A DNA stretch of 64,000 nt from Lachnospiraceae bacterium NE2001 (GTDB lineage Bacteria > Bacillota > Clostridia > Lachnospirales > Lachnospiraceae), in NCBI GenBank assembly GCA_900110635.1, contig FOEK01000003.1:1-64000 (forward strand), given 5' to 3'. The translations under genes and the position numbers were made by a program. The notes below the pieces were generated by a model, which saw nothing but the letters and a program-made list of their open reading frames with translations, was not told where the DNA came from and made no database searches. Shown here one piece after another: positions 1-64,000 of the stretch (its first letter is position 1; each line of letters opens with the position of its first letter).

Positions 1-54
1 AGGAATATATTTGCAGATAAATTGAATTAAAAAGCAATTCTGTTTATAGAGTTG

Positions 55-84
55 TTGTACTAATTGAATCAGATACATTATAAT
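55..84 (+). promoter_or_regulatory. Candidate sigma-A promoter upstream of gmd
   Basis: TTGTAC at 55-60 and TATAAT at 79-84 are separated by 18 bases. The -10 is a perfect match and the -35 is fair. A transcript from here would run through the hairpin at 93-170 before reaching gmd, so the two together could form an attenuated leader. It could instead belong to a small transcript ending at 170. Confidence 0.45.
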
Positions 85-92
85 GTCCATAG

Positions 93-170
93 GTGATTAC
101 CTTTCTATACGGATAATTGTGTTTTCGCAGATTCAATTATACTGGTTATTTAGGGGGTAATCACTTTTTT
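93..170 (+). terminator. Long-loop hairpin with T tract before gmd (terminator or attenuator)
   Basis: GTGATTACC at 93-101 pairs perfectly with GGTAATCAC at 156-164, which is followed by six T residues. The loop is about 54 bases. This is either the terminator of an upstream unit or a conditional terminator in the leader of the polysaccharide operon. Further down, AACCCTT/AAGGGTT (189-209) and GTGTCA/TGACAC (226-241) form two small hairpins, the latter close to the gmd ribosome binding region. Confidence 0.5.
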
Positions 171-268
171 ATTGTAAAAAAAGTTAAGAACCCTTGAAAA
201 TAAAGGGTTTAGAAATAAAAAAGGAGTGTCAGAATTGACACTACCTGTCTTGGTGAAAGGGATATAAA

Positions 269-1303
269 ATGAAAAAAGCGTTAATTACAGGAATTACAGG
301 ACAGGATGGTTCATACCTGGCAGAGCTTCTGCTGGAAAAGGGCTATGAGGTACATGGTATCATTCGTAGAGCATCTGTATCCACAACTGCCAGAATTGAT
401 CACATAATGGATAAGCTGATAATTCACGAGGGCGATCTGTCTGATTCCAGCAGTATTATCAGAATAGTTCTTCAGGTGAAACCAGATGAGATATATAATC
501 TTGCTGCCCAGAGTCACGTGCAGGTATCATTTGATGCGGCTGAGTATACTGGTGATGTAGATGCCCTGGGCGTTTTGCGTATTCTGGAGGCTGTGCATAC
601 AGCAGGTCTTGATAAGGTGACCAAGGTATATCAGGCTTCGACCTCTGAACTTTATGGAAAGGTGGAGGAGTGCCCGCAAAATGAGAATACTCCATTTCAT
701 CCATATAGTCCATATGCGGTTGCAAAGCAGTATGGCTACTGGATGATCAAGCAGTATCGTGAAGCATATGGAATATTTGCCTGCAACGGTATTCTCTTTA
801 ATCACGAGTCAGAACGTCGTGGCGACAATTTCGTAACACGTAAGATAACTCTGGCAGCTGGACGTATTGCCTGTGGTCTGCAGGATCATCTGGAACTTGG
901 TAATCTTGATTCACTTCGTGACTGGGGTTATGCAAAGGATTATGTTGAATGTATGTGGCTGATCCTTCAGCAGGATGAGCCAGATGATTATGTTATAGCA
1001 ACTGGCGTGCAGCATACAGTTCGTGAGTTCACAACCCTTGCTTTTGCAAATGATGGAATAGAACTTGAGTGGCGTGGGGAAGGCCTGGATGAGAAGGGCT
1101 ATGACAAGGCAACTGGCAAAATGCTTGTATGTGTTAATCCTCAGTGGTTCCGTCCAACAGATGTAGTCAATCTTTGGGGTGATCCAACTAAGGCAAAGAC
1201 AAAGCTTGGCTGGGATCCACAGAAAACCAGCTACGAGGAACTGTGTCGTTTGATGGCTGAGCACGACCTTAATCTGGCCAAGGCTGAAGCAGCCAAAATG
1301 TGA
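269..1303 (+). CDS. gmd: GDP-mannose 4,6-dehydratase
   Basis: Converts GDP-D-mannose to GDP-4-keto-6-deoxy-D-mannose in the cytoplasm, the first step towards GDP-D-rhamnose, GDP-L-fucose or related sugars. The product has 344 residues, a normal length for the family. It is an extended short-chain dehydrogenase: the NAD(P)-binding GITGQDGSY motif is at residues 7-15 and the catalytic YxxxK is at Tyr149/Lys153 (YAVAK). The ribosome binding site GAAAGGG precedes ATG 269. The stop codon directly abuts the next gene, which encodes a reductase of the same pathway, so the pair probably makes GDP-D-rhamnose for a surface polysaccharide. Family assignment is firm; the final sugar is inferred from the neighbour. 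Confidence 0.95.
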
Positions 1304-2308
1304 GTGAATATGAAGATTTTGATTTTTGGTGCCAACGGGTTTGTTGGTCCATATCTTATAAATGAGTTTTTGAATAGTGGTTACGAGGTTGTAGCTAGTG
1401 ATATCCAGGACGGTTTATTAAAAGATGATTTCCGTGAGAAGCTATATGATGGAAGAGCGATTCGCTACCAAAGATGTGACATCCTTTCGGTTGAAAGCGT
1501 AGAGGCACTTATTCGGGAAGAACTTCCGGATGGGATGGTGAACCTGGCGGCAATAAGCAGTGTGGGACAGTCCTGGTCGGCACCATCGCTTACTATGAGT
1601 ATAAATGTTATCGGTGCCCTGAATGTTCTAGAGGCAGTACGCGGATCAATGACGTCAGATTATTCTCCAAAGCTGCTCTTTATTGGCTCCAGCGAAGAGT
1701 ATGAGATAAGTGATGAACCGCTCTCTGAGAAAAAGCCTCTTGATGCAACAAATCCCTATGGGGTATCAAAGGTGGCTCAGGAACATTTTACAGAAATATA
1801 CCGAAAGAATTACGGAATGAATATTTCTTATGTCAGAGCCTTTAATCATACAGGTGTCGGACAGAGGGAGACCTTTGTACTTCCAAGCTTTGTGAGACAG
1901 GTGGCTGAGATAGAGAAAAGTGGGCAACCAGGAACGATTTTAGTAGGGAATCTAGATATTTACCGTGATTTTAGTGATGTAAGGGATATAGTTCGTGGCT
2001 ATCGTATGGTTTTTGAGGCAGAGCAAAAGTCGGATGGAACAGTTTTTGATAATAAAACTACTCAAAGTCAGGTATACAATATAGGCTCAGGTACTGCATA
2101 TAACCTGGCTGAGTTACTTGAATACATCATTTCTCTTAGTAGTGAAAAGATACTAACAAATGTGGATCCAGTAAAATACCGTCCAACTGATCAGCGGACC
2201 ATCGTTGCGGATACTACGTTGATCCAGGAGGAGCTTGGCTGGAAGCCAGAGTATGATATTTACGATACATTAAAAGAAATGTTCTATTATTACCTACAAA
2301 ATGTGTAA
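1304..2308 (+). CDS. rmd: NAD-dependent epimerase/dehydratase, probable GDP-6-deoxy-D-mannose reductase
   Basis: Likely reduces GDP-4-keto-6-deoxy-D-mannose to GDP-D-rhamnose. The 334-residue protein is an extended SDR with a GANGFVG nucleotide-binding loop near residue 9 and a YGVSK catalytic motif at residues 152-156. The chosen start is GTG 1304, directly after the gmd stop codon. ATG 1310, two codons further, is an equally possible start, and neither has a strong ribosome binding site, which points to translational coupling with gmd. Rmd, rather than GDP-fucose synthase, is favoured by the overall sequence character and the pairing with gmd, but the exact stereochemical product cannot be read from sequence. 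Confidence 0.8.
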   Translation: MNMKILIFGANGFVGPYLINEFLNSGYEVVASDIQDGLLKDDFREKLYDGRAIRYQRCDILSVESVEALIREELPDGMVNLAAISSVGQSWSAPSLTMSINVIGALNVLEAVRGSMTSDYSPKLLFIGSSEEYEISDEPLSEKKPLDATNPYGVSKVAQEHFTEIYRKNYGMNISYVRAFNHTGVGQRETFVLPSFVRQVAEIEKSGQPGTILVGNLDIYRDFSDVRDIVRGYRMVFEAEQKSDGTVFDNKTTQSQVYNIGSGTAYNLAELLEYIISLSSEKILTNVDPVKYRPTDQRTIVADTTLIQEELGWKPEYDIYDTLKEMFYYYLQNV

Positions 2309-2328
2309 AAAGGACGGAACTACGTAAA

Positions 2329-4785
2329 ATGGCTGAAAAGAAACAGTGTTTTTTCTTTGATAGGATTAGAAGCACGGCTGACAATAGAAGAGAGATAGTG
2401 GTTCAGGGATACGCAGTGGATGGATATCTGGATGACATGAATTGTCGCGCTGCCATTTTTGATGGAAAGAAAGTGGTTAAGGCGTTGAAATGTCGTCTGG
2501 TTCCGGTTAAGCTTCCACCAATTCAGATGCGCAGGAGACATGGTGATACTATTTCATATCTTGGAATCATTTATGTTGATCTTAGCACGGTATCAGCTGA
2601 GAGACTTGCAAGCCTTGGAAATGCCCGGCTTGTGGTGGTTGGTGAGAAAAAAGATGGATCCCGGGACATGCTGTATAAAGGGACTGTGAAAAAGATTGAG
2701 AAGACTTTGGGAGAGTTCTCGTTTGCTGTTGATGAAGCCTATGTTGAGGATGGAAAGACTCATATTGGTGGATGGATGTCCGGAGGAAAGCATACTATAA
2801 TTAAGGTTGAACCTCCTGAAAAACCTGCTCTTGATTATAAGATAGAGTTCATTCCTCGTGACGATGTTCTAATGGAATATCCTGAGCTGGGTGATGACAG
2901 TGAGATGGGATTTGAGATTATAGTTGATGGCGACTATAAGAAGCTTACCCTCGCCTTTTCTGATAGTACAAGAAAGAATTCAAGAAATGTTACCGTTAGA
3001 AAAGCCGATATTGATTTCTCGAGTTTTGGATCCGTTGGTCGTTACTCTGAGAAGGTTGTTCGTAATCTAAAGAACTATGGCGTGAAGGAGACTTTGACCA
3101 AGGTTAAGGTTCATATGTCTCCAAACTACTTTAATCTCAACAAGCGTTATGAAAAATATATTAAGAATATATCTCCTTCTACAGCTGATCTGGCAGAACA
3201 AAGGCGAAAACAGAAGTCATATAAATATAGACCATTAATGAGTTTTCTGGTTCCGCTATATGAGACTGATGAGAAATTCCTGGCTGAACTTATTGATGCA
3301 ATGAAGGCACAGACCTATCCTAACTGGGAGGTTTGTTTCTCAGATGGTAGTAAGGATTCAACTAGACTATCTGAGATTATAAAGAATCTTGCAAAGGGTG
3401 ACGAGAGAATCAGGTATGTGGCTGAACTCCCTGGCCCTCTGGGGATATCCTCCAACACGAATCAGGCATTTTCTATAGCAAAAGGTGACTTTATAGTTCT
3501 TGGCGATCACGATGATCTTATTACCCCGAGCGCTTTGTATGAGTGTGTAAGGGCTATGAATAAGAGTCTTGTGAAGGATGGCGGAGACTCGGTCAATCTG
3601 GTAGATACAGATATTGATGTGATCTATACCGATGAGGATAAGACCAATGCTACAGCTAAGAAGCGTTTTGAACCAAATATCAAGCCTGATTTCAATCAGG
3701 AACTTTTGGAAAGCTGCAATTATATCACTCATATGTTTGTGGCCAGAAAGTCTCTTGTTGATGAGGTGGGTCTCTTCGATGATACATATAACGGTGCTCA
3801 GGATTATGATTTCATCCTGCGCTGTACAGAGAAAGCCAGGAAGATCAAGCATATTTCGAAGATCGTTTATAGCTGGCGTATAAATGAGACATCAACTGCT
3901 GGCAATCCTGCGGCGAAGATGTATGCATATGATGCGGGAGTGAAGGCACTTCAGGCACATTATGACAGACTGGGTATCAAGGCGAAGGCCGAGGTGGGGG
4001 ATCACCTGGGTTATTACCATACTCAGTATCCAGAGCCAGCAGATACATTTACCTATATAGCTGTTTTAAATGCTGGCGATGACGAGCGCTATAACGAGAC
4101 AGTTGATTCGATTAATGCCAAGTCTGACTATAAAAACTACGAGTTTATCCGTATGATACCAGAGATAGATGAAGGGCTTGCGGAACAGCTGAATAATGCA
4201 GTCAGCATAATAAAGAATAAAATATCCAGTGATTCTACTGATTATTACGTATGTTTCATCGAGGCGGGCGTTACCATGATGGGGGAGGATGGCATATCCA
4301 ATATGCTATACTATCTTGCATCGAGAACTGAGTGTGCGGCTATAGGAGGAAAGATATATATTCCTGGCGGCACAGTGGCTCATGCAGGAGTTGTAGTTGA
4401 TTTTCAAGAATTGGAAGGCTGGATGTATACCCGTCAGAGTATATACGACGAGATGTATTTCAACTATTCAGCTTACTCAGCACTTCGTCGAGGCGTGACC
4501 ATCTTCCGATTGAAGGACCTTGAAAAGTATGGCAGCTTCTATAATGAGTATCGAGGTGAAAATGCTCTCATCGACTACACCTACAATATGTCATTGGATG
4601 GTCGTCGTTGTATCTACGATGCAAATGCTAATTTCCAGTTCAAGCCTGGTAGGGGGCGTGATGCTGAAACCTGCTTTGAAACGCTCACCGCGAAACGTCG
4701 TGACATCCATCTATTCCAGGGACGCCACCCGGAAATTGTCGAAAATGGAGACATTTACTACAGTAAACTTGTCAAAGATTTATAA
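2329..4785 (+). CDS. Large family 2 glycosyltransferase with N-terminal accessory domain
   Basis: An 818-residue protein. Residues 1-290 form an accessory domain I do not recognise. A GT-A family 2 domain starts near residue 302 (FLVPLYET), with the sugar-nucleotide and metal-binding LGDHDD motif near residue 392 and the GAQDYDFILR acceptor-side motif further on. The C-terminal 250 residues contain a second, degenerate transferase-like region without an obvious DxD. Such proteins build rhamnose-rich or related wall polysaccharides. The gene follows rmd by 20 bases and precedes rfbA, so it probably uses GDP-rhamnose or dTDP-rhamnose; that link is contextual. No membrane segments are evident, so it should act at the inner face of the membrane. 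Confidence 0.8.
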   Translation: MAEKKQCFFFDRIRSTADNRREIVVQGYAVDGYLDDMNCRAAIFDGKKVVKALKCRLVPVKLPPIQMRRRHGDTISYLGIIYVDLSTVSAERLASLGNARLVVVGEKKDGSRDMLYKGTVKKIEKTLGEFSFAVDEAYVEDGKTHIGGWMSGGKHTIIKVEPPEKPALDYKIEFIPRDDVLMEYPELGDDSEMGFEIIVDGDYKKLTLAFSDSTRKNSRNVTVRKADIDFSSFGSVGRYSEKVVRNLKNYGVKETLTKVKVHMSPNYFNLNKRYEKYIKNISPSTADLAEQRRKQKSYKYRPLMSFLVPLYETDEKFLAELIDAMKAQTYPNWEVCFSDGSKDSTRLSEIIKNLAKGDERIRYVAELPGPLGISSNTNQAFSIAKGDFIVLGDHDDLITPSALYECVRAMNKSLVKDGGDSVNLVDTDIDVIYTDEDKTNATAKKRFEPNIKPDFNQELLESCNYITHMFVARKSLVDEVGLFDDTYNGAQDYDFILRCTEKARKIKHISKIVYSWRINETSTAGNPAAKMYAYDAGVKALQAHYDRLGIKAKAEVGDHLGYYHTQYPEPADTFTYIAVLNAGDDERYNETVDSINAKSDYKNYEFIRMIPEIDEGLAEQLNNAVSIIKNKISSDSTDYYVCFIEAGVTMMGEDGISNMLYYLASRTECAAIGGKIYIPGGTVAHAGVVVDFQELEGWMYTRQSIYDEMYFNYSAYSALRRGVTIFRLKDLEKYGSFYNEYRGENALIDYTYNMSLDGRRCIYDANANFQFKPGRGRDAETCFETLTAKRRDIHLFQGRHPEIVENGDIYYSKLVKDL

Positions 4786-4812
4786 TCACCATATAACGAA
4801 GGAGAAAAGAAT

Positions 4813-5682
4813 ATGAAGGGAATTATACTCGCCGGAGGTTCTGGCACAAGACTTTATCCATTAACAAAGGCTGTATCTAAGCAGATAATGCCTGTATATG
4901 ATAAGCCTATGATCTACTATCCACTGTCAACTCTGATGCTGGCAGGAATCAGAGAGGTGCTGATCATTTCAACACCAAGAGATCTTCCAGTTTTCAAAGA
5001 ACTCTTTGGAACAGGTGAACAGCTGGGTATGGAGTTCACCTACGCTGTTCAGGAGCAGCCAAGAGGACTGGCAGATGCATTTATCATCGGTGCTGATTTT
5101 ATCGGCGATGACAGAGTTGCACTTGTTCTCGGTGATAACATCTTCTACGGCCAGAGCTTTTCTAAGGTGCTCAGGGCTGCAGCTGAAAGAGAGAAGGGCG
5201 CGACTATATTTGGCTACTATGTTAAGGATCCGAGAGAGTATGGAGTTGTTGAGTTTGATGCTGATGGCAAGGCTCTTTCAATCGAGGAGAAACCTGAGAA
5301 TCCTAAGTCAAACTATGCAGTACCTGGTCTTTATTTCTATGACAACGATGTAGTAGAAATTGCGAAAAATGTTAAACCTTCGGCTCGTGGTGAGATAGAG
5401 ATAACTTCTATCAATAACGAGTATCTTAACCGCGGTACCCTGATGGTTGAAACTCTTGGTCGGGGCTTTGCCTGGCTTGATACAGGAAATCACGATATGC
5501 TTCTCGATGCTGCTGATTTTGTTGCTGCATTTCAGAAGAGACAAGGAATGTACATTTCCTGCATAGAGGAGATAGCTTATCGCAGAGGATTCATCGACAA
5601 GGAACAGCTTCTGAAACTGGCTGAACCACTTATGAAGACCCACTATGGACAGTATCTTGTTGATGTAGCAAATGGTCTGTAA
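4813..5682 (+). CDS. rfbA: Glucose-1-phosphate thymidylyltransferase
   Basis: Makes dTDP-glucose from dTTP and glucose-1-phosphate, the first step of dTDP-L-rhamnose synthesis. The 289-residue length is typical of RmlA/RfbA. The nucleotidyltransferase signature [11 protein letters not shown] lies at residues 8-18, and the family's active-site EEKP and the DTGNHD segment are present. A strong GAAGGAGAA ribosome binding site precedes ATG 4813. The next pathway enzyme, rfbB, is about 9 kb downstream; rfbC and rfbD are not in this window. The gene closes the first polysaccharide cluster. I saw no clear terminator in the 70 bases that follow it. Confidence 0.95.
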
Positions 5683-5699
5683 AATAATTATTTAACAAC

Positions 5700-5716
5700 C
5701 GTAACAATTTTGTAAC
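5700..5716 (+). promoter_or_regulatory. WalR-like direct repeat upstream of the autolysin
   Basis: CGTAAC-AATTT-TGTAAC matches the WalR (YycF) consensus TGTWAH-N5-TGTWAH at 11 of 12 positions. It lies upstream of a perfect sigma-A promoter for a peptidoglycan hydrolase, the type of gene that WalRK controls in Firmicutes. A further TGTAAT is at 5730-5735. The assignment is by motif and context only. Confidence 0.5.
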
Positions 5717-5742
5717 AATTTAACATTTTTGTAATAAATGGG

Positions 5743-5771
5743 TTGACATAATTGTGTCAACCCATTATACT
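5743..5771 (+). promoter_or_regulatory. Sigma-A promoter of the autolysin gene
   Basis: TTGACA at 5743-5748 and TATACT at 5766-5771 with 17 bases between them form a near-perfect vegetative promoter. Transcription would start near 5778, which excludes the GTG codon at 5754 as the start of the autolysin and supports ATG 5817. Confidence 0.85.
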
Positions 5772-5816
5772 GTAATATGTGAAAATACAAAAATGTGCAA
5801 AAAGAGAGGACATTTT

Positions 5817-8800
5817 ATGATATTTACCGGAGAGAAGAAAAATAGATTAAAGAGAAGGATTATCGCCATGGTGCTGTGCATCTGTATGGTTATGGCACTT
5901 AGTGGAACTTCTGGTTTTGGACCATTTGCAGCCGGAGAGAATACTGGTGTTGCAACAGCTGGCGATGCTGATGAGACATCTAACGTTCAGAATACCCCTG
6001 CTCCAGCTGGTAATATTGCGGATGAAATCACTGATGAGAAGCCTGAGGTTTCTCAGACAGCGGATGATCAGGTTTCGGAGGAACAGTCGGTAGAAGAGAC
6101 AATAACTGAGGAACCGACATCAGAAGAATCCATGGCTGATAGTACTGTACAGTCTATGCTTCCACTTAACTGGGCAGTTGTGGAGAGCGGACGTTTTGAT
6201 ACTCCGGCAGAAAATAAATATATTGTACTTGATCTGGGTGATGGCAGCACTGTCTTTGAAGACGCTACCCTTACACTTATTAATGAATATAACGGTGAAG
6301 AGATAACTCTTGCCGTTGATACTATTCTGGATACAACCCTCCTCTTCTACGCCTCCTTCCCTGATGCTTCCTGCCGAGGAAAGTACAGGGTTGCGAGCGT
6401 GCAGTACACCGCTGGTGGAGTACTTTATGAGAAAAACCTTATGGACGATGATGTTGCTCCTAGGTTCGGAGTTGACTGTGATATCACAGAGGAGCCAGAC
6501 ATTTACCTCGGTGGCGAGGATTTTGACGAGGTTGTTCCAAACACGGACGAGAATGGAACGACTACTGTACCAAGCATTACAAACGAGAATACTGATGCTA
6601 CAGACGTAACCGATGTAGTTAACTATGACTCATCACTTCAAAGTGATCTTCTTGATCTTTCAGATGATTTTTCAAGTGCTAATGTTATAGGAATTGACGG
6701 TGAGAACAGCAATGTTGATCTTTCGGGCGTAGTTCTTTCTGGTGATGAGTCGGGTATTACAAAGGAAGTTAATAACGACGAATTGCTCTCTAGTTCTCTG
6801 AATCAGCTTGTTTTCTCAAAATCTCCAGAAAACATTATCATAGTTCTTGATCCAGGTCATGGCGGCACTGATGAGGGTGCAGTACGTACATGGAATGGCG
6901 TAAAATATTGCGAGCGCGATATGAATCAGACCATTGCAAATGCCTGCCGTGATGAGCTTGCTAAGTATAAAAATGTAACTGTTTATATGACAAGAAGCTC
7001 TACTACAGAATCACTTCACGGAAGCACAGGTGCCGATCTGCAGTGGAGATGCGACTATGCTCACGAGATGGGCGCTGACCTTTTTGTAAGTCTTCATTGT
7101 AACGCTTCAGGGGTTGATAACACAAAGACTGGTGCTGAGGTATATGTACCAAATGTTGGTTACAGTACTCAGGCACACAACGTGGGTAAGACTGTAGGTG
7201 CAAAAATCGGTGAGAAGCTCAAGGCCCTTGGTCTTGCGAATGGTACAACTTATGAGAGAAGCTCTGAGAATGGAACTACCTATGATGATGGTTCGATAGC
7301 TGACTACTATGCAGTTATCCGTCATTGCAAGGAGTATATGATTCCAGGAATGATCGTTGAGCACGGTTATGTTAGCAGCCAGTACGACTGCGAGACATTT
7401 TTCGGTACAAATGAGAAGCTTCAGGCTCTTGGAAAAGCTGATGCTCAGGCAATTGCTGAAAATATAGGTCTTATCGAACAGAACCGTGTCAACAATGAGA
7501 TGAAGATTACAGGATGGCGCAAGAGTGGCGACACCTATGTATACTATATAGATGGAAATGTACAGACTGGCTTCTTCGTAGTAGATGGTAAGAAATATTA
7601 CGGTCGCGAGAATGGCCAGGTTGTTAAAGGCTGGCAGCTGATCGATGGATATTATTACCTCTTTAATGAGAGTGGTGCTATGGTCATCAGCTCCTGGGTT
7701 CAGGATGGCAGCGGTAAATGGATGTGGCTGGATGGCGATGGACATATGGCTACGGGTATCACCAATGCCAAGGGTACATATTATCTGCTGGACAGCGAGG
7801 GACACATGCTTACGGGCTGGCAGACCTATGGTGATAAATGGTATTACATGAATGAGTCCGGTGTTATGTACCGCAGCTGCTGGGTAAAGGGCAGCAAGGG
7901 CTGGTACTATATGTGTGCCGATGGACATATGGCAACAAATGAGACAATCAGTGATGGTGGTTATTCATATTATTGCGGCAGTGATGGTGTTATGGCTACA
8001 GGCTGGATGTATGATGGTTCTCATTGGTATTACGCTGGAAGCTCTGGTGCTCTCTACGTGGGCTGCTGGGCAAAATATAAGGGCTACTGGTACTATTTCG
8101 AGGCAGATGGAAAGATGGCAACCGGTAAGGTTAATCTTAACGGAACGCTTTACTATCTTAACGGCGACGGTTCTATGGCAACCGGCTGGATATATGATGG
8201 AGCCAAGTGGTATTACGCAACAGATTCTGGTAACCTCTATCTAGGATGCTGGTTTAAATATAATAAGAAATGGTACTATTTCAACGGTGATGGCTCTATG
8301 GCCACTGGATTTATAGATATCAACAACCAGCGCTATTATCTGGATGCAAGTGGTGCACTTATAGATGGAAACTGGTTTGCAGTTGGCAAGGATTGGTACT
8401 ACGCAACCAGTTCGGGAGCACTTCTTGGAAGTAACTGGCTGGAAAGCAATGGAAAATGGTATTATTTAAATCCCGATTATAAGATGGCAACTGATTCAGT
8501 GATTATTGGCGATAAGAAATACTATTTTGACGCTAATGGTGCTATGACACGTTCAGAAGCATATGTTGCTCCAAAGGCAGATAGCAGTACAGACAGTACA
8601 ACAGATACAACACAGCTTTATGCAATAATGGGTGGTACAACTTATACCGCTACAGACCTTGCAAACAGATTTATCAAAGAAGGCAAGGCTTATCCTACTG
8701 CGGTAATGGCAGCAGGTGGTGCGGCAAATATAGAAGCATTCTGCAAGATCATCATTGAAGAAGCAAGTGCTGAGGGTGTTAAGGCAGAGGTGGTATTCGG

Positions 8801-9149
8801 CCAGATAATGCACGAGACTGGATACCTTCAGTTTGGTGGATCTGTTGCACCAGAACAGTACAACTTCTGTGGACTTGGTGCAGTAAATGCTACTGAGAAG
8901 GGCTATGCCTTCAAAGATGTACGAACAGGAATTCGTGCACAGGTTCAGCATCTCAAGGCTTATGCCTCCAAGGATGCACTGAAAAATGAATGTGTTGACC
9001 CACGTTTCAAATATGTAGAGCGTGGATGCGCACCATACGTTCAGTACCTGGGCATCAAAGAGAACCCTAGCGGTAAGGGCTGGGCAGCCAACGAAAAATA
9101 TGGTATCTACATAGTTAACATCATCAATTCCATTTCAACAAAAAAATAA
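5817..9149 (+). CDS. Secreted N-acetylmuramoyl-L-alanine amidase with wall-binding repeats and C-terminal glucosaminidase
   Basis: A modular autolysin of 1110 residues. ATG 5817 has AGAGAGGA six bases upstream and lies downstream of the promoter. The signal peptide (KRR followed by a hydrophobic stretch) ends near residue 35. Residues 40-330 are acidic and Thr/Ser/Glu-rich. An Amidase_3 domain at about 340-550 carries the zinc ligands in LDPGHGG, CERD, SLHCN and VEHGY and cuts the MurNAc-L-Ala bond. About 350 residues of choline-binding-type repeats follow (pattern GWxxxxGxWYYxxxxGxMATG, about 561-914). The C-terminus (about 948-1110) is a glucosaminidase domain with the catalytic Glu in GQIMHETGYLQFGG. 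Two lytic activities on one wall-anchored chain suggest a role in cell separation. It is monocistronic, ending at a palindromic repeat. Confidence 0.9.
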   Translation: MIFTGEKKNRLKRRIIAMVLCICMVMALSGTSGFGPFAAGENTGVATAGDADETSNVQNTPAPAGNIADEITDEKPEVSQTADDQVSEEQSVEETITEEPTSEESMADSTVQSMLPLNWAVVESGRFDTPAENKYIVLDLGDGSTVFEDATLTLINEYNGEEITLAVDTILDTTLLFYASFPDASCRGKYRVASVQYTAGGVLYEKNLMDDDVAPRFGVDCDITEEPDIYLGGEDFDEVVPNTDENGTTTVPSITNENTDATDVTDVVNYDSSLQSDLLDLSDDFSSANVIGIDGENSNVDLSGVVLSGDESGITKEVNNDELLSSSLNQLVFSKSPENIIIVLDPGHGGTDEGAVRTWNGVKYCERDMNQTIANACRDELAKYKNVTVYMTRSSTTESLHGSTGADLQWRCDYAHEMGADLFVSLHCNASGVDNTKTGAEVYVPNVGYSTQAHNVGKTVGAKIGEKLKALGLANGTTYERSSENGTTYDDGSIADYYAVIRHCKEYMIPGMIVEHGYVSSQYDCETFFGTNEKLQALGKADAQAIAENIGLIEQNRVNNEMKITGWRKSGDTYVYYIDGNVQTGFFVVDGKKYYGRENGQVVKGWQLIDGYYYLFNESGAMVISSWVQDGSGKWMWLDGDGHMATGITNAKGTYYLLDSEGHMLTGWQTYGDKWYYMNESGVMYRSCWVKGSKGWYYMCADGHMATNETISDGGYSYYCGSDGVMATGWMYDGSHWYYAGSSGALYVGCWAKYKGYWYYFEADGKMATGKVNLNGTLYYLNGDGSMATGWIYDGAKWYYATDSGNLYLGCWFKYNKKWYYFNGDGSMATGFIDINNQRYYLDASGALIDGNWFAVGKDWYYATSSGALLGSNWLESNGKWYYLNPDYKMATDSVIIGDKKYYFDANGAMTRSEAYVAPKADSSTDSTTDTTQLYAIMGGTTYTATDLANRFIKEGKAYPTAVMAAGGAANIEAFCKIIIEEASAEGVKAEVVFGQIMHETGYLQFGGSVAPEQYNFCGLGAVNATEKGYAFKDVRTGIRAQVQHLKAYASKDALKNECVDPRFKYVERGCAPYVQYLGIKENPSGKGWAANEKYGIYIVNIINSISTKK

Positions 9150-9173
9150 AGACAGGGGACGGTTCTCTGTCTT
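9149..9173. repeat. REP-like palindrome (GGGGACGG family), copy 1
   Basis: AAGACAG and CTGTCTT flank a GGGACGGTTCT core directly after the autolysin stop codon. It shares its core with the repeats at 9511, 29521, 31570, 40992 and 53096, and may act as a weak terminator. Confidence 0.7.
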
Positions 9174-9222
9174 GAAATAACTCCAATTTGGAATAGTTAT
9201 CAAATGGTGATTCAAGAAATGC

Positions 9223-9251
9223 TTGCATTTAGCGGGATGGTAAAATATAAT
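9223..9251 (+). promoter_or_regulatory. Sigma-A promoter of the T-box leader and aspS operon
   Basis: TTGCAT at 9223-9228 and TATAAT at 9246-9251 with a 17-base spacer. The predicted start near 9258 coincides with the 5' edge of T-box stem I. Confidence 0.8.
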
Positions 9252-9257
9252 AGCAGG

Positions 9258-9501
9258 AAATAATGCGTTGACGGAGACAAGATCCAGGTTAGATTCCACA
9301 GGGAGCGGCGGCCATAGACTGAGAGCCACCAGCGGAAACGGCGAGAACTCATATTATTTGTCGATTGGCAAGGATATGAAAGATGCAGACCGGGGTGGAG
9401 AACACTTCTGAGCATAAGTGAAAGAGTAAGAAATGCGGGTGGTACCGCGGTTAGAATGTCTAATCGCCCCGGGTCGTGAATAAACACGTCCCGGGGTTTT
9501 G
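9258..9501 (+). ncRNA. T-box riboswitch controlling aspS-gatC, gatA, gatB
   Basis: The hallmark T-box sequence GGGTGGTACCGCGG is at 9437-9450. It is followed by a GC-rich terminator (CCCCGGGTCGTG 9467-9478, CACGTCCCGGGG 9485-9496, then TTTT). Upstream, ATAAT near 9260 and ATATTAT near 9351 close a long stem I. On its 3' side the segment GAGAACTC (9343-9350) places AAC, an asparagine codon, where the specifier is expected. An Asn specifier fits the operon, which encodes tRNA-dependent asparagine formation. GAA overlaps AAC in the same segment, and clostridial gat operons with a T-box responding to both tRNA-Asn and tRNA-Glu are known. The identity of the leader is firm; the specifier reading is moderate. 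Confidence 0.9.
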
Positions 9502-9510
9502 TATTAAAAT

Positions 9511-9559
9511 GTGCAGCGGGGGACAGACCCCCGTGCAATGGGGACGGACCCCGCTGCAC
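9511..9559. repeat. REP-like palindrome, copy 2, between T-box terminator and aspS
   Basis: GTGCAGCGGGG at 9511-9521 pairs with CCCCGCTGCAC at 9549-9559. The centre holds a second nested GGGGGAC/CCCCC pair and the GGGGACGG core. It lies in the transcribed leader 25 bases before the aspS start, so a stable hairpin would form there in the readthrough mRNA. Confidence 0.75.
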
Positions 9560-9583
9560 TAAAATAAAAAAGAGGAAATAAAG

Positions 9584-11698
9584 ATGGAAATGAAGAACAT
9601 TTACAGAGACAAAACGATCGATCTGATGAGTGAGGCGGATGTTGGAACTAATGTGCGTCTTGCTGGATGGGTTGAGAATATCCGTGATCACGGTGGTGTT
9701 TCTTTCATTGACCTGAGAGATATGTATGGCGTTATGCAGGTTGTAATGCGTGACACCTCCCTTCTTGATGGGATCACCAAGGAGCAGGCTATCTCGGTTG
9801 AGGGACTTGTGGAGCATCGTGATGAGGAAACCTACAATCCAAAGATTCCTACAGGAACTATAGAGCTTGAGGCTCATTCAGTAGATATCCTCGGAAGAGT
9901 ATATTCTCAAGTACCATTTGAAATTATGACTTCTAAGGAAGTAAGAGAGGATGTACGTCTTAAGTACAGATATCTTGACCTTAGAAATACAAAGGTAAAG
10001 GATAACATCCTTTTCCGTTCAAAGGTAATAAGACACATCAGACATAAGATGGAGGACATGGGATTCGTTGAGATCCAGACTCCTATTCTCTGTGCTTCTT
10101 CACCTGAGGGTGCGCGTGACTACATCGTTCCATCACGTAGATTCAAGGGTAAGTTCTATGCCCTTCCACAGGCACCACAGCAGTATAAGCAGCTGCTTAT
10201 GGTTTCAGGCTTTGATAAATACTTCCAGATAGCTCCTTGCTTCCGAGATGAGGATGCGAGAGCAGACAGATCTCCTGGAGAGTTCTATCAGCTGGATTTT
10301 GAGATGAGCTTTGCAACTCAGGAAGATGTATTCAGAGTTGGTGAGGAAGTTCTTACAGATGTATTCCAGAACTTTGCACCAGAGGGTTACACAGTAACTC
10401 AGGCACCATATCCGATCATCAGCTACAAAGAAGCAATGCTGAAGTACGGTTCTGATAAGCCAGATCTTCGTAATCCACTTATCATAATTGACCTTTCAGA
10501 GTTCTTCCAGAGATGTACATTCAAGCCATTCCATGGCCTTACAGTTAGAGCAATCAAGATTAACGAGAGGCTTACAAAAGGTCAGCATGAGAAGCTTCTT
10601 AAATATGCACAGGGAATTGGCATGGGCGGTCTTGGATACCTTGAGGTTCTCGATGATGGTTCTTACAAGGGTCCTATCGATAAGTTCATTCCAGAAGATA
10701 TGAAGGATGAACTAAGAGAAAAGGCTGAGCTTGCTGTAGGCGATACAATCTTCTTTATAGCAGATAAGGAGAACCAGGCTGCTCTCTATGCTGGACAGCT
10801 TAGAACTGAACTTGGTAACAGACTTGATCTTCTTGAGAAGAACGCATTTAGATTCTGCTACATAAATGATTTCCCAATGTACGAGCTTGATCCTGAAACA
10901 GAGAAGATCGGATTTACACACAATCCATTCTCTATGCCACAGGGTGGTCTCGATGCATTACTTAATAAAAATCCTTTGGATATCCTGGCTTACCAGTACG
11001 ATATCGTATGTAACGGTGTTGAGCTTTCATCAGGTGCTGTCAGAAACCATGACATGCAGATCATGGAGAAGGCCTTCGAAATCGCTGGTTACTCAAAGGA
11101 TGTTCTTGAGAAGAAGTTCGGAGCTCTTTATACAGCATTCCAGTATGGTGCGCCACCTCATGCAGGTATGGCACCTGGTGTAGACCGTATGATAATGCTC
11201 CTTAGAAATGAAGAAAACATCCGTGAGGTCATCGCATTCCCTATGAACGGAAATGGTCAGGACCTTATGTGCGGAGCTCCTGGCGATGTTACAGAAGAAC
11301 AGCTTCGTGATGTTCACTTAACTCCAGATGATATCGCTGAAGCCTATGGTATGAAGATAACCAAGAAGGCAGGGGAAGTTGCAGAAGAGGAAACTAAAGA
11401 GACTCCTGGTGCAGTACAGATAACTGATGAGGTCATTGAATACGTTGGTATTCTTGGCAAACTTGAACTTTCTGAGGAAGAGAAGGAGAAGTCAAAGAAG
11501 GACCTTACAGAGATGCTTGATTACGTTGGCAAGCTGAACGAGCTTGATACATCGAACGTAGAACCAATGAGTCACACATTTGCAATATCAAATGTTATGC
11601 GTGAGGACGTAGTTACAAATGGCGATGACAGAGCAAACATGCTGAAGAACGCACCACAGAGTAACGGCGACGCATATATTGTACCAGAGACTTTTTAA
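9584..11698 (+). CDS. aspS: Aspartyl-tRNA synthetase fused to GatC (AspRS-GatC)
   Basis: A 704-residue protein. Residues 1 to about 595 are a complete bacterial AspRS: OB-fold anticodon domain, class II core with the FRDEDARADRSPGEFYQLD motif 2 region, GAD insertion and GVDRMIMLLR motif 3. A Glu/Lys/Thr-rich linker (about 596-610) leads to a complete 95-residue GatC, starting VQITDEVIEYVGILGKLEL and including DTSNVEPMSH. There is no stop codon or frameshift between them, and gatA follows after 18 bases with no separate gatC. His36, in RDHGG, is at the position where non-discriminating AspRS carries His and E. coli AspRS carries Leu30, so it probably also charges tRNA-Asn with Asp. GatCAB then amidates Asp-tRNA-Asn. 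The fusion would tether synthetase to amidotransferase. Confidence 0.92.
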   Translation: MEMKNIYRDKTIDLMSEADVGTNVRLAGWVENIRDHGGVSFIDLRDMYGVMQVVMRDTSLLDGITKEQAISVEGLVEHRDEETYNPKIPTGTIELEAHSVDILGRVYSQVPFEIMTSKEVREDVRLKYRYLDLRNTKVKDNILFRSKVIRHIRHKMEDMGFVEIQTPILCASSPEGARDYIVPSRRFKGKFYALPQAPQQYKQLLMVSGFDKYFQIAPCFRDEDARADRSPGEFYQLDFEMSFATQEDVFRVGEEVLTDVFQNFAPEGYTVTQAPYPIISYKEAMLKYGSDKPDLRNPLIIIDLSEFFQRCTFKPFHGLTVRAIKINERLTKGQHEKLLKYAQGIGMGGLGYLEVLDDGSYKGPIDKFIPEDMKDELREKAELAVGDTIFFIADKENQAALYAGQLRTELGNRLDLLEKNAFRFCYINDFPMYELDPETEKIGFTHNPFSMPQGGLDALLNKNPLDILAYQYDIVCNGVELSSGAVRNHDMQIMEKAFEIAGYSKDVLEKKFGALYTAFQYGAPPHAGMAPGVDRMIMLLRNEENIREVIAFPMNGNGQDLMCGAPGDVTEEQLRDVHLTPDDIAEAYGMKITKKAGEVAEEETKETPGAVQITDEVIEYVGILGKLELSEEEKEKSKKDLTEMLDYVGKLNELDTSNVEPMSHTFAISNVMREDVVTNGDDRANMLKNAPQSNGDAYIVPETF

Positions 11699-11716
11699 TA
11701 AATAAGGAGAATAGTA

Positions 11717-13204
11717 ATGAGTGATATACTATCACTATCAGCCCTTGAGCTTGGTAAAAAGATAGCTGCTGGAGAGATAACTTCAGTTGAAGCAACTAAG
11801 GCCTATCTTGACCATATCGGTGCTGTAGAGAAAGAGATAAATGCATACGTAACGGTTGATACCGAAGGTGCGCTTAAGGCTGCTGCTGAGGCAGATGCCA
11901 AGATAAAGAGTGGTGAACTCACAGGTCCTTTTGCTGGTGTTCCAGTGGCTATCAAGGATAACATGTGTATAGAAGGAATGCTTACAACTTGTTCATCACA
12001 TATCCTGGACGGTTTCAAGCCGACCTATAATTCAACAGCAGTTGAGATGCTGATGAATTCAGGCGCTGTAGTAATCGGCCATACAAATATGGATGAGTTC
12101 GCTATGGGAAGTACAACAGAGACTTCTTACTACGGACCAACAAAGAATCCAAGAAATACAGAAAGAGTTCCAGGCGGTTCATCAGGTGGTTCTGCAGCTG
12201 CTGTAGCAGCAGATGAATGTGCCATCGCCCTTGGATCAGATACAGGTGGATCTATCCGTCAGCCTGCTTCCTTCTGCGGAGTTACAGGAATCAAGCCAAC
12301 CTATGGCCGTGTTTCCCGTTATGGACTTATAGCATACGGTTCATCCCTTGATCAGATAGGACCTCTCGGTAAAAATGTATCTGACTGCGCTGCTATGCTT
12401 GAGGTGATTTCAGGACATGACCCAAAGGATTCAACTTCAGCCATAGATGAGAACATAGAGGAGAACCTGGACTTCACTTCTGCCTTAGTTGATAATGTGG
12501 AAGGCATGAAGATAGGTGTGCCTCGTGATTACTTCCTCAAAGGAATCGATGAAGATGTTAAGAAAGCAGTACTGGATGCTGCAGAGGTACTTAAGTCAAA
12601 GGGAGCTATAGTAGAAGAGTTCGACCTTGGTATGGTAGAATATGCTATCCCTGCATACTATGTAATTGCCTGTGCTGAGGCATCATCAAACCTTGAAAGA
12701 TTCGATGGTGTTAAGTACGGATATAGAACAGACGAATATAAGGACCTTCACAACATGTATAAGAAGACACGTTCTGAAGGCTTCGGAGCTGAGGTAAAGA
12801 GAAGAATCATGCTTGGTTCCTTCGTTCTTTCATCAGGATACTATGATGCATACTACGTAAAGGCCCTTCGAGTAAAGGCACTCATTAAGAAGGCATTTGA
12901 CGATGCATTCAGTAAGTACGATATGATCCTTGGACCTGTTGCTCCAACAACAGCACTTCCACTTGGAGAGTCCTTAAGTGATCCTATTCAGATGTACCTT
13001 GGTGATATATATACCGTGTCAGTTAATCTGGCTGGTCTTCCAGGAATCTCACTTCCTTGTGGAGAGGATAGGGACGGCCTCCCTATAGGTCTCCAGCTGA
13101 TCGGACAGACATTTGATGAAAAGAAGATTATTCAGGCTGCATACACATATGAACAGTATCGTCTTGCAAATATGAACCTGAAATGTGATAAGAAGGAGGC
13201 CTAG
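11717..13204 (+). CDS. gatA: Asp/Glu-tRNA amidotransferase subunit A
   Basis: The glutaminase-type amidase subunit of GatCAB, which releases ammonia from glutamine or asparagine for conversion of Asp-tRNA-Asn to Asn-tRNA-Asn and Glu-tRNA-Gln to Gln-tRNA-Gln. The 495-residue length is typical. The amidase signature is intact: the Ser-cisSer-Lys triad is represented by Lys in VAIKDN, GGSSGGSAAAVA and SDTGGSIRQPAS. The ribosome binding site AAGGAGAA precedes ATG 11717. It lies between the aspS-gatC fusion and gatB in one operon. Because gltX is also in the window, the Gln branch is plausible too. Confidence 0.97.
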   Translation: MSDILSLSALELGKKIAAGEITSVEATKAYLDHIGAVEKEINAYVTVDTEGALKAAAEADAKIKSGELTGPFAGVPVAIKDNMCIEGMLTTCSSHILDGFKPTYNSTAVEMLMNSGAVVIGHTNMDEFAMGSTTETSYYGPTKNPRNTERVPGGSSGGSAAAVAADECAIALGSDTGGSIRQPASFCGVTGIKPTYGRVSRYGLIAYGSSLDQIGPLGKNVSDCAAMLEVISGHDPKDSTSAIDENIEENLDFTSALVDNVEGMKIGVPRDYFLKGIDEDVKKAVLDAAEVLKSKGAIVEEFDLGMVEYAIPAYYVIACAEASSNLERFDGVKYGYRTDEYKDLHNMYKKTRSEGFGAEVKRRIMLGSFVLSSGYYDAYYVKALRVKALIKKAFDDAFSKYDMILGPVAPTTALPLGESLSDPIQMYLGDIYTVSVNLAGLPGISLPCGEDRDGLPIGLQLIGQTFDEKKIIQAAYTYEQYRLANMNLKCDKKEA

Positions 13205-13206
13205 TT

Positions 13207-14649
13207 ATGAGTAAAGAATACGAAGTAATAATCGGTCTCGAGGTTCACGTAGAGCTGAATACAAAGACAAAGATTTTCTGTGGCTGTTCCACTGAGTTCG
13301 GTGGTGCGCCAAACACACATGTGTGCCCAGTATGTTCAGGTATGCCTGGTTCACTTCCAGTCCTGAATAAAGAAGTAGTAAATAAAGCAATAAGCGTTGG
13401 TCTTGCAACAAACTGTGAGATCACACGTAACTCAAAGTTTGATAGAAAGAATTATTTTTATCCTGATAATCCACAGAACTATCAGATATCACAGCTGTAC
13501 TATCCTATATGCAGAAACGGTCACGTTACCATTTCAGCTAAGGGCGGCAGCAAGGATGTAAGAATTCATGAGATCCATATGGAAGAGGATGCTGGTAAGC
13601 TGATCCACGATCCTGTAACAGATGACACATACGTTGATTTCAACCGTTCAGGTGTGCCACTTATCGAGATCGTATCCGAACCAGATATGAGATCTGCAGA
13701 CGAAGTTATCGCATATCTTGAGAAGCTTCGTGAGACTATCCAGTATCTTGATGCTTCAGACTGCAAGCTGAATGAAGGCTCCATGCGTGCCGACGTAAAC
13801 ATTTCTATCAGAGAGATGGGCAGTGAAGAGTTCGGAACAAGAACAGAGTCTAAGAACCTTAACTCATTTAAGGCAATCAGACGTTGCATTGAAAATGAAG
13901 TAAACCGCCAGAAGGATATAATCGAAAGCGGCGAGAAAGTTATCCAGGAGACACGTCGTTGGGACGACGAGAAGGGTGTATCTTACCCAATGCGTTCCAA
14001 GGAAGATGCTCAGGATTATAGATACTTCCCAGATCCAGACCTTGTACCTATAATGGTAAGTGATGAGTGGATCGAAGAAATCAGAGCAGCTCAGCCTGAG
14101 TTCAAGGATGAAAAGAAGGTACGTTATAAAGAAATGTATGGCCTTCCTGACTATGATATAGATCAGATTACAGGAGAGAGGAAGCTTGGAGAAATCTTCG
14201 AGGGAGCAGTTGCTGCAGGAGCAGATCCTAAAAAAGCTTCTAACTGGCTGATGGTTGAGACACAGCGTCTCATGAAGGAAAACAACCTTGATGCAGACGG
14301 ACTCAAGTTCTCAGCAGAGAATCTTGCTAAGCTGATCAACCTTGTAGAATCCAAGGAAATCAACAATGCAGTAGCTAAAGAAGTCTTCGAAAAAGCAGTA
14401 TTCCTTGACAATCTTGACCCAGTACAGTATGTTGCTGATAACAATCTGTCAACAAAGGCTGATTCAGGAGAGCTGGAAGCAGTTGTAAAGAAAGCCATTG
14501 AAGCAAATCCAAAGGCTGTTGAAGATGTAAAGAACGGCAAGGGCAAGGCAGCTGGTGCCATTGTTGGTTACGTAATGAAGGAAATGAAGGGTAAGTGCGA
14601 CCCAGCCGAGGCAAACCGCCTCATCGCAGCTGAGCTCGCCAAACTATAA
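13207..14649 (+). CDS. gatB: Asp/Glu-tRNA amidotransferase subunit B
   Basis: The tRNA-binding and kinase subunit of GatCAB, which phosphorylates the misacylated aminoacyl group before amidation. The 480-residue length is normal. The GatB signature EVIIGLEVHVELNTKTKIFC is at residues 6-25, and the zinc-type cysteines CGC and CPVCSG follow. The C-terminal YqeY-like tail domain (about 330-480) is present. Its start is two bases after the gatA stop, with the ribosome binding site AAGGAGG inside the end of gatA, so translation is coupled. rfbB follows after only 17 bases with its own AAAAGGAG site and no terminator between. Confidence 0.97.
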   Translation: MSKEYEVIIGLEVHVELNTKTKIFCGCSTEFGGAPNTHVCPVCSGMPGSLPVLNKEVVNKAISVGLATNCEITRNSKFDRKNYFYPDNPQNYQISQLYYPICRNGHVTISAKGGSKDVRIHEIHMEEDAGKLIHDPVTDDTYVDFNRSGVPLIEIVSEPDMRSADEVIAYLEKLRETIQYLDASDCKLNEGSMRADVNISIREMGSEEFGTRTESKNLNSFKAIRRCIENEVNRQKDIIESGEKVIQETRRWDDEKGVSYPMRSKEDAQDYRYFPDPDLVPIMVSDEWIEEIRAAQPEFKDEKKVRYKEMYGLPDYDIDQITGERKLGEIFEGAVAAGADPKKASNWLMVETQRLMKENNLDADGLKFSAENLAKLINLVESKEINNAVAKEVFEKAVFLDNLDPVQYVADNNLSTKADSGELEAVVKKAIEANPKAVEDVKNGKGKAAGAIVGYVMKEMKGKCDPAEANRLIAAELAKL

Positions 14650-14666
14650 CAAAAGGAGAAAAAGAT

Positions 14667-15752
14667 ATGAAGACATATTTAGTCACAGGTGGTGCAGGTT
14701 TTATTGGTTCTAACTATATTCATTACATGTTCGAGAAGTACGGAGATTCGATCCGTATCATCAACGTAGATAAGCTTACATACGCAGGAAACCTTGAGAA
14801 TCTTAAGGATATCGAGGATAAGGAAAACTACACATTCGTTAAGGCTGATATCTGCGATAAGGAAGCAATCACAAAGGTATTTGAGGAAAATGATATCGAC
14901 CGCGTAGTTCATTTCGCAGCAGAGTCACACGTTGACCGTTCTATCAAGAACCCAGAAGTATTTGTTCAGACAAACGTACTTGGTACTGCTGTAATGCTTA
15001 ACTGCGCTAAGGCAGCTTGGGAGAATGAGGATGGTTCATTCAAGGAGGATAAGAGATTTCTTCATGTATCTACAGATGAAGTATATGGTTCACTTCCAGA
15101 TGATCCAGATGCTTACTTCTATGAGACAACACCTATCGATCCTCATAGCCCATATTCATCAAGCAAGGCATCATCAGACCTGCTTGTAAAGGCGTATGTT
15201 GATACATACCATTTCCCTGCTATTATTACAAACTGCTCAAATAACTATGGCCCATATCAGTTCCCAGAGAAGCTGATCCCACTTATCATCAATAATGCAC
15301 TTGCAGGAAAGAACCTTCCTGTATACGGCGATGGTAAGAACGTTCGTGACTGGCTCTATGTCATGGATCATGCAAAGGGTATCGATATGGCTACAGAAAA
15401 GGGTCGTTTCGGTGAGAGATATAACATTGGTGGACACAACGAGAAGCAGAACATCGAGATCATCGAGATCATTATTGAGACACTTCAGGAGCTTCTTCCT
15501 GATTCAGATCCACGTAAGGCAAATGTATCAAAGGATCTCATTACATACGTAACAGATCGTAAGGGGCATGACCGCCGTTATGCTATCGCACCTGATAAGA
15601 TCAAGGCTGAGATCGGCTGGTTCCCAGAGACTATGTTTAAGGACGGCATCCGTCTTACTATTCAGTGGTACCTTGAAAATGAAGACTGGATGAAGAATGT
15701 AACAAGCGGTGATTACCAGAAGTATTATGAGGGTATGTACGCTAACCGCTAA
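14667..15752 (+). CDS. rfbB: dTDP-glucose 4,6-dehydratase
   Basis: Converts dTDP-glucose to dTDP-4-keto-6-deoxy-glucose in dTDP-L-rhamnose synthesis, the step after RfbA. The 361-residue protein has the Rossmann TGGAGFIGSNY motif at residues 7-17, the STDEVYG segment and the catalytic YSSSK. It lies 17 bases after gatB on the same strand with no intervening terminator, so it is probably at least partly transcribed from the T-box promoter. That arrangement links a tRNA-sensing leader to cell wall sugar supply. The next gene, a sugar transferase, begins 16 bases later. Confidence 0.96.
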   Translation: MKTYLVTGGAGFIGSNYIHYMFEKYGDSIRIINVDKLTYAGNLENLKDIEDKENYTFVKADICDKEAITKVFEENDIDRVVHFAAESHVDRSIKNPEVFVQTNVLGTAVMLNCAKAAWENEDGSFKEDKRFLHVSTDEVYGSLPDDPDAYFYETTPIDPHSPYSSSKASSDLLVKAYVDTYHFPAIITNCSNNYGPYQFPEKLIPLIINNALAGKNLPVYGDGKNVRDWLYVMDHAKGIDMATEKGRFGERYNIGGHNEKQNIEIIEIIIETLQELLPDSDPRKANVSKDLITYVTDRKGHDRRYAIAPDKIKAEIGWFPETMFKDGIRLTIQWYLENEDWMKNVTSGDYQKYYEGMYANR

Positions 15753-15768
15753 TTTAGAGAGTAAGGAG

Positions 15769-16377
15769 ATGAGTCCGTTTAGGATGAGTCGAAAAAAATA
15801 TAAAAAAATAGAAGAGTATATCAAGCGTTTTTCGGATGTGGTATTTTCTATGTTGGCGTTGGCTATATTCAGCCCATTGATGCTATTTATTGCAATAGTT
15901 GTAAAGCTTCAGGACGGCGGCCCTATAATATATAGGCAGCGTCGCGTCACAAAGGACGGTAAGCTGTTCTGGATATACAAGTTCCGTTCTATGAGAATTA
16001 ACTCCGAGAAGCACGGCGCTGTTCTTGCAACTGAGCACGATTCCCGGTGTACGCGTTTTGGCAGAAGACTCAGGGATACCCATCTGGATGAACTGCCACA
16101 GCTGATAAATGTTATTAAGGGCGATATGTCTCTGGTAGGACCACGCCCGGAACGTCCGGAACTGATACGTTTGATCAGAAAAGAGGTTCCAGGTTTTGAC
16201 AGGCGCCTTCAGGTAAAGGCGGGACTTACAGGTTATGCTCAGGTTTATGGAGACTATGAGATAGAATCAGACGAGAAGCTTCGTTACGACCTATATTACA
16301 TTCAGCACTTCTCGCTGTTGCTTGATATGAAAATCCTTCTGCTCACCTTTGGAAAGGTGATGAACGAGATTATTTAA
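15769..16377 (+). CDS. Undecaprenyl-phosphate sugar phosphotransferase (bacterial sugar transferase family)
   Basis: Transfers a sugar-1-phosphate to undecaprenyl phosphate to start assembly of a surface polysaccharide repeat unit. The protein has about 200 residues: a single N-terminal membrane segment (VVFSMLALAIFSPLMLFIAI) followed by the cytoplasmic catalytic domain with KFRSMR, the DELPQLINV motif and GPRPERPE, all family hallmarks. The start is uncertain: the ribosome binding site TAAGGAG directly abuts ATG 15769, whereas ATG 15784 has it 15 bases away; the five residues in question do not affect the domain. It is the short form lacking the multi-spanning N-terminal half of WbaP-type enzymes. 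Confidence 0.9.
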   Translation: MSPFRMSRKKYKKIEEYIKRFSDVVFSMLALAIFSPLMLFIAIVVKLQDGGPIIYRQRRVTKDGKLFWIYKFRSMRINSEKHGAVLATEHDSRCTRFGRRLRDTHLDELPQLINVIKGDMSLVGPRPERPELIRLIRKEVPGFDRRLQVKAGLTGYAQVYGDYEIESDEKLRYDLYYIQHFSLLLDMKILLLTFGKVMNEII

Positions 16378-16404
16378 AAGACAGGAAAATAAGGACTTAG
16401 TAGC

Positions 16405-17166
16405 ATGTTGAAACTAACGATCGTGATGCCCTGCTACAACGAGGGTACACGAATATATAGAAATATAATAGAGACACTTACACAGGTGGAGAAGTTTCAG
16501 GATTCTTTCCGTCTTCTTGTTGTAAATGACGGCAGTACCGATGAGACAGAGTCGGAGATTCGTCGTGCTATGGCTACTGACAGCCGAGTTGGGCTTATTA
16601 CCTACAAGGATAATAAGGGCAAGGGCTATGCCGTGAGAAGAGGTATAATGTCGGCGAAGTCGGAGTACGTTGCTTTTCTCGATGCAGATCTTGAACTTCC
16701 GCCATACCTGCTTGATAGTTTTATGAAGAAAATAGAAGGGGAGTCTGAGACTGGTTCAAAGGTTGGTATTGTCATCGGCTCGAAGATGCACCCTGATTCT
16801 CAGGTAGAGTATCCACCGCTTCGAAAGATTATGAGCACTGGCTATTACATTTTCCTGAAAATCGTATTTGGTCTGAGCCTTAGAGATACCCAGACGGGAA
16901 TCAAGCTTTTCAGAACAGATATTGCACAGGAGATATCCAAGTATTGTCGTTGTAAGGGCTATTCTTTTGATATTGAAATGTTAGCGATAGCTGACAAGCT
17001 TAGAAAAACAAAGAAGGATAATGACTTCACGATAGAAGAAATGCCGGTTGTGGTTAATTTCTCAAGGAATAAGGATAACAAATCCAAGATTAAGATGAGG
17101 AGTGTGTTCGTTATGGTGCGTGACACCCTCAGAATCAAGATGTATGTGTCAAAGCTTGGATTCTAG
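16405..17166 (+). CDS. Family 2 glycosyltransferase, polyprenyl-phosphate hexose synthase type
   Basis: A 253-residue GT-A transferase. It begins LTIVMPCYNEG, has VVNDGSTDET for nucleotide binding and the metal-binding FLDADLELPP motif, and contains the KGYAVRRG segment seen in dolichyl/undecaprenyl-phosphate glucose or mannose synthases. No membrane segments follow the catalytic domain, unlike GtrB-type proteins with two C-terminal helices. It probably transfers a hexose to a lipid carrier or nascent chain at the membrane. Its place between the initiating sugar transferase and an LCP protein supports a role in wall glycopolymer assembly; donor and acceptor are unknown. Confidence 0.85.
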   Translation: MLKLTIVMPCYNEGTRIYRNIIETLTQVEKFQDSFRLLVVNDGSTDETESEIRRAMATDSRVGLITYKDNKGKGYAVRRGIMSAKSEYVAFLDADLELPPYLLDSFMKKIEGESETGSKVGIVIGSKMHPDSQVEYPPLRKIMSTGYYIFLKIVFGLSLRDTQTGIKLFRTDIAQEISKYCRCKGYSFDIEMLAIADKLRKTKKDNDFTIEEMPVVVNFSRNKDNKSKIKMRSVFVMVRDTLRIKMYVSKLGF

Positions 17167-17241
17167 ATACTATGAAGGGACGAATATATGCTCCTGAAGA
17201 AGAGGTGCATATTGTAAGCCATAATAAATGAGAGGAAATAT

Positions 17242-18414
17242 ATGAGCAAGGATTACGAAGATTACGACGACGACCTGGCTGATAAGATAGAGGAGAGGCG
17301 CCCGAGAAGAAAGAGAAGAAGAAAATGGAGCTCCAATGCCAAATGGGGCGTTGCACTTATTTTGGAGCTTATTGTCATCATGCTTCTGGGCTATGGAATC
17401 CTCAGGGTTTATCTTCATCAGAAATATGCGAAGTTTGATCACGTAAATGATATGTCTGAAGAAGAATTGGAAATCAACGAGGGTGCTAATGAAGAAATGG
17501 CAGGCTACACCAATATAGCACTGTTTGGTATCGATGCCCGTGACAATAATCTGGAGAAGGGAAGCCGAAGCGATGCCATCATTATTGCCAGTATCAACAA
17601 TGATACCAAGAGTATCAGGCTTCTTTCGGTATATCGTGACACATTGCTTCAGGTGAAGAAAACAGATGGTACTACCGTTACAACCAAGGTAAATGCTGCT
17701 TATGCCTATGGTGGTCCGGAGCTGGCACTTCAGACGCTGAATCAGAACCTGGATCTCAACATTTCAGAATATGTGGTTGTGAACTGGGAAGGACTGACCC
17801 GTGCAATCGATGCACTGGGCGGAGTCACCGTACATATAGAAGAGAATGAGCTGGATACCCTGAATGGAGTTTTGGCTGAACAGATTATGGTAAATGGTAT
17901 CAATTCTGATGGCGTATACGAGACTGGCTATGTTACCCTGAACGGAGCTCAGGCAACTGCTTACTCACGTATCAGAAGCACTGATCAGGGAGATATCACA
18001 AGAACAGAACGTCAGCGTGAGGTTATTCAGGGAATGATCGAAAAGGCAAAGCATTCTGACCTTGCTACGCTGAATACAATAATCGATGAGGTGTTCCCAT
18101 ATATCGGAACCTCTATTACTGAGGATCAAATGTACGATCTTGCCAAAGGTGTTATCTCTTATAATCTTGAGAGCAGCACAGGCTTTCCGCTCAAATGGGA
18201 GTACTATTCCTCTGGTTCTAAGGGCTCCTGCATTGCACCTGTAGATCTGAATGAAAATGTTATAACTATGCAGCAGTTTCTATTCGGTACTGAGGGCTAC
18301 ACTCCAACCGCTGGTGTGCAGGACATCAGCGCTGCCATTAGTGCAGAAACTGGTTTCGCTAGTCAGGGGGCAATACCGCTGCCTGAACAGCCCGCCGAAG
18401 AGGGTGAGGAATAA
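17242..18414 (+). CDS. LytR-CpsA-Psr (LCP) family wall glycopolymer ligase
   Basis: Likely attaches lipid-linked glycopolymers to peptidoglycan outside the membrane. The 390-residue protein has a short, very basic cytoplasmic tail (RRPRRKRRRK near residues 23-32), one membrane segment (about 38-60) and an extracellular LCP domain. Typical LCP features are LFGIDARDN, RSDAIIIASIN, SVYRDTLL and the arginine-rich SRIRSTDQGDITRTERQREV region that binds the pyrophosphate head group. The C-terminus is a low-complexity Ala/Glu/Pro tail. It ends the gatCAB-rfbB-transferase gene run, and the 6S RNA promoter follows 34 bases later. Confidence 0.92.
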   Translation: MSKDYEDYDDDLADKIEERRPRRKRRRKWSSNAKWGVALILELIVIMLLGYGILRVYLHQKYAKFDHVNDMSEEELEINEGANEEMAGYTNIALFGIDARDNNLEKGSRSDAIIIASINNDTKSIRLLSVYRDTLLQVKKTDGTTVTTKVNAAYAYGGPELALQTLNQNLDLNISEYVVVNWEGLTRAIDALGGVTVHIEENELDTLNGVLAEQIMVNGINSDGVYETGYVTLNGAQATAYSRIRSTDQGDITRTERQREVIQGMIEKAKHSDLATLNTIIDEVFPYIGTSITEDQMYDLAKGVISYNLESSTGFPLKWEYYSSGSKGSCIAPVDLNENVITMQQFLFGTEGYTPTAGVQDISAAISAETGFASQGAIPLPEQPAEEGEE

Positions 18415-18447
18415 AATGCGACTGCCCCTTGTCTCATCATAAAATTG

Positions 18448-18476
18448 TTGCATTATGTAAGGCAAAATAATATAAT
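18448..18476 (+). promoter_or_regulatory. Sigma-A promoter of the 6S RNA
   Basis: TTGCAT at 18448-18453 and TATAAT at 18471-18476 with a 17-base spacer, about 30 bases upstream of the folded part of the 6S RNA. This is the same -35/-10 type as at the T-box and the 37.3 kb promoter. Confidence 0.75.
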
Positions 18477-18506
18477 ATAACCATCATAAGACTTATGAAT
18501 TAGTAT

Positions 18507-18697
18507 TAAATATCTGGGATGACCGATAACTCCTACAGTTTTTGAACCTACACTTTTTTATAGGGAACTTAATATCGTGCGGTGGATGACCTGCCTCCTT
18601 TAGTTATCTAATGAGTGGACTTCAGAAGCCTCATTGCAAGTACCCACCTGGCTTCGGCTAGGAGTCAAAAAGTAGGAGCCGGCATCTTGGATGTTTA
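18507..18697 (+). ncRNA. ssrS: 6S RNA
   Basis: A non-coding RNA that binds sigma-A RNA polymerase by mimicking an open promoter. The two ends form a long closing helix: ATCTGGGATGACCG (18512-18525) faces CCGGCATCTTGGAT near 18679-18692. Next to it CCTAC-AG-TTTTTGA (18532-18544) pairs with TCAAAAAGTAGG (18665-18676). Between them lies a large internal bubble and a distal arm (GGTGGATGACC ... GTACCCACCTGG). The ending GCCGGCATCTTGGAT resembles the E. coli 6S 3' end. It has its own promoter and terminator and no coding potential. Exact ends are estimated. Confidence 0.8.
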
Positions 18698-18723
18698 ATG
18701 TTTTTTTAGGACAAGAACGTGAA

Positions 18724-18755
18724 GGCTTAGCGAAAAACAACGTTAAGCCTTTTTA
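18724..18755 (+). terminator. Rho-independent terminator of the 6S RNA
   Basis: GGCTTAGCG (18724-18732) pairs with CGTTAAGCC (18741-18749), followed by TTTTT. It lies before the yihY-like gene and so shows that reading frames extending upstream of 18756 are not that gene's true start. Confidence 0.85.
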
Positions 18756-18795
18756 TGTGTCTAGGTGCGCAAGGAAGAATAGGAATACATCTAAC

Positions 18796-19752
18796 ATGTC
18801 CATGAAGGAAAGAATCAAGGATATAACCAGATTTGCGACAAATACGAAGGATGAGCATATGGGAGCGTTTGCCGCCCAGTCCGCATTCTTTATTTTTCTG
18901 TCCTTTTTCCCTATCATCAACATCATTATTTCACTGCCAAAGTTCCTGCTTCTCTCGGAGGAACAGGTGTTGGATATCATTTGCTATGTACTTCCCAATC
19001 GTTTCGAGGAGTATGTGGGCAGTACTGTAATGGAGATGTACCAACACTCAAGTGGCTCCCTCACCATTGTTTCATTTGTTATCGCGATTTGGTCTGCAGC
19101 CAAGGGCCTCATGGCAGTGCGAAATGGATTAAATGAGGTTTATCGATCCAGGGAACAGAGAAACTATTTTATAATTAGAAGTATCAGTTCGGTATATACG
19201 GTTGCGTTGGTCATCTTGATTATTGTCCTTTCTGTACTGAATATGTTCGGTACCCAGATTGCTCAATACGTGTTGAGTCAATTTCCAGAGTATGCAAATG
19301 AAGCCTGGCTTGTTATAAGTCTCAGGGGAGCGGCGACATTTGTCCTGTTATTCGTAATGTTCGAGCTGATGTATACTATCGTTCCAACGAAGAAGCTTCG
19401 TTTCAAGAATCAGATTCCGGGAGCATTATTCGCATCCTTTGCCTGGGTGACGGTTACGAAGATATTCTCACTATATATCGATATCTACGCGTCGAAGAGC
19501 TATATGTACGGCTCTCTAACCACAGTCATCATGCTGATGTTCTGGTTGTATTTTGTTATCTACCTGGTATTTATAGGTGCACAGACAAATGAATACCTTC
19601 AGACCTGCCGTGACAGAGAGAAGGAGTACGAGCTCAGCAAATATCACAAGGATGCAACGGAGGTGTGGGATGACGACGAGATCGATGATCCAGAGCTGGG
19701 CGAGTTTACCCGTGAGGAAATGGATGCCCTCCTGGACTCCCATGAAGACTAA
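18796..19752 (+). CDS. YihY/BrkB family inner membrane protein
   Basis: A polytopic membrane protein of about 318 residues from ATG 18796. This start is chosen because upstream codons overlap the 6S RNA and its terminator; AGGA at 18780-18783 is a modest ribosome binding site, and ATG 18802 is an alternative. Features of the family include AAQSAFFIFLSFFPII near the N-terminus, IWSAAKGLMAVRNGLNEVY, six predicted hydrophobic segments and a final YGSLTTVIMLMFWLY segment. The C-terminal 50 residues are cytoplasmic and acidic. The family was once called RNase BN in error; its physiological role is unsettled. The gene runs toward gltX with only a 36-base gap. Confidence 0.85.
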   Translation: MSMKERIKDITRFATNTKDEHMGAFAAQSAFFIFLSFFPIINIIISLPKFLLLSEEQVLDIICYVLPNRFEEYVGSTVMEMYQHSSGSLTIVSFVIAIWSAAKGLMAVRNGLNEVYRSREQRNYFIIRSISSVYTVALVILIIVLSVLNMFGTQIAQYVLSQFPEYANEAWLVISLRGAATFVLLFVMFELMYTIVPTKKLRFKNQIPGALFASFAWVTVTKIFSLYIDIYASKSYMYGSLTTVIMLMFWLYFVIYLVFIGAQTNEYLQTCRDREKEYELSKYHKDATEVWDDDEIDDPELGEFTREEMDALLDSHED

Positions 19753-19788
19753 ATGCACATTTTAATGAATAAAAGAGAGGAAGAAAAA

Positions 19789-21249
19789 ATGAGTAAGATT
19801 AGAACAAGATTTGCCCCAAGTCCAACAGGAAGAATGCACGTTGGTAATCTAAGGACTGCGCTGTATGCTTACCTTATCACAAAGCATGAAGGCGGTGACT
19901 TTATACTCAGAATAGAAGATACAGACCAGAACCGCGAGGTTGAGGGCGCTGTGGATATTATATACAGAACCCTGACAGAGACTGGTCTCCTTTGGGATGA
20001 AGGTCCGGACAAAGATGGTGGCGTTGGTCCATACATTCAGTCTGAGAGAATGGCTCAGGGTATCTATATGGACTATGCAAAGAAGCTTGTTGAGAAGGGT
20101 GAGGCTTATTACTGCTTCTGTGACGAGGAGCGTCTTGCTAATCTTCATACTGAGATAGAGGTGGATGGCGAGAAGAAGACTGTATTCCACTATGACAAGC
20201 ACTGCCTGAGCCTCAGTAAGGAAGAGGTGCAGGAAAAACTGGATGCAGGAGTACCATTTGTTATAAGACAGAATAATCCGACTGAGGGCGAGACCAAGTT
20301 TGAGGATGAACTCTACGGAACTATTACTGTTCCAAATGCTGAGCTTGATGATATGATCCTTATCAAGTCCGATGGATTCCCAACCTACAACTTTGCTAAC
20401 GTTGTAGATGATCACCTTATGGGTATCACACATGTAGTTCGTGGTAACGAGTACCTGTCATCTGCTCCAAAGTACAACAGACTTTACGAGGCATTTGGCT
20501 GGGAGGTTCCAGTTTATATTCACTGTCCGCTGATTACAGATGAGAATCATGCTAAGCTTTCTAAGAGAAGCGGACATTCTTCATTCGAGGATCTGCTTGA
20601 ACAGGGCTTCTTGACTGAGACCATTGTGAATTTCGTATCTCTGCTTGGATGGAGTCCAGAAGGCAACAACGAGATATTCTCTCTGGAGGAGCTGGTTAAG
20701 GAGTTCGATTATCATAAGATTTCCAAGTCCCCGGCTGTTCTTGATATGACTAAGCTGAAATGGATGAATGGCGAATATATCAAGAAGATGGATCCAGAAG
20801 CATTTTATGAGAAGGCTGAGCCAATCCTTAAAGAGGTAATCTCAAAGCCACTCGACTTAAAGCATATAGCTTCTATGGTACAGTCTCGTATAGAGGTCTT
20901 TACAGATATCAAGGATCAGGTGGACTTCTTCGAGGCAGTTCCTGAGTATGATATTGAAATGTATACGCACAAGAAAATGAAGACCAATGCAGAGAACAGC
21001 CTGCAGCTTCTTCAAGAAGTAAGACCAATCCTTGCAGGAGCAGAGGCATTTGACAATGACAGTCTGTTCGAACTGCTTAAGGCCTTCGGTGCAGAGAAGG
21101 AGTACAAGACAGGCTTTATTATGTGGCCACTTCGTACGGCTATGTCAGGAAAGGCTGCAACACCAGGTGGAGCAACAGAGCTGATGTCAATTCTTGGCAA
21201 GGAAGAGTCTCTGGCCCGAATCGACGCAGCAATCGCAAAACTATCGTAA
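19789..21249 (+). CDS. gltX: Glutamyl-tRNA synthetase
   Basis: Charges tRNA-Glu, and in organisms using GatCAB often also tRNA-Gln. The protein has 486 residues from ATG 19789, which has a good AGAGAGGAAG site; the upstream in-frame ATG at 19753 has none. The class I motifs are present: [11 protein letters not shown] (HIGH) at residues 10-20 and KLSKRSG (KMSKS) near 255-261. The Cys-rich zinc segment of E. coli GluRS is reduced, with YCFCDEE near residue 110. The C-terminal anticodon-binding region is complete. No GlnRS is in the window, consistent with but not proving Gln-tRNA formation by GatCAB. Confidence 0.96.
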
Positions 21250-21336
21250 TACGCTTATCGTTGCAAACATATAAATAACAAACAAGAAGGAAGAGGATAA
21301 AGAAAGTAACATTTGTACTCATTATGGGGGGAAGAA

Positions 21337-23820
21337 ATGTTTCCGTATTTAAAGTCAAAAAAGGATTTTTTAAAGGATTGTGAGAATGTCAGATATCACG
21401 TAGAAGGGGATGGGTCTGATCAAAACCCTTTTGTTTTTGTTAGGAATAATGAAGGTGAGGATGGTTATTATAGTCATACAAGAGGGTGTGAATATTTAGA
21501 CAAGTTGTGTAAAGGCGGATGCCATTATACAAGATGTCCCAGAATTCCTGATAGAGGGAATTACTCAGAATGTTGTCTTGACTGCGGGTGCATATCAAAT
21601 CTCGCTGTTTATCTTACAGAAAATGTTAACAGGGCTAATTGGGGAGAGACAAATCAAGCTAGCATAGGCTCGGTCAGCTTTTCTCAGATTCAGGCTTGGT
21701 GCCAATCAGTTGGAGTTTTTATTCATGATGTGGTCAAAAGAATAAAGAATGATAATCTCGTAATTGGCCTTGAATATTACAATGAGAATAATATCAATGA
21801 TAATAATTTCCATTGCCGTGCTGATGTTATGATTGCAGGTTATGATAACTTTGGTCGAAAGAAAATGGTAATCATTGAACTTAAGCAGAATGATAATAAT
21901 CATTTTGAAGAGGATGACGTAACCTCAGCATTGGAACAGGTGGTACTCTACTCAAACAGCTTTCGTGAAATGTTTGAGGACTTTGATTCGCTGGAACTGG
22001 ATGTCATCCCTTGTGTTTATTTTCATAACTATACAAATGGAGATAGCGTAAGCGAAATGCAAAATGATACGTTTATCTGTTATGGAGGGACAAATGGTGG
22101 AAGCTGTCTATCTGGTATCGAGACTTTAAGTGATTATCTTGACAACATACTTAATGGTGAGATGTCTCAGCCTGATGCTAAGGAAATAATAAAGATCATA
22201 AAGCAGGGGATTAAAGTATTATCAATTGATGACATGGCTTCAATTATGTATGGTAAGAATTTGCAGAATGAATCGGTAAGTTTTGAAGATTCAAAGATAT
22301 ATCTCAGGCCAGATCAGAAATATGTTTTAAACAAACTGATTGAAGGATTGAACGACGAACAAGAAGCCGGAGAGATAAATGTTATAAATGGTGGAACAGG
22401 AAGTGGAAAGACTCTTCTTGTTTCACTGCTTATTCGTTACTGTATAGAAAATGAAATAAAAGTTGCACTTGCATATCAGGGGTCAGCTCCCATAAATGCT
22501 ATTATAGGTGATGGCGTAAAGAAATTGATAAAGCTAGAGTTGGATGAACTGCTAGACTCTTTAGGTAGAACAAGAACATTAACAAGAAAATTTAAAATAT
22601 ATGCTGATTATCTATTAAAGAATTTGAATACAAAATTCGGTGGAAGTATATTTGATATTTCAGAAAATATAAAATATACAGATGAAAAATCATATTATAA
22701 AATTAATGCTGATCTGGCTAGATCATATAAAGAAAATCCAGAGACATATAGAAATGATCTAGCAGAGTATCAAGGTATATTCTACGATATGCTTCCTGAT
22801 ACATTAGTAAAATGGAATGAGTTTTTTTCGGTTGCTTACGTGGATAAAACTCTTGGTCTTTTATTTGATGATTCGTATGTTTATATCTTTGATGAGTTTC
22901 ATCGTTTCAAGGATGAAGTTATACAGGAAGATGAAGATGGCGTGAATCTATTATCAGACTGGATTCAAAATATAATAAGGTATTCTCAAAGTAGTATGTT
23001 TTTTGTCGATGAACTGCAGAGTATATCTGAAGATGATGTTGGTAGTTCATTTGTTGACAGACTATGCAAAGGTCTTATTCTGGGGGATTGCAGAAAAAAT
23101 AAGTATAATTTATGGTCGCAGTTTAGATGTAATAACTGCGAAGGTTATATCACTTGGGTGGAACATTTTCTCCAGATATCAACAGGCGTGACTAGCTTAA
23201 AAGATTTGGACTATGATGTATGCATTATGGATGAGAATTATGAAGGGTTTAGAGAACTGATAAAGGATGAATCGGTTGTTTTTTTATCTGATAATTTACC
23301 TCGGGCAGACTTCAAAGAATTGTTTGGATCTGAAAAGTGGTTTGTTTTTAATAGTCAGAATGGCTTTACTACTTCTCGTGATGAAAATGGCCTGATAAGA
23401 GTTGGAAGTCCGTTTCAGGTTCAGGGAGTTGAGTATGATAAGGTCTTTGTTGTGATAGATAGCCGTATTGATTATATTGACGGAAAGATAAGTTTTACGG
23501 AAGAATATAACAACTCGCTTTGGAATAAGAGTTTAAATAGGAATATATATAGCAAGGCAGTAAATCTTTTAGGGGTTGAAGCAGATAAGTGGGAAAACCT
23601 TGTTGAACGAGTGTATGAACAAAGAATGGTTGAGAATCCTGATTTTTCTAGAGAAGAAGCTAGATGTATTGTATATCAAACTCTTTTTAATGATTACGTA
23701 GATGAACAACTTGCTTTGACTAAAAACAGATACAGGGTTCTTTTAACACGTGGCCTAAAAAAATGCTATATATTTGCTGTAAATGAAAAACTCAGAAAAT
23801 ATTTGAAAACTTATTTGTAA
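21337..23820 (+). CDS. PD-(D/E)XK nuclease-helicase fusion, DUF2075/Schlafen-3-like
   Basis: An 827-residue protein from ATG 21337, preceded by GGGGGGAAG. Residues about 45-90 hold a cluster of eight or more cysteines (GCEYLDKLCKGGCHYTRCP ... CCLDCGC) that could bind zinc. Residues about 155-185 resemble a PD-(D/E)XK nuclease core: an Asp in CRADVMIAG and ELK in VIIELKQN. From about 345 an SF1-type helicase follows: Walker A GGTGSGKT near 350, Walker B IFDEFHRF near 518, and motif VI-like RYRVLLTRG near the C-terminus. This order resembles DUF2075 proteins, several of which occur in defence or mobile loci. Base composition is visibly more AT-rich than neighbouring genes, suggesting transfer. 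Function is unproven. Confidence 0.7.
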   Translation: MFPYLKSKKDFLKDCENVRYHVEGDGSDQNPFVFVRNNEGEDGYYSHTRGCEYLDKLCKGGCHYTRCPRIPDRGNYSECCLDCGCISNLAVYLTENVNRANWGETNQASIGSVSFSQIQAWCQSVGVFIHDVVKRIKNDNLVIGLEYYNENNINDNNFHCRADVMIAGYDNFGRKKMVIIELKQNDNNHFEEDDVTSALEQVVLYSNSFREMFEDFDSLELDVIPCVYFHNYTNGDSVSEMQNDTFICYGGTNGGSCLSGIETLSDYLDNILNGEMSQPDAKEIIKIIKQGIKVLSIDDMASIMYGKNLQNESVSFEDSKIYLRPDQKYVLNKLIEGLNDEQEAGEINVINGGTGSGKTLLVSLLIRYCIENEIKVALAYQGSAPINAIIGDGVKKLIKLELDELLDSLGRTRTLTRKFKIYADYLLKNLNTKFGGSIFDISENIKYTDEKSYYKINADLARSYKENPETYRNDLAEYQGIFYDMLPDTLVKWNEFFSVAYVDKTLGLLFDDSYVYIFDEFHRFKDEVIQEDEDGVNLLSDWIQNIIRYSQSSMFFVDELQSISEDDVGSSFVDRLCKGLILGDCRKNKYNLWSQFRCNNCEGYITWVEHFLQISTGVTSLKDLDYDVCIMDENYEGFRELIKDESVVFLSDNLPRADFKELFGSEKWFVFNSQNGFTTSRDENGLIRVGSPFQVQGVEYDKVFVVIDSRIDYIDGKISFTEEYNNSLWNKSLNRNIYSKAVNLLGVEADKWENLVERVYEQRMVENPDFSREEARCIVYQTLFNDYVDEQLALTKNRYRVLLTRGLKKCYIFAVNEKLRKYLKTYL

Positions 23821-23843
23821 CTATTTTGAAGAGCAATGCGTGA

Positions 23844-23872
23844 TTGTTTTTTGAGGGGCTCTATGTTATACT
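23844..23872 (+). promoter_or_regulatory. Candidate sigma-A promoter of the Pro/Gln-repeat membrane protein
   Basis: TTGTTT at 23844-23849 and TATACT at 23867-23872, 17 bases apart, just after the nuclease-helicase gene. Confidence 0.65.
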
Positions 23873-23969
23873 ATTATGCGGTGTGTTTTCAAACTGGTTT
23901 GTTGATTAATAACTAAGAAAAAGACACAGAATGGATAGTTTTGACTTAGATTTGAAAGGGGTTAACTCC

Positions 23970-25619
23970 ATGAGTGATATAATAGATAGCCTGAAAAATA
24001 TGGATACATCGACGCTGTTTATCCTTGGATTCGCAGCGGTTCTTTTGATATTTCTTTTAGTTCTGATCATCGTGACCATCAAGGTTCTCGCTTCAAGCGG
24101 CAAGTACGAGGAAGAAAAGAAGCCGGTTGCTCCGCTTCCAGATGACGATGATGACGACGACGAGGATGAAGAGGATGATGAAATGTCACGCCGCGTTCGT
24201 GAGGCTGTCGAATCCGTGGAAGAAACCAAGGCAAAGGTTGAGGCTGAGAGAATCGCCCGCGAGATGGAGAGTGCTTCCCAGGCAGAGGATGATGCAGCCA
24301 GAGCCAGTGCAGCGGCAAAGGTAGAAGAGATTGCAAATGCTGTTCAGGGACAGCAGGCAGCTGAGGCAAAGCCAGCTAAGAAGAATAGATTATCATCAAG
24401 ATTTGCAGATATTAAGGCAAATGAATCAGCACCAGCTGATGAGTCTGATTCAGAAGAAGGTGACATTGTTCCAGAGAACCTCGTTGGAAAAGAGGTTGAT
24501 TCCGAGGTCGATGGTAACACAGCTGAGCTTGATACGAAGAAGATCAGAGAGGCACTTCAGAATGAAAGAGCTTCTGTTCAGGAGCAGGAGGACAGCTTTA
24601 ATGAAATGGCTAAGATGAGAGCTGAGTCTCCTGAGTACAACGCTTCATTTGATAGCGCATTTGTAGATAGACCAGATAACGAAGAGAAGAAGGAGCCGGT
24701 TATTCCGAATCCTACACCAGAGTCAGTTATGGCAGGGGTTGCGCCTATGGCAGCACAGCCAATGCAGACACCAGTACAGCCGATGCAACAGCCAGTACAG
24801 CCGATGCAACAGCCAGTACAGCCGATGCAGCAGCCAGTACAGCCAATGCAGACACCGGTACAGCCACAGGTTGCTGGTCCAGATCCAAATATGATGGCTC
24901 CAAATCCAAACCTCATGATGGGTGGCCCGGCACAAATGGATGCTGGTATGCAGCCAAGCCCAGCGATGGGATATACAACTCCAACTGCTCCAGTACAGAT
25001 GGATGCAGGCACTGTAGCGAGTCCAGTACCTACAGCTCCGGTACCTCCAGTGGCAGGTCCGGCACCTACAGTAACACCAGTTGCTGCTCCTGAGGAAGAT
25101 TCTGCATTTGATAAGAAAGATAAAAAGAAGAAGAAAAAGAAAGAGGTTCGCCCTGCAACACCTATCGAGCAAGCTGGAGGTTCTTCAGTTGCAAGATATT
25201 ACTGGTACAATCAGCAGGATGTTGAAGGCCTTACACGTAAGGAAGACCTTTATTTCAAGAGCCATTACTTCAACAATGCAGATGAGATAATTCTTGATCT
25301 TATCACAGAGATGTATGATTGTGGTTTTGTTAGAACAGAGGAACTTCAGAGGATTGCCTACGGCATAACATTTAAGTCACTAGGTATGAAAGAAATCCTT
25401 CGTTCAGATGACAACCTTGGTTTCGATAAGGATAAAGCAACCAAGGAACCTACTGCTTCAGATAAGCAGGAGGCATACGAAAAATGGTGTGGCTATGTAA
25501 ACAGCTTCGTTGGAATCATTGTTATCAATGCGCCAGACGATGTTAAGAACTACATTCTTCAGAAGATGTACGAGTACGGCAACCGCGACATCGAAGATCT
25601 GATGTACAGCCCATACTAA
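23970..25619 (+). CDS. Membrane-anchored protein with acidic, coiled and Pro/Gln-repeat regions; unknown function
   Basis: I do not recognise this family. From ATG 23970 (GAAAGGGG site 8 bases upstream; ATG 23931 lacks one) the protein has 549 residues. A single membrane segment (about 12-38, FILGFAAVLLIFLLVLIIV) is followed by an Asp/Glu run (about 53-68), an Ala/Glu/Lys-rich probable coiled coil, then five tandem heptapeptides QPMQ(T/Q)PV and a wider Pro/Met/Gln linker. A Lys run (about 380-390) precedes a compact C-terminal domain of about 145 residues rich in aromatic residues (RYYWYNQQDVEGL, YFKSHYFNNADE). The layout suggests an inner-membrane tether presenting a cytoplasmic domain on a flexible stalk. 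It is monocistronic, with promoter and terminator. Confidence 0.75.
   Translation: MSDIIDSLKNMDTSTLFILGFAAVLLIFLLVLIIVTIKVLASSGKYEEEKKPVAPLPDDDDDDDEDEEDDEMSRRVREAVESVEETKAKVEAERIAREMESASQAEDDAARASAAAKVEEIANAVQGQQAAEAKPAKKNRLSSRFADIKANESAPADESDSEEGDIVPENLVGKEVDSEVDGNTAELDTKKIREALQNERASVQEQEDSFNEMAKMRAESPEYNASFDSAFVDRPDNEEKKEPVIPNPTPESVMAGVAPMAAQPMQTPVQPMQQPVQPMQQPVQPMQQPVQPMQTPVQPQVAGPDPNMMAPNPNLMMGGPAQMDAGMQPSPAMGYTTPTAPVQMDAGTVASPVPTAPVPPVAGPAPTVTPVAAPEEDSAFDKKDKKKKKKKEVRPATPIEQAGGSSVARYYWYNQQDVEGLTRKEDLYFKSHYFNNADEIILDLITEMYDCGFVRTEELQRIAYGITFKSLGMKEILRSDDNLGFDKDKATKEPTASDKQEAYEKWCGYVNSFVGIIVINAPDDVKNYILQKMYEYGNRDIEDLMYSPY
24756..24860 (+). repeat. Five tandem 21-bp repeats in the membrane protein gene
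   Basis: Units start at 24756, 24777, 24798, 24819 and 24840. Each encodes QPMQ(T/Q)PV. Units 2 and 3 are identical and the others differ at a few positions, so copy number may vary among strains by slippage. Confidence 0.9.
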
Positions 25620-25638
25620 ACCGATTATGAAAAAAGCT

Positions 25639-25668
25639 GGGGTTCGCCTGAAGCAGGCGGACCCCTTT
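25639..25668 (+). terminator. Rho-independent terminator after the Pro/Gln-repeat protein
   Basis: GGGGTTCGCCTG pairs with CAGGCGGACCCC across the loop AAG, followed by TTT. A second hairpin (GTTGTCA/TGACAAC, 25673-25701, then TTTTT) lies directly after it and includes a CGGGGACA core like that of the window's repeat family. Confidence 0.85.
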
Positions 25669-25672
25669 AAAT

Positions 25673-25706
25673 GTTGTCACGGGGACATAACAACTGACAA
25701 CTTTTT
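25673..25706. repeat. REP-like hairpin, copy 3 (divergent)
   Basis: GTTGTCA (25673-25679) and TGACAAC (25695-25701) flank CGGGGACATAACAAC, and five T residues follow. The arms differ from other copies but the GGGGAC core is shared; membership in the family is tentative. Confidence 0.45.
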
Positions 25707-25807
25707 CGGATGATTTAACTGAGAGTAATAATTGGTGGTCGTAATATAGAAGGACAATAACTGGTAAGCGTATACGTAAAAAATAGAATAGAAATGGTGA
25801 GATAAAA

Positions 25808-26461
25808 ATGATAGACACAATAATATTTGATATGGACGGTACAGTTCTAAATACACTCGATGACCTGACAGTATCTGTAAACTATGTGCTGGATAAGTTT
25901 GGTATGCCGCCAAGAACTGTGGAAGAGTATAGACGATTCTTTGGGAGCGGAATAAAGAGAGCGCTGGAGCTTGCAACGCCCGAGGGGACTTCAGATGAAG
26001 TGATCGACAGGATGCTGCCTATATTCAAGGAACATTATGATCAGCACTGTCTCGATAAAACTGGGCCTTATGATGGCATTTTACCATTAATGAAGGAACT
26101 CCATGCGAGAGGCTACAAGATGGCGATTGTTTCCAATAAGATAGATTCGGCGGTGAAGGAGCTTAACGAGAGATTCTTCGCTCAGTACGTAAGTGTTGCA
26201 ATAGGTGAAAAGGAAGGCATAAAGAGAAAGCCTGCTCCAGATACTGTGATCCAGGCGCTGAAGGAGCTGGGGAGCGCGAAGGAAGATGCCATCTATATAG
26301 GCGATTCTGAGGTCGATTTCCAGACGGCTCAGAACTCGGGGCTTCCTTGCATCTCTGTTCTCTGGGGCTTCCGCGACCGGGACTTCCTGGAAAGTATCGG
26401 TGCTGATACATTTGCAAAAACTCCATCCGACGTGCTGTCTATCCTGGAATCCCTGAGATAG
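25808..26461 (+). CDS. HAD superfamily hydrolase, phosphoglycolate phosphatase-like
   Basis: A 217-residue HAD phosphatase with a helical cap. Motif I is FDMDGTVLNT (nucleophile and acid Asp near residues 8 and 10), motif II is VSNK, motif III is the Lys in KRKPAPD, and motif IV is YIGDSEVD. The KPxPD and GDSEVD segments are typical of the Gph/PgmB/YjjG group, which clears 2-phosphoglycolate or other small sugar phosphates. Substrate cannot be assigned from sequence. The gene follows an intergenic region with two hairpins and is probably transcribed alone; the riboswitch promoter begins about 60 bases after its stop. Confidence 0.85.
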   Translation: MIDTIIFDMDGTVLNTLDDLTVSVNYVLDKFGMPPRTVEEYRRFFGSGIKRALELATPEGTSDEVIDRMLPIFKEHYDQHCLDKTGPYDGILPLMKELHARGYKMAIVSNKIDSAVKELNERFFAQYVSVAIGEKEGIKRKPAPDTVIQALKELGSAKEDAIYIGDSEVDFQTAQNSGLPCISVLWGFRDRDFLESIGADTFAKTPSDVLSILESLR

Positions 26462-26523
26462 ATATTTTTGGAATCTCGTTGATCCAGTGACTGATTTTTG
26501 ATATTTATCTAATAATATTCCGA

Positions 26524-26553
26524 TTGACGGCTATATACCTCATCTAATATAAT
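26524..26553 (+). promoter_or_regulatory. Sigma-A promoter of the c-di-GMP riboswitch transcript
   Basis: TTGACG at 26524-26529 and TATAAT at 26548-26553 with an 18-base spacer. The predicted start near 26560 is about 15 bases before the aptamer. Confidence 0.8.
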
Positions 26554-26573
26554 TTTAGTATAGTAATTATATA

Positions 26574-26650
26574 TTTGGGCAAAACCGGTGAAAACCGGCG
26601 ACGCAAAGCTATAGGGACTGTAAAATGTCAGCCAGTTGCACTTTTATGAA
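26574..26650 (+). ncRNA. Cyclic di-GMP-I (GEMM-I) riboswitch aptamer
   Basis: The segment has the GEMM-I core in order: GGGCAAAACC (26577-26586), the hairpin CCGG-TGAAAA-CCGG, the invariant GACGCAAAGC (26600-26609), then GGGACTG and the 3' strand TGTCAGCCAGTTGCA (26626-26640). The residue equivalent to G20 of the V. cholerae Vc2 aptamer appears to be G, which fits c-di-GMP rather than the cGAMP-sensing GEMM-Ib variant; that alignment is by eye. The 3' strand CAGCCA can also pair with TGGCTG at 26667-26672, inside the loop of the following terminator, giving a plausible switching mechanism. Confidence 0.88.
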
Positions 26651-26656
26651 TCATTT

Positions 26657-26697
26657 CATCAGAGTTGGCTGTGTCAGTCAAGTCTGATGTTTTTTTA
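26657..26697 (+). terminator. Intrinsic terminator forming the riboswitch expression platform
   Basis: CATCAGA (26657-26663) pairs with TCTGATG (26683-26689), followed by a run of T (26691-26697). Its loop contains TGGCTG, complementary to the aptamer's CAGCCA. If ligand binding sequesters CAGCCA the terminator should form, predicting an OFF switch; the direction is inference. Confidence 0.75.
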
Positions 26698-26722
26698 TTA
26701 TAATATTAGGGAGGTAAAATGT

Positions 26723-26986
26723 ATGTACGACGAGATGGATATTGATTTTATGATGAGCATTACTGATGAGGAACTGCCAACACCACCTGAGATTCCTATG
26801 GTTGATAAAGAGGATTCTCTGGAGGATCTTGGAATAGAAGAAATGAGAGAGCCTGAAGTGATAAAGGAAATCAAAGAGGAAATCGCAGACTACGAAGAGC
26901 CTGCACCAGAAGCTGCACATACAGTAAAAAAGCGTAGAGGTATCACCGAAGTATTGGTTGGTCTGGTAACGGGTGTAGTAAGATAA
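26723..26986 (+). CDS. Small acidic protein under c-di-GMP riboswitch control; unknown function
   Basis: An 87-residue protein that I do not recognise. ATG 26723 has GGGAGGT seven bases upstream and is the first good start after the riboswitch terminator; in-frame codons upstream lie inside that terminator. The first 65 residues are strongly acidic (many Asp/Glu, with a Pro-rich ELPTPPEIP segment). The C-terminus changes to a basic cluster KKRRG followed by about 15 mostly hydrophobic residues (ITEVLVGLVTGVV). There is no signal peptide or obvious enzymatic motif. The tail could be an amphipathic membrane anchor or a peptide recognised by a partner. It is monocistronic, ending at a strong terminator. 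Regulation by c-di-GMP suggests a surface or motility role, which is inference. Confidence 0.8.
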   Translation: MYDEMDIDFMMSITDEELPTPPEIPMVDKEDSLEDLGIEEMREPEVIKEIKEEIADYEEPAPEAAHTVKKRRGITEVLVGLVTGVVR

Positions 26987-27049
26987 CTAAAAGCTCTCAC
27001 AACAGATATTTTACAAAAATATACTAATTGTGTGACTATAAAAGACAGG

Positions 27050-27092
27050 GCGGATGTGATATTATGAAAATGATTTCACAACCGCTTTTTTA
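27050..27092 (+). terminator. Terminator after the small acidic protein gene
   Basis: GCGGatGTGA (27050-27059) pairs with TTTCACaaCCGC (27074-27085), followed by TTTTTT. It isolates the riboswitch unit from the beta-glucosidase gene. Confidence 0.8.
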
Positions 27093-27157
27093 TGTGAATA
27101 TCGCTTAGATATAGATGGAAGTGACATCACAGTATTAATAAAGGAGTAGTAAGGGGT

Positions 27158-29506
27158 ATGGATATTGAGAAGATACTTAGTGAAATGACACTGGAGGAGA
27201 AGGCTTATCTGCTGGTCGGTCATGATATGTGGACCACAGAAGCTATAGAAAGAGTAGGGATTCCCAGCATCTTTATGAGCGACGGCCCTCACGGACTTAG
27301 GAAACAGGATCTAAACAGAACAGATCAGGCGGATATCTATGATTCCATAGAAGCAGTGTGCTTCCCGACAGCCTGCGCCACAGCATCATCATTTGACAGG
27401 GATTTGATGCACAATATGGGTGTAACACTGGGAAAGGAGTGCCAGGCTGAGGATGTGTCTACTATTCTTGGACCGGCTATAAATATCAAGCGTTCGCCAC
27501 TTTGCGGAAGAAACTTCGAGTATGTTTCAGAGGATCCATATCTTACAGGCGAACTATCTGCGTCATATATAAAGGGAGTCCAGTCTCAAAATGTTGGTGT
27601 GTCTCTAAAGCATTTTGCTGCTAACTCTCAGGAAACTGAGAGAATGTATGCTGACAGCGTTATAGATGAGAGGACTCTGAGAGAGATATATCTGGCAGCC
27701 TTCGAGAAGGCTGTGGTTGAGGCCGAGCCTTGGACACTCATGGCTTCTTATAATAGAATAAATGGAACTTACGCTTCTGAGAACAAGTGGCTGCTTAGTG
27801 ATGTGCTTCGCGATGAGTGGGGCTTCGATGGCGTAGTTATGTCTGACTGGGGCGCTGTTTCAGATAGAGCAAAGGGCGTTGCTGCAGGGCTTGATCTTGA
27901 GATGCCGGGCAGTCGTCACGTAAACGATGAAGCTATTATTTCTGCGGTAAAGAATGGTGAGCTTGCAGAGGAAGACCTGGATAAGGCGGTTCGAAATATC
28001 CTGAAGTGGGTAGAGAAGTTTGTCGAGAATCGTCAGGAGGAAGTGTTTGACAGAGATGTTGACCACGAGAAGGCTGTACGTATTGAGGAAGAGTGTATCG
28101 TTCTTCTGGCAAATGATATCATAGTAGAAGGTGCTACCGAGGTGACTGATGACGGCGAGATAATCGGTGACAATCTCACAGAAAGGGCTGTGCTTCCGCT
28201 TAGCCCAGACGAAAAGGTGGCTATAATTGGTGGCTTTGCTGAGACTCCAAGATTCCAGGGAGGCGGCAGCAGTCATATTCATGCCCATAATGTTGTATCG
28301 GCTGTTTCTGTAATGAGTAACTATTCCGATAACATTTCATATAAGGAAGGTTTCCCTTATGATGCAGATGTAACTGATGAGGAGAAGTTTAATGAAGCAA
28401 TTGAAAGTGCAAAGGATGCTGATAAGATTGTTGTATTCGCAGGTCTTCCGGATGTTTTCGAGTCAGAGTTCTACGACAGAAAGCATATGAGACTGCCTGA
28501 CTGCCAGAATGAACTGATAGACAGACTCCTTGAACTTGGAAAACCAGTGGTTGTTGTGCTTCACAACGGTTCTCCAGTTGAAATGCCTTGGGCTGACTAT
28601 GTAGCAGGTATTGTTGAGGCTTACCTCGGCGGCGAGGGCGTTGGCGAGGCTGTAATGAACGTTCTATATGGTAAGGTTAATCCATCGGGCAAGCTGGCTG
28701 AATCATTTCCACTTAAGCTGGAAGATAATCCAAGCTACCTTAATTTCCCAGTTGCAAGACATAAGGTGAACTATGCAGAGGGAGTTTTTGTTGGATATAG
28801 ATACTATGATACAAAGAAGATGGATGTGCTGTTCCCATTCGGTCACGGTCTTTCATACACAGAGTTTGAGTATTCAAATCTGAGATTTGGTGATGGATTA
28901 TGGGATGAGGATTCTGAAATTGCGAAAGTTAATCTGGCGGAAGATCCAGATGATACAGTTGTTACTGTTCTTGTGGATGTTACAAATACTGGCTCTGTAA
29001 AAGGTAAGGAGATAGTACAGCTGTATGTAAGAGATGAAACAGGCGTGATCAACCGCCCAGTGCACGAGCTAAAGGGATTTGCAAAGATAGAGCTTGCTCC
29101 TGGAGAGACGGGTACAGTTTCATTTAAGCTTCCTAACAGAGCTTTCCAGTGGTACTGTGAGGAGATTCATGACTGGTACGCTGCAAATGGCGATTACGTA
29201 ATAGAGATTGGAAAGTCTTCACGTGATATAGTGTTTGAGACTGGCATTGAACTTTCAGGCAGCTATCAGCTTCCACCAAAGATCGACCAGGATGTACAGC
29301 TCGGTGAGCTTCTGGCTTACGACAAGACCAAGAAGTACACAATTGAACGTTTTGGAAAGGCTCAGACCCAGTTCGCTGGTTCAGAGGAAATGGATGAAAT
29401 GACAAAGGCAATGCTTGAGTACATGCCAATCAGAACCCTCCGTTCCTTCGGTGATCTGGATAATGCAAAAATCGAAGCAATCCTCGAGGAACTGCGTAAA
29501 CTATAA
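27158..29506 (+). CDS. Family GH3 beta-glucosidase, cytoplasmic
   Basis: Hydrolyses beta-linked glucosides or related oligosaccharides by a retaining mechanism. The 782-residue protein has no signal peptide. The (beta/alpha)8 domain contains KHFAANSQE and the nucleophile motif VVMSDWG with Asp230; the second alpha/beta domain follows (GGEGVGEAVMNVLYG), and the C-terminal third is a fibronectin type III-like domain (about 600-680, GSVKGKEIVQLYV). This order matches clostridial and rumen intracellular BglX-like enzymes. The protein is slightly longer than many at its C-terminus (EEMDEMTKAMLEYMP tail). ATG 27158 follows AAGGAGTAGTAAGGGG. Substrate specificity cannot be told from sequence. Confidence 0.93.
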   Translation: MDIEKILSEMTLEEKAYLLVGHDMWTTEAIERVGIPSIFMSDGPHGLRKQDLNRTDQADIYDSIEAVCFPTACATASSFDRDLMHNMGVTLGKECQAEDVSTILGPAINIKRSPLCGRNFEYVSEDPYLTGELSASYIKGVQSQNVGVSLKHFAANSQETERMYADSVIDERTLREIYLAAFEKAVVEAEPWTLMASYNRINGTYASENKWLLSDVLRDEWGFDGVVMSDWGAVSDRAKGVAAGLDLEMPGSRHVNDEAIISAVKNGELAEEDLDKAVRNILKWVEKFVENRQEEVFDRDVDHEKAVRIEEECIVLLANDIIVEGATEVTDDGEIIGDNLTERAVLPLSPDEKVAIIGGFAETPRFQGGGSSHIHAHNVVSAVSVMSNYSDNISYKEGFPYDADVTDEEKFNEAIESAKDADKIVVFAGLPDVFESEFYDRKHMRLPDCQNELIDRLLELGKPVVVVLHNGSPVEMPWADYVAGIVEAYLGGEGVGEAVMNVLYGKVNPSGKLAESFPLKLEDNPSYLNFPVARHKVNYAEGVFVGYRYYDTKKMDVLFPFGHGLSYTEFEYSNLRFGDGLWDEDSEIAKVNLAEDPDDTVVTVLVDVTNTGSVKGKEIVQLYVRDETGVINRPVHELKGFAKIELAPGETGTVSFKLPNRAFQWYCEEIHDWYAANGDYVIEIGKSSRDIVFETGIELSGSYQLPPKIDQDVQLGELLAYDKTKKYTIERFGKAQTQFAGSEEMDEMTKAMLEYMPIRTLRSFGDLDNAKIEAILEELRKL

Positions 29507-29520
29507 ATAATAAAATCAAT

Positions 29521-29550
29521 ACAGGGGACGGTTCTCAAAATACAGAGAAC
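29521..29550. repeat. REP-like palindrome, copy 4, also the bglX-like gene terminator
   Basis: GGGGACGGTTCTC (29524-29536) pairs with GAGAACCGTCCC (29545-29556 region) around a short A-rich loop, followed by TTGTTTTG. It lies 14 bases after the GH3 stop codon and can act as a rho-independent terminator. Confidence 0.75.
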
Positions 29551-29564
29551 CGTCCCTTGTTTTG

Positions 29565-29593
29565 TTGTAAAGTGGGGCAAAAGGTGGTACAAT
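29565..29593 (+). promoter_or_regulatory. Sigma-A promoter of azlCD
   Basis: TTGTAA at 29565-29570 and TACAAT at 29588-29593, 17 bases apart. Transcription should start near 29600, only about four bases before ATG 29604, so the azlC message would be nearly leaderless unless a later start (ATG 29616 or 29640) is used. Confidence 0.65.
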
Positions 29594-29603
29594 CGAGTTC
29601 GTT

Positions 29604-30332
29604 ATGAATAAGACTATGAAAAACTATAGGCGCGGACTTATGGCGGGCATACCCATTGCCCTCGGATATTTGTCGGTGTCTTTTACATTTGGAATAATTG
29701 CAGTTCAGTATGGACTTACGGTGTGGGAGGCTACGCTGATATCTATGACTACGGTCACATCGGCAGGGCAGTTTGCCGGAGTGAAGATAATGATGGTACC
29801 TGGTCTATGGCTGGATATGCTGATATCGCAGCTTACCATAAATGTCAGGTATTCTTTTATGTCCATCGCACTTTCACAGAAGCTGGACAAGAAGTTCAGC
29901 GGAATCTGGCGCTGGCTTCTGGCGTTTATGGTCACAGATGAGATATTCGCCGTAGGAATTACGGAGGAAAAACTCACAAGGTCCTTCTGGCTCGGTCTTT
30001 CGACACTTCCGTGGATCGGCTGGTCACTGGGGACTTTTCTTGGAGCATTTCTGGGAAATGTCCTTCCAGCCAGTGTTATGAGTGCTCTGGGACTTGCTCT
30101 CTATGGAATGTTTGTAGCTATTGTTGTGCCGGAGATGAAGAAGGAAAAGGCAGTGATCATTGCGGTGATCATTGCGGCACTTCTCAGTACGGCGTTCACC
30201 TACGTTCCGATTCTTAATAAAGTATCTGTAGGAATATCAATCAGCATCTGTGCTATTGCAAGTGCTGTGATCGTTGCCATTCTTTTCCCTGTGGATGACG
30301 ATGATCCTGATTCTGAAGGAGGTGCCCTATGA
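29604..30332 (+). CDS. azlC: AzlC family branched-chain amino acid exporter, large subunit
   Basis: The large membrane subunit of an AzlCD-type exporter, known for branched-chain amino acids or their analogues in Bacillus. The protein has 242 residues and about seven hydrophobic segments; the N-terminal GLMAGIPIALGYLSVSFTFGI and TSAGQFAGVKIM segments are typical. The stop codon overlaps the azlD start by four bases (ATGA), so the subunits are translationally coupled. ATG 29604 sits almost at the predicted transcription start; ATG 29616 and 29640 are alternatives. The transported substrate is inferred from the family. Confidence 0.9.
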   Translation: MNKTMKNYRRGLMAGIPIALGYLSVSFTFGIIAVQYGLTVWEATLISMTTVTSAGQFAGVKIMMVPGLWLDMLISQLTINVRYSFMSIALSQKLDKKFSGIWRWLLAFMVTDEIFAVGITEEKLTRSFWLGLSTLPWIGWSLGTFLGAFLGNVLPASVMSALGLALYGMFVAIVVPEMKKEKAVIIAVIIAALLSTAFTYVPILNKVSVGISISICAIASAVIVAILFPVDDDDPDSEGGAL

Positions 30333-30646
30333 GTCTTAGTACCTTCTTTATATACCTGGCCATAATTGTTATCTCCACATATTTGATTCGTGCTATTCCA
30401 TTTGTTCTGGTTAAGAATCAGATACAGAACCGGTTTGTTCGGTCGTTCCTTCATTATATACCGTATGCTGTGCTGACGGCCATGACCATACCGGCTATAT
30501 TTACAGCGACAGATAGTATTATATCTGCTGTGGCTGGCTTTGTGGTAGCAGTGATCCTGGCACTTAAAGGGAAGAGCCTTACTGTGGTTGCACTTCTTTC
30601 CTGTGTGACTGTTTATCTTGTTGAACTCGCTATTCGGCTGATATAG
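30329..30646 (+). CDS. azlD: AzlD family exporter small subunit
   Basis: A 105-residue protein with four hydrophobic segments, the expected size of AzlD. Characteristic residues are TYLIRAIPFVL near the N-terminus and FLHYIPYAVLTAMTIPAIF in the centre. It overlaps azlC by four bases with the ribosome binding site GGAGG inside the azlC end. It partners AzlC in the membrane. Confidence 0.92.
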   Translation: MSLSTFFIYLAIIVISTYLIRAIPFVLVKNQIQNRFVRSFLHYIPYAVLTAMTIPAIFTATDSIISAVAGFVVAVILALKGKSLTVVALLSCVTVYLVELAIRLI

Positions 30647-30722
30647 ATATACTTGATCTTGTAGGTATATCTGCTTGAAATGAGAATACTTTTTTGAAAT
30701 GAAATAAACTATAGAGGTTAAA

Positions 30723-31559
30723 ATGAATAAGCTACTTGTGCTGCTCTTCCTGTTCTCGGCAGGAAGCGTGACTGGATGGGTTATCGAGCTGTTCTTTAGA
30801 AGATTCCTGGATCCTGTCGAAAGTAAAAAGAAAAAATGGGTCAATCCCGGATTTTTTGTTGGGCCATATCTTCCCATATATGGATCGGGTCTTATAGTAC
30901 TCTATCTGTTGGGGCATATTCGCATTCCGTCAATAGGTGCCACACATCCGATTCTCGAGAAACTATTGATATTTGTGATAATGGCAGCTTGCATGACGCT
31001 GCTGGAGTTCATCACTGGTATGATATTTATCAACCACCTTCATCTCCAGCTTTGGGACTATTCGTCCTATTGGGGAAATATAAAGGGTGTTATATGTCCT
31101 TTGTTTTCCTGCTTCTGGTATGCGCTCGCAGCTTTTTATTACCTGGTGCTTCATCCTCAGGTTGTTGATGCACTGGACTGGCTGTCCCGGAACCTGGCCT
31201 TCTCGTTCTTTATTGGATTTTTCTATGGAATCTTCCTGCTGGATATCATTTACTCTTTCCAGCTGATGATCAGGATAAAGGCACTGGCTGACGAGTATCA
31301 AATAGTAGTAAAATATAATGCCTACAAAAGTAAGCTTGTGGATATCAGGGAGGAAGCAAAGGAACGCAGTTACTTCTTCTTCTCGTCCAGACTTTCATCT
31401 ATATCGGCGAAGGAAGTATTTGAGAGATATCGAGAGAACTTCTCGGTTAAGCGTATGGTGATGGCTCCAATCCAGAAGATAGCAGACACAAAGCCGATTC
31501 AGAAGATAGCGGATACAAGGCCAGTACAAAAACTGGCTGACAAAGTAAAACGTGAATAG
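30723..31559 (+). CDS. CmpB-like multi-spanning membrane protein (putative ABC transporter permease family)
   Basis: A 278-residue protein with about five hydrophobic segments in residues 1-195, then a basic soluble tail. It resembles the family annotated as putative ABC-transporter type IV (CmpB), with GSVTGWVIELFFRRF near the N-terminus, the NPGFFVGPYLPIYGSG motif and LWDYSSYWGNIKGVICPLFS. No ATPase gene adjoins it, so the transporter label is doubtful. The C-terminus contains two near-copies of PIQKIADTKP plus PVQKLAD, a small tandem repeat that may form a coiled or helical tail. It ends at a palindromic terminator. Confidence 0.75.
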   Translation: MNKLLVLLFLFSAGSVTGWVIELFFRRFLDPVESKKKKWVNPGFFVGPYLPIYGSGLIVLYLLGHIRIPSIGATHPILEKLLIFVIMAACMTLLEFITGMIFINHLHLQLWDYSSYWGNIKGVICPLFSCFWYALAAFYYLVLHPQVVDALDWLSRNLAFSFFIGFFYGIFLLDIIYSFQLMIRIKALADEYQIVVKYNAYKSKLVDIREEAKERSYFFFSSRLSSISAKEVFERYRENFSVKRMVMAPIQKIADTKPIQKIADTRPVQKLADKVKRE

Positions 31560-31569
31560 AATATCAATT

Positions 31570-31600
31570 GGGACGGTTTAGAAAACCGTCCCATCTTTTA
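31570..31600 (+). terminator. REP-like palindrome, copy 5, with T tract (terminator)
   Basis: GGGACGGTTT (31570-31579) pairs with AACCGTCCC (31584-31592) around AGAA, followed by ATCTTTTATT. It combines the repeat-family core with a terminator role after the CmpB-like gene. Confidence 0.8.
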
Positions 31601-31612
31601 TTCTAATTTTGA

Positions 31613-31626
31613 TTAGTCTAGACTAA
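31613..31626. promoter_or_regulatory. Perfect 14-bp palindrome upstream of rubrerythrin, candidate operator
   Basis: TTAGTCTAGACTAA is a perfect inverted repeat. The -10 TATACT is at 31643-31648; the -35 region (TAGACT, 31619-31624, spacer 18) falls inside the palindrome. A protein bound here would block RNA polymerase. The sequence is not the PerR or Fur consensus, and the regulator is unknown. Confidence 0.55.
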
Positions 31627-31700
31627 ACAAGTGGCGTTACGTTATACTACGAGTATGCGGGGCTAAGGTCCCAGAGATTTATTTATGGGAGGTTATAAAG

Positions 31701-32366
31701 ATGGCTAAGTACAGATGTAAGTTATGTGGTGAGGTATTTGAAGTAGCAGATGGTGAGACTCCTGTATGTCCAGTTTGTGGAGTTGATGGAGATAATCTGG
31801 AGCTGATCGAGGATGCTCCTGCAGCTGGTGGTAGCAAGTATGCTGGAACTCAGACAGAGAAGAACCTGCAGACAGCATTTGCAGGTGAGTCACAGGCAAG
31901 AAATAAATATACATATTTTGCTTCAGTAGCTAAGAAGGAAGGCTATGAGCAGATAGCAGCTTTGTTCCTTAAGACAGCTGATAATGAGAAAGAGCACGCT
32001 AAAATGTGGTTCAAGGAGCTGGGTGAGCTGGGAGATACAGCTGCTAACCTTGCTGCAGCCGCTGATGGCGAGAATTATGAGTGGACAGATATGTATGATG
32101 GCTTCGCAAAGACAGCTGATGCTGAGGGATTCCCAGAGCTTGCTGAGAAGTTCCGTCTGGTAGCTGCTATCGAGAAGCATCACGAGGAGAGATATAGAGC
32201 ACTTCTTAACAACGTTGAGACCAAGGCTGTATTTGAGAAGAGCGAGGTTAAGGTTTGGGAGTGCCGTAACTGTGGACATATAGTAGTAGGAACCAAGGCT
32301 CCTGAGGTATGTCCTGCTTGTGCACATCCACAGAGCTTCTTCGAGGTTAATGCTGAGAATTATTAA
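31701..32366 (+). CDS. rbr: Rubrerythrin with rubredoxin-like domains at both ends
   Basis: A non-haem diiron peroxidase that protects anaerobes against hydrogen peroxide. The 221 residues are longer than the usual 190 or so. Residues 1-36 form a rubredoxin-like domain ([12 protein letters not shown] ... [11 protein letters not shown]), the centre is the four-helix diiron domain ([28 protein letters not shown]), and the C-terminus is a second rubredoxin-like site ([11 protein letters not shown] ... CPACAHP). Having both suggests an extra electron-transfer centre. The ribosome binding site TGGGAGG precedes ATG 31701; promoter and palindromic operator candidate lie upstream. Confidence 0.95.
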
Positions 32367-32451
32367 ATTGTATTAAAGAGTGATCTCTTGAAATGGCTAA
32401 AATAAAGGCTTTTCAGAAGAACACAAAAACTTCAAAAAAATCTAAAAAAAT

Positions 32452-32483
32452 GGGCGGATGTTCCTTGACATCCGCCCTTTTTT
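32452..32483 (+). terminator. Rubrerythrin terminator
   Basis: GGGCGGATGT (32452-32461) pairs perfectly with ACATCCGCCC (32468-32477), followed by six T residues. Confidence 0.92.
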
Positions 32484-32615
32484 GTCGCATATTATATATC
32501 ACAGCGCCTATGGTATGGAAGGTGGCTGCTCCAATTTAATAAATTAGCAAACAATAATTTTTTTTAAAACATATAGAAAAAAAGAGGATTTTTAAAAGTA
32601 TTGTTTACTAATGTA

Positions 32616-32668
32616 ACTAGCGGTATCTCTAGACCGTTACTAGTGGCGATGGAATCTCTAGACCATCG
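32616..32668. repeat. Twin hairpins sharing the loop ATCTCTAGA
   Basis: Hairpin 1: CGGT (32621-32624) with ACCG (32633-32636), extended by ACTAG (32616-32620) and ACTAGT (32639-32644). Hairpin 2: CGATGG (32647-32652) with CCATCG (32663-32668). Stems differ but the loops are nearly identical and contain the palindrome TCTAGA, so covariation-like conservation of the loop is suggested. They lie upstream of the predicted promoter, so they may act as DNA sites. Confidence 0.6.
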
Positions 32669-32723
32669 TGCACATTGTAATCATAGCTGTGAGTGAATAT
32701 GAGGATATTAAACCACAGGTTGA

Positions 32724-32780
32724 TTGCACAGAAAGTCTTAATTGCTATAATGGTAGTATACACTTTTACGTATAGCAATT
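32724..32780 (+). promoter_or_regulatory. Promoter with overlapping inverted repeat upstream of the XRE gene
   Basis: TTGCAC (32724-32729) and TATAAT (32746-32751) are 16 bases apart. AATTGCTATA (32740-32749) and TATAGCAATT (32771-32780) form a perfect 10-bp inverted repeat that brackets the -10 and the predicted start near 32758. A dimeric regulator, possibly the downstream XRE protein, could bind here. Confidence 0.55.
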
Positions 32781-33029
32781 CTTAAGCCAGGTGGAATATA
32801 GGAGGACGTTCCCCGGTTTCTTAAATCTATTATGCAACTCGTTGACCTGATGTGAGTACTTGATTTTGTACCGACCAATTGTGCTAATTACTCCACTTTA
32901 AAACTGAATATGGTTTGAAGGAACTTTTGATTGATAAGGGGCTTTCTTTAGCTCACCCTAAAACCCTGGTAAGGGATAGGGTTTCTTATAGTCTCTTATC
33001 TAAACTAATTGAGAAAGGATGACACGCCT

Positions 33030-33272
33030 ATGAAGACGCTCGATTATTCAGAGTTCCCAGTCAATCTGGGCAGACTTATTACTGAGAATGGATGCTCGGT
33101 TAAGGACATCGCCGATAAGCTGTTGGTTTCCCCACAGGCCGTTTACAAGTGGATGAACGGAGAGTCTATCCCACAGCTTGACAAGATTGTTAATCTTTCC
33201 GATATCCTTAATGTCTCTATCCTGGATATCATTCCAGTGACAGAGCTTGACAAGTGGGACAGAAGCCTGTAG
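33030..33272 (+). CDS. Small XRE-family helix-turn-helix protein
   Basis: An 80-residue DNA-binding protein consisting almost only of an XRE/Cro-type helix-turn-helix (VKDIADKLLVSPQAVYKWMNGESIPQLDKIVNLSDIL, quoted in part: recognition region SPQAVYKWMNG). ATG 33030 follows AAAGGATGA; an in-frame TTG at 33009 is less likely. It stands about 165 bases before the sigma factor gene on the same strand, and a GC-rich hairpin (CCCCCTG/CAGGGGG, about 33291-33317) lies between. It may regulate itself or the sigma factor; that is inferred from position only. Confidence 0.85.
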   Translation: MKTLDYSEFPVNLGRLITENGCSVKDIADKLLVSPQAVYKWMNGESIPQLDKIVNLSDILNVSILDIIPVTELDKWDRSL

Positions 33273-33437
33273 GCTTCTGACTCCCATCCCCCTGGGGGGT
33301 TACATTTATCAGGGGGCTACAACTTAATATCGTGAAAACTTAATATTGATTCATTATCTAACTAGTATATAGAAGAGACTAGAGATATGAATACAAACCG
33401 TTACCTGTAGTATTTGTTAGATTATGGAGGACATATT

Positions 33438-34328
33438 ATGAATAATACGACCTTTGACAAGAATACTAAGAATAACTCAAATGATCTCGGTAAGGACTAC
33501 AATGGGGTTAAGGAGTACCTTGCTGATATCGCAAATCTCGACATCCCTCTTAATTCAGAGGGGTCAGATAATGTTGACAGAAATGATCCACAGTATCTTG
33601 TGGAGCACAATATGAAGCTAGTTGTTTCCATTGCTAAGAAGTATTCCAATAATAGTGTGAATATGCCGCTCGAGGACATCATTCAGGAGGGTAATATCGG
33701 CCTCTGTAACGCGGCTCAGAAGTACAACCCAAGTAAGGGCTACGCATTTTCAACATACGCAGTTCCCTGGATCAAGCAGGGCATCTTCAGATCCTTCACT
33801 CAGAAGGGTAGACCTATCAGGGTTCCAGACCATATGTTTGAGAAAATGAATAAGGTAAAGAAGGTCAGAGATGCATACTTCCAGAAGTATGGAGAGTATG
33901 CAGACGATGAGTACGTAGCTGAGAAGCTTGGCCTGTCAGTAGAGAGCGTTGAGGAGTGTGACAGATACACCTACTCAATCGAGTCCACCGATCGTGAGAT
34001 CGATGATGATAATGAGACAACCTTCGGCGAGATGCTGGAGGACTTCAAGGTTCAGAAGCCAGAGGATGCCTACGATGACGTAGAGATTGCTGACCAGCTG
34101 GCTGAAGCACTCAGCGAGCTCACACCTCAGGAGCGCGACGTCCTCGAGAAGCGTCTGGGCTTCGGAGAAGGCAAGGAGTATACTCTTGAGGAGCTGGGAA
34201 ATGAGTATCAGGTTACCAGAGAACGTATCCGCCAGATTCAGGCTCAGGCTATTGCAAAGCTGAGAAAGAAGCCATACATCAGGGATCTGGTTTATGCTCA
34301 TTTCGGCAGTCTGGGGGAATGCATATAG
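33438..34328 (+). CDS. RpoD-family alternative sigma factor
   Basis: A 296-residue sigma-70 protein. ATG 33438 has GGAGG seven bases upstream. Region 1.2/2.1 begins near residue 25; region 2 is intact (NMKLVVSIAKKY, EDIIQEGNIGL, KGYAFSTYAVPWIKQGI with -10 recognition), followed by region 3 (RPIRVPDHM ... KLGLSVESVEE) and region 4 (TPQERDVLEKRLGF, TLEELGNEYQVTRERIRQI). It lacks the long N-terminal region 1.1 of the housekeeping factor, so it is a group 2 or 3 factor. The regions 2.4 and 4.2 look close to those of sigma-A, suggesting overlapping promoters. No anti-sigma gene adjoins it. Confidence 0.9.
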   Translation: MNNTTFDKNTKNNSNDLGKDYNGVKEYLADIANLDIPLNSEGSDNVDRNDPQYLVEHNMKLVVSIAKKYSNNSVNMPLEDIIQEGNIGLCNAAQKYNPSKGYAFSTYAVPWIKQGIFRSFTQKGRPIRVPDHMFEKMNKVKKVRDAYFQKYGEYADDEYVAEKLGLSVESVEECDRYTYSIESTDREIDDDNETTFGEMLEDFKVQKPEDAYDDVEIADQLAEALSELTPQERDVLEKRLGFGEGKEYTLEELGNEYQVTRERIRQIQAQAIAKLRKKPYIRDLVYAHFGSLGECI

Positions 34329-34403
34329 CATTTCCTCACTTATACATAATTCTGTATTAGACTACCAAGTATATTGCTGTTCATATAACAAATAATTACC
34401 AAA

Positions 34404-34437
34404 GGAAAGAGATAGCCGACCTATCTCTTTCCTTTTT
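34404..34437 (+). terminator. Terminator of the sigma factor gene
   Basis: GGAAAGAGATAG (34404-34415) pairs perfectly with CTATCTCTTTCC (34421-34432), loop CCGAC, then TTTTT. Confidence 0.92.
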
Positions 34438-34534
34438 ATTATGCCTGATATGTGATACAATGAACCGGTAGTGTTCAGTACTACTGTTTGAAATTGGCAA
34501 GTAGAATATTCAACTATTCGGAGGAACGAAAATC

Positions 34535-35830
34535 ATGATATATATAAAAAACGGCAGACTTGTAGATGGCTCCACAGGCATGGATGAAATGGCTGATATC
34601 GCCATTGTAAATGAGTTCATTGCAGGTGTTGGACAGAACCTCGACATAGAAGAAATCAAGGCCCGTTATGATGTGCTGGAGCAGGATGTGCAGGTAATCG
34701 ACGCAGAGGGACTTGTGGTTGCTCCAGGACTTGTGGATACGCATGTACATTTCAGGGATCCGGGCTTTACTTACAAAGAGGATATAATAACCGGTGCCGC
34801 TGCTGCTGCAAAGGGTGGCTTCACCACTGTTGTATGTATGGCTAACACAAAGCCGGTGGTGGATAATCTGGAAACCCTGCAGTACATACAGGAAAAGGGC
34901 GAGACAACTCCGATTCACGTGCTCCAGACTGCCACTGTTACTAAGGGTATGGCTGGCAAAGAGCTGGTTGATATGGAAGCGCTGGCAGATGCCGGAGCAG
35001 CAGGCTTCACTGATGATGGCCTTCCGATAACTGACGAGGCTATACTGGTAGAAGCAATGAATAAGGCAAAGGAACTGGATCTCCCTATAAGTCTTCACGA
35101 GGAGGATCCACGTTTTGTAAAACAGCCTGGTGTTAATATGGGAAATGTATCTGAAGCTCTTAACTATGGAGGGGCATCCCGTGCAGCTGAGGATGTAATG
35201 GTAGCTCGCGATGTGGCTCTGGCTGTAAACACTGGTGCGACACTCTGCATCCAGCATATCAGCTCCAGGAATAGTGTAGAGTTTGTAAGGGCTGGAAAGA
35301 AGCTGGGTGGCGACATACACGCAGAAGCAACACCACATCATTTTACACTTACAGAAGAAGCAGTTCTTAAGTATGGAACAAATGCCCGTATGAATCCGCC
35401 TCTTAGAGAGGAAGCTGACAGGCAGGCAATAATTGAAGGACTGGCGGATGGAACTATAGATATGATAGTGACAGACCACGCGCCTCATTCTAAGGAGGAA
35501 AAGGACAGACCTCTGGATGCGGCTCCTAGTGGGATCACTGGCCTGGAGACATCCCTAGGCCTGGGTCTCAAGTCACTGGTGGAGCCAGGTTACATTTCAC
35601 TTGTTAAACTTATGGAGCTTATGAGTACAAATCCTGCGAGATTATATCGTCTGATTCCGGGAAGCCTGAGTATTGGTGCACCGGCAGACATTGTAATCTT
35701 TGGCGAGAAGGAAATGTGGACAGTTGGGGACTATGCGTCGAAGGCGTCCAACAGTCCGTTTACAGGCTGGGAGCTTCCTGGCCGTGTTCACTACACCATC
35801 TGCCGCGGTTGCATTGCATATAACGTGTGA
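34535..35830 (+). CDS. pyrC: Dihydroorotase
   Basis: Cyclises N-carbamoyl-aspartate to dihydroorotate in pyrimidine synthesis. The 431-residue length fits the type I (Bacillus PyrC) enzymes. The metal-binding DTHVHFRDPG motif is near residue 69, further ligands occur in ISLHEED and IQHISS, and the catalytic Asp in VTDHAPHS is present. The ribosome binding site CGGAGGAA precedes ATG 34535. It stands alone between the sigma factor terminator and a GTPase gene, not in a pyr operon, and no PyrR attenuator was seen. Confidence 0.96.
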   Translation: MIYIKNGRLVDGSTGMDEMADIAIVNEFIAGVGQNLDIEEIKARYDVLEQDVQVIDAEGLVVAPGLVDTHVHFRDPGFTYKEDIITGAAAAAKGGFTTVVCMANTKPVVDNLETLQYIQEKGETTPIHVLQTATVTKGMAGKELVDMEALADAGAAGFTDDGLPITDEAILVEAMNKAKELDLPISLHEEDPRFVKQPGVNMGNVSEALNYGGASRAAEDVMVARDVALAVNTGATLCIQHISSRNSVEFVRAGKKLGGDIHAEATPHHFTLTEEAVLKYGTNARMNPPLREEADRQAIIEGLADGTIDMIVTDHAPHSKEEKDRPLDAAPSGITGLETSLGLGLKSLVEPGYISLVKLMELMSTNPARLYRLIPGSLSIGAPADIVIFGEKEMWTVGDYASKASNSPFTGWELPGRVHYTICRGCIAYNV

Positions 35831-35881
35831 TAAAATGTGGGCAAATATAGTCACGTTTTTAATTTGAGTGAGGTATAAAGT

Positions 35882-37129
35882 ATGGAGAATAAGGAAAGAC
35901 AGGATTTCGCACCTCCTGCACCAATAGCTGGAGGAGAGGTGCCAGTATATGAAGGAACTATAGAGAAGCCAAATGTAGTAGTTGTGGGCAATTCTGGAGT
36001 GGGTAAGTCTACACTGATCAACTCACTGTTTCAGACCTATGTGGCTGAGACAAGTATTGGCGAGGCTACCACAAAGGAGCTTCGGGTATATGAGACAGAT
36101 GCCTTGAGCTTCAGGATTATCGACACCATTGGTTTTGAACCTGGGGTTCTGAATCAGAGCAAGGCTATAGCCGCTCTTCGCAAATGGTCAAAGGACAGCA
36201 TCAAGAACGAGGATCCAACCCATCAGATCAGTATGATATGGTACTGTATCGATGGTACTTCCCGTAAGATGTTCAAGAAGAATATCGACATGCTGGCCCG
36301 GGCAACCTCAGTGTGGAAGAGTGTTCCAATTATTGTGGTAATCACCAAGTCCTACTCCAAGCCAGAGCGCGAGGAGAATATCAGGATGGTGTATCACGCC
36401 TTCAAGAGTCACAGCAAGCTCAGCGAGAATCTGAAGGCTATCGTTCCAGTGGTTGCAGCTACCTATAAGATAGATGCAGATCTGAATATAAATGTTACGC
36501 CTGACGGCCTTGGTGAACTGCTTGCCGAAACTGTGAAGTATCTGCCTGAGGGTGTATCCGCCTCTCTGGTTGATAAGAACTATTTCTATCTCCAGCAGAA
36601 GCGTGGCATGGCTCACAGTGTTGTTGGAGCATCGGCGCTGGCTGGTCTTACAGTGGGACTGGTGCCAATTCCATTTCCAGATGGTACTATCCTCACACCT
36701 CTGGAGGTTGGTGAGATAAAGAGCCTTTCCAAAATCTACGGCGTGGAGTTTGACAAGAATACCGAACTGATTCAGACCATCATAAATGCAGGAACTGCAG
36801 GTATCGTGGCGAAGACTGCGCTCAACGCCATCAAGGCTATTCCAGGCCTGAATATTGCAGGAGATGTGTTAAATGGAATCGTTGCTGGAGTTATCGTAGC
36901 AGCACTGGGCGAGGGCAGCGTTTATATCTTCGAGCAGATCTATACTGGCCAGAAGTCCGTAGCGGATACCGAGTGGGTGAAGAACTTCCTGGATTCCAAG
37001 GTGGCGTCAGGCCTTACGAAGAATATCAACACTATCGTTAAGGAATATACCGAGCTTTTGTCCTCTGGCAAGAAGGTCACTGCCAAGGATGTTATGATTA
37101 TTATAATGAAAAACATGAAGATTAAATGA
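35882..37129 (+). CDS. P-loop GTPase with C-terminal membrane-associated (DUF697/YcjF-like) region
   Basis: A 415-residue protein. The G domain (about 25-215) has G1 GNSGVGKST, a Thr-rich switch I (TSIGEATTKE), G3 DTIGFEP, and a G4-position motif TKSY in place of the usual N/TKxD, which may weaken guanine specificity. Residues about 235-380 contain three weakly hydrophobic stretches (GASALAGLTVGLVPIP, NAGTAGIVAKTALNAI, GDVLNGIVAGVIVAALG), similar to the DUF697/YcjF-type tail of bacterial IRG- or Era-like GTPases that associate with membranes. Function is unknown. It directly precedes three tandem hairpins and the SbcD/SbcC-like pair. Confidence 0.75.
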   Translation: MENKERQDFAPPAPIAGGEVPVYEGTIEKPNVVVVGNSGVGKSTLINSLFQTYVAETSIGEATTKELRVYETDALSFRIIDTIGFEPGVLNQSKAIAALRKWSKDSIKNEDPTHQISMIWYCIDGTSRKMFKKNIDMLARATSVWKSVPIIVVITKSYSKPEREENIRMVYHAFKSHSKLSENLKAIVPVVAATYKIDADLNINVTPDGLGELLAETVKYLPEGVSASLVDKNYFYLQQKRGMAHSVVGASALAGLTVGLVPIPFPDGTILTPLEVGEIKSLSKIYGVEFDKNTELIQTIINAGTAGIVAKTALNAIKAIPGLNIAGDVLNGIVAGVIVAALGEGSVYIFEQIYTGQKSVADTEWVKNFLDSKVASGLTKNINTIVKEYTELLSSGKKVTAKDVMIIIMKNMKIK

Positions 37130-37131
37130 GT

Positions 37132-37260
37132 TCACGCAAATATATCGAAATGGACATCGTGAAAGCTTGCTTTCTAAGATGTTTATTTCGATATATTTAT
37201 GTGAGGCGAAGCCTAACATCGCTGAACAGGAGTTTGACGAAGTCAAACGGGTTCAGCGAT
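37132..37260. repeat. Three tandem hairpins in the gap before the SbcD-like gene
   Basis: A 73-base near-perfect palindrome has arms 37132-37151 and 37185-37204 (18 of 20 positions pair), with inner ACATC/GATGT and GAAAGC/GCTTTC. It is followed by AGGC-GAA-GCCT (37204-37214) and by a hairpin with arms ATCGCTGAAC (37218-37227) and GTTCAGCGAT (37251-37260) and inner GTTTGAC/GTCAAAC. No T tract follows, so it is not a typical terminator. It could be a cruciform-forming repeat or a small structured RNA. Confidence 0.7.
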
Positions 37261-37278
37261 TGCGGGACTTGTAGTAAC

Positions 37279-37307
37279 TTGCATTATTGAGATAAACCTA
37301 GTATAAT
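37279..37307 (+). promoter_or_regulatory. Sigma-A promoter of the SbcD/SbcC-like operon
   Basis: TTGCAT at 37279-37284 and TATAAT at 37302-37307, 17 bases apart. The transcript would start near 37314, giving an 80-base leader before ATG 37396. Confidence 0.75.
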
Positions 37308-37395
37308 TATGAGGTTATAGTGGCTTTTGGAAGAAAAGACGATCTATAACTGGTTTTTTTAGTGTTAAAAATATTAAATATATAAAGGTATAGTT

Positions 37396-38460
37396 ATGAG
37401 ATTTATTCATATAGCGGATGTTCATCTCTATGCTACTCCGGATAAGGAGTTTGAGTGGGGAGAGAACAGACCTAAGGAAATTGAAGAAACCTTTGAGAAG
37501 GTTATCGATGCCTGTAACGAGAAGGATATCGACCTCCTGCTTATCGCTGGAAATCTGTTTGATCTATCTCCGACTGTTGAGGATCTGATATTCGTTGACG
37601 ACAAGCTGATGCGTCTTGAAAAGACAAGAACAGTTATCCTGTCTGGTTCAGACGACTATATAGTACCGGGCAGCGAGAGCGCGGCTTATAAGTTCAGATC
37701 TCGTACAGTTATGCTTCCGCCAGAGAAGACGACAAATGCTTATCTGCGCGGTATCAATACCTGCGTAACTGGTTACAGTTATGGTAAGCCTGAATATTCA
37801 GAACGCATTCTGGAGAGTATTGATCCAGGACATGAGGATGCAGTAAATATCCTGCTTGGACACGGTGGTGATAAGAACCATATGCCATTTAGAAAGGATA
37901 AGCTGGCTGCAAAGGGTTTCGACTATGTGGCAATGGGTTATATCAGAAGACCTGTTCACATCCTGAAGAACCGTATGGCCTATGCCGGTTCACCTGAACC
38001 TCTTGGACCAAAGGAAACTGGCCGTCACGGCTACGTTCTGGGTGAGGTCACAGACGAGGGTACAAAGATAAGCTGGTGTCCAATAGCTCGCAGAAACTAT
38101 ATGGATATCAGTATTACCATGAGTCCTGAGCTTTCTCCTGAGGAGATTACGAAGAACCTTGAGGAGAAACTGCTGAAGCTGGGAAATGAGAATATCTATC
38201 GTATCATTTTACGAGGCTTCTCAAAGGACAATATGAGTTTTGATCTGGACAGAATAAAGAGCAGATATAACATTTATGAGGTTCTCAATATGACTATCTC
38301 CGATGATGACGAGAAGATGCTGAGGGCCGAGAATGAGAAGAACATGATGGGCAGCTTTATCCGTGAGATTCAGGGTAGCTACACCATAGACGAACGTATC
38401 AGAAGCAAGGCCCTGAGATATGGGATGGAAGCGCTAATAATGGCAGGAGAAGATAGATAA
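37396..38460 (+). CDS. SbcD/YhaO-like metallophosphoesterase-fold protein with degenerate active site
   Basis: A 354-residue protein of the calcineurin-like phosphoesterase fold, paired with an SbcC-like ATPase as in SbcCD or B. subtilis YhaO-YhaN. The N-terminal ADVH keeps Asp8 and His10. The remaining metal-binding motifs are altered: the family GDLFD is AGNLFD (Asn53 replaces the bridging Asp), GNHD is GSDD (84-87), and the GHxH near the end of the domain is GYIR (181-184). His156 in LLGHGGD is kept. With four ligands lost, metal-dependent nuclease activity is unlikely. The protein may be a structural or regulatory relic. Its stop codon is adjacent to the start of the partner gene. Confidence 0.8.
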   Translation: MRFIHIADVHLYATPDKEFEWGENRPKEIEETFEKVIDACNEKDIDLLLIAGNLFDLSPTVEDLIFVDDKLMRLEKTRTVILSGSDDYIVPGSESAAYKFRSRTVMLPPEKTTNAYLRGINTCVTGYSYGKPEYSERILESIDPGHEDAVNILLGHGGDKNHMPFRKDKLAAKGFDYVAMGYIRRPVHILKNRMAYAGSPEPLGPKETGRHGYVLGEVTDEGTKISWCPIARRNYMDISITMSPELSPEEITKNLEEKLLKLGNENIYRIILRGFSKDNMSFDLDRIKSRYNIYEVLNMTISDDDEKMLRAENEKNMMGSFIREIQGSYTIDERIRSKALRYGMEALIMAGEDR

Positions 38461-40197
38461 ATGTATCTGACTAAGCTCTTAATTAGAGATTTTGGATTAT
38501 TTCATAATAAGAATATGGATCTCCAGAAGGGAATCAATATCATTTACGGCGCTGAGCAGAGCGGTAAGTCCACAGTCAGGGATTTCCTGGTGGGACTGAT
38601 GTATGGTATTCCTAGGAGAGAAGGAATTACAAAGGTTCGTTCCAATTACGAACTAAGAAAACCAAAGAATTCAAATGGTTATTCGGGCACAGCATATATT
38701 CAGGATGATGACAAGACCTTCCTTGTGGATCGTTCCTTCCTGGCTGGTGCAAAGAAGGCGTCAGTGCTGGATGTAGGCTCAGGTCGTGAGGTCAGACTTA
38801 CAAACGCTGACACAATATCCGGAACCCTTTGCGAAACCGATAAGAATACCTTCCTTGATACAAAATGTATCGCGGTGGATGAGGATGATGATGTGAAGCT
38901 TGATATGCAGGATTACCTGACTAATATCACCCTCACTGGTACTTCGAATATAGATAAAGTAAAGGCTATCAAGTATCTGGAAAATGAGAAGAAGTCTCAT
39001 ATTCCAAAGCCGCTTATCAGAAGACTTGACGAGCTGGATGAGAGAATAGCCGAGTATGATACAGTAGATGATGATATCGCTGCAGTTGAGGCGGAGATCA
39101 AGACTCTTAACGAAGAATTCGTAATGGAGGCTGAGCGCCGTAAGCGTGTTGCCCGCCGTATGGTGGAAAATGAAGACGGTACCGTTACCTATGAAAATGA
39201 TGCTGAAATTGACGAGAAGATTGATCGTATCACTGAGAGAGAACGAAATATCGGTGTCAGCAATAAGGCTATCGATAAAGAATTAGAGAGAGAAAAAGAG
39301 AAGCAGAAAGAGGAGAAGAAGGACATACCTTTCTACGACAGAATCCCGGTTATTCTGGGAACCGGACTTCTCGTTATACTGATCATAGCTGCAATAGTTT
39401 ATATACTTCCATTTGAGGATGTTATCAGAAAACTGTTTATTATATTTACCTGTCTTTTTGTACTGTTTACAATACTCGATGGTTTTAAAGCCAAAGGCTT
39501 TTTCGATAGCAGTGAGGTCTCGGAAACTCCCGATGAGGAGGAGTTTAAGAAGGTTCTCACCGAGCTAAAGGAAGAGGCTGAGGAACAGGAAGAGATAGAG
39601 TTCGATATGACATTTGCCAAGGAATATCAGGACAAGAAAGCAGTTCTGAAGGAAAAGGAAAATGCTCTTATCGAGAGACGTAACGAGAGAAACAAGCTCC
39701 GTCACGAGTTCGATATGGTCTTCAAGAAGAAGAGTGAGCTCGAGGATGAGATAAATGCCATAGATCTTGCAATCCAGAAGATTAATTCGCTGTCAGACCG
39801 TTACCGTGCTGACGCTTTCAAGAATCTTCTTGGAAATGTATCAAGGTATATTGGCAGCCTGACACAGGGCGAGTTTAGCGAGCTGACATTTGACGACAGA
39901 GGCGACATCATACTGAAGGCTGATTATGGCTTCGTTCCACTATATCGTCTCACAGACGCCGATGCCGGTAAGGTGTATCTGGCTGTTCGACTCAGTATTG
40001 CCAAATATCTGGCAAAGGAGAAGATGCCGCTGATCATCGACGGAACTCAGATGCTGGAAAATGCATCTGAAGTAAAGTCGCTGGTTGACTGCCTTATGGA
40101 TATGAAGGAGGAACAGATCATCATCCTCACTGACGACTGGGGAATGGATTCCATCTTTAAATCCAAGGGCGTAGCTACTAACCTTATTCAGTTATAA
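38461..40197 (+). CDS. SbcC/YhaN-like coiled-coil ATPase, degenerate ABC motifs
   Basis: A 578-residue SMC/Rad50-like protein, much shorter than SbcC (about 1000). Walker A is intact (GAEQSGKST near residue 30). Two coiled-coil blocks (about 180-285 and 355-445) flank a pair of hydrophobic segments (about 298-345) like those of B. subtilis YhaN. At the C-terminus the ABC signature is not recognisable (TDADAGKVYLAVRLS), Walker B reads LIIDGTQ with Gly instead of the catalytic acid, and the H-loop position reads TDD. ATP may be bound but hydrolysis looks impaired. ATG 38461 follows the SbcD-like stop codon directly, so the two form a translational unit, probably a membrane-linked complex. Confidence 0.8.
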   Translation: MYLTKLLIRDFGLFHNKNMDLQKGINIIYGAEQSGKSTVRDFLVGLMYGIPRREGITKVRSNYELRKPKNSNGYSGTAYIQDDDKTFLVDRSFLAGAKKASVLDVGSGREVRLTNADTISGTLCETDKNTFLDTKCIAVDEDDDVKLDMQDYLTNITLTGTSNIDKVKAIKYLENEKKSHIPKPLIRRLDELDERIAEYDTVDDDIAAVEAEIKTLNEEFVMEAERRKRVARRMVENEDGTVTYENDAEIDEKIDRITERERNIGVSNKAIDKELEREKEKQKEEKKDIPFYDRIPVILGTGLLVILIIAAIVYILPFEDVIRKLFIIFTCLFVLFTILDGFKAKGFFDSSEVSETPDEEEFKKVLTELKEEAEEQEEIEFDMTFAKEYQDKKAVLKEKENALIERRNERNKLRHEFDMVFKKKSELEDEINAIDLAIQKINSLSDRYRADAFKNLLGNVSRYIGSLTQGEFSELTFDDRGDIILKADYGFVPLYRLTDADAGKVYLAVRLSIAKYLAKEKMPLIIDGTQMLENASEVKSLVDCLMDMKEEQIIILTDDWGMDSIFKSKGVATNLIQL

Positions 40198-40249
40198 TAT
40201 GTGGTCATCAAAGGAAGTTTAAGATAATAAATATTTGGAGGAAATAGAT

Positions 40250-40990
40250 TTGTCACAGTTACTATCAGTAAAAGATTTACACGTCAGCGTGGCTGAAACT
40301 GAGATACTTCACGGTATCAACCTTGAAGTAGGTCCCGGTGAAACCCACGTTATCATGGGTCCAAATGGTGCAGGAAAGTCTACCCTGGGCTATGCGATCA
40401 TGGGTAACCCAAGCTACGAAGTTGGTAAAGGCAGTATTGTTTTCAAGGGTGAGGACATCACTGATGAAGAGACTGCAGCCAGAGCCAAGGCAGGAATATT
40501 CCTGTCATTCCAGAATCCGATCGAGGTTCCTGGCATTTCACTTTCCAACTTCATAAGAAATGCAGTAGACACAAAGACTGGTACAAGAGCCAGACTTTGG
40601 GACTTCCGCAAGAATCTTGAGAAGCAGATGGAGCTTCTTTCTATGGATAAGTCATACGCAGACAGAGATCTGAATGTTGGCTTCTCTGGTGGTGAGAAGA
40701 AGAAGGCTGAGATCCTTCAGATGCTTATGATGAAGCCTGATCTTGCTATTCTTGATGAGACCGACTCGGGTCTTGACGTAGATGCTGTTCGTACAGTATC
40801 AGACGGAGTGAAAGCATTTCACGAGAGCGGTGATGGTGCCCTCATTATCATAACCCACAGCACAAGAATCCTTGAGGCTCTCACTGTGGATTATACCCAT
40901 ATACTTGTAGATGGAAAGATCGTTGAAACAGGCGATGCATCTCTGGTTGACGAGATCAATGCCCACGGTTTCGAACGCTTTGTAAACTAA
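40250..40990 (+). CDS. sufC: Fe-S cluster assembly ATPase SufC
   Basis: The ABC-type ATPase of the SufBCD scaffold. The start is TTG 40250, eight bases after GGAGG (40237-40241); the TTG at 40235 overlaps that site and is rejected. The resulting 246 residues match SufC. Walker A is GPNGAGKST, signature GFSGGEKKKAEIL, Walker B LAILDETDSGLD and the H-loop ITHST. It heads sufC-sufB-sufD-(small ORF)-sufS-sufU. No promoter is evident in the 40 bases after the SbcC-like gene, so readthrough from that operon is possible. Confidence 0.97.
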   Translation: MSQLLSVKDLHVSVAETEILHGINLEVGPGETHVIMGPNGAGKSTLGYAIMGNPSYEVGKGSIVFKGEDITDEETAARAKAGIFLSFQNPIEVPGISLSNFIRNAVDTKTGTRARLWDFRKNLEKQMELLSMDKSYADRDLNVGFSGGEKKKAEILQMLMMKPDLAILDETDSGLDVDAVRTVSDGVKAFHESGDGALIIITHSTRILEALTVDYTHILVDGKIVETGDASLVDEINAHGFERFVN

Positions 40991-40991
40991 T

Positions 40992-41045
40992 CACCAATTG
41001 GGGACGGTTCTCAAATGTTGATTTTGAAGATCGTCTCCTGTCTTG
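40992..41045. repeat. REP-like palindrome, copy 6, between sufC and sufB
   Basis: GGGGACGGTTCTCAAA pairs imperfectly with TTTGAAGATCGTCTCC around TGTTGAT, flanked by CACCAATT and TGTCTTG. The flank CACCAATTGGGGAC is shared with the copy at 58939. It sits inside the suf operon, where it may stabilise or separate sufC mRNA. Confidence 0.75.
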
Positions 41046-41071
41046 TATAAAAAAATATTTAGAGGAAAATA

Positions 41072-42487
41072 ATGGCAGATAAAGAAAAGACATACGTCGA
41101 GGACGTGGACCGCAGCCTGTATGATTTCCGAAATGTGGATGAGGATGTCTACAAGGTTGCCGAGGGTCTGACTCCTGAGATTGTTCGTCAGATTTCAAAG
41201 GAAAAGAACGATCCAGAGTGGATGCTGGAGCTCCGACTCAAGTCTCTCGATATATATAATAATATGGAAATGAAGGAATGGGGCCCACCAATTGATGGTC
41301 TCCATATGGATAACATCGTTACTTACATCAAGCCAAAGGACAATAAAATGAGTGCTGACTGGGATGAGGTTCCAGAGGAAATAAAGGATACCTTTGAAAG
41401 ACTGGGAATCCCACAGGCAGAGCGTGAGTCCCTTGCAGGTGTTGGTGCACAGTACGATTCAGAGCTGGTTTATCACAACGTTCGCGAGGAGGTTGCAGCT
41501 CAGGGTGTTATTTACACAGACCTTGAGTCCGCAATGCACGGCGAATATGGCGATATGATCAGGGAACATTTTATGACACTTATCACTCCACAGGACCACA
41601 AGTTTGCGGCACTTCACGGTGCAGTATGGTCAGGTGGAAGCTTTGTGTACGTACCAAAGGGCGTTACTGTTGAGATACCTCTTCAGTCATATTTCAGATT
41701 AAATGCACCTGGTGCTGGACAGTTCGAGCACACGCTTATTATCGTAGACGAGGGGGCTGATCTGCATTTCATAGAGGGATGCTCAGCACCTAAGTATAAC
41801 GTGGCAAATCTTCACGCCGGAGCAGTTGAGCTCTTTGTTGGAAAGAATGCAAGACTTCGTTACTCTACCATAGAGAACTGGTCAAAGAATATGTATAACC
41901 TGAACACCAAGCGTGCCACAGTTGAGGAAGGTGGAAAGATGGAATGGGTATCGGGCTCATTTGGCTCCCATACCTCATATCTATATCCTATGACCATCCT
42001 TAAGGGCGATGACGCAAAGGTTGAGTTTACAGGTATTACCTTCGCAGGCGAAGGACAGAATCTGGATACTGGTATGAAGGTGGTTCACACTGGTCAGCGT
42101 ACTGTATCCACAGTTAACACCAAGTCTATCTCTAAGAGTGGTGGAATCAGTACATTTAGAAGTGCTGTTGTTATAGGACCAAAGGCTAAGGGTGCTAAGT
42201 CAGCTGTTGACTGTTCATCCCTGATGCTGGACGACATCTCAAGATCTGATACGGTTCCTGCAATGGACGTTAGATGTGACGATGTTGATATTGGCCACGA
42301 GGCTAAGATTGGACGTATTTCTGACGAGGCTATTTTCTATCTTATGAGCCGTGGTATCTCTGAAGAGGATGCCCGCGCCATGATAGTAAGTGGTTTCGCA
42401 GACAATGTATCTAAGGAGCTTCCTCTGGAGTATGCTGTCGAGATGAATAACCTTATCCGTCTCGAGATGAAGGGCTCCATCGGATAA
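41072..42487 (+). CDS. sufB: Fe-S cluster assembly scaffold SufB
   Basis: The cluster-building subunit of SufBC2D. The 471-residue length is typical. Family features include GVGAQYDSELVYHN near residue 120, the beta-helix core (GGSFVYVPKGVTVEIPLQ, EGADLHFIEGCSAP) and the C-terminal HEAKIGRISDEAIFYLMSRG, which positions the SufC-binding helices. Cys235-region Cys in EGCSAP is conserved in the family. AGAGGAAAA precedes ATG 41072. Confidence 0.97.
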   Translation: MADKEKTYVEDVDRSLYDFRNVDEDVYKVAEGLTPEIVRQISKEKNDPEWMLELRLKSLDIYNNMEMKEWGPPIDGLHMDNIVTYIKPKDNKMSADWDEVPEEIKDTFERLGIPQAERESLAGVGAQYDSELVYHNVREEVAAQGVIYTDLESAMHGEYGDMIREHFMTLITPQDHKFAALHGAVWSGGSFVYVPKGVTVEIPLQSYFRLNAPGAGQFEHTLIIVDEGADLHFIEGCSAPKYNVANLHAGAVELFVGKNARLRYSTIENWSKNMYNLNTKRATVEEGGKMEWVSGSFGSHTSYLYPMTILKGDDAKVEFTGITFAGEGQNLDTGMKVVHTGQRTVSTVNTKSISKSGGISTFRSAVVIGPKAKGAKSAVDCSSLMLDDISRSDTVPAMDVRCDDVDIGHEAKIGRISDEAIFYLMSRGISEEDARAMIVSGFADNVSKELPLEYAVEMNNLIRLEMKGSIG

Positions 42488-42560
42488 TTAGTTTACATAA
42501 GATTTGATAAAGCGTGACAGTTGAACCAGGTTTGGTTGTCACATTTTCGATAAAGGACGA

Positions 42561-43625
42561 ATGATGAATAATATAAGTATAAACAAGCTGCCGGTTCCGA
42601 CGTGGACCTGGCTTAAGGTAAATGATTATACAGTTGCTGTTCCAGACAAGTTCGAGAAGGCTCAGTGTGAGGCAACCAATATGCCTGCCGAGGTAAAGGT
42701 GGGAGCGGTTGATTTTACCTCTATTGCGCTTGGCGATGTGGAGCTTGGAGCGGGTGAGGATTTCCGTAGATTATCACACAAGGCCAAGACTGGCGGGGCA
42801 TCCTTCACTGTTCCAGCAGGAATCAAGGTTAATGAGCCTATTCGTATCACCTACGACTATGGTAAGTCTGGACAGGAAACAGATGAGACGGGTAAGTTAT
42901 CCCGTACCGCCATTGTGCTGGGTGAGGGATCGGAGCTTACAGTGATCATGACATTTAAAGGCTGTCCTAGTTTCGGTGCTAATGATATTAGGATCAAGGC
43001 TGCCAAGACAGCAAAGCTTACACTGGTTGAGTTATTCCAGCTGGAGGAGGGCTCCAACTTCGTTGACAGTATCGGGGGCAGATATCTGGAGAAGGGCGGT
43101 CTTTCACTGATTCAGATCAAGTCCGGCAAGGGCAATATGGCTCTTAGCTGCTGTTCGGATCTGGATGGCTATAAGAGCACTCTGGATATTGATACAGGCT
43201 ATCTTGTAACAGGCAATGATAAGCTGGATATTAACTATATTGCAAGACATCGTGGAGCTAAAACAGATACGAAGATAAATGTCAGCGGTGTCCTCAGGGA
43301 TAACGCAGACAAGACCTTCCGTGGAACTATAGATTTTATCAAGGGCTGCAAGACTGCAACCGGCGATGAGAGAGAAGATGTTCTTCTAATGGATGAGGGC
43401 GTTCATAACAATACTGTTCCGCTTATCCTCTGTGCTGAGGAGGATGTTGAGGGTGCCCATGGAGCTTCCATCGGTAAGATCTCAGATGATATACTGAATT
43501 ATTTCGCCAGCCGTGGCATTCCAGAGGATGACGTAACAGAGCTGATGGCGAAATCACGAATAGATGCGGTTGCAGGACGTATTCCTGACGAAGTAACACG
43601 CAGCCTGCTCCTCACCGACGACTAA
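42561..43625 (+). CDS. sufD: Fe-S cluster assembly protein SufD
   Basis: The SufB paralogue of the scaffold complex. The 354 residues are somewhat shorter than E. coli SufD. It has a weaker N-terminal region and the conserved C-terminal core (LLMDEGVHNNTVPLILCAEEDVEGAHGASIGKI, of which GAHGASIGKI is the hallmark), followed by DDILNYFASRGIPEDD. The start could be ATG 42561 or ATG 42564. It is followed by a nested hairpin and a small gene rather than directly by sufS. Confidence 0.94.
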   Translation: MMNNISINKLPVPTWTWLKVNDYTVAVPDKFEKAQCEATNMPAEVKVGAVDFTSIALGDVELGAGEDFRRLSHKAKTGGASFTVPAGIKVNEPIRITYDYGKSGQETDETGKLSRTAIVLGEGSELTVIMTFKGCPSFGANDIRIKAAKTAKLTLVELFQLEEGSNFVDSIGGRYLEKGGLSLIQIKSGKGNMALSCCSDLDGYKSTLDIDTGYLVTGNDKLDINYIARHRGAKTDTKINVSGVLRDNADKTFRGTIDFIKGCKTATGDEREDVLLMDEGVHNNTVPLILCAEEDVEGAHGASIGKISDDILNYFASRGIPEDDVTELMAKSRIDAVAGRIPDEVTRSLLLTDD

Positions 43626-43634
43626 ATGTGCAAG

Positions 43635-43675
43635 AGGCGCGTTGTCTGCCAGTGGCAGACACGTTTTTAGCGCCT
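43635..43675 (+). other. Nested hairpin after sufD
   Basis: AGGCGC (43635-43640) pairs with GCGCCT (43670-43675) and, inside, TGTCTGCC pairs with GGCAGACA. After the inner stem comes CGTTTTTA. The inner stem plus T run could act as an intra-operon terminator; forming the outer stem would bury the T run. A processing or attenuation site is possible. Confidence 0.5.
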
Positions 43676-43746
43676 GAGCGTGAGCGAAGGAAGTCAGTCC
43701 CCACTCGCACATGCATACGGCTAGTTTTATCAAGGAGGTATGAATT

Positions 43747-43896
43747 ATGCCACCAAGAGGACCATTACCAATACCACCAAGAGGACCGAAACCAAGAGGA
43801 TGCTGTGGATGCGGCTGTTTTACATTTATGATCAGCCTGCTGGCGATTCCTATGGGACTTCTGTTCGGGATGGCAAGTGGTAAAAAACATAAATAG
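43747..43896 (+). CDS. 49-residue Cys-rich, Pro/Arg/Gly-rich single-pass membrane protein in the suf cluster
   Basis: A small gene not previously assignable. ATG 43747 has a perfect AAGGAGG eight bases upstream and the frame closes with TAG at 43894. Residues 2-18 are Pro/Arg/Gly-rich with a repeated PPRGP. Residues 18-24 read GCCGCGC, four cysteines in six positions. Residues 25-44 are hydrophobic (FTFMISLLAIPMGLLFGMA), then a basic tail GKKHK. It lies between sufD and sufS with normal operon spacing. The cysteine cluster next to a membrane segment could bind a metal, accept sulfur or be lipid-modified. Function is unknown; the very strong ribosome binding site and intact frame support expression. 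Confidence 0.7.
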   Translation: MPPRGPLPIPPRGPKPRGCCGCGCFTFMISLLAIPMGLLFGMASGKKHK

Positions 43897-43940
43897 AAAA
43901 CTATAATAAAAAAACTATAATAAAAAAACTATAATAGAAA
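43897..43940 (+). repeat. Three tandem AAAACTATAATA repeats before sufS
   Basis: ACTATAAT occurs three times at about 13-14 base intervals, each containing a perfect -10 hexamer TATAAT and separated by A runs. It lies between the small Cys-rich gene and sufS, 15-50 bases before the sufS start. No matching -35 hexamer was found, so promoter activity is uncertain. Confidence 0.7.
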
Positions 43941-43952
43941 GATATTAGTTAT

Positions 43953-45218
43953 ATGAGTTTTGATATAGAAACAATCAGGAAAGATTTTCCATTTTTTGCA
44001 GCGGAAGAAAAGAAGGCGGCTAGCGGCGGCAGTGCCCTGGCTTATCTGGATAATTCTGCCACATCCCAGCGTCCACGTCAGGTGGTTGAGGCTGTGTCGG
44101 ATTACGAGTACTACCATAATTCCAATCCATTTCGTGGCCTTTACGACCTATCCATTGATGCGACTGAGCGATATGAGGCAGCCAGAACAAAGGTGGCTGG
44201 CTTCATCAACGCAAAGTCCGATAAAGAGATAATCTTTACCAGAAATGCTTCAGAGAGTCTAAATCTGGCAGCTTATTCTTTGACTGAAATGCTATCAATA
44301 GAGGGCAGGCTTTCAGAGGGTGACGAGATAATCACAACAGTTGTGGAACACCACAGCAATATGCTTCCCTGGAGACTAGCAGCTAAGAGATATGGACTTA
44401 CAGTAAAGTATCTTGAGTGTGAAAAGGATGGAAGCTTTTCATTAGATAGTTTCAGATCACTACTAACTAATAAGACGAAGATTGTTGCCATGACAGCCAT
44501 GTCCAATATCTTCGGAAGAATAATCGATATTAAGGCATTTGCCGCAGCTGCTCACGAGGTTGGAGCGTACTTTGTGGCAGATGGTGCACAGAGCGTTCCA
44601 CATAGCAAGACAGATGTTCAGGATTTAGGAATAGACTTTCTGTCATTCTCAGGTCACAAGATGCTGGCGCCTATGGGAATTGGTGTGCTTTACGGCAGAC
44701 AGGAAATACTGGAGAAAATGCCACCATTCCTTTCTGGCGGAGAGATGATCGAGTATGTTACATTTGACGATATTACATATGCAGAGCTGCCACATAAGTT
44801 TGAGGCTGGAACAGTAAATGCAGGTGGTGCCGTTGGACTTGCTGCGGCAATTGATTACCTGGAGTCCATCGGCCTTGATGCGATTGAAGAGCGTGAACTG
44901 GAGCTCACACGTATGGCTCTCGAGGGAATGAAGGTTATACCGCACATCACTGTGCTGGGTTCAGACCTGGCCGAGGAACATCACGGTATACTAACATTTA
45001 AAATAGATGGAGTTCATCCACACGACATTGCTGCTATAATAGCTGATGCAAATGTGGCAGTAAGGGCTGGACATCACTGTGCCGAGCCGCTTCATCATTT
45101 TATAGGAATCCCTTCAACTACCAGGGCCAGCCTGATGTTCTACAACACTGAGGAAGAGGTCCAGAGACTTCTCGATGTAATGAAACAGATACGACCAATG
45201 ATGGGTTATCCCGATTAA
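43953..45218 (+). CDS. sufS: Cysteine desulfurase SufS
   Basis: A PLP enzyme that removes sulfur from cysteine and passes it to SufU. The 421-residue protein is a group II desulfurase. The PLP lysine is in FSGHKMLAPMG, VEHHSNMLPW is conserved, and the active cysteine is in RAGHHCAEPLHHFIG. The start ATG 43953 lacks a strong Shine-Dalgarno sequence (GAAAGA), unusual within this operon. It is followed by sufU 28 bases later. Confidence 0.96.
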   Translation: MSFDIETIRKDFPFFAAEEKKAASGGSALAYLDNSATSQRPRQVVEAVSDYEYYHNSNPFRGLYDLSIDATERYEAARTKVAGFINAKSDKEIIFTRNASESLNLAAYSLTEMLSIEGRLSEGDEIITTVVEHHSNMLPWRLAAKRYGLTVKYLECEKDGSFSLDSFRSLLTNKTKIVAMTAMSNIFGRIIDIKAFAAAAHEVGAYFVADGAQSVPHSKTDVQDLGIDFLSFSGHKMLAPMGIGVLYGRQEILEKMPPFLSGGEMIEYVTFDDITYAELPHKFEAGTVNAGGAVGLAAAIDYLESIGLDAIEERELELTRMALEGMKVIPHITVLGSDLAEEHHGILTFKIDGVHPHDIAAIIADANVAVRAGHHCAEPLHHFIGIPSTTRASLMFYNTEEEVQRLLDVMKQIRPMMGYPD

Positions 45219-45246
45219 AAAATGGGATAAACCTAAGGAGATAGAT

Positions 45247-45705
45247 ATGCAGAGCAGAACTTTTTATAATGAGATACTTACAGAGCACAATATTCATCCG
45301 ATGCATAAGACGAAGATGATCGAGCCACAGAAGTCCCTTCGAGGCGTGAATCCTTCCTGTGGTGATGATATAACCTTGCAGTTAAATGTATCAGATGACG
45401 GAACAATAACTGACGGAGCTTTCTTCGGAGACGGCTGTGCTATATCACAGGCCAGTGCGGATATGATGCTGGACCTGGTGATCGGAAGAAGCGTTGAGGA
45501 GGCTATGTCCCTTAAGGATACATTTCTCAAGATGATCAAGGATAAGGTTACAGATGAAGAACTGGAGATGCTTGAAGAGGCGGGGGCGCTTAAAGATATC
45601 TCACATATGCCTTCCCGTGTAAAATGTGCCGTTCTTGGATGGCATACTCTTGAGGAAATGCTGAAGGGTGGCGAATCAGAGTCAGTTAGTACCGAGGATC
45701 AGTAG
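45247..45705 (+). CDS. sufU: SufU sulfur-transfer/scaffold protein
   Basis: A 152-residue IscU/NifU-like protein that stimulates SufS and relays sulfur. Conserved cysteines are in NPSCGDD, GDGCAISQAS and RVKCAVLGWHTLEE, with the SufU-type insertion between the second and third. AAGGAGATA precedes ATG 45247. It ends the suf gene cluster. In Firmicutes SufU replaces IscU or SufE, and the gene order sufCBD-S-U here, interrupted by a small gene, is otherwise standard. Confidence 0.95.
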   Translation: MQSRTFYNEILTEHNIHPMHKTKMIEPQKSLRGVNPSCGDDITLQLNVSDDGTITDGAFFGDGCAISQASADMMLDLVIGRSVEEAMSLKDTFLKMIKDKVTDEELEMLEEAGALKDISHMPSRVKCAVLGWHTLEEMLKGGESESVSTEDQ

Positions 45706-45838
45706 TTGGTAGTATATAGATACTAAGTAATCTTACAAAAACAGATTGAGTGTTAATCTGAAATGATGTAAACTAGCAAGAGAAAGAGTGAAGAATAGTT
45801 AATATAGTGTAAACTGAAATGATGGGGGTTAAAGCTAT

Positions 45839-46669
45839 ATGAACGAGAATAAAAACTTCTTTGAATGGCTCAAATTTCGCTGGAAGATGATCAGCGTAAG
45901 TGATTCAAGATTTTTCAGGTTTATATGGATAGTTGCCATAGCTATAACATTTATCACAGTTTTGATAAGTGCAGGCGTGACAGCTAAGGCTAACAAGGCC
46001 GCCGCTATTGAGGCGGAAAAACAGGCTAAGGCTGAGGCGGAAGAAAAAGCAAAGCAGGAGGCTGAGCTTCTGGCAAGCTATACAGATGCAACAGCTACAG
46101 ATGCAACAGCCACAGATGCAGAAAACTGGATGCTTGTTTTGGTTAATAATGATAATCCGCTGGCCGATGGATATGAGGTTCCTGAGTTCACAGAGCTGAG
46201 AAATAGTCAGAAGGTAGACAGCCGGATATATCCAGATCTGCAGCAGATGTTTGATGACGCAAGAGCTGAGGGACATTCACCATATATTACCTCATCATAT
46301 AGAAGTAAGGAAGATCAGCAGGCTGAGTTTGATGCTAAAGTCAGCGAGCTCCTGGATCAGGGCAAGACACAGGCTCAGTGTGAGGTTGAGGCTGCACAGT
46401 TAGTTGCAAAGCCTGGATATAGCGAACACGAGACAGGACTTGCTATAGATGTTGGTTCAGATGCTGGCGAGGAAGCACAGAATGCACTGTGGACCTGGCT
46501 CGCAGATAACAGCTATAAATACGGATTTATCATCAGGTATCCGGAGAATAAGGTGACCTATACAGGTATCAGCAATGAGCCTTGGCACCTGAGATACGTG
46601 GGTGTGGATGCAGCAACAGAGATGCATAACAACGACCAATGCCTGGAAGAATACCTGCTCTTCAGATAA
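45839..46669 (+). CDS. VanY-like D-alanyl-D-alanine carboxypeptidase (peptidase M15B)
   Basis: Removes the terminal D-Ala from peptidoglycan precursors outside the membrane. The 276-residue protein has a short cytoplasmic tail, one membrane segment (about 25-46), a basic/Ala-rich coiled stretch (AEAEEKAKQEAE) with the repeat TDATATDAT, and the M15 domain. Zinc and catalytic motifs are present: SSYRSKEDQ, SEHETGLAIDV and EPWHLRYVG. Direct repeats CTGAAATGATG at 45759 and 45814 lie upstream. It is not in a van cluster, so a housekeeping wall role is more likely than vancomycin resistance. Confidence 0.92.
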   Translation: MNENKNFFEWLKFRWKMISVSDSRFFRFIWIVAIAITFITVLISAGVTAKANKAAAIEAEKQAKAEAEEKAKQEAELLASYTDATATDATATDAENWMLVLVNNDNPLADGYEVPEFTELRNSQKVDSRIYPDLQQMFDDARAEGHSPYITSSYRSKEDQQAEFDAKVSELLDQGKTQAQCEVEAAQLVAKPGYSEHETGLAIDVGSDAGEEAQNALWTWLADNSYKYGFIIRYPENKVTYTGISNEPWHLRYVGVDAATEMHNNDQCLEEYLLFR

Positions 46670-46676
46670 TAAAAAT

Positions 46677-46712
46677 AAGCAGTTCTCATTAACTGAGAAC
46701 TGCTTGTTTTTA
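46677..46712. terminator. Bidirectional terminator between the VanY-like gene and prs
   Basis: AAGCAGTTCTCA (46677-46688) pairs with TGAGAACTGCTT (46694-46705) with T/A runs on both sides, serving the two convergent genes. Confidence 0.9.
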
Positions 46713-46723
46713 TTGTATCGACT

Positions 46724-47932
46724 TTAGCGGATCGCTGGACGATCGTAGTTGTCTGTGATAGTATGCTTTTCTTTGTACTCCTTGATGCGGGACTGGATAC
46801 GTGTTACAGGGTCCAGAAGCTCGCTGATAGAAGAGTCGTGGTTCAGGTGATCAATGATGATAGCAATATATTTGCTCATATCAGTTGAACTGTACCAAGG
46901 CTTGTTGAAAAGCTCTGGGTTCTGATAAGTAACATTTGTTGAAATAACTCTATCGAAGATTCCCTCTTCATAAGCTTTATCAAAGATATCAAGACCAGCA
47001 GTAAAGAGACCGAATGTTGCGAGGCAGAATACACGCTTTGCCTTACGCTCTTTAAGCTTGCGACATACATCAAGCATGCTCTCACCAGATGCGATCATAT
47101 CGTCGATGATGATAACATCCTGTCCTTCAACATCGTCTCCAAGGAACTCATGAGCAACGATAGGGTTCTTTCCATTAACAACTCTAGTGTAATCTCTTCT
47201 CTTGTAGAACATACCTACATCAACACCGAGGTGGTTAGCGAAGTAGATAGCTCTGTGCATAGCACCCTCATCAGGGCTGATAACCATCATGTGCTTTGGA
47301 TCAAGTACAAGGTCTGGTGTAGACTTAAGCAAGCACTTGATGAACTGATAGGTTGGCATCAGATTTTCGAAACCGATGGTTGGGATAGCATTTTGCACAC
47401 GAGGATCGTGAGCGTCAAATGTAATAATGTTCTGTACACCCATTGAAACTAACTCTTGAAGTGCAAGTGCACAGTCAAGTGATTCACGGCTTGTACGCTT
47501 ATGCTGTCTTGACTCATAGAGGAACGGCATAATAAGGTTTATTCTATGTGCCTTTCCTGCAGAAGCAGCGATGATACGCTTGATATCAGCATAGTGCTCA
47601 TCTGGTGTCATTGGAACCATACGACCCCCCAGGTTATACTCGATACCTGTGTTAGTTACGTCTGCAAGGATGTAGAGGTCAGTTCCACGAACTGAATCCT
47701 TGATAGTTCCTTTTGCCTCTCCTGATGCGAATCTTGGACATTCATTTTCAATGAGATAGGAATCTCTAGTGTAGCCATTGAACATCAGATTCTTGGTGTC
47801 GAGATCGGCTCTTTCCTTACGCCATTTTACTAGGTAGTCATCCACCTTTTTGCCCAGTTTCTCTGAACTTTTCAGTGCAATGATTCCCAGCTTTCCATCA
47901 GGGACGGTGATGAGTTTGCTTTGATCTGGCAT
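46724..47932 (-). CDS. prs: Ribose-phosphate pyrophosphokinase
   Basis: Makes PRPP from ribose-5-phosphate and ATP. At 402 residues it is longer than the usual 315; extra sequence lies at the N-terminus (about 50 residues) and in internal loops. The PRPP-binding loop DVIIIDDMIASGESML near residue 273 is intact, and the ATP/metal region FDAHDPRVQ is conserved though the flexible-loop residues are modified relative to E. coli. Lachnospiraceae often have this longer form. It is transcribed towards the bidirectional terminator; 60 bases separate it from the dnaC-like gene upstream. Confidence 0.93.
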   Translation of the reverse strand: MPDQSKLITVPDGKLGIIALKSSEKLGKKVDDYLVKWRKERADLDTKNLMFNGYTRDSYLIENECPRFASGEAKGTIKDSVRGTDLYILADVTNTGIEYNLGGRMVPMTPDEHYADIKRIIAASAGKAHRINLIMPFLYESRQHKRTSRESLDCALALQELVSMGVQNIITFDAHDPRVQNAIPTIGFENLMPTYQFIKCLLKSTPDLVLDPKHMMVISPDEGAMHRAIYFANHLGVDVGMFYKRRDYTRVVNGKNPIVAHEFLGDDVEGQDVIIIDDMIASGESMLDVCRKLKERKAKRVFCLATFGLFTAGLDIFDKAYEEGIFDRVISTNVTYQNPELFNKPWYSSTDMSKYIAIIIDHLNHDSSISELLDPVTRIQSRIKEYKEKHTITDNYDRPAIR

Positions 47933-47991
47933 TGTTTTTCCTCCTATAGATAGGTGAGCTATTTTAGCTCGTGGTTTGGGAGCCTTAGCTC

Positions 47992-49005
47992 CTAGTTCTG
48001 AGATTTTATAAATCTCGTTTTTCTTATGTCATCCCCATAAAATGGGTAGAGCTTGTATTTGTCAACGATTCTGGACATCACCCTCTCAGTGTAGCTTTCC
48101 TGAAGTTCTCCAAGACTTAAGTTGGAGGAGATAAGAGTCGATTTCTGCTCCTGAATTCTCTTGTTTATTATCTCAAAGAGCTGCGAGCGTACAAAGGAAC
48201 TCATAACTTCTGTTCCGAGATCGTCGATTATCAAGAGATCGCTGCTGTAGATATATTCATAAATCGGTTTTGCCAGAGCCTTTTCGGTCTCGCTTTTAGA
48301 CATTATATATATAGATAGTATCTCGGAGAACAACTCGTTGCTGGACAGATACAGCACTGTATGACCGCTGTCCAGAAGTGCCTTCGCAATACAGTTAGAG
48401 AGAAATGTCTTGCCTAGTCCGGGTCCACCGTACATTAAGATATTATCATCTACGTTGTCGAAATTCTCCACAAACTTTAAAGCATTTTCCACATTTCTTT
48501 TTACATTTTCGTAGGGAGATATGCCCAGATTCTTATATGGCTCCTTGCTGTAGTATTCATAGGAAAATGTATCAAAGTTTTCTTTTTCAAGAAGAGTGGT
48601 AAGGTTTGAACGCTGATACAGCTCCTGAATACGCAGCTTCTTTATGCAGGAGCAAACCTGTCCATTTACTTCGCCCCAGTCCTGACAGATAGGGCAGGAA
48701 TAGATAAGGTCCAGATAATCCTCGGGGTATCCGTTCTCTTTAAGCAGCTGTTTCTTCTCCTGGGATATAGCCGAAACCTGTTTTTCCATTTCGCCAGAAG
48801 CGTTGTCGGAACCAGTCTGTCCGTTTTTCAGACGACTTTTGATAAGGCTAAATGTTATATCACTGATCTTGTTATCCAGCTCCTTCATCTTAGGAAGCTT
48901 CTCGTAGACCTCAGTGATACGGTCACTATGGAGTATTTCGTTGTTGAGACGACGTCTGCTCAGGTATTCGGTTGTATCTATCTCCTCAAGAGTCTGTAAT
49001 ATCAT
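47992..49005 (-). CDS. DnaC/DnaI-like helicase loader ATPase
   Basis: A 337-residue AAA+ protein that loads the replicative helicase. The N-terminal region (1-110) carries a zinc-type cysteine set (YSCPICQDWGEVNGQVCSC), as in DnaI. Walker A is YGGPGLGKTFLSN near residue 192, Walker B LLIIDDLGTE, and sensor I TLISSNLS. It overlaps the upstream dnaD-like gene by four bases. The pair corresponds to the DnaD-DnaI primosome arm of Firmicutes. Confidence 0.92.
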   Translation of the reverse strand: MILQTLEEIDTTEYLSRRRLNNEILHSDRITEVYEKLPKMKELDNKISDITFSLIKSRLKNGQTGSDNASGEMEKQVSAISQEKKQLLKENGYPEDYLDLIYSCPICQDWGEVNGQVCSCIKKLRIQELYQRSNLTTLLEKENFDTFSYEYYSKEPYKNLGISPYENVKRNVENALKFVENFDNVDDNILMYGGPGLGKTFLSNCIAKALLDSGHTVLYLSSNELFSEILSIYIMSKSETEKALAKPIYEYIYSSDLLIIDDLGTEVMSSFVRSQLFEIINKRIQEQKSTLISSNLSLGELQESYTERVMSRIVDKYKLYPFYGDDIRKTRFIKSQN

Positions 49006-50135
49006 TGATTACTGCCTTTCCTTAGATACAGGTTTTCTATGGTCTTCAGCTGATCCAGGCTTTCCTGGTTTGAACTAACACCAACTGGCGTTGCCATTTT
49101 TCTCATAGCGTGCTTCTCATCCTGAGCAGCAATATCAGCCATGCTGTGTACGTTTGCTTTGTGCCAGCTCTGGAGTATTCCATTTACATACGGAAATGTT
49201 GCGTCGTTTGGCTTCTGAGTTATGGCTCTGTTGCAGGCCTCGATTATTATAGTATCAGAAAAATCAAACTCATTTGTCCAGGTATTTATAAACTGCTTCT
49301 CAACTGGAGCAGGTGATATACGATTTGTGATGCCCAGAGTCTTCAGTATTTTTGTGTAGAGCGTCAGGAAACGGTCAGTGTATTCCTCGGCATCAGTACG
49401 ATTGGTGATTCCCTCTTCATACCAGTTCTTAGCTACTTTTTCTATATAGCTGAAGCTGGTCTTCTTGATGCCCGCGCAGTACTCAAGCAGATATTCACAT
49501 AGGTCAAATGAAAAACCAAGCTGATCTTTTATATAGATAAGAGAGTTGAGCTCCTTCTGTGCCAGGTCACGGTTGCAGTAAGCCTCGGCTTCACTGATAA
49601 GGTTCTTAAGCTCTGGATCGTTCTGCATACCTAAGAGAGCATCAGGAGTTGGCTGTTTCTTACGGGGAGCCCTCAGTGCATCCTCGTGAACCTCAGCAGT
49701 TTCTATTTGAGTTTCTCTATGAGCAGTTGTTGAAGTGTCCACGCGGATATCGTCATTCATTTCCTTGAGGGAGGATCTTCTAGTATTGGATTCAAACTTA
49801 AGATCCACAACCTTAAGCTGTGAGCTGAGGTCAGGATCAGGACTTTTGAGAGTCTTAAGCACGATGCCAATAACCTCCTTCTCATCATTATATCTGAGAG
49901 AGAGTGCATCCTCCTTGATCCAGTATTTGATGCCACGACACACGTCCTTTTCAGTGCAGTTAAGTGTGTCAGCTATATCACTGATGGCGATTTTACGCCC
50001 AGTGGAGCAGAGCATAGCAAGATACAGATAGAGCTTTACGAAGTCTCCATTTGCGTCTGCCATATAGTATTCAATAAAAACATTTGATATATTTGTAAAC
50101 CCCTCTTTTTCGGAGGTTATGCTGATTTCGCCCAT
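49002..50135 (-). CDS. DnaD-domain replication initiation protein
   Basis: A 377-residue protein with an N-terminal winged-helix type region (about 1-115) and a C-terminal DnaB_2/DnaD domain, followed by a second such domain. The domain signature YxxxIxxxW occurs as YIEKVAKNWYEEGI and again, more weakly, as YVNGILQSW. This two-domain layout resembles DnaD/DnaB proteins that remodel oriC DNA and help load helicase. ATG is at 50135 on the minus strand. Its promoter (50215-50243) and several DnaA-box-like sites lie upstream, next to murC. Confidence 0.9.
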   Translation of the reverse strand: MGEISITSEKEGFTNISNVFIEYYMADANGDFVKLYLYLAMLCSTGRKIAISDIADTLNCTEKDVCRGIKYWIKEDALSLRYNDEKEVIGIVLKTLKSPDPDLSSQLKVVDLKFESNTRRSSLKEMNDDIRVDTSTTAHRETQIETAEVHEDALRAPRKKQPTPDALLGMQNDPELKNLISEAEAYCNRDLAQKELNSLIYIKDQLGFSFDLCEYLLEYCAGIKKTSFSYIEKVAKNWYEEGITNRTDAEEYTDRFLTLYTKILKTLGITNRISPAPVEKQFINTWTNEFDFSDTIIIEACNRAITQKPNDATFPYVNGILQSWHKANVHSMADIAAQDEKHAMRKMATPVGVSSNQESLDQLKTIENLYLRKGSNQ

Positions 50136-50214
50136 AACATAAAAACCTTTAATTTGGCTAATATTTTTTCTTCTTTTTAGCCTTAATTTCTTTCTCTTTT
50201 TTTAGTGCTCCTGC

Positions 50215-50243
50215 ATTGTATCAAAAGACTCATGTAATTGCAA
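50215..50243 (-). promoter_or_regulatory. Sigma-A promoter of the dnaD-dnaC operon
   Basis: Reading the minus strand, TTGCAA (50243-50238) and TACAAT (50220-50215) are 17 bases apart. The start would be near 50208, giving a leader of about 70 bases. Confidence 0.75.
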
Positions 50244-50265
50244 ACATCCATGGCGCCCTCTGAGG

Positions 50266-50436
50266 TGTGGACAAGCAGGTGTTGAAATTGTTCATAATGT
50301 TGAAACTCTCGGGTTTCCTCCTGCAACTGACTAAAACAGGACATTCTCCCGAAGGAAAATGTCCTGATAAAATGTTGATAATTGCTGAAAACAGTTTACA
50401 TAATTCTGTTCAAAATTTTGTGGGTTTTGTTGATAA
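50266..50436. promoter_or_regulatory. Cluster of DnaA-box-like sites between murC and dnaD
   Basis: TGTGGACAA (50266-50274), TGTTGATAA (50373-50381) and TGTTGATAA (50428-50436) each differ by one base from the DnaA box TGTGGATAA; TGTTGAAAT (50280) and TGTTGAAAC (50298) differ by more. All five are in one orientation. The gap otherwise contains only the murC terminator. Candidate DnaA binding region; not shown to be an origin. Confidence 0.45.
50338..50365 (-). terminator. murC terminator
   Basis: On the minus strand AGGACATTTTCC pairs with the AGAATGTCCT segment around a TTCGG loop, followed by GTTTTAG. It lies 70 bases after the murC stop. Confidence 0.75.
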
Positions 50437-51828
50437 CTATTTTTTTAGTAGTTCCATTCCCAAGGAATCTATGTTTCCGGCACCCATAGTTATTAACATA
50501 TCATTGTTTTTTGAAAATTTTTCAAAATATTTTTTTATGTCTTCAAAAGTGCCAAGATAATGCGCATCGCATCCTAAGTTTGTCAGTTCGTTTTCCAGAT
50601 CCTTAGAGGATACAGAACCGTCGTCAATCTCTCTGGCAGCGTAGATATCAGCCAGAAGAACGTGGTCAGAAACTGAGAGTGCCTTTGCAAAGTCCTGAAG
50701 ATGAGCCTTGGTCCTTGAGTAGGTATGTGGCTGAAATGCTACCCAAAGCTCAGATTTCTTCACTGCATTTGCAACTGCGAGAGAAGCACTAATCTCTGTT
50801 GGATGATGTGCATAATCATCAATTATAGTAACGCCGTTCTCAGTTGTGCCCTTGTACTGGAAACGTCTGTCTGCACTATGACATTTCATCAGTCCTTCCT
50901 TTATATCCTCGAGAGATATACCAATGTAGAGGGAGGCTGCGATGGCAGAGAGCGAATTGACAGCGTTATGCTCGCCCATAACAGAGAGTTTAATCTCTCC
51001 CTTATCTTCGCCGTTAATGACAAGTTGATAGGAAGCCTGGCCCAGCTCGTTTAGACGAATGTTTCTGGCAACGAAATCATTTCCCTCTTCCTTGCCAAAT
51101 GTAAACACCTTGATATTTCTATCTGCAACAGCATTTACAACCTGGTCGCGGTACTTCATATCGCCATTTACGATAAGTGCGCCGCCGTCTCTAGTCTTGG
51201 TTGCAAAGGTAGCAAAGGATGCTGCAATATTTTCGATATTCTTGAAGAAATCCAGATGGTCGTTATCCACATTCAGGATAATGCTGGCAAATGGCCTGAA
51301 TTCGTGATAGCTGTTGGTATATTCGCAGGCCTCAGTTACGAAGTAGTCTGAGTTGCCAACGCGGATGTTTCCATTTATCTCATTCAGGTGACCTCCTATT
51401 GAAATAGTAGGATCGGTGCCTGCCTCCAGCATGATGTAGGACATCATAGATGTAGTGGTTGTCTTGCCGTGTGTTCCAGCTACTGCAACGCTGTATTTGT
51501 AATTGTCCATCAGTTGTCCCAGGAGCTGAGCTCTCGTGAGAAGAGGAATATTGCGGCGCTCCACTTCCATAAACTCCTCGTTGTCGGGATGAATAGCAGC
51601 GGTATAAACCACAAAGTCGATATCGTCACTTATATTTGATGCAACCTGGCCGTAGAATACCTTGATCCCGCCAGCCTCCAGGCTCTTTGTGGTGTCTGAT
51701 TCCTTCATATCGGAGCCTGACACGGTGAAGCCATCATTTTTCAGTATTTCAGCAAGACCGCTCATGCTTACTCCGCCTATGCCGATAAAATGAGCATGGC
51801 ACGGCTTATTAAAATCTACCTTATACAT
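50437..51828 (-). CDS. murC: UDP-N-acetylmuramate-L-alanine ligase
   Basis: Adds L-Ala to UDP-MurNAc, the first step of peptidoglycan stem peptide synthesis. The 463-residue length is normal. The N-terminal GIGGVSMSGLAEIL binds UDP, GTHGKTTTT is the ATP P-loop, and DDYAHHPTEI marks the C-terminal ligase region. It is a single gene on the minus strand, with no other mur genes adjoining. Its stop codon abuts a DnaA-box-like site, and its own promoter was not clear. Confidence 0.97.
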   Translation of the reverse strand: MYKVDFNKPCHAHFIGIGGVSMSGLAEILKNDGFTVSGSDMKESDTTKSLEAGGIKVFYGQVASNISDDIDFVVYTAAIHPDNEEFMEVERRNIPLLTRAQLLGQLMDNYKYSVAVAGTHGKTTTTSMMSYIMLEAGTDPTISIGGHLNEINGNIRVGNSDYFVTEACEYTNSYHEFRPFASIILNVDNDHLDFFKNIENIAASFATFATKTRDGGALIVNGDMKYRDQVVNAVADRNIKVFTFGKEEGNDFVARNIRLNELGQASYQLVINGEDKGEIKLSVMGEHNAVNSLSAIAASLYIGISLEDIKEGLMKCHSADRRFQYKGTTENGVTIIDDYAHHPTEISASLAVANAVKKSELWVAFQPHTYSRTKAHLQDFAKALSVSDHVLLADIYAAREIDDGSVSSKDLENELTNLGCDAHYLGTFEDIKKYFEKFSKNNDMLITMGAGNIDSLGMELLKK

Positions 51829-51984
51829 AGTATTTGCTTCCTTTTTATGTTTTAGTCTATAATTTGGTTCTTAAAAATCTAAACCATCTTAATCTTTTTA
51901 ACCGGTTTATTCTATCACATTTCTTTTTTTTATTAAAGAGTGAATGAATATTAAAAAAATTAACGTTGCACACAGCGAAAAACC

Positions 51985-52012
51985 TTGACATTCTATGTGC
52001 TAGGGGTAAAAT
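51985..52012 (+). promoter_or_regulatory. Sigma-A promoter of ilvE
   Basis: TTGACA at 51985-51990 and TAAAAT at 52007-52012, 16 bases apart. This excludes in-frame start codons at and near 51985 for ilvE. Confidence 0.75.
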
Positions 52013-52050
52013 TAAAGAAGTTATTTTGTGAAAACAAAGGAGATAAGGTT

Positions 52051-53076
52051 ATGGCTAAGAAAGATATTGACTGGGGTAGCCTCGGATTTGGTTACATGGA
52101 AACCGATGCTAGCTACGTATCAAACTTTAAGGATGGTGCGTGGGATGATGGTGTGATCACACCTGATCATACTATTACTATAAGTGAATGTGCTTGCGTA
52201 CTTCATTATTCACAGTCCTGCTTCGAGGGACTTAAGGCATACGAGACTGAGGATGGACATATTGTTACATTTCGTCCTGACCTCAATGCACAGAGAATGA
52301 TGGATACATGCGAGAGACTTGAGATGGCTGTATTTCCAAAGGAGAGATTCCTGGAGGCTGTTGATAAGGTAGTTCTTGCAAATGAGGACTGGGTACCACC
52401 TTTCGGAAGTGGCGCAACACTTTATATAAGACCATTAATGTTTGGTTCAAATGAGGTTATTGGCGTTAAGCCAGCTGATGAGTATCAGTTTAGAATCCTC
52501 GTTACACCAGTTGGACCTTACTTCAAGGGTGGTCAGAAGGCTATTACAATAAGAATAAGTGATTTCGATAGAGCAGCTCCTCGCGGAACTGGTCATATTA
52601 AGGCGGGACTTAACTATGCTATGTCACTTCATGCTATAGTTGATGCACACAAGAAGGGCTTCGATGAGAACCTCTATCTTGATCCTGCATCAAGAACAAA
52701 GATAGAAGAAACTGGTGGTGCAAATGTTATCTTTATCAAGGGTAATAAGTTCATCACACCTAAGTCAAATAGTATCCTTCCATCAGTTACCAGACGTTCA
52801 CTTGAGGTAGTTGCAAAAGACTACTTAGGTCTTGAAGTAGAGGAGAGAGAAGTATTCCTTGAGGAAATACCATCATTCGATGAGTGCGGTCTCTGCGGAA
52901 CTGCTGCAGTTATCTCACCAGTTAGAGCAATCAATGATCACGGCAACGAGATTGTATTCCCAGGCAGCAAGGATGGTACAGTAGGACCTACAATCCAGAA
53001 GCTCTATGATACCCTCACAGGTATTCAGATGCACAAGATCGAAGGACCTGAAGGCTGGGTACACGTAATCAAGTAA
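52051..53076 (+). CDS. ilvE: Branched-chain amino acid aminotransferase
   Basis: A PLP enzyme of fold type IV that interconverts Leu, Ile, Val and their keto acids. The protein has 341 residues from ATG 52051, which follows AAAGGAGATAAGG. The PLP lysine is in HIKAGLNYAMSLHA, and the distal GGANVIF ... GLCGTAAVISP segments are conserved. The length and sequence are of the longer BCAT type shared by many Firmicutes and eukaryotes. No T-box or leader peptide was seen in the 39-base leader. It is monocistronic, ending at a palindromic repeat. Confidence 0.95.
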   Translation: MAKKDIDWGSLGFGYMETDASYVSNFKDGAWDDGVITPDHTITISECACVLHYSQSCFEGLKAYETEDGHIVTFRPDLNAQRMMDTCERLEMAVFPKERFLEAVDKVVLANEDWVPPFGSGATLYIRPLMFGSNEVIGVKPADEYQFRILVTPVGPYFKGGQKAITIRISDFDRAAPRGTGHIKAGLNYAMSLHAIVDAHKKGFDENLYLDPASRTKIEETGGANVIFIKGNKFITPKSNSILPSVTRRSLEVVAKDYLGLEVEEREVFLEEIPSFDECGLCGTAAVISPVRAINDHGNEIVFPGSKDGTVGPTIQKLYDTLTGIQMHKIEGPEGWVHVIK

Positions 53077-53095
53077 TAAAAGACAGAAAAAGGCA

Positions 53096-53174
53096 GGGGA
53101 CGGTTCTCTGTCTTGTTGATTAAACTGTATCGAAAAATCGATTGGCTAATATAACAAGACAGAGAACCGTCCCC
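53096..53174. repeat. REP-like element, copy 7: paired inverted copies with 35-base loop
   Basis: Arm 53096-53117, starting GGGGACGGTTCTCTGTC, is perfectly complementary over 22 bases to arm 53153-53174. The 35-base centre includes ATCGA/TCGAT. This is the most complete member in the window and looks like a small non-autonomous mobile element. No transposase gene is present here. Confidence 0.85.
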
Positions 53175-53192
53175 CGTCTTTGAGTGTAAGAT

Positions 53193-53711
53193 ATGAAGTA
53201 TTGGAAAGTTAGAAAACTGAAGAAACTCGGTTTGGTGGTGCTTGTTATGGGCATGCTGCTTAGTCTGGCAGCTTGTGGCGACTTAACCAAGACCATTAAG
53301 TCTGAGGATATGAAGATCACTCTCAGTAAGGAATATCAGAAGGATACTCTGGCAAATGCCACCTGGTATTATACCAGTCCGGATGGCCTAGCCATGGGCA
53401 TCAGGTCTCTGAAGGATGATGTGGAGAAGAGTGGACTTGAGGTTAATTCTGCACAGGATTACGCTGAGGCTTATATCAAGGCCAACAGCATTCCGGGTTC
53501 ACCTCAGGTGAAATCAGGCGAAGGCTATGTATTTTTTAAATATACTAGAAAGGTTTCCGGTACTGAGTATTCTTATCTTACCTGCGTCTATGATCACGAC
53601 GATGAGTTCTGGCTTATCAATTTTGCTTGCTACAAAGAACTGTATAAAGAGTATGAGACTGAGTTCTTTGAATCTGCTAATTCTGTATCATTTATAGAAG
53701 AGGATGAATGA
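53193..53711 (+). CDS. Small lipoprotein of unknown function
   Basis: A 172-residue predicted lipoprotein. The basic N-terminus (KYWKVRKLKK) and hydrophobic segment end at a lipobox LSLAAC with Cys28. The mature part contains alternating polar and aromatic residues (NATWYYTSPDGLAMGIRSL, YVFFKYTRK, YSYLTCVYDHDDEFWLINFAC), likely a small alpha/beta domain similar to PsbP/DUF-type lipoproteins, with two Cys that may form a disulfide. I do not recognise the family. Its last codons overlap the ABC permease start, so it may be co-translated with the exporter. Confidence 0.8.
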   Translation: MKYWKVRKLKKLGLVVLVMGMLLSLAACGDLTKTIKSEDMKITLSKEYQKDTLANATWYYTSPDGLAMGIRSLKDDVEKSGLEVNSAQDYAEAYIKANSIPGSPQVKSGEGYVFFKYTRKVSGTEYSYLTCVYDHDDEFWLINFACYKELYKEYETEFFESANSVSFIEEDE

Positions 53712-54564
53712 TCTAATATCTATGGAAAATAATTTAGAAAAAAAGGACTATGTTAGTTCTAATACAGGCTATAGTAGTTCTTCCAATAAAGGATTTAATA
53801 GAGAAAGATTTCTTCAGAACAGATTCATACTTGCTGAGCTGGTAAAGAAGGGCATCCGTCTCAAATATCGTCGTTCTTATCTAGGAATTCTGTGGTCACT
53901 TCTTGAACCCCTGCTTTCTATGATAGTTCTTACTATTGTATTTGGCACGCTAATGGGGGAGAAGACAAAGGAATTCCCTGTTTATATACTGTCGGGAAGA
54001 TTGCTTTACAGCTTCTTCTCACAGTCTACAACTGCGGCTCTGAAGTCCATTAGAGCCAACAGTTCCATCATCAAGAAGGTATATGTGCCGAAGGTGCTGT
54101 ACCCTCTGTCAGGTGTATTGTTCAACTATGTTATATTTTTAATATCACTTATAGTGCTCGCTGCAGTATCATTGGTACTGGGCGTTTTTCCTACGTTCTA
54201 TCTGATTCAGGCGGTGGTCAGCTTATTTGTGCTGTTACTGCTTAGTCTTGGAGTTGGCCTGATTCTCTCTACAGTGGGAGTGTTCTTCAGGGATATGGAA
54301 TATCTGTGGAACGTTGCACTGATGCTGATAATGTATACATCCGCCATATTCTACAGGGCAGATAAGCTTCTGGGCAGCAAGTGGAGCATAGTACTAAAGG
54401 CAAATCCACTATTTTCCGTTATCGAGACCTTCCGAAGTGCGGTCTTTGGAGAGGCTATGAACCTGAAATATCTTGCATATGCATTTTGCTTCAGTGTTGT
54501 GGCAATCATAATAGGCGTAGTGATATTTAAGAAAAATGAAGACAAGTTTATTCTGGAGATATAG
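53704..54564 (+). CDS. ABC-2 type polysaccharide export permease
   Basis: The membrane subunit of an ABC exporter for wall teichoic acid or polysaccharide (TagG/Wzm type). The 286-residue protein has six hydrophobic segments and the family's LVKKGIRLKYRRSYLGILWSLLEPL motif before the first segment. ATG 53704 overlaps the end of the lipoprotein gene by eight bases; ATG 53722 is an alternative without a clear ribosome binding site. It is followed after two bases by the ATPase subunit. With the lipid-linked sugar transferases in the window, it could export the same glycopolymer, but the link is positional. Confidence 0.92.
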   Translation: MNDLISMENNLEKKDYVSSNTGYSSSSNKGFNRERFLQNRFILAELVKKGIRLKYRRSYLGILWSLLEPLLSMIVLTIVFGTLMGEKTKEFPVYILSGRLLYSFFSQSTTAALKSIRANSSIIKKVYVPKVLYPLSGVLFNYVIFLISLIVLAAVSLVLGVFPTFYLIQAVVSLFVLLLLSLGVGLILSTVGVFFRDMEYLWNVALMLIMYTSAIFYRADKLLGSKWSIVLKANPLFSVIETFRSAVFGEAMNLKYLAYAFCFSVVAIIIGVVIFKKNEDKFILEI

Positions 54565-54566
54565 AA

Positions 54567-55307
54567 ATGAGCGAGAAGGTACTTCGGGTTGAAAATGTCA
54601 GCATGCGTTTCAACCTTAGTAAAGAAAAGCACGATTCCCTCAAGGAATATTTTATCGCTCTAATGAAGAAGCAGCTGATCTTCAACGAGTTCTGGGCGCT
54701 TTCAGATGTATCCTTTGAACTGGAAAAAGGCGACAGACTGGGAATACTGGGCTTTAATGGCGCAGGGAAGTCTACACTCCTGAAGGTTATTGCTGGAGTA
54801 TTTAAGCCTACAAAGGGAAATGTGGAGCGAACTGGAGTGCTTGCACCACTGATTGAGTTGGGGGCAGGCTTTGACCCACAGTATACTGGTCTCGAAAATA
54901 TATATCTATATGGCGCCTGCCTTGGCTACAGCCACAAATTTATCGATGAGAAGCTGCAGGACATTATTGATTTTTCTGAGCTTAAGGACTTTATCGATGT
55001 GCCGCTTAAGAACTACTCCTCAGGTATGAAGGCAAGACTGGGCTTTGCAATTGCTACAATTGTTGAACCAGATATGCTGATACTTGATGAAGTTTTGTCG
55101 GTTGGAGATGCTAAGTTTAAGAAGAAGAGTGAGGCAAAGCTGAAGAAGCTGCTGGAAAAGGACGTGACGGTTCTCTTCGTGTCGCACAATACTGACCAGG
55201 TGAGAAGACTCTGCAACAAGGCCATTATACTGGATAAGGGCAAGATGATCGATTCGGGTGATGTGGAGACGGTTGCGGCTCACTATGAAGAAATGGTAGG
55301 CAAATAG
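54567..55307 (+). CDS. ABC polysaccharide export ATP-binding protein
   Basis: The ATPase partner of the preceding permease (TagH/Wzt type). The 246-residue protein has Walker A GFNGAGKST, the signature NYSSGMKARLGFAIA, Walker B MLILDEVLSVGD and an H-loop FVSHNT. The N-terminal HDSLKEYFIALMKK segment is typical of this subfamily. It lacks the C-terminal carbohydrate-binding domain of Wzt proteins such as E. coli O9a, so export probably does not depend on a cap recognised by that domain. Confidence 0.94.
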   Translation: MSEKVLRVENVSMRFNLSKEKHDSLKEYFIALMKKQLIFNEFWALSDVSFELEKGDRLGILGFNGAGKSTLLKVIAGVFKPTKGNVERTGVLAPLIELGAGFDPQYTGLENIYLYGACLGYSHKFIDEKLQDIIDFSELKDFIDVPLKNYSSGMKARLGFAIATIVEPDMLILDEVLSVGDAKFKKKSEAKLKKLLEKDVTVLFVSHNTDQVRRLCNKAIILDKGKMIDSGDVETVAAHYEEMVGK

Positions 55308-55387
55308 TTGGAAAAAAAACTAAAGTATGTTAAAATCATAAGTTGAGTGGTTGAAAAAAGTAATTGCCTGAAATCGTGGGGGTAAAT

Positions 55388-56293
55388 ATGGCTTTTCTTG
55401 AGTTATTAAAGGTTATACTAATAGGTATAGTAGAAGGAATAACGGAGTGGCTTCCGATAAGCAGCACGGGACATATGCTTATTTTGGACGAGTTCCTTAA
55501 GTTAAATGCTGATCCAGAGTTTAAGGAGATGTTCTTCGTTGTCATACAGCTGGGTGCCATCATTGCCGTTATCTATATGTATTGGAGCAAGCTGTGGCCA
55601 TTTAGAATAATCCGTCCTGAATCAAAGAATGCTAAGAAGAGTGGCAAGAAGGACGCTAAGTGGAAGAATGAATACCGCGTTGGGTCTATTGGTATCTCAA
55701 GACCTGTACTTATGATGTGGGTTAAGGTATTGGTTGCCACAGTTCCTGCTGGAATCATCGGTCTTCTTCTGGATGACTGGATGGATACTTATGCGCATAC
55801 ACCTGCAGTTATTGCAGTTGCACTTATAGTTTATGGTGTTCTCTTTATTCTTATAGAAAAGAGAAATGTTAAGCGTACCCCTCATATAACTAAACTGGGG
55901 CAGCTCACTTATCTGGACGCCCTTAAGCTGGGCCTGTTCCAGTCACTGGCTATCGTACCAGGAACCTCTAGATCCGGTGCTACTATAGTCGGTGGTCTTA
56001 CAATGGGTATCTCTCGAAAACTTGCTACAGAGTTTTCATTTTTCATGAGTATACCTATCATGTTTGGATGGAGTATCGTGAAGCTTATAAAGTTCGGAAT
56101 GCACTACTCAGTTCTTGAGTTCTTTGAGATGCTGTTCGGAATGGTAGTTTCATTCGTGGTTTCCATCTTTGTGATCAAGTTCCTGATTGGCTACATTAAG
56201 AAGAATGATTTCACACTCTTTGGCTGGTATCGCATCGGCCTTGGCGTCATTATCATCGTTATCTTTGCTATTAAGTCAATCATGGCAGGCTAA
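55388..56293 (+). CDS. uppP: Undecaprenyl-diphosphatase
   Basis: Recycles undecaprenyl diphosphate to the monophosphate carrier used for wall polymers. From ATG 55388 (GTGGGGGTAA upstream) the protein has 301 residues. The two signature regions are EGITEWLPISSTGHM near residue 15 and PGTSRSGATIVGG in the second half, and about eight hydrophobic segments are seen. A loop of about 35 basic residues (SKNAKKSGKKDAKWKNE) follows the second segment, longer than in E. coli. Also known as BacA, it can confer bacitracin tolerance when overexpressed. It is 80 bases after the exporter. Confidence 0.95.
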   Translation: MAFLELLKVILIGIVEGITEWLPISSTGHMLILDEFLKLNADPEFKEMFFVVIQLGAIIAVIYMYWSKLWPFRIIRPESKNAKKSGKKDAKWKNEYRVGSIGISRPVLMMWVKVLVATVPAGIIGLLLDDWMDTYAHTPAVIAVALIVYGVLFILIEKRNVKRTPHITKLGQLTYLDALKLGLFQSLAIVPGTSRSGATIVGGLTMGISRKLATEFSFFMSIPIMFGWSIVKLIKFGMHYSVLEFFEMLFGMVVSFVVSIFVIKFLIGYIKKNDFTLFGWYRIGLGVIIIVIFAIKSIMAG

Positions 56294-56325
56294 TAATAAT
56301 TTAGCCAAAGTTCTCAAATTTTCTC

Positions 56326-56355
56326 TTGACGAATAGTGAATTACTATGGTATTCT
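56326..56355 (+). promoter_or_regulatory. Sigma-A promoter of the rpmG-secE-nusG operon
   Basis: TTGACG at 56326-56331 and TATTCT at 56350-56355 with an 18-base spacer. Transcription would begin just before the structured leader. Confidence 0.6.
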
Positions 56356-56360
56356 AACCA

Positions 56361-56480
56361 TTGCGTTTCTATACGCACTTCTTTTTGTGTGCATTTTAAG
56401 GCAGATCCCAGCCGGCACCATAAAGGTACCCTATGTCCGTATAGAACCAGTGAACAGATGATTTTATGAGATATTATTAT
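56361..56480 (+). promoter_or_regulatory. Structured leader of rpmG-secE-nusG
   Basis: TTCTATACG (56367-56375) pairs with CGTATAGAA (56438-56446), enclosing a GCAC/GTGC hairpin with a T-rich loop and a further CATA/TATG hairpin around GGTACC. The closed long-range helix suggests a folded leader in front of a ribosomal protein gene, but I cannot assign it to a known class. Confidence 0.45.
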
Positions 56481-56494
56481 GGAGGTGACTCGTC

Positions 56495-56644
56495 ATGCGT
56501 GTCAAGATAACTCTCGCTTGTACAGAATGCAAGCAGCGTAACTATAATACGACAAAGGAAAAGAAGCTTCACCCAGATAGAGTAGAAACAAAGAAGTATT
56601 GCAGATTCTGTGGAAAGCATACTATGCATAAGGAGACCAAATAA
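56495..56644 (+). CDS. rpmG: Ribosomal protein L33
   Basis: A 49-residue 50S subunit protein. ATG 56495 follows GGAGGTGAC. The sequence starts [17 protein letters not shown] and has the zinc-ribbon cysteines CTEC and CRFC (so it is the zinc-binding C+ form), ending in HKETK. It heads the usual Firmicute order rpmG-secE-nusG-rplK-rplA; the next gene begins 34 bases later. It is too short for many gene finders' cutoffs but the identity is clear. Confidence 0.97.
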
Positions 56645-56678
56645 TTAATTGGTTAGATTATTTTAAGAGGTAGATATT

Positions 56679-56882
56679 ATGTCAGACAAGAAGGAGACAT
56701 CACCTGCTCTTAAGAGAAGCTGGTTTCAGGAGCTTAAGGGTGAATTCGGTAAGATAACCTGGCCCGGAAAGAAGCAGCTTGCCAAGGAAGTAACAGTTGT
56801 ACTTGTATCAGCTATAGTTCTTGGCTGTGTTATAGTGATAGTAGACTATTTGCTTAACCTGGGTCTTCAGTTTATATGGTAG
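56679..56882 (+). CDS. secE: Preprotein translocase subunit SecE
   Basis: The 67-residue SecE of Gram-positive type, with a single membrane helix at residues about 38-62 and the cytoplasmic amphipathic helix with the conserved ELKGEFGKITWPGKKQL motif. It stabilises SecY in the translocon. AAGAGGTAG precedes ATG 56679, and the stop lies 12 bases before the nusG start. Confidence 0.97.
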   Translation: MSDKKETSPALKRSWFQELKGEFGKITWPGKKQLAKEVTVVLVSAIVLGCVIVIVDYLLNLGLQFIW

Positions 56883-56894
56883 GCGGTGAATGAT

Positions 56895-57605
56895 ATGGCA
56901 GATGAGAAGAATATTGATATAGAAGAAAATGTATCCGAAGAGGCTGTATCAGAGGAGTCTGTAGCTGAAGAAACTGTGACAGAAGAGACTGCTAGTGAAG
57001 AGACAGTTTCAGATGAAGCTGCCAGCGAAGAAGGTGTTCAGGAGCCACCACGTCAGAAGTCTGCAAATGTAAAGCAGCAGGGTGATGATGAACCTCACTG
57101 GTATGTAGTTCATACATATTCAGGTTATGAGGAAAAGGTTAAGAAGGATATCCTGAAGACTATCGAGAATCGTAGACTCGAGGATCAGATGTTCGAGGTA
57201 ATGGTTCCTACTCAGGACGTTACTGAGACAACTAAGAAGGGTACAAAGAAGACCATATCCAAGAAGTTGTTCCCTGGATATGTTCTTGTTCATATGATTA
57301 AAAATGATGTCACCTGGTATGTAGTTCGTAATACCCGTGGTGTGACAGGCTTCGTTGGACCTGGATCAGAGCCAGTTCCACTTTCAGACGCAGAGATGGC
57401 AAGACTTGGTGTCAAGATGACTGAGATCAAGATTGATGTTGAGATTGGCGATAAGATCAAGGTTATATCAGGACCTTGGGCTGGATCAGAGGGAAGCATC
57501 AAGACCATCAATCGTACAAAGCAGACAGTTACTATGGATATTGATCTCTTTGGACGTTCAACAGATGTTGAGATTAATCTGGCTGAGATTCAGAAGCTTA
57601 AATAA
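56895..57605 (+). CDS. nusG: Transcription elongation factor NusG with acidic N-terminal extension
   Basis: NusG binds RNA polymerase and couples it to ribosomes or Rho. From ATG 56895 (AGGCGG eight bases upstream; GTG 56886 rejected) the protein has 236 residues, about 55 more than typical. The extra sequence is an N-terminal region of repeated EE(T/S/A)V-type units (for example VSEEAVSEESVAEETV) without positive charge until residue 50. The NGN domain then begins WYVVHTYSGYEEKV and ends near 160, and the KOW domain (IGDKIKVISGPWAGSEG) is intact. The extension is probably disordered. Confidence 0.95.
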   Translation: MADEKNIDIEENVSEEAVSEESVAEETVTEETASEETVSDEAASEEGVQEPPRQKSANVKQQGDDEPHWYVVHTYSGYEEKVKKDILKTIENRRLEDQMFEVMVPTQDVTETTKKGTKKTISKKLFPGYVLVHMIKNDVTWYVVRNTRGVTGFVGPGSEPVPLSDAEMARLGVKMTEIKIDVEIGDKIKVISGPWAGSEGSIKTINRTKQTVTMDIDLFGRSTDVEINLAEIQKLK

Positions 57606-57675
57606 TATATAGTAGCATTTTACTACTAAGTTAATAACTATGTTGTGATATCTAACTGTGTAAGCAGTTATATAT

Positions 57676-57762
57676 AGCTGTGACATCCTTTTAACCTGGG
57701 ATGCTCATAGTAAGTGGAAGGGGGCGTTAGAGACGTTCCCGCGATTTACCACGAGAGGAGGA
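57676..57762 (+). promoter_or_regulatory. Ribosomal protein leader before rplK, probable L1-binding structure
   Basis: Two stems are visible: CATCC/GGATG (57684-57703) and GTGG (57714-57717) with CCAC (57749-57752), which encloses GGGGGCGT/ACGTTCCC. The layout GTGGAAGGGG...CCACGAGAGGAGG directly before the rplK ribosome binding site resembles the L1 site of rplK-rplA leaders, a mimic of the 23S rRNA site for feedback repression. Class assignment is by resemblance only. Confidence 0.5.
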
Positions 57763-57769
57763 ATAAAAA

Positions 57770-58195
57770 ATGGCTAAGAAAGTCAAAGGTTACATTAAGT
57801 TACAGATACCTGCAGGAAAGGCAACTCCAGCACCACCTGTTGGACCAGCACTTGGTCAGCACGGTGTAAATATCGTAGACTTCACAAAGCAGTTTAACGA
57901 TAGAACAGCTGATAAGGGTGATATGATCATCCCTGTAGTTATCACAGTTTACGCTGATAGTTCTTTCAGCTTTATTACTAAGACACCACCTGCAGCAGTT
58001 CTTATTAAGAAGGCAGCTGGTCTTGCAAAGGCTTCTGGTGAGCCAAACAAGAAGAAGGTTGGTAAGATCACAAAGGCTCAGGTTGAGGAGATTGCTAAGA
58101 CAAAAATGCCTGACCTGAATGCAGCATCACTTGAGGCAGCTATGAGCATGATAGCTGGTACAGCTCGCTCTATGGGCGTCGAAGTAGTTGACTAA
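57770..58195 (+). CDS. rplK: Ribosomal protein L11
   Basis: A 141-residue 50S protein of the GTPase-associated centre. The family core [21 protein letters not shown] is present (given in parts: [15 protein letters not shown]), as are [19 protein letters not shown] and the C-terminal RNA-binding domain with [12 protein letters not shown] strong GAGAGGAGGAA precedes ATG 57770. It shares the operon with rplA, 17 bases downstream. Confidence 0.98.
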
Positions 58196-58212
58196 GTTCG
58201 GAGGTAATAAAG

Positions 58213-58926
58213 ATGAAAAAAGGTAAGAGATATGCAGAGGCTGCAAAGCTTGTTGATAAGGCAAAGCTTTACGACCTTGAAGAGGCAGCAGAATTAATCA
58301 AGAAGACAGCTAACTCAAAGTTCGATGAGACAATCGAGGCTCATTTAAAGCTTGGTGTAGATGGACGTCACGCAGATCAGCAGGTTCGTGGTGCAGTTGT
58401 ACTGCCACACGGAACTGGTAAGGAAGTAAAGGTTCTTGTATTTGCCAAGGGAGATAAGGTTGACGAAGCACTTGCTAACGGCGCAGATTACGCTGGTGGT
58501 GAGGAACTCATTCCAAAGATTCAGAACGAAGGTTGGCTTGACTTCGACGTAGTTATCGCTACACCTGATATGATGGGTGTTGTTGGACGTCTTGGACGTG
58601 TACTTGGTCCTAAGGGACTTATGCCAAATCCAAAGGCTGGTACAGTTACACCTGATGTAGTTAAGGCTATCGCTGATGTTAAGGCTGGTAAGATCGAGTA
58701 CAGACTTGATAAGGCTAACATCATCCACGTTCCAGTTGGAAAGGCTTCTTTCACAGCTGAGCAGATTGCTGAGAACTACAAGGCACTTATGGATGCAGTT
58801 GTAAAGGCTAAGCCATCAAGCGCAAAGGGTACATACCTTAAGAGCGTAACAATCGCTTCAACAATGGGCCCTGGAATCAAGCTGAACCCAATTAAGTTCA
58901 CAGGCCAGGCAACCACAGAAAAATAA
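58213..58926 (+). CDS. rplA: Ribosomal protein L1
   Basis: A 237-residue 50S protein of the L1 stalk and probable repressor of its own operon. The conserved [43 protein letters not shown] (as [10 protein letters not shown]) and the C-terminal TMGPGIKL are present. It is followed 12 bases later by a palindromic terminator and a gene on the other strand, so rplJ and rplL, which often come next, are elsewhere. Confidence 0.98.
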
Positions 58927-58938
58927 GTCCAAATAATA

Positions 58939-58977
58939 ATCACCAATTGGGGACAGTCCCCAATTGGTGATTTTTTA
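58939..58977. terminator. REP-like palindrome, copy 8, as rplA terminator
   Basis: ATCACCAATTGGGGAC pairs with GTCCCCAATTGGTGAT around a single A, followed by TTTTTT. It is a 33-base almost perfect palindrome. It shares CACCAATTGGGGAC with copy 6 and would also serve the convergent glycerate kinase gene. Confidence 0.9.
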
Positions 58978-58984
58978 TTTGTGA

Positions 58985-60139
58985 TTAAATATTCAGTAGG
59001 CGGAAGATCTGTTCGGCGGTGGCTGCGATGTTGATCCGGGCTGTGGAAGGCTCCATGGATTGTTCCAGTGTGATAGGTCGACGCACTATCGGGAAATAAG
59101 CGTCCACATCTGGCAACTTATCGCCATCGAAGGAAGCAGATACGGATCCAACTAGTGCGATAACTGGTTTGTTGAACACTTTGGCTATATGGGCGATTCC
59201 AACAGGAGCCTTTCCCATAGCAGTCTGTGCGTCCAGCATACCTTCGCCAGTCACAACTATGTCTGCTTCACTAATATATTTCTTTAGATTAGTCTCATCT
59301 ATAACTATTTTATTTCCGGATTCAAGCTCTCCTCCAAGGAAGTATTTGAAGGCAAATCCCAGTCCTCCGGCAGCACCGCATCCAGGTGCATTTGGATCTA
59401 CATCTCTGTGAAGTGCAGTCTTTGCCACGCTGGCAAAGTTTTCCATCCATTTATCTGCGGCAATTATCTCGGAATCGAAGAGTCCCTTCTGTGGGCCAAA
59501 TATCTTTGAAGCTCCTCGTTCACCGAAGAGTGGGTTGTCTACGTCACAGGCGATTCTGAAGGTGCATTCTGAAAGAGCAGATTTAAAGTTATCAGGTGTG
59601 ACGCGACTTACAAACTCCAGATCACCACCGGTGAGAAATCCTTTATCTCCAGTGAGAAGATGTCCTGCTGAGTCGTAGAAGCTTGCACCCAGAGCCTGGA
59701 GCATACCAATACCAGCGTCATTTGTAGCACTTCCTCCAAGTCCGATAATGAAATGTCTGCATCCTTCGTTTATTGCGTCGAGAATCATTTGTCCCACGCC
59801 GTAGGTCGTGGTCTTAAAAGGATCTCTGTCCACGGCAGGAATCAGAGTCAGCCCGGCAGCGGCAGATATCTCTATAATTGCAGTCTTGTTGGGATTCTCT
59901 ATGATACCGTAGGTGGCAGATATAGTCTTACCCAGCGGGTTCACTACATTTACCTGTTTAAATGTACCGCCACATCCAGTGGTTACTGCTTGAACTGTGC
60001 CCTCGCCTCCATCTGCCAACGGTCTGACTTCGTATTCGGCATCAGGTATGGCACGGAGCAACCCCTGAGCGGCAGCCTTTCCACATTCCATAGAGGTAAG
60101 ACACCCCTTCATGGAATCAATAGCAAATACAACCTTCAT
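58985..60139 (-). CDS. Glycerate kinase (GlxK/GarK type)
   Basis: Phosphorylates D-glycerate, to 2- or 3-phosphoglycerate. The 384-residue length and sequence match family PF02595: the N-terminal FAIDSMKGCLTSMECGKAAA, GGEGTVQA, the GLGGSATNDAGIGMLQALG loop and GAAGGLGFAFKYFLGGEL. Its start ATG 60139 (minus) has GAGGAGAA upstream. It is convergent with rplA and divergent from the surface hydrolase gene; no glyoxylate or sugar-acid genes adjoin it. Confidence 0.94.
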   Translation of the reverse strand: MKVVFAIDSMKGCLTSMECGKAAAQGLLRAIPDAEYEVRPLADGGEGTVQAVTTGCGGTFKQVNVVNPLGKTISATYGIIENPNKTAIIEISAAAGLTLIPAVDRDPFKTTTYGVGQMILDAINEGCRHFIIGLGGSATNDAGIGMLQALGASFYDSAGHLLTGDKGFLTGGDLEFVSRVTPDNFKSALSECTFRIACDVDNPLFGERGASKIFGPQKGLFDSEIIAADKWMENFASVAKTALHRDVDPNAPGCGAAGGLGFAFKYFLGGELESGNKIVIDETNLKKYISEADIVVTGEGMLDAQTAMGKAPVGIAHIAKVFNKPVIALVGSVSASFDGDKLPDVDAYFPIVRRPITLEQSMEPSTARINIAATAEQIFRLLNI

Positions 60140-60169
60140 ATATTCTCCTCTCTAATGTGCGAGTGGATA

Positions 60170-60200
60170 ATGTGCAATGGGGACAGTCCCCATTGCACAT
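60170..60200. repeat. REP-like perfect palindrome, copy 9
   Basis: ATGTGCAATGGGGAC, a central A, and GTCCCCATTGCACAT form a perfect 31-base palindrome, followed by a partial echo GTCTGTCCCTTTTTGCACAT in 60203-60222. It lies in the divergent promoter region of glycerate kinase and the surface hydrolase. Its arms match the GTGCAATGGGGAC found inside copy 2. Confidence 0.85.
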
Positions 60201-60283
60201 AGGTCTGTCCCTTTTTGCACATTCCCAACACATTATATCAAAGTTGAAGGGAGTAGAAAATACTTGAAAAATCGGCTATTTCA

Positions 60284-60313
60284 TTGTAAAATCATACTTT
60301 ACGATGGTATATT
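60284..60313 (+). promoter_or_regulatory. Candidate promoter of the surface metallo-hydrolase gene
   Basis: TTGTAA at 60284-60289 and TATATT at 60308-60313, 18 bases apart, giving a leader of about 30 bases before ATG 60351. Confidence 0.6.
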
Positions 60314-60350
60314 ATGGAAACCGCATATTTTAAAAAATGGAGAGATAACT

Positions 60351-63056
60351 ATGAGACGAACTTTTTCAGGAGTACTTGCAACAATGATGATCCTCAGCCT
60401 TCTTGGCCCTGTGGATAGCTATGCAAAGACTAATGAAGATAGTACAACCAAGGCAAATGATTACATACTTGCGACTGATACGGATTCTGACCAGTCTGTG
60501 AGCCGTACGCTAGATGAAAAGACTATGGTAAAGGCAGAGGATGGACAGGGTGAACCATTAGAGCCTACAACTGAAGTTGTAACTACATATACAGCAACTG
60601 CTGAAAAAAATGAAGATGGCAGCATAAAGAAGACTCAGGTAGAAGGATATAAAGATCCTGCGGAAGAATATACAAAGGAAAATGAGAGAGTTGCTGAGGG
60701 TACAAAGGATACTACATCAGACAGAATCCATTATCTGAATCTTGACGATGGTGAGAGCAATTATACCAGTGACGCTATCATAATTGAGAGCAACGGCCAC
60801 TTTGGTCTTATCGATGCTTCCAACCTGAACGGTGACACAGCTCAGGTTCCTAATACTGCGGTTGGTGCTTCAGCATCTGGAAAACTTGTTCTGGATTATC
60901 TTGAGGCTCTTGGCGTTGAGCATCTTGATTTCGTAATCGGAACTCACAGTCATTCCGATCATATGGGCGGAATCCCTGACATCGTAAAAGAGATGGAGAA
61001 TGTTTACGGAACTAAGACAACGACTCCAACCAGCACAGTTGATCAGAACAACAACACTCTTCATTACTATACCGATGGCAAAGAGGGTGATGTAGTAACT
61101 AATGAAGATGAATTGGCTGCCATAAATGAAATAGATGAGCAGGAACCAACAACAGGGGATCCTGTTACAGATACAGAGAATCCAGTGAAGCTTACTCTTG
61201 TTGATGAGAATACAACTTATATATACAAGAGCTATACTGTCAATACCGAAGAGGATGGCAAGGGCTGGAAGAACAGCGATTACTTCAAGGCTGCTGAGAA
61301 AGCTATGGAAGGTACAAACAAGCTTCTTGTTGATAAGAAAGACAAGACAGCTATGGATAAGATTGGTGCATCATTTTCTGATGGTGGTACCGCCGCTGAT
61401 ACAACTGATGATTATATCAGCTTCAAGTTCGGTGATTTCAATATATCACTGTACAACTTGATCTCCAGATCATCAACAGATGAAAATGCTAACTCTATAG
61501 TTACTTATGTTGAGAAGTCAGGCACAAAGACAGTGCTTCTTGCTGACCTGGATGTGTATAATTCTCTGGAGCAGAGTATATCCAAGGCAATTGTAGCTGA
61601 CCACGGTACACCTCAGGTTGTAAAGCTTGGACACCACGGATTTACTGCTTCCACAAGTAAGGAACTGATTGATACATTTAACGCAAAATATGCAATCGTT
61701 CAGACAGAGAATAAGGACCTCAGTTCCTACTCACCTTTCTACAATTATATGAAGAAGAAGGGTACGGTAATTTACAGAACTCTTGATCAGACAGGTTCAC
61801 AGTCCATAGTTCAGGATATGACCGGTGCGCTGGCATTTAAGAACGGTTCTATAAGTGAACTGGATGAGGGCGTTGAGGAGTATCAGTTCGCAAATGAACA
61901 CAAGATTTGTAAGAAATATTACAAGATTTATACAATAACCAAGACTACGAAAACCTTTGTAGGAGAAGTTGAAACTGAAGAACCTGTAATTGAGGAATAT
62001 GATGTAATTCGAAATTTTTATGAAAATGAAGTAGATGACGAGCTTGTCAGTGTTTCCAGATACACAGCTATCGAATATGGTGCGACTCCAACTGTCTGGA
62101 CCTGGGGCGCTAAGGAAGGCCGCTGGTACAAGTGGTGGAAGAACTGGAATAACTATGATTGGGTATTTGTAAATGCAGATGGTACAAATGCTGTCGGCTG
62201 GACCAAGATCAACGGTAAGCTTTACCTCTTTGATAAAGATGGTTTAATGCAGCACGGTTTCCAGAAGTATGAGGGTAGCACAGTATACCTGCTTCCTAAG
62301 GATAACGGTGATCAGCCTGAGGGTTCACCTGCTATAGGTTGGACACTTATTGATGACAAATGGTACTATTTCGATGCAGACGGCAAGGGTCGCAACGGCT
62401 GGTGCAGTTCAGGCGGCAATTGGTACTATATTGAGGACGGTCTGATGGTAACTGGCATCAAGGAGATTAAGGGCGTTGCCTACAACTTTGGTTCCGATGG
62501 AAAGCTCCAGACTGGCTTTGTGAAACACGGTGGAGATACATTTTATATTACTGGTAGTGGTCAGTACGCAACAGGCTGGTTCGAGGTTGGCTCAACCTGG
62601 TACTGTGCAGATGATGAAGGAAAACTCAAGAAGTCACAGTGGGTTGGCGGCTACTGGCTTGACGGCAACGGTGCCTGGTCTTATGAGGGAGTTGGTGCTT
62701 GGAAATGTAATTCCAAGGGCTGGTGGTATCAGGATTCCAAGGGCTGGTACCCTTCAAACTGCTGGCAGATGATAGACGGAAAGTGGTATTTCTTTAATGC
62801 AAGCGGATATATGGCTTGCAACGAGTGGCGCGGTGGCTGCTGGCTGAATGGTGACGGTTCCTGGACATATCCACACCTTGGTTCCTGGAATTCAAATAGT
62901 TCGGGCTGGTGGTTCAGTGATGAGTCAGGCTGGTATGCGCATAGCTCTTGGCAGAAGATAAATGGTACCTGGTACTACTTCAAGGCAGACGGCTATATGG
63001 CTACTAACACAACCATCGACGGCTATTACGTAGACGCATCCGGCGCTTGCAAATAG
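60351..63056 (+). CDS. Secreted metallo-beta-lactamase-fold hydrolase with C-terminal wall-binding repeats
   Basis: A 901-residue surface protein. ATG 60351 has GGAGAG upstream and begins a signal peptide (MRRTFSGVLATMMILSLLG, cleaved near YAK). An acidic linker leads to an MBL-fold domain (about 120-500): the metal motif THSHSDHMGG at 198-207, further ligands in DLDVYNS and LGHHGFTAS near 427. The C-terminal third (about 582-901) carries at least ten choline-binding-type aromatic repeats (GWxxxxGxWYYxxxxG). This order, MBL domain plus choline-binding repeats, resembles pneumococcal phosphorylcholine esterase Pce/CbpE, which also has an MBL fold, and also ComEC-type hydrolases. A role in trimming wall polymer decorations is inferred. 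Confidence 0.85.
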   Translation: MRRTFSGVLATMMILSLLGPVDSYAKTNEDSTTKANDYILATDTDSDQSVSRTLDEKTMVKAEDGQGEPLEPTTEVVTTYTATAEKNEDGSIKKTQVEGYKDPAEEYTKENERVAEGTKDTTSDRIHYLNLDDGESNYTSDAIIIESNGHFGLIDASNLNGDTAQVPNTAVGASASGKLVLDYLEALGVEHLDFVIGTHSHSDHMGGIPDIVKEMENVYGTKTTTPTSTVDQNNNTLHYYTDGKEGDVVTNEDELAAINEIDEQEPTTGDPVTDTENPVKLTLVDENTTYIYKSYTVNTEEDGKGWKNSDYFKAAEKAMEGTNKLLVDKKDKTAMDKIGASFSDGGTAADTTDDYISFKFGDFNISLYNLISRSSTDENANSIVTYVEKSGTKTVLLADLDVYNSLEQSISKAIVADHGTPQVVKLGHHGFTASTSKELIDTFNAKYAIVQTENKDLSSYSPFYNYMKKKGTVIYRTLDQTGSQSIVQDMTGALAFKNGSISELDEGVEEYQFANEHKICKKYYKIYTITKTTKTFVGEVETEEPVIEEYDVIRNFYENEVDDELVSVSRYTAIEYGATPTVWTWGAKEGRWYKWWKNWNNYDWVFVNADGTNAVGWTKINGKLYLFDKDGLMQHGFQKYEGSTVYLLPKDNGDQPEGSPAIGWTLIDDKWYYFDADGKGRNGWCSSGGNWYYIEDGLMVTGIKEIKGVAYNFGSDGKLQTGFVKHGGDTFYITGSGQYATGWFEVGSTWYCADDEGKLKKSQWVGGYWLDGNGAWSYEGVGAWKCNSKGWWYQDSKGWYPSNCWQMIDGKWYFFNASGYMACNEWRGGCWLNGDGSWTYPHLGSWNSNSSGWWFSDESGWYAHSSWQKINGTWYYFKADGYMATNTTIDGYYVDASGACK

Positions 63057-63132
63057 GCTTCTCCTTGAGAGGAAGCTGACTGATGAGGTTTCATCCTGGT
63101 TGTTTCGAATAATATAAAGTAGGAAAAATAGT

Positions 63133-63831
63133 ATGATATTAGACGGTTCCTGGTATTCAGAGTTTGCTGAAACATTTGAAAAATGTTTCCTAAGGGACAA
63201 CAGATATAAGCTCCTTCTCAGCGGAATCGGTGTCACCATCAAGGTGGCGCTGCTGGCTGCATTTATGGGACTTATTATCGGTTTCCTGATAGCGCTCTGT
63301 AACCTTTCAAAAAAGAAAATACTGAACGTGATCGGCAAGGTTTACACCGATGTAATCCGTGGAACCCCGTCGGTTACACAGCTTATGATCATCTACTTTG
63401 TAGTGTTCGCGACTGTAAATTGGCCGAAATGGATAATTGCTGCAATAGCATTTTCCATTAACTCTGGTGCCTATGTGTCTGAGATAATCCGTGCGGGAAT
63501 CCTATCTATCGATAAGGGACAGACCGAGGCGGGACGTTCTCTTGGACTCAGCAAGACACAGACTATGATGAGCATCATCGTGCCACAGGCGGTGAAGAAC
63601 ATCTTCCCGGCAATGTGTAACGAGTTCATCACCCTTATTAAGGAGACAGCGATTGTTGGTTACGTTGGACTGGTAGATATACAGAAGGCCGGAGACTTTA
63701 TCAAGAGTGCGACTTACGAGGCATTTATGCCGCTGATAGCAACGGCGATAATATACTTTGTGCTTATCAAGATACTTACACTCGCTCTCGGCGCAGCGGA
63801 AAAGAGCCTCCGCAAATCCGACAAGCGTTAA
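63133..63831 (+). CDS. Amino acid ABC transporter permease
   Basis: The membrane subunit of a polar amino acid importer (HisM/GlnP family). The 232-residue protein has about five hydrophobic segments and the EAA-loop SLGLSKTQTMMSIIVPQAVKNI (EAGRSLGLSKTQ...), plus IRGTPSVTQLMIIYF near the N-terminal third. The ATPase gene follows after 29 bases. The substrate-binding protein gene, if linked, lies beyond the window. Substrate is not assignable from sequence alone. Confidence 0.93.
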   Translation: MILDGSWYSEFAETFEKCFLRDNRYKLLLSGIGVTIKVALLAAFMGLIIGFLIALCNLSKKKILNVIGKVYTDVIRGTPSVTQLMIIYFVVFATVNWPKWIIAAIAFSINSGAYVSEIIRAGILSIDKGQTEAGRSLGLSKTQTMMSIIVPQAVKNIFPAMCNEFITLIKETAIVGYVGLVDIQKAGDFIKSATYEAFMPLIATAIIYFVLIKILTLALGAAEKSLRKSDKR

Positions 63832-63860
63832 TTTGAAAAACCTGAAAAAAGGAATATGCT

Positions 63861-64000
63861 ATGATAATGGTTAAGGACCTCCGCAAGAGCTTTAATGGTA
63901 ACCTGGTTCTGAGGGGGATAGATGAAAATATAGAAGAAGGTGAGGTTGTGGTTGTTATCGGTCCATCCGGTTCCGGTAAGAGCACATTCCTGAGATGCCT
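63861..64000 (+). CDS. Amino acid ABC transporter ATP-binding protein (truncated by window end)
   Basis: Only the first 46 codons are present. The sequence reads MIMVKDLRKSFNGNLVLRG and contains Walker A GPSGSGKSTFLRC, matching the GlnQ/HisP family. It pairs with the permease just upstream. ATG 63861 is taken as the start (AAAAAAGGAA upstream), with ATG 63867 as an alternative. Confidence 0.92.
   Translation, partial: MIMVKDLRKSFNGNLVLRGIDENIEEGEVVVVIGPSGSGKSTFLRC

Follow-up and report, generated by a model that had tools for sequence, protein, structure and literature searches.

The closest described systems are the Mre11-Rad50 and SbcCD complexes, in which a metallophosphoesterase is paired with an ABC/SMC-type ATPase, and where D, H, D, N, H, H, H and H are the metal-binding and catalytic residues of the Mre11/SbcD nuclease. 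A further point of reference is the B. subtilis pair YhaO/YhaN, described as SbcCD-like and as carrying membrane segments. Among the matches listed from open-licence PMC papers, none dealt by title with the function of YhaO/YhaN, and none, by title or abstract start, with dead SbcCD-type pairs. The locus described here lies in a window of 64,000 nucleotides (the whole stretch of DNA analyzed, from Lachnospiraceae bacterium NE2001), which encodes on the forward strand an Mre11/SbcD-like protein of 354 aa (P0001; 37396..38460), immediately followed by a Rad50/SbcC-like protein of 578 aa with hydrophobic segments within its coiled coil (P0002; 38461..40197).

Likeness to Mre11-Rad50/SbcCD was found in the gene pairing and in the predicted folds of both subunits: structure prediction gave P0001 an Mre11-type fold with capping domain and C-terminal Rad50-binding helices, and P0002 a Rad50-type head and coiled coil. 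Unlike those complexes, the window pair has neither the ABC signature nor the Walker B acid and is missing five of the eight nuclease residues, and its ATPase has a short coil with two hydrophobic segments. At the eight active-site columns the nuclease subunit reads DHNSDHYR, compared with the canonical DHDNHHHH. Motif I (D8-x-H10; 37417..37425, this and all following features on the forward strand) is present and is kept in the window's subclade, H10 being lost in others, and the motif IV histidine is also present (H156; 37861..37863). N53 (37552..37554) replaces the bridging aspartate, which is D in canonical rows, GSDD (37645..37656) replaces the GNHD of motif III, with both its Asn and its His gone (the latter presumably equivalent to SbcCD H84), and GYIR (37936..37947) replaces the GHxH of motif V. 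The ATPase has an intact Walker A (GAEQSGKST; 38548..38574), while its ABC signature and Walker B catalytic acid are absent: LTDADAGK (39949..39972) stands at the position of the canonical LSxGTxxQ signature, the Walker B reads LIIDGT without the catalytic acid (40030..40047), and TDD occupies the H-loop position (40129..40137). The two hydrophobic segments span residues 297-315 (39349..39405; Kyte-Doolittle 2.93) and 318-336 (39412..39468; Kyte-Doolittle 1.77). Two such segments were likewise found in 135 of the 148 ATPases scanned, with three in 6, one in 5 and none in 2. The hydropathy of these coil segments indicates that the window-type pair is probably membrane-anchored.

The original prediction had named these retained and lost residues in both subunits, together with the two membrane-type segments, and residue-by-residue comparison with the columns of canonical relatives, along with hydropathy for the segments, bore it out throughout. 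Misalignment, with canonical motifs placed elsewhere in the proteins, was ruled out by comparing the columns with those of canonical relatives and by the predicted fold. The score of P0001 against the SbcD family TIGR00619 of NCBIfam (41.8 bits) fell below the curated cut-off (77.65); this score does not separate dead from live proteins, because a canonical relative, L021, is also under the cut-off (62.8 bits). The window ATPase is similar to YhaN in carrying, on hydropathy, two membrane segments in its coiled coil. It also gave weak PADLOC matches to Lamassu LmuB and other SMC-like defence ATPases (E 1e-8, with E 1.5e-14 for the ATPase of a canonical relative), and the window nuclease had no PADLOC match. 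In contrast to Lamassu LmuB, scores were low and accompanied by several other ATPase families, and the window pair is chromosomal and retained almost genus-wide.

Canonical Lachnospiraceae members of its subfamily (among them L021/L148, L127 and L134, these three with 39-55% nuclease identity to the window protein) share with the window pair the two-gene unit and the two hydrophobic segments but, unlike it, hold all eight nuclease residues and intact ATPase motifs. In the family, 260 of 397 genomes had a match at E 1e-8 or better, a count that may include other SbcD-like proteins. Thirty-eight of 40 further loci taken from that match list carried all eight nuclease residues, and the ATPase was complete in 29/29 canonical rows of an earlier set. 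Canonical relatives are thus common, and therefore the same columns can be read as live or dead.

In the genomes read, the degenerate pair extends across the window genus, a group of gut and rumen bacteria in which it is kept under strong selection. The nuclease was detected at E 1e-8 or better in 56 of 61 genomes, and in two of the remaining five the ATPase lies at the edge of a contig, so that one or both genes occur in 58/61; neither was seen in G416, G444 and G454. The pair was read in 53 genomes, giving 51 rows once two with identical nucleases had been dropped, and not one of these distinct sequences had a canonical nuclease at the eight columns. In the loci read, the genes are adjacent and on a single strand, and the frames are stop-free across deep divergence (with the exception of one cut match, G449). 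Nei-Gojobori dN/dS medians in six degenerate sets ranged from 0.036 to 0.101 for the nuclease and from 0.061 to 0.145 for the ATPase; in two canonical sets, of 1 to 5 usable pairs (a single pair for one ATPase set), they were 0.041-0.080 and 0.045-0.065, respectively. These values are rough because dS exceeded 1 in most sets, some saturated pairs being left out; the least saturated set (dS about 0.5-0.6) gave 0.040 for the nuclease and 0.083 for the ATPase. This retention and adjacency, the intact frames, dN/dS far below 1 and a loss of the same kind in orthologues throughout the genus support the original prediction that the pair is a pseudo-enzyme complex maintained by selection and not in decay.

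Within this conserved protein, the former active site has drifted. In the 51 genus rows (row L020 being cut before the first two nuclease columns), D8 and D87 are invariant and column 53 nearly so (N in 50, G in 1), column 10 holds histidine in 22 rows and one of Y, R or C in 28, and column 156 is H in 20. Columns 85 and 86 show ten different residues apiece, at the 97th and 93rd percentiles of within-genus variability, and the other former catalytic columns are intermediate (from the 54th percentile for column 182 to the 80th for column 156). On the ATPase side, the S-x-G-T signature was found in 0/51 rows, Walker A in 43/51 (missing in one deep subclade, L120-L125) and the Walker B acid pair in 11/51, and signature column 500 lies at the 93rd-97th percentile. 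Because the former motif III and signature columns are so variable, no replacement active site was seen in the genus by per-column variability. A retained non-enzymatic role predicts such drift of the old site within a conserved protein. We favour, with a probability of about 0.68, the reading that the pair forms a membrane-anchored complex of the Mre11-Rad50 type in which nuclease catalysis and the ATP-driven head cycle have both been lost, and that selection maintains the complex as such for a role other than catalysis. The coiled-coil hairpin would keep the pseudo-ATPase heads at the membrane, with the pseudo-nuclease seated on them; ATP, where Walker A remains, would be a static structural ligand and not a fuel, and the complex would act as a membrane scaffold or receptor for a DNA or protein client.

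The alternative that survives best, although we consider it unlikely, is residual or altered catalysis, for instance a one-metal phosphoesterase with ATP binding as a switch. D8, H10 and H156 of the window protein could hold one metal ion, and D8 is invariant and N53 nearly so across the genus. ATP may still be bound, since the window protein and most genus rows retain Walker A, and binding or even slow hydrolysis may be possible where Walker A or the Walker B acid pair persists. However, conserved chemistry should fix residues across the genus, whereas histidine is found at columns 10 and 156 in fewer than half of the rows and columns 85, 86, 182 and 184 vary, which counts against new chemistry.

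A second rival concerns the gene context. The sufC gene, the first of a SUF Fe-S operon (40235..40990, forward strand), starts 37 nt after the pair, and is found downstream, on the same strand and no more than about 2.3 kb away, at 23 of the 26 genus loci for which 2 kb or more of downstream sequence was available, deep branches included, often with a TatD-like gene in between. Recruitment of the pair into iron-sulphur assembly alongside the SUF system in this genus would explain such an arrangement, yet we regard it as improbable: sufC is absent within 6 kb at L088, L090 and L093, six flanks of about 0.8 kb (L086, L089, L091, L092, L094 and L096) hold neither sufC nor the TatD-like gene, and sufC was found at none of six loci from outside the genus that had 2 kb or more, though three of those pairs are degenerate (L131, L160 and L172). 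Synteny by itself is a lead and not evidence of function. Directly upstream of the pair, the window holds an MMR_HSR1 GTPase gene with a weak DUF697 match (35882-37129), which 5 of the 26 compared loci also had close to the pair, and a promoter scan returned 12 matches compared with 10.8 expected from shuffles. Elsewhere in the window were observed an aspartyl-tRNA synthetase-like protein with a C-terminal GatC domain (9584-11698; Pfam PF02686, residues 629-700), a Schlafen group 3 helicase-like gene in a low-GC stretch (21313-23820; 33% at 22001-24000), possibly mobile or defence-related, and two large choline-binding-repeat proteins (5754-9149 and 60177-63056), the first of which has amidase and glucosaminidase domains.

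Active relatives were also searched for in the genus. The window genome holds an intact second SbcD-like/Rad50-like pair (C30; L182:1786-5009), with a hydrophobic stretch in its coil and the nuclease motifs DIH, GDLFD, GNHD and GHVH. Relatives of this nuclease occur in 19 of 61 genomes, and 27 of 61 have an SbcD that scores above the NCBIfam cut-off; 20 have neither, all of them with at least one pseudo-pair gene, although several of these 20 are incomplete and some have weaker SbcD-like matches. Of the Mre11-type pairs found by these searches, the dead one occurs most consistently across the genus. Regulation of an active SbcCD-type paralogue by the pseudo-pair through a mixed complex, which the intact pair of the window genome would allow, is very hard to reconcile with the 20 genomes that keep pseudo-pair genes and showed neither candidate paralogue. 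Decay toward loss is scarcely credible and was rejected, since the three genomes where neither gene was seen and the subclade without Walker A stand against stop-free frames (apart from the cut match), dN/dS far below 1, adjacent genes and 58/61 retention.

Degeneration reaches beyond one genome: it is genus-wide, it occurs elsewhere in the family, and it extends to a headless fusion. In a second genus, the nuclease was found in 35 of 37 genomes, and all 35 were read, resulting in 11 canonical and 24 degenerate pairs; the degenerate residues were often unlike those of the window genus (DHDSSHYH, DHDANHHH and DNNDQHHH). At L176 the only nuclease change is N85D and the signature is lost, so this pair may be at an early stage and could still be active. 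In a first table, which leaves out L014, L015, L020, L166 and L179 (identical or cut), 75 of 76 degenerate nucleases had a partner ATPase without the signature. Perfect coupling of the two losses is broken by three other genera, in which a degenerate nuclease accompanies a canonical ATPase (L184, L237 and L251; the L184 ATPase frame has 697 codons with the P-loop present). The reverse, a canonical nuclease with a degenerate ATPase, did not occur among the 66 canonical nucleases whose ATPase could be read (the cut L166 and L246 being left out), S-x-G-T being kept in 62 and one residue off in L244, L249, L252 and L253. Because dead nucleases occur with canonical ATPases in three genera and the reverse is 0/66, we infer that the nuclease was lost before the ATPase. 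E. coli SbcCD H84Q is reported to be nuclease-deficient with its ATPase lowered by about 15% (PMC6265447), a result that matches a stage such as that of L184, L237 and L251, where the ATPase is live and the nuclease dead.

The number of losses depends partly on the tree used. The motif-masked nuclease tree (104 rows) gave five state changes, three of them forced by well-supported branches, and placed the degenerates of the second genus in four groups around an unresolved fork. In the concatenated motif-masked tree (39 rows), these formed one clade among the canonical members of their genus, and the window genus with G040 and G129 formed another, to which the canonical G070 was sister; a single clade of all degenerates was rejected (p-AU 1.8e-94). 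The ATPase-head tree (33 rows) brought the degenerates of both genera together, with two changes, or one change in 28% of bootstraps, a grouping that we suspect reflects long branches. The concatenated tree thus rejects a single origin of loss, and the nuclease tree speaks against it, while the ATPase-head tree does not reject it; L237 and L251 are outside the trees. From the concatenated tree, the losses of the second genus seem to be separate from those of the window genus.

The second genus also carries a paralogue in which a degenerate Mre11-like domain is fused to a coil with hydrophobic peaks (L181:3001-4785 and L255-L264). The fusion was found in 11 of 37 genomes as a protein of 594-604 aa, with Glu-Ala (10) or Glu-Lys (1) replacing Asn-His and the other six nuclease columns kept, so that it may still bind metal. 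Its coil shows two hydrophobic peaks in 10 cases and three in one. No ATPase family was matched by Pfam in the one fusion scanned (L181), and a regular expression for the P-loop pattern hit 1/11. The best match between fusion and ATPase coils (E 1.3e-4) is suggestive only of homology. The fusion suggests that a pseudo-nuclease with a membrane hairpin can persist without ATPase heads. The order of loss would be the nuclease residues first, the ABC signature second and then Walker A and the Walker B acid, followed in this one paralogue by the ATPase head as a whole.

A wider proposal, which we hold as doubtful, is that a membrane-anchored machine of the Mre11-Rad50 type was repeatedly converted in Lachnospiraceae into a membrane receptor or scaffold without catalysis, the headless form being the extreme, that the core function of the subfamily would not be that of a nuclease, and that the scaffold of the window genus would be tied to the SUF operon. 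Across the window genus, a two-subunit machine of the repair type seems dead in each of its partners, and the active relatives searched for are patchier than the dead pair. Since live, half-dead, dead and headless versions exist among the relatives within one family, nature offers a separation-of-function series that could be used to ask what an Mre11-Rad50-type complex does besides cutting DNA. Such roles of Mre11-Rad50, among them sensing and tethering, are a standing question in eukaryotes too.
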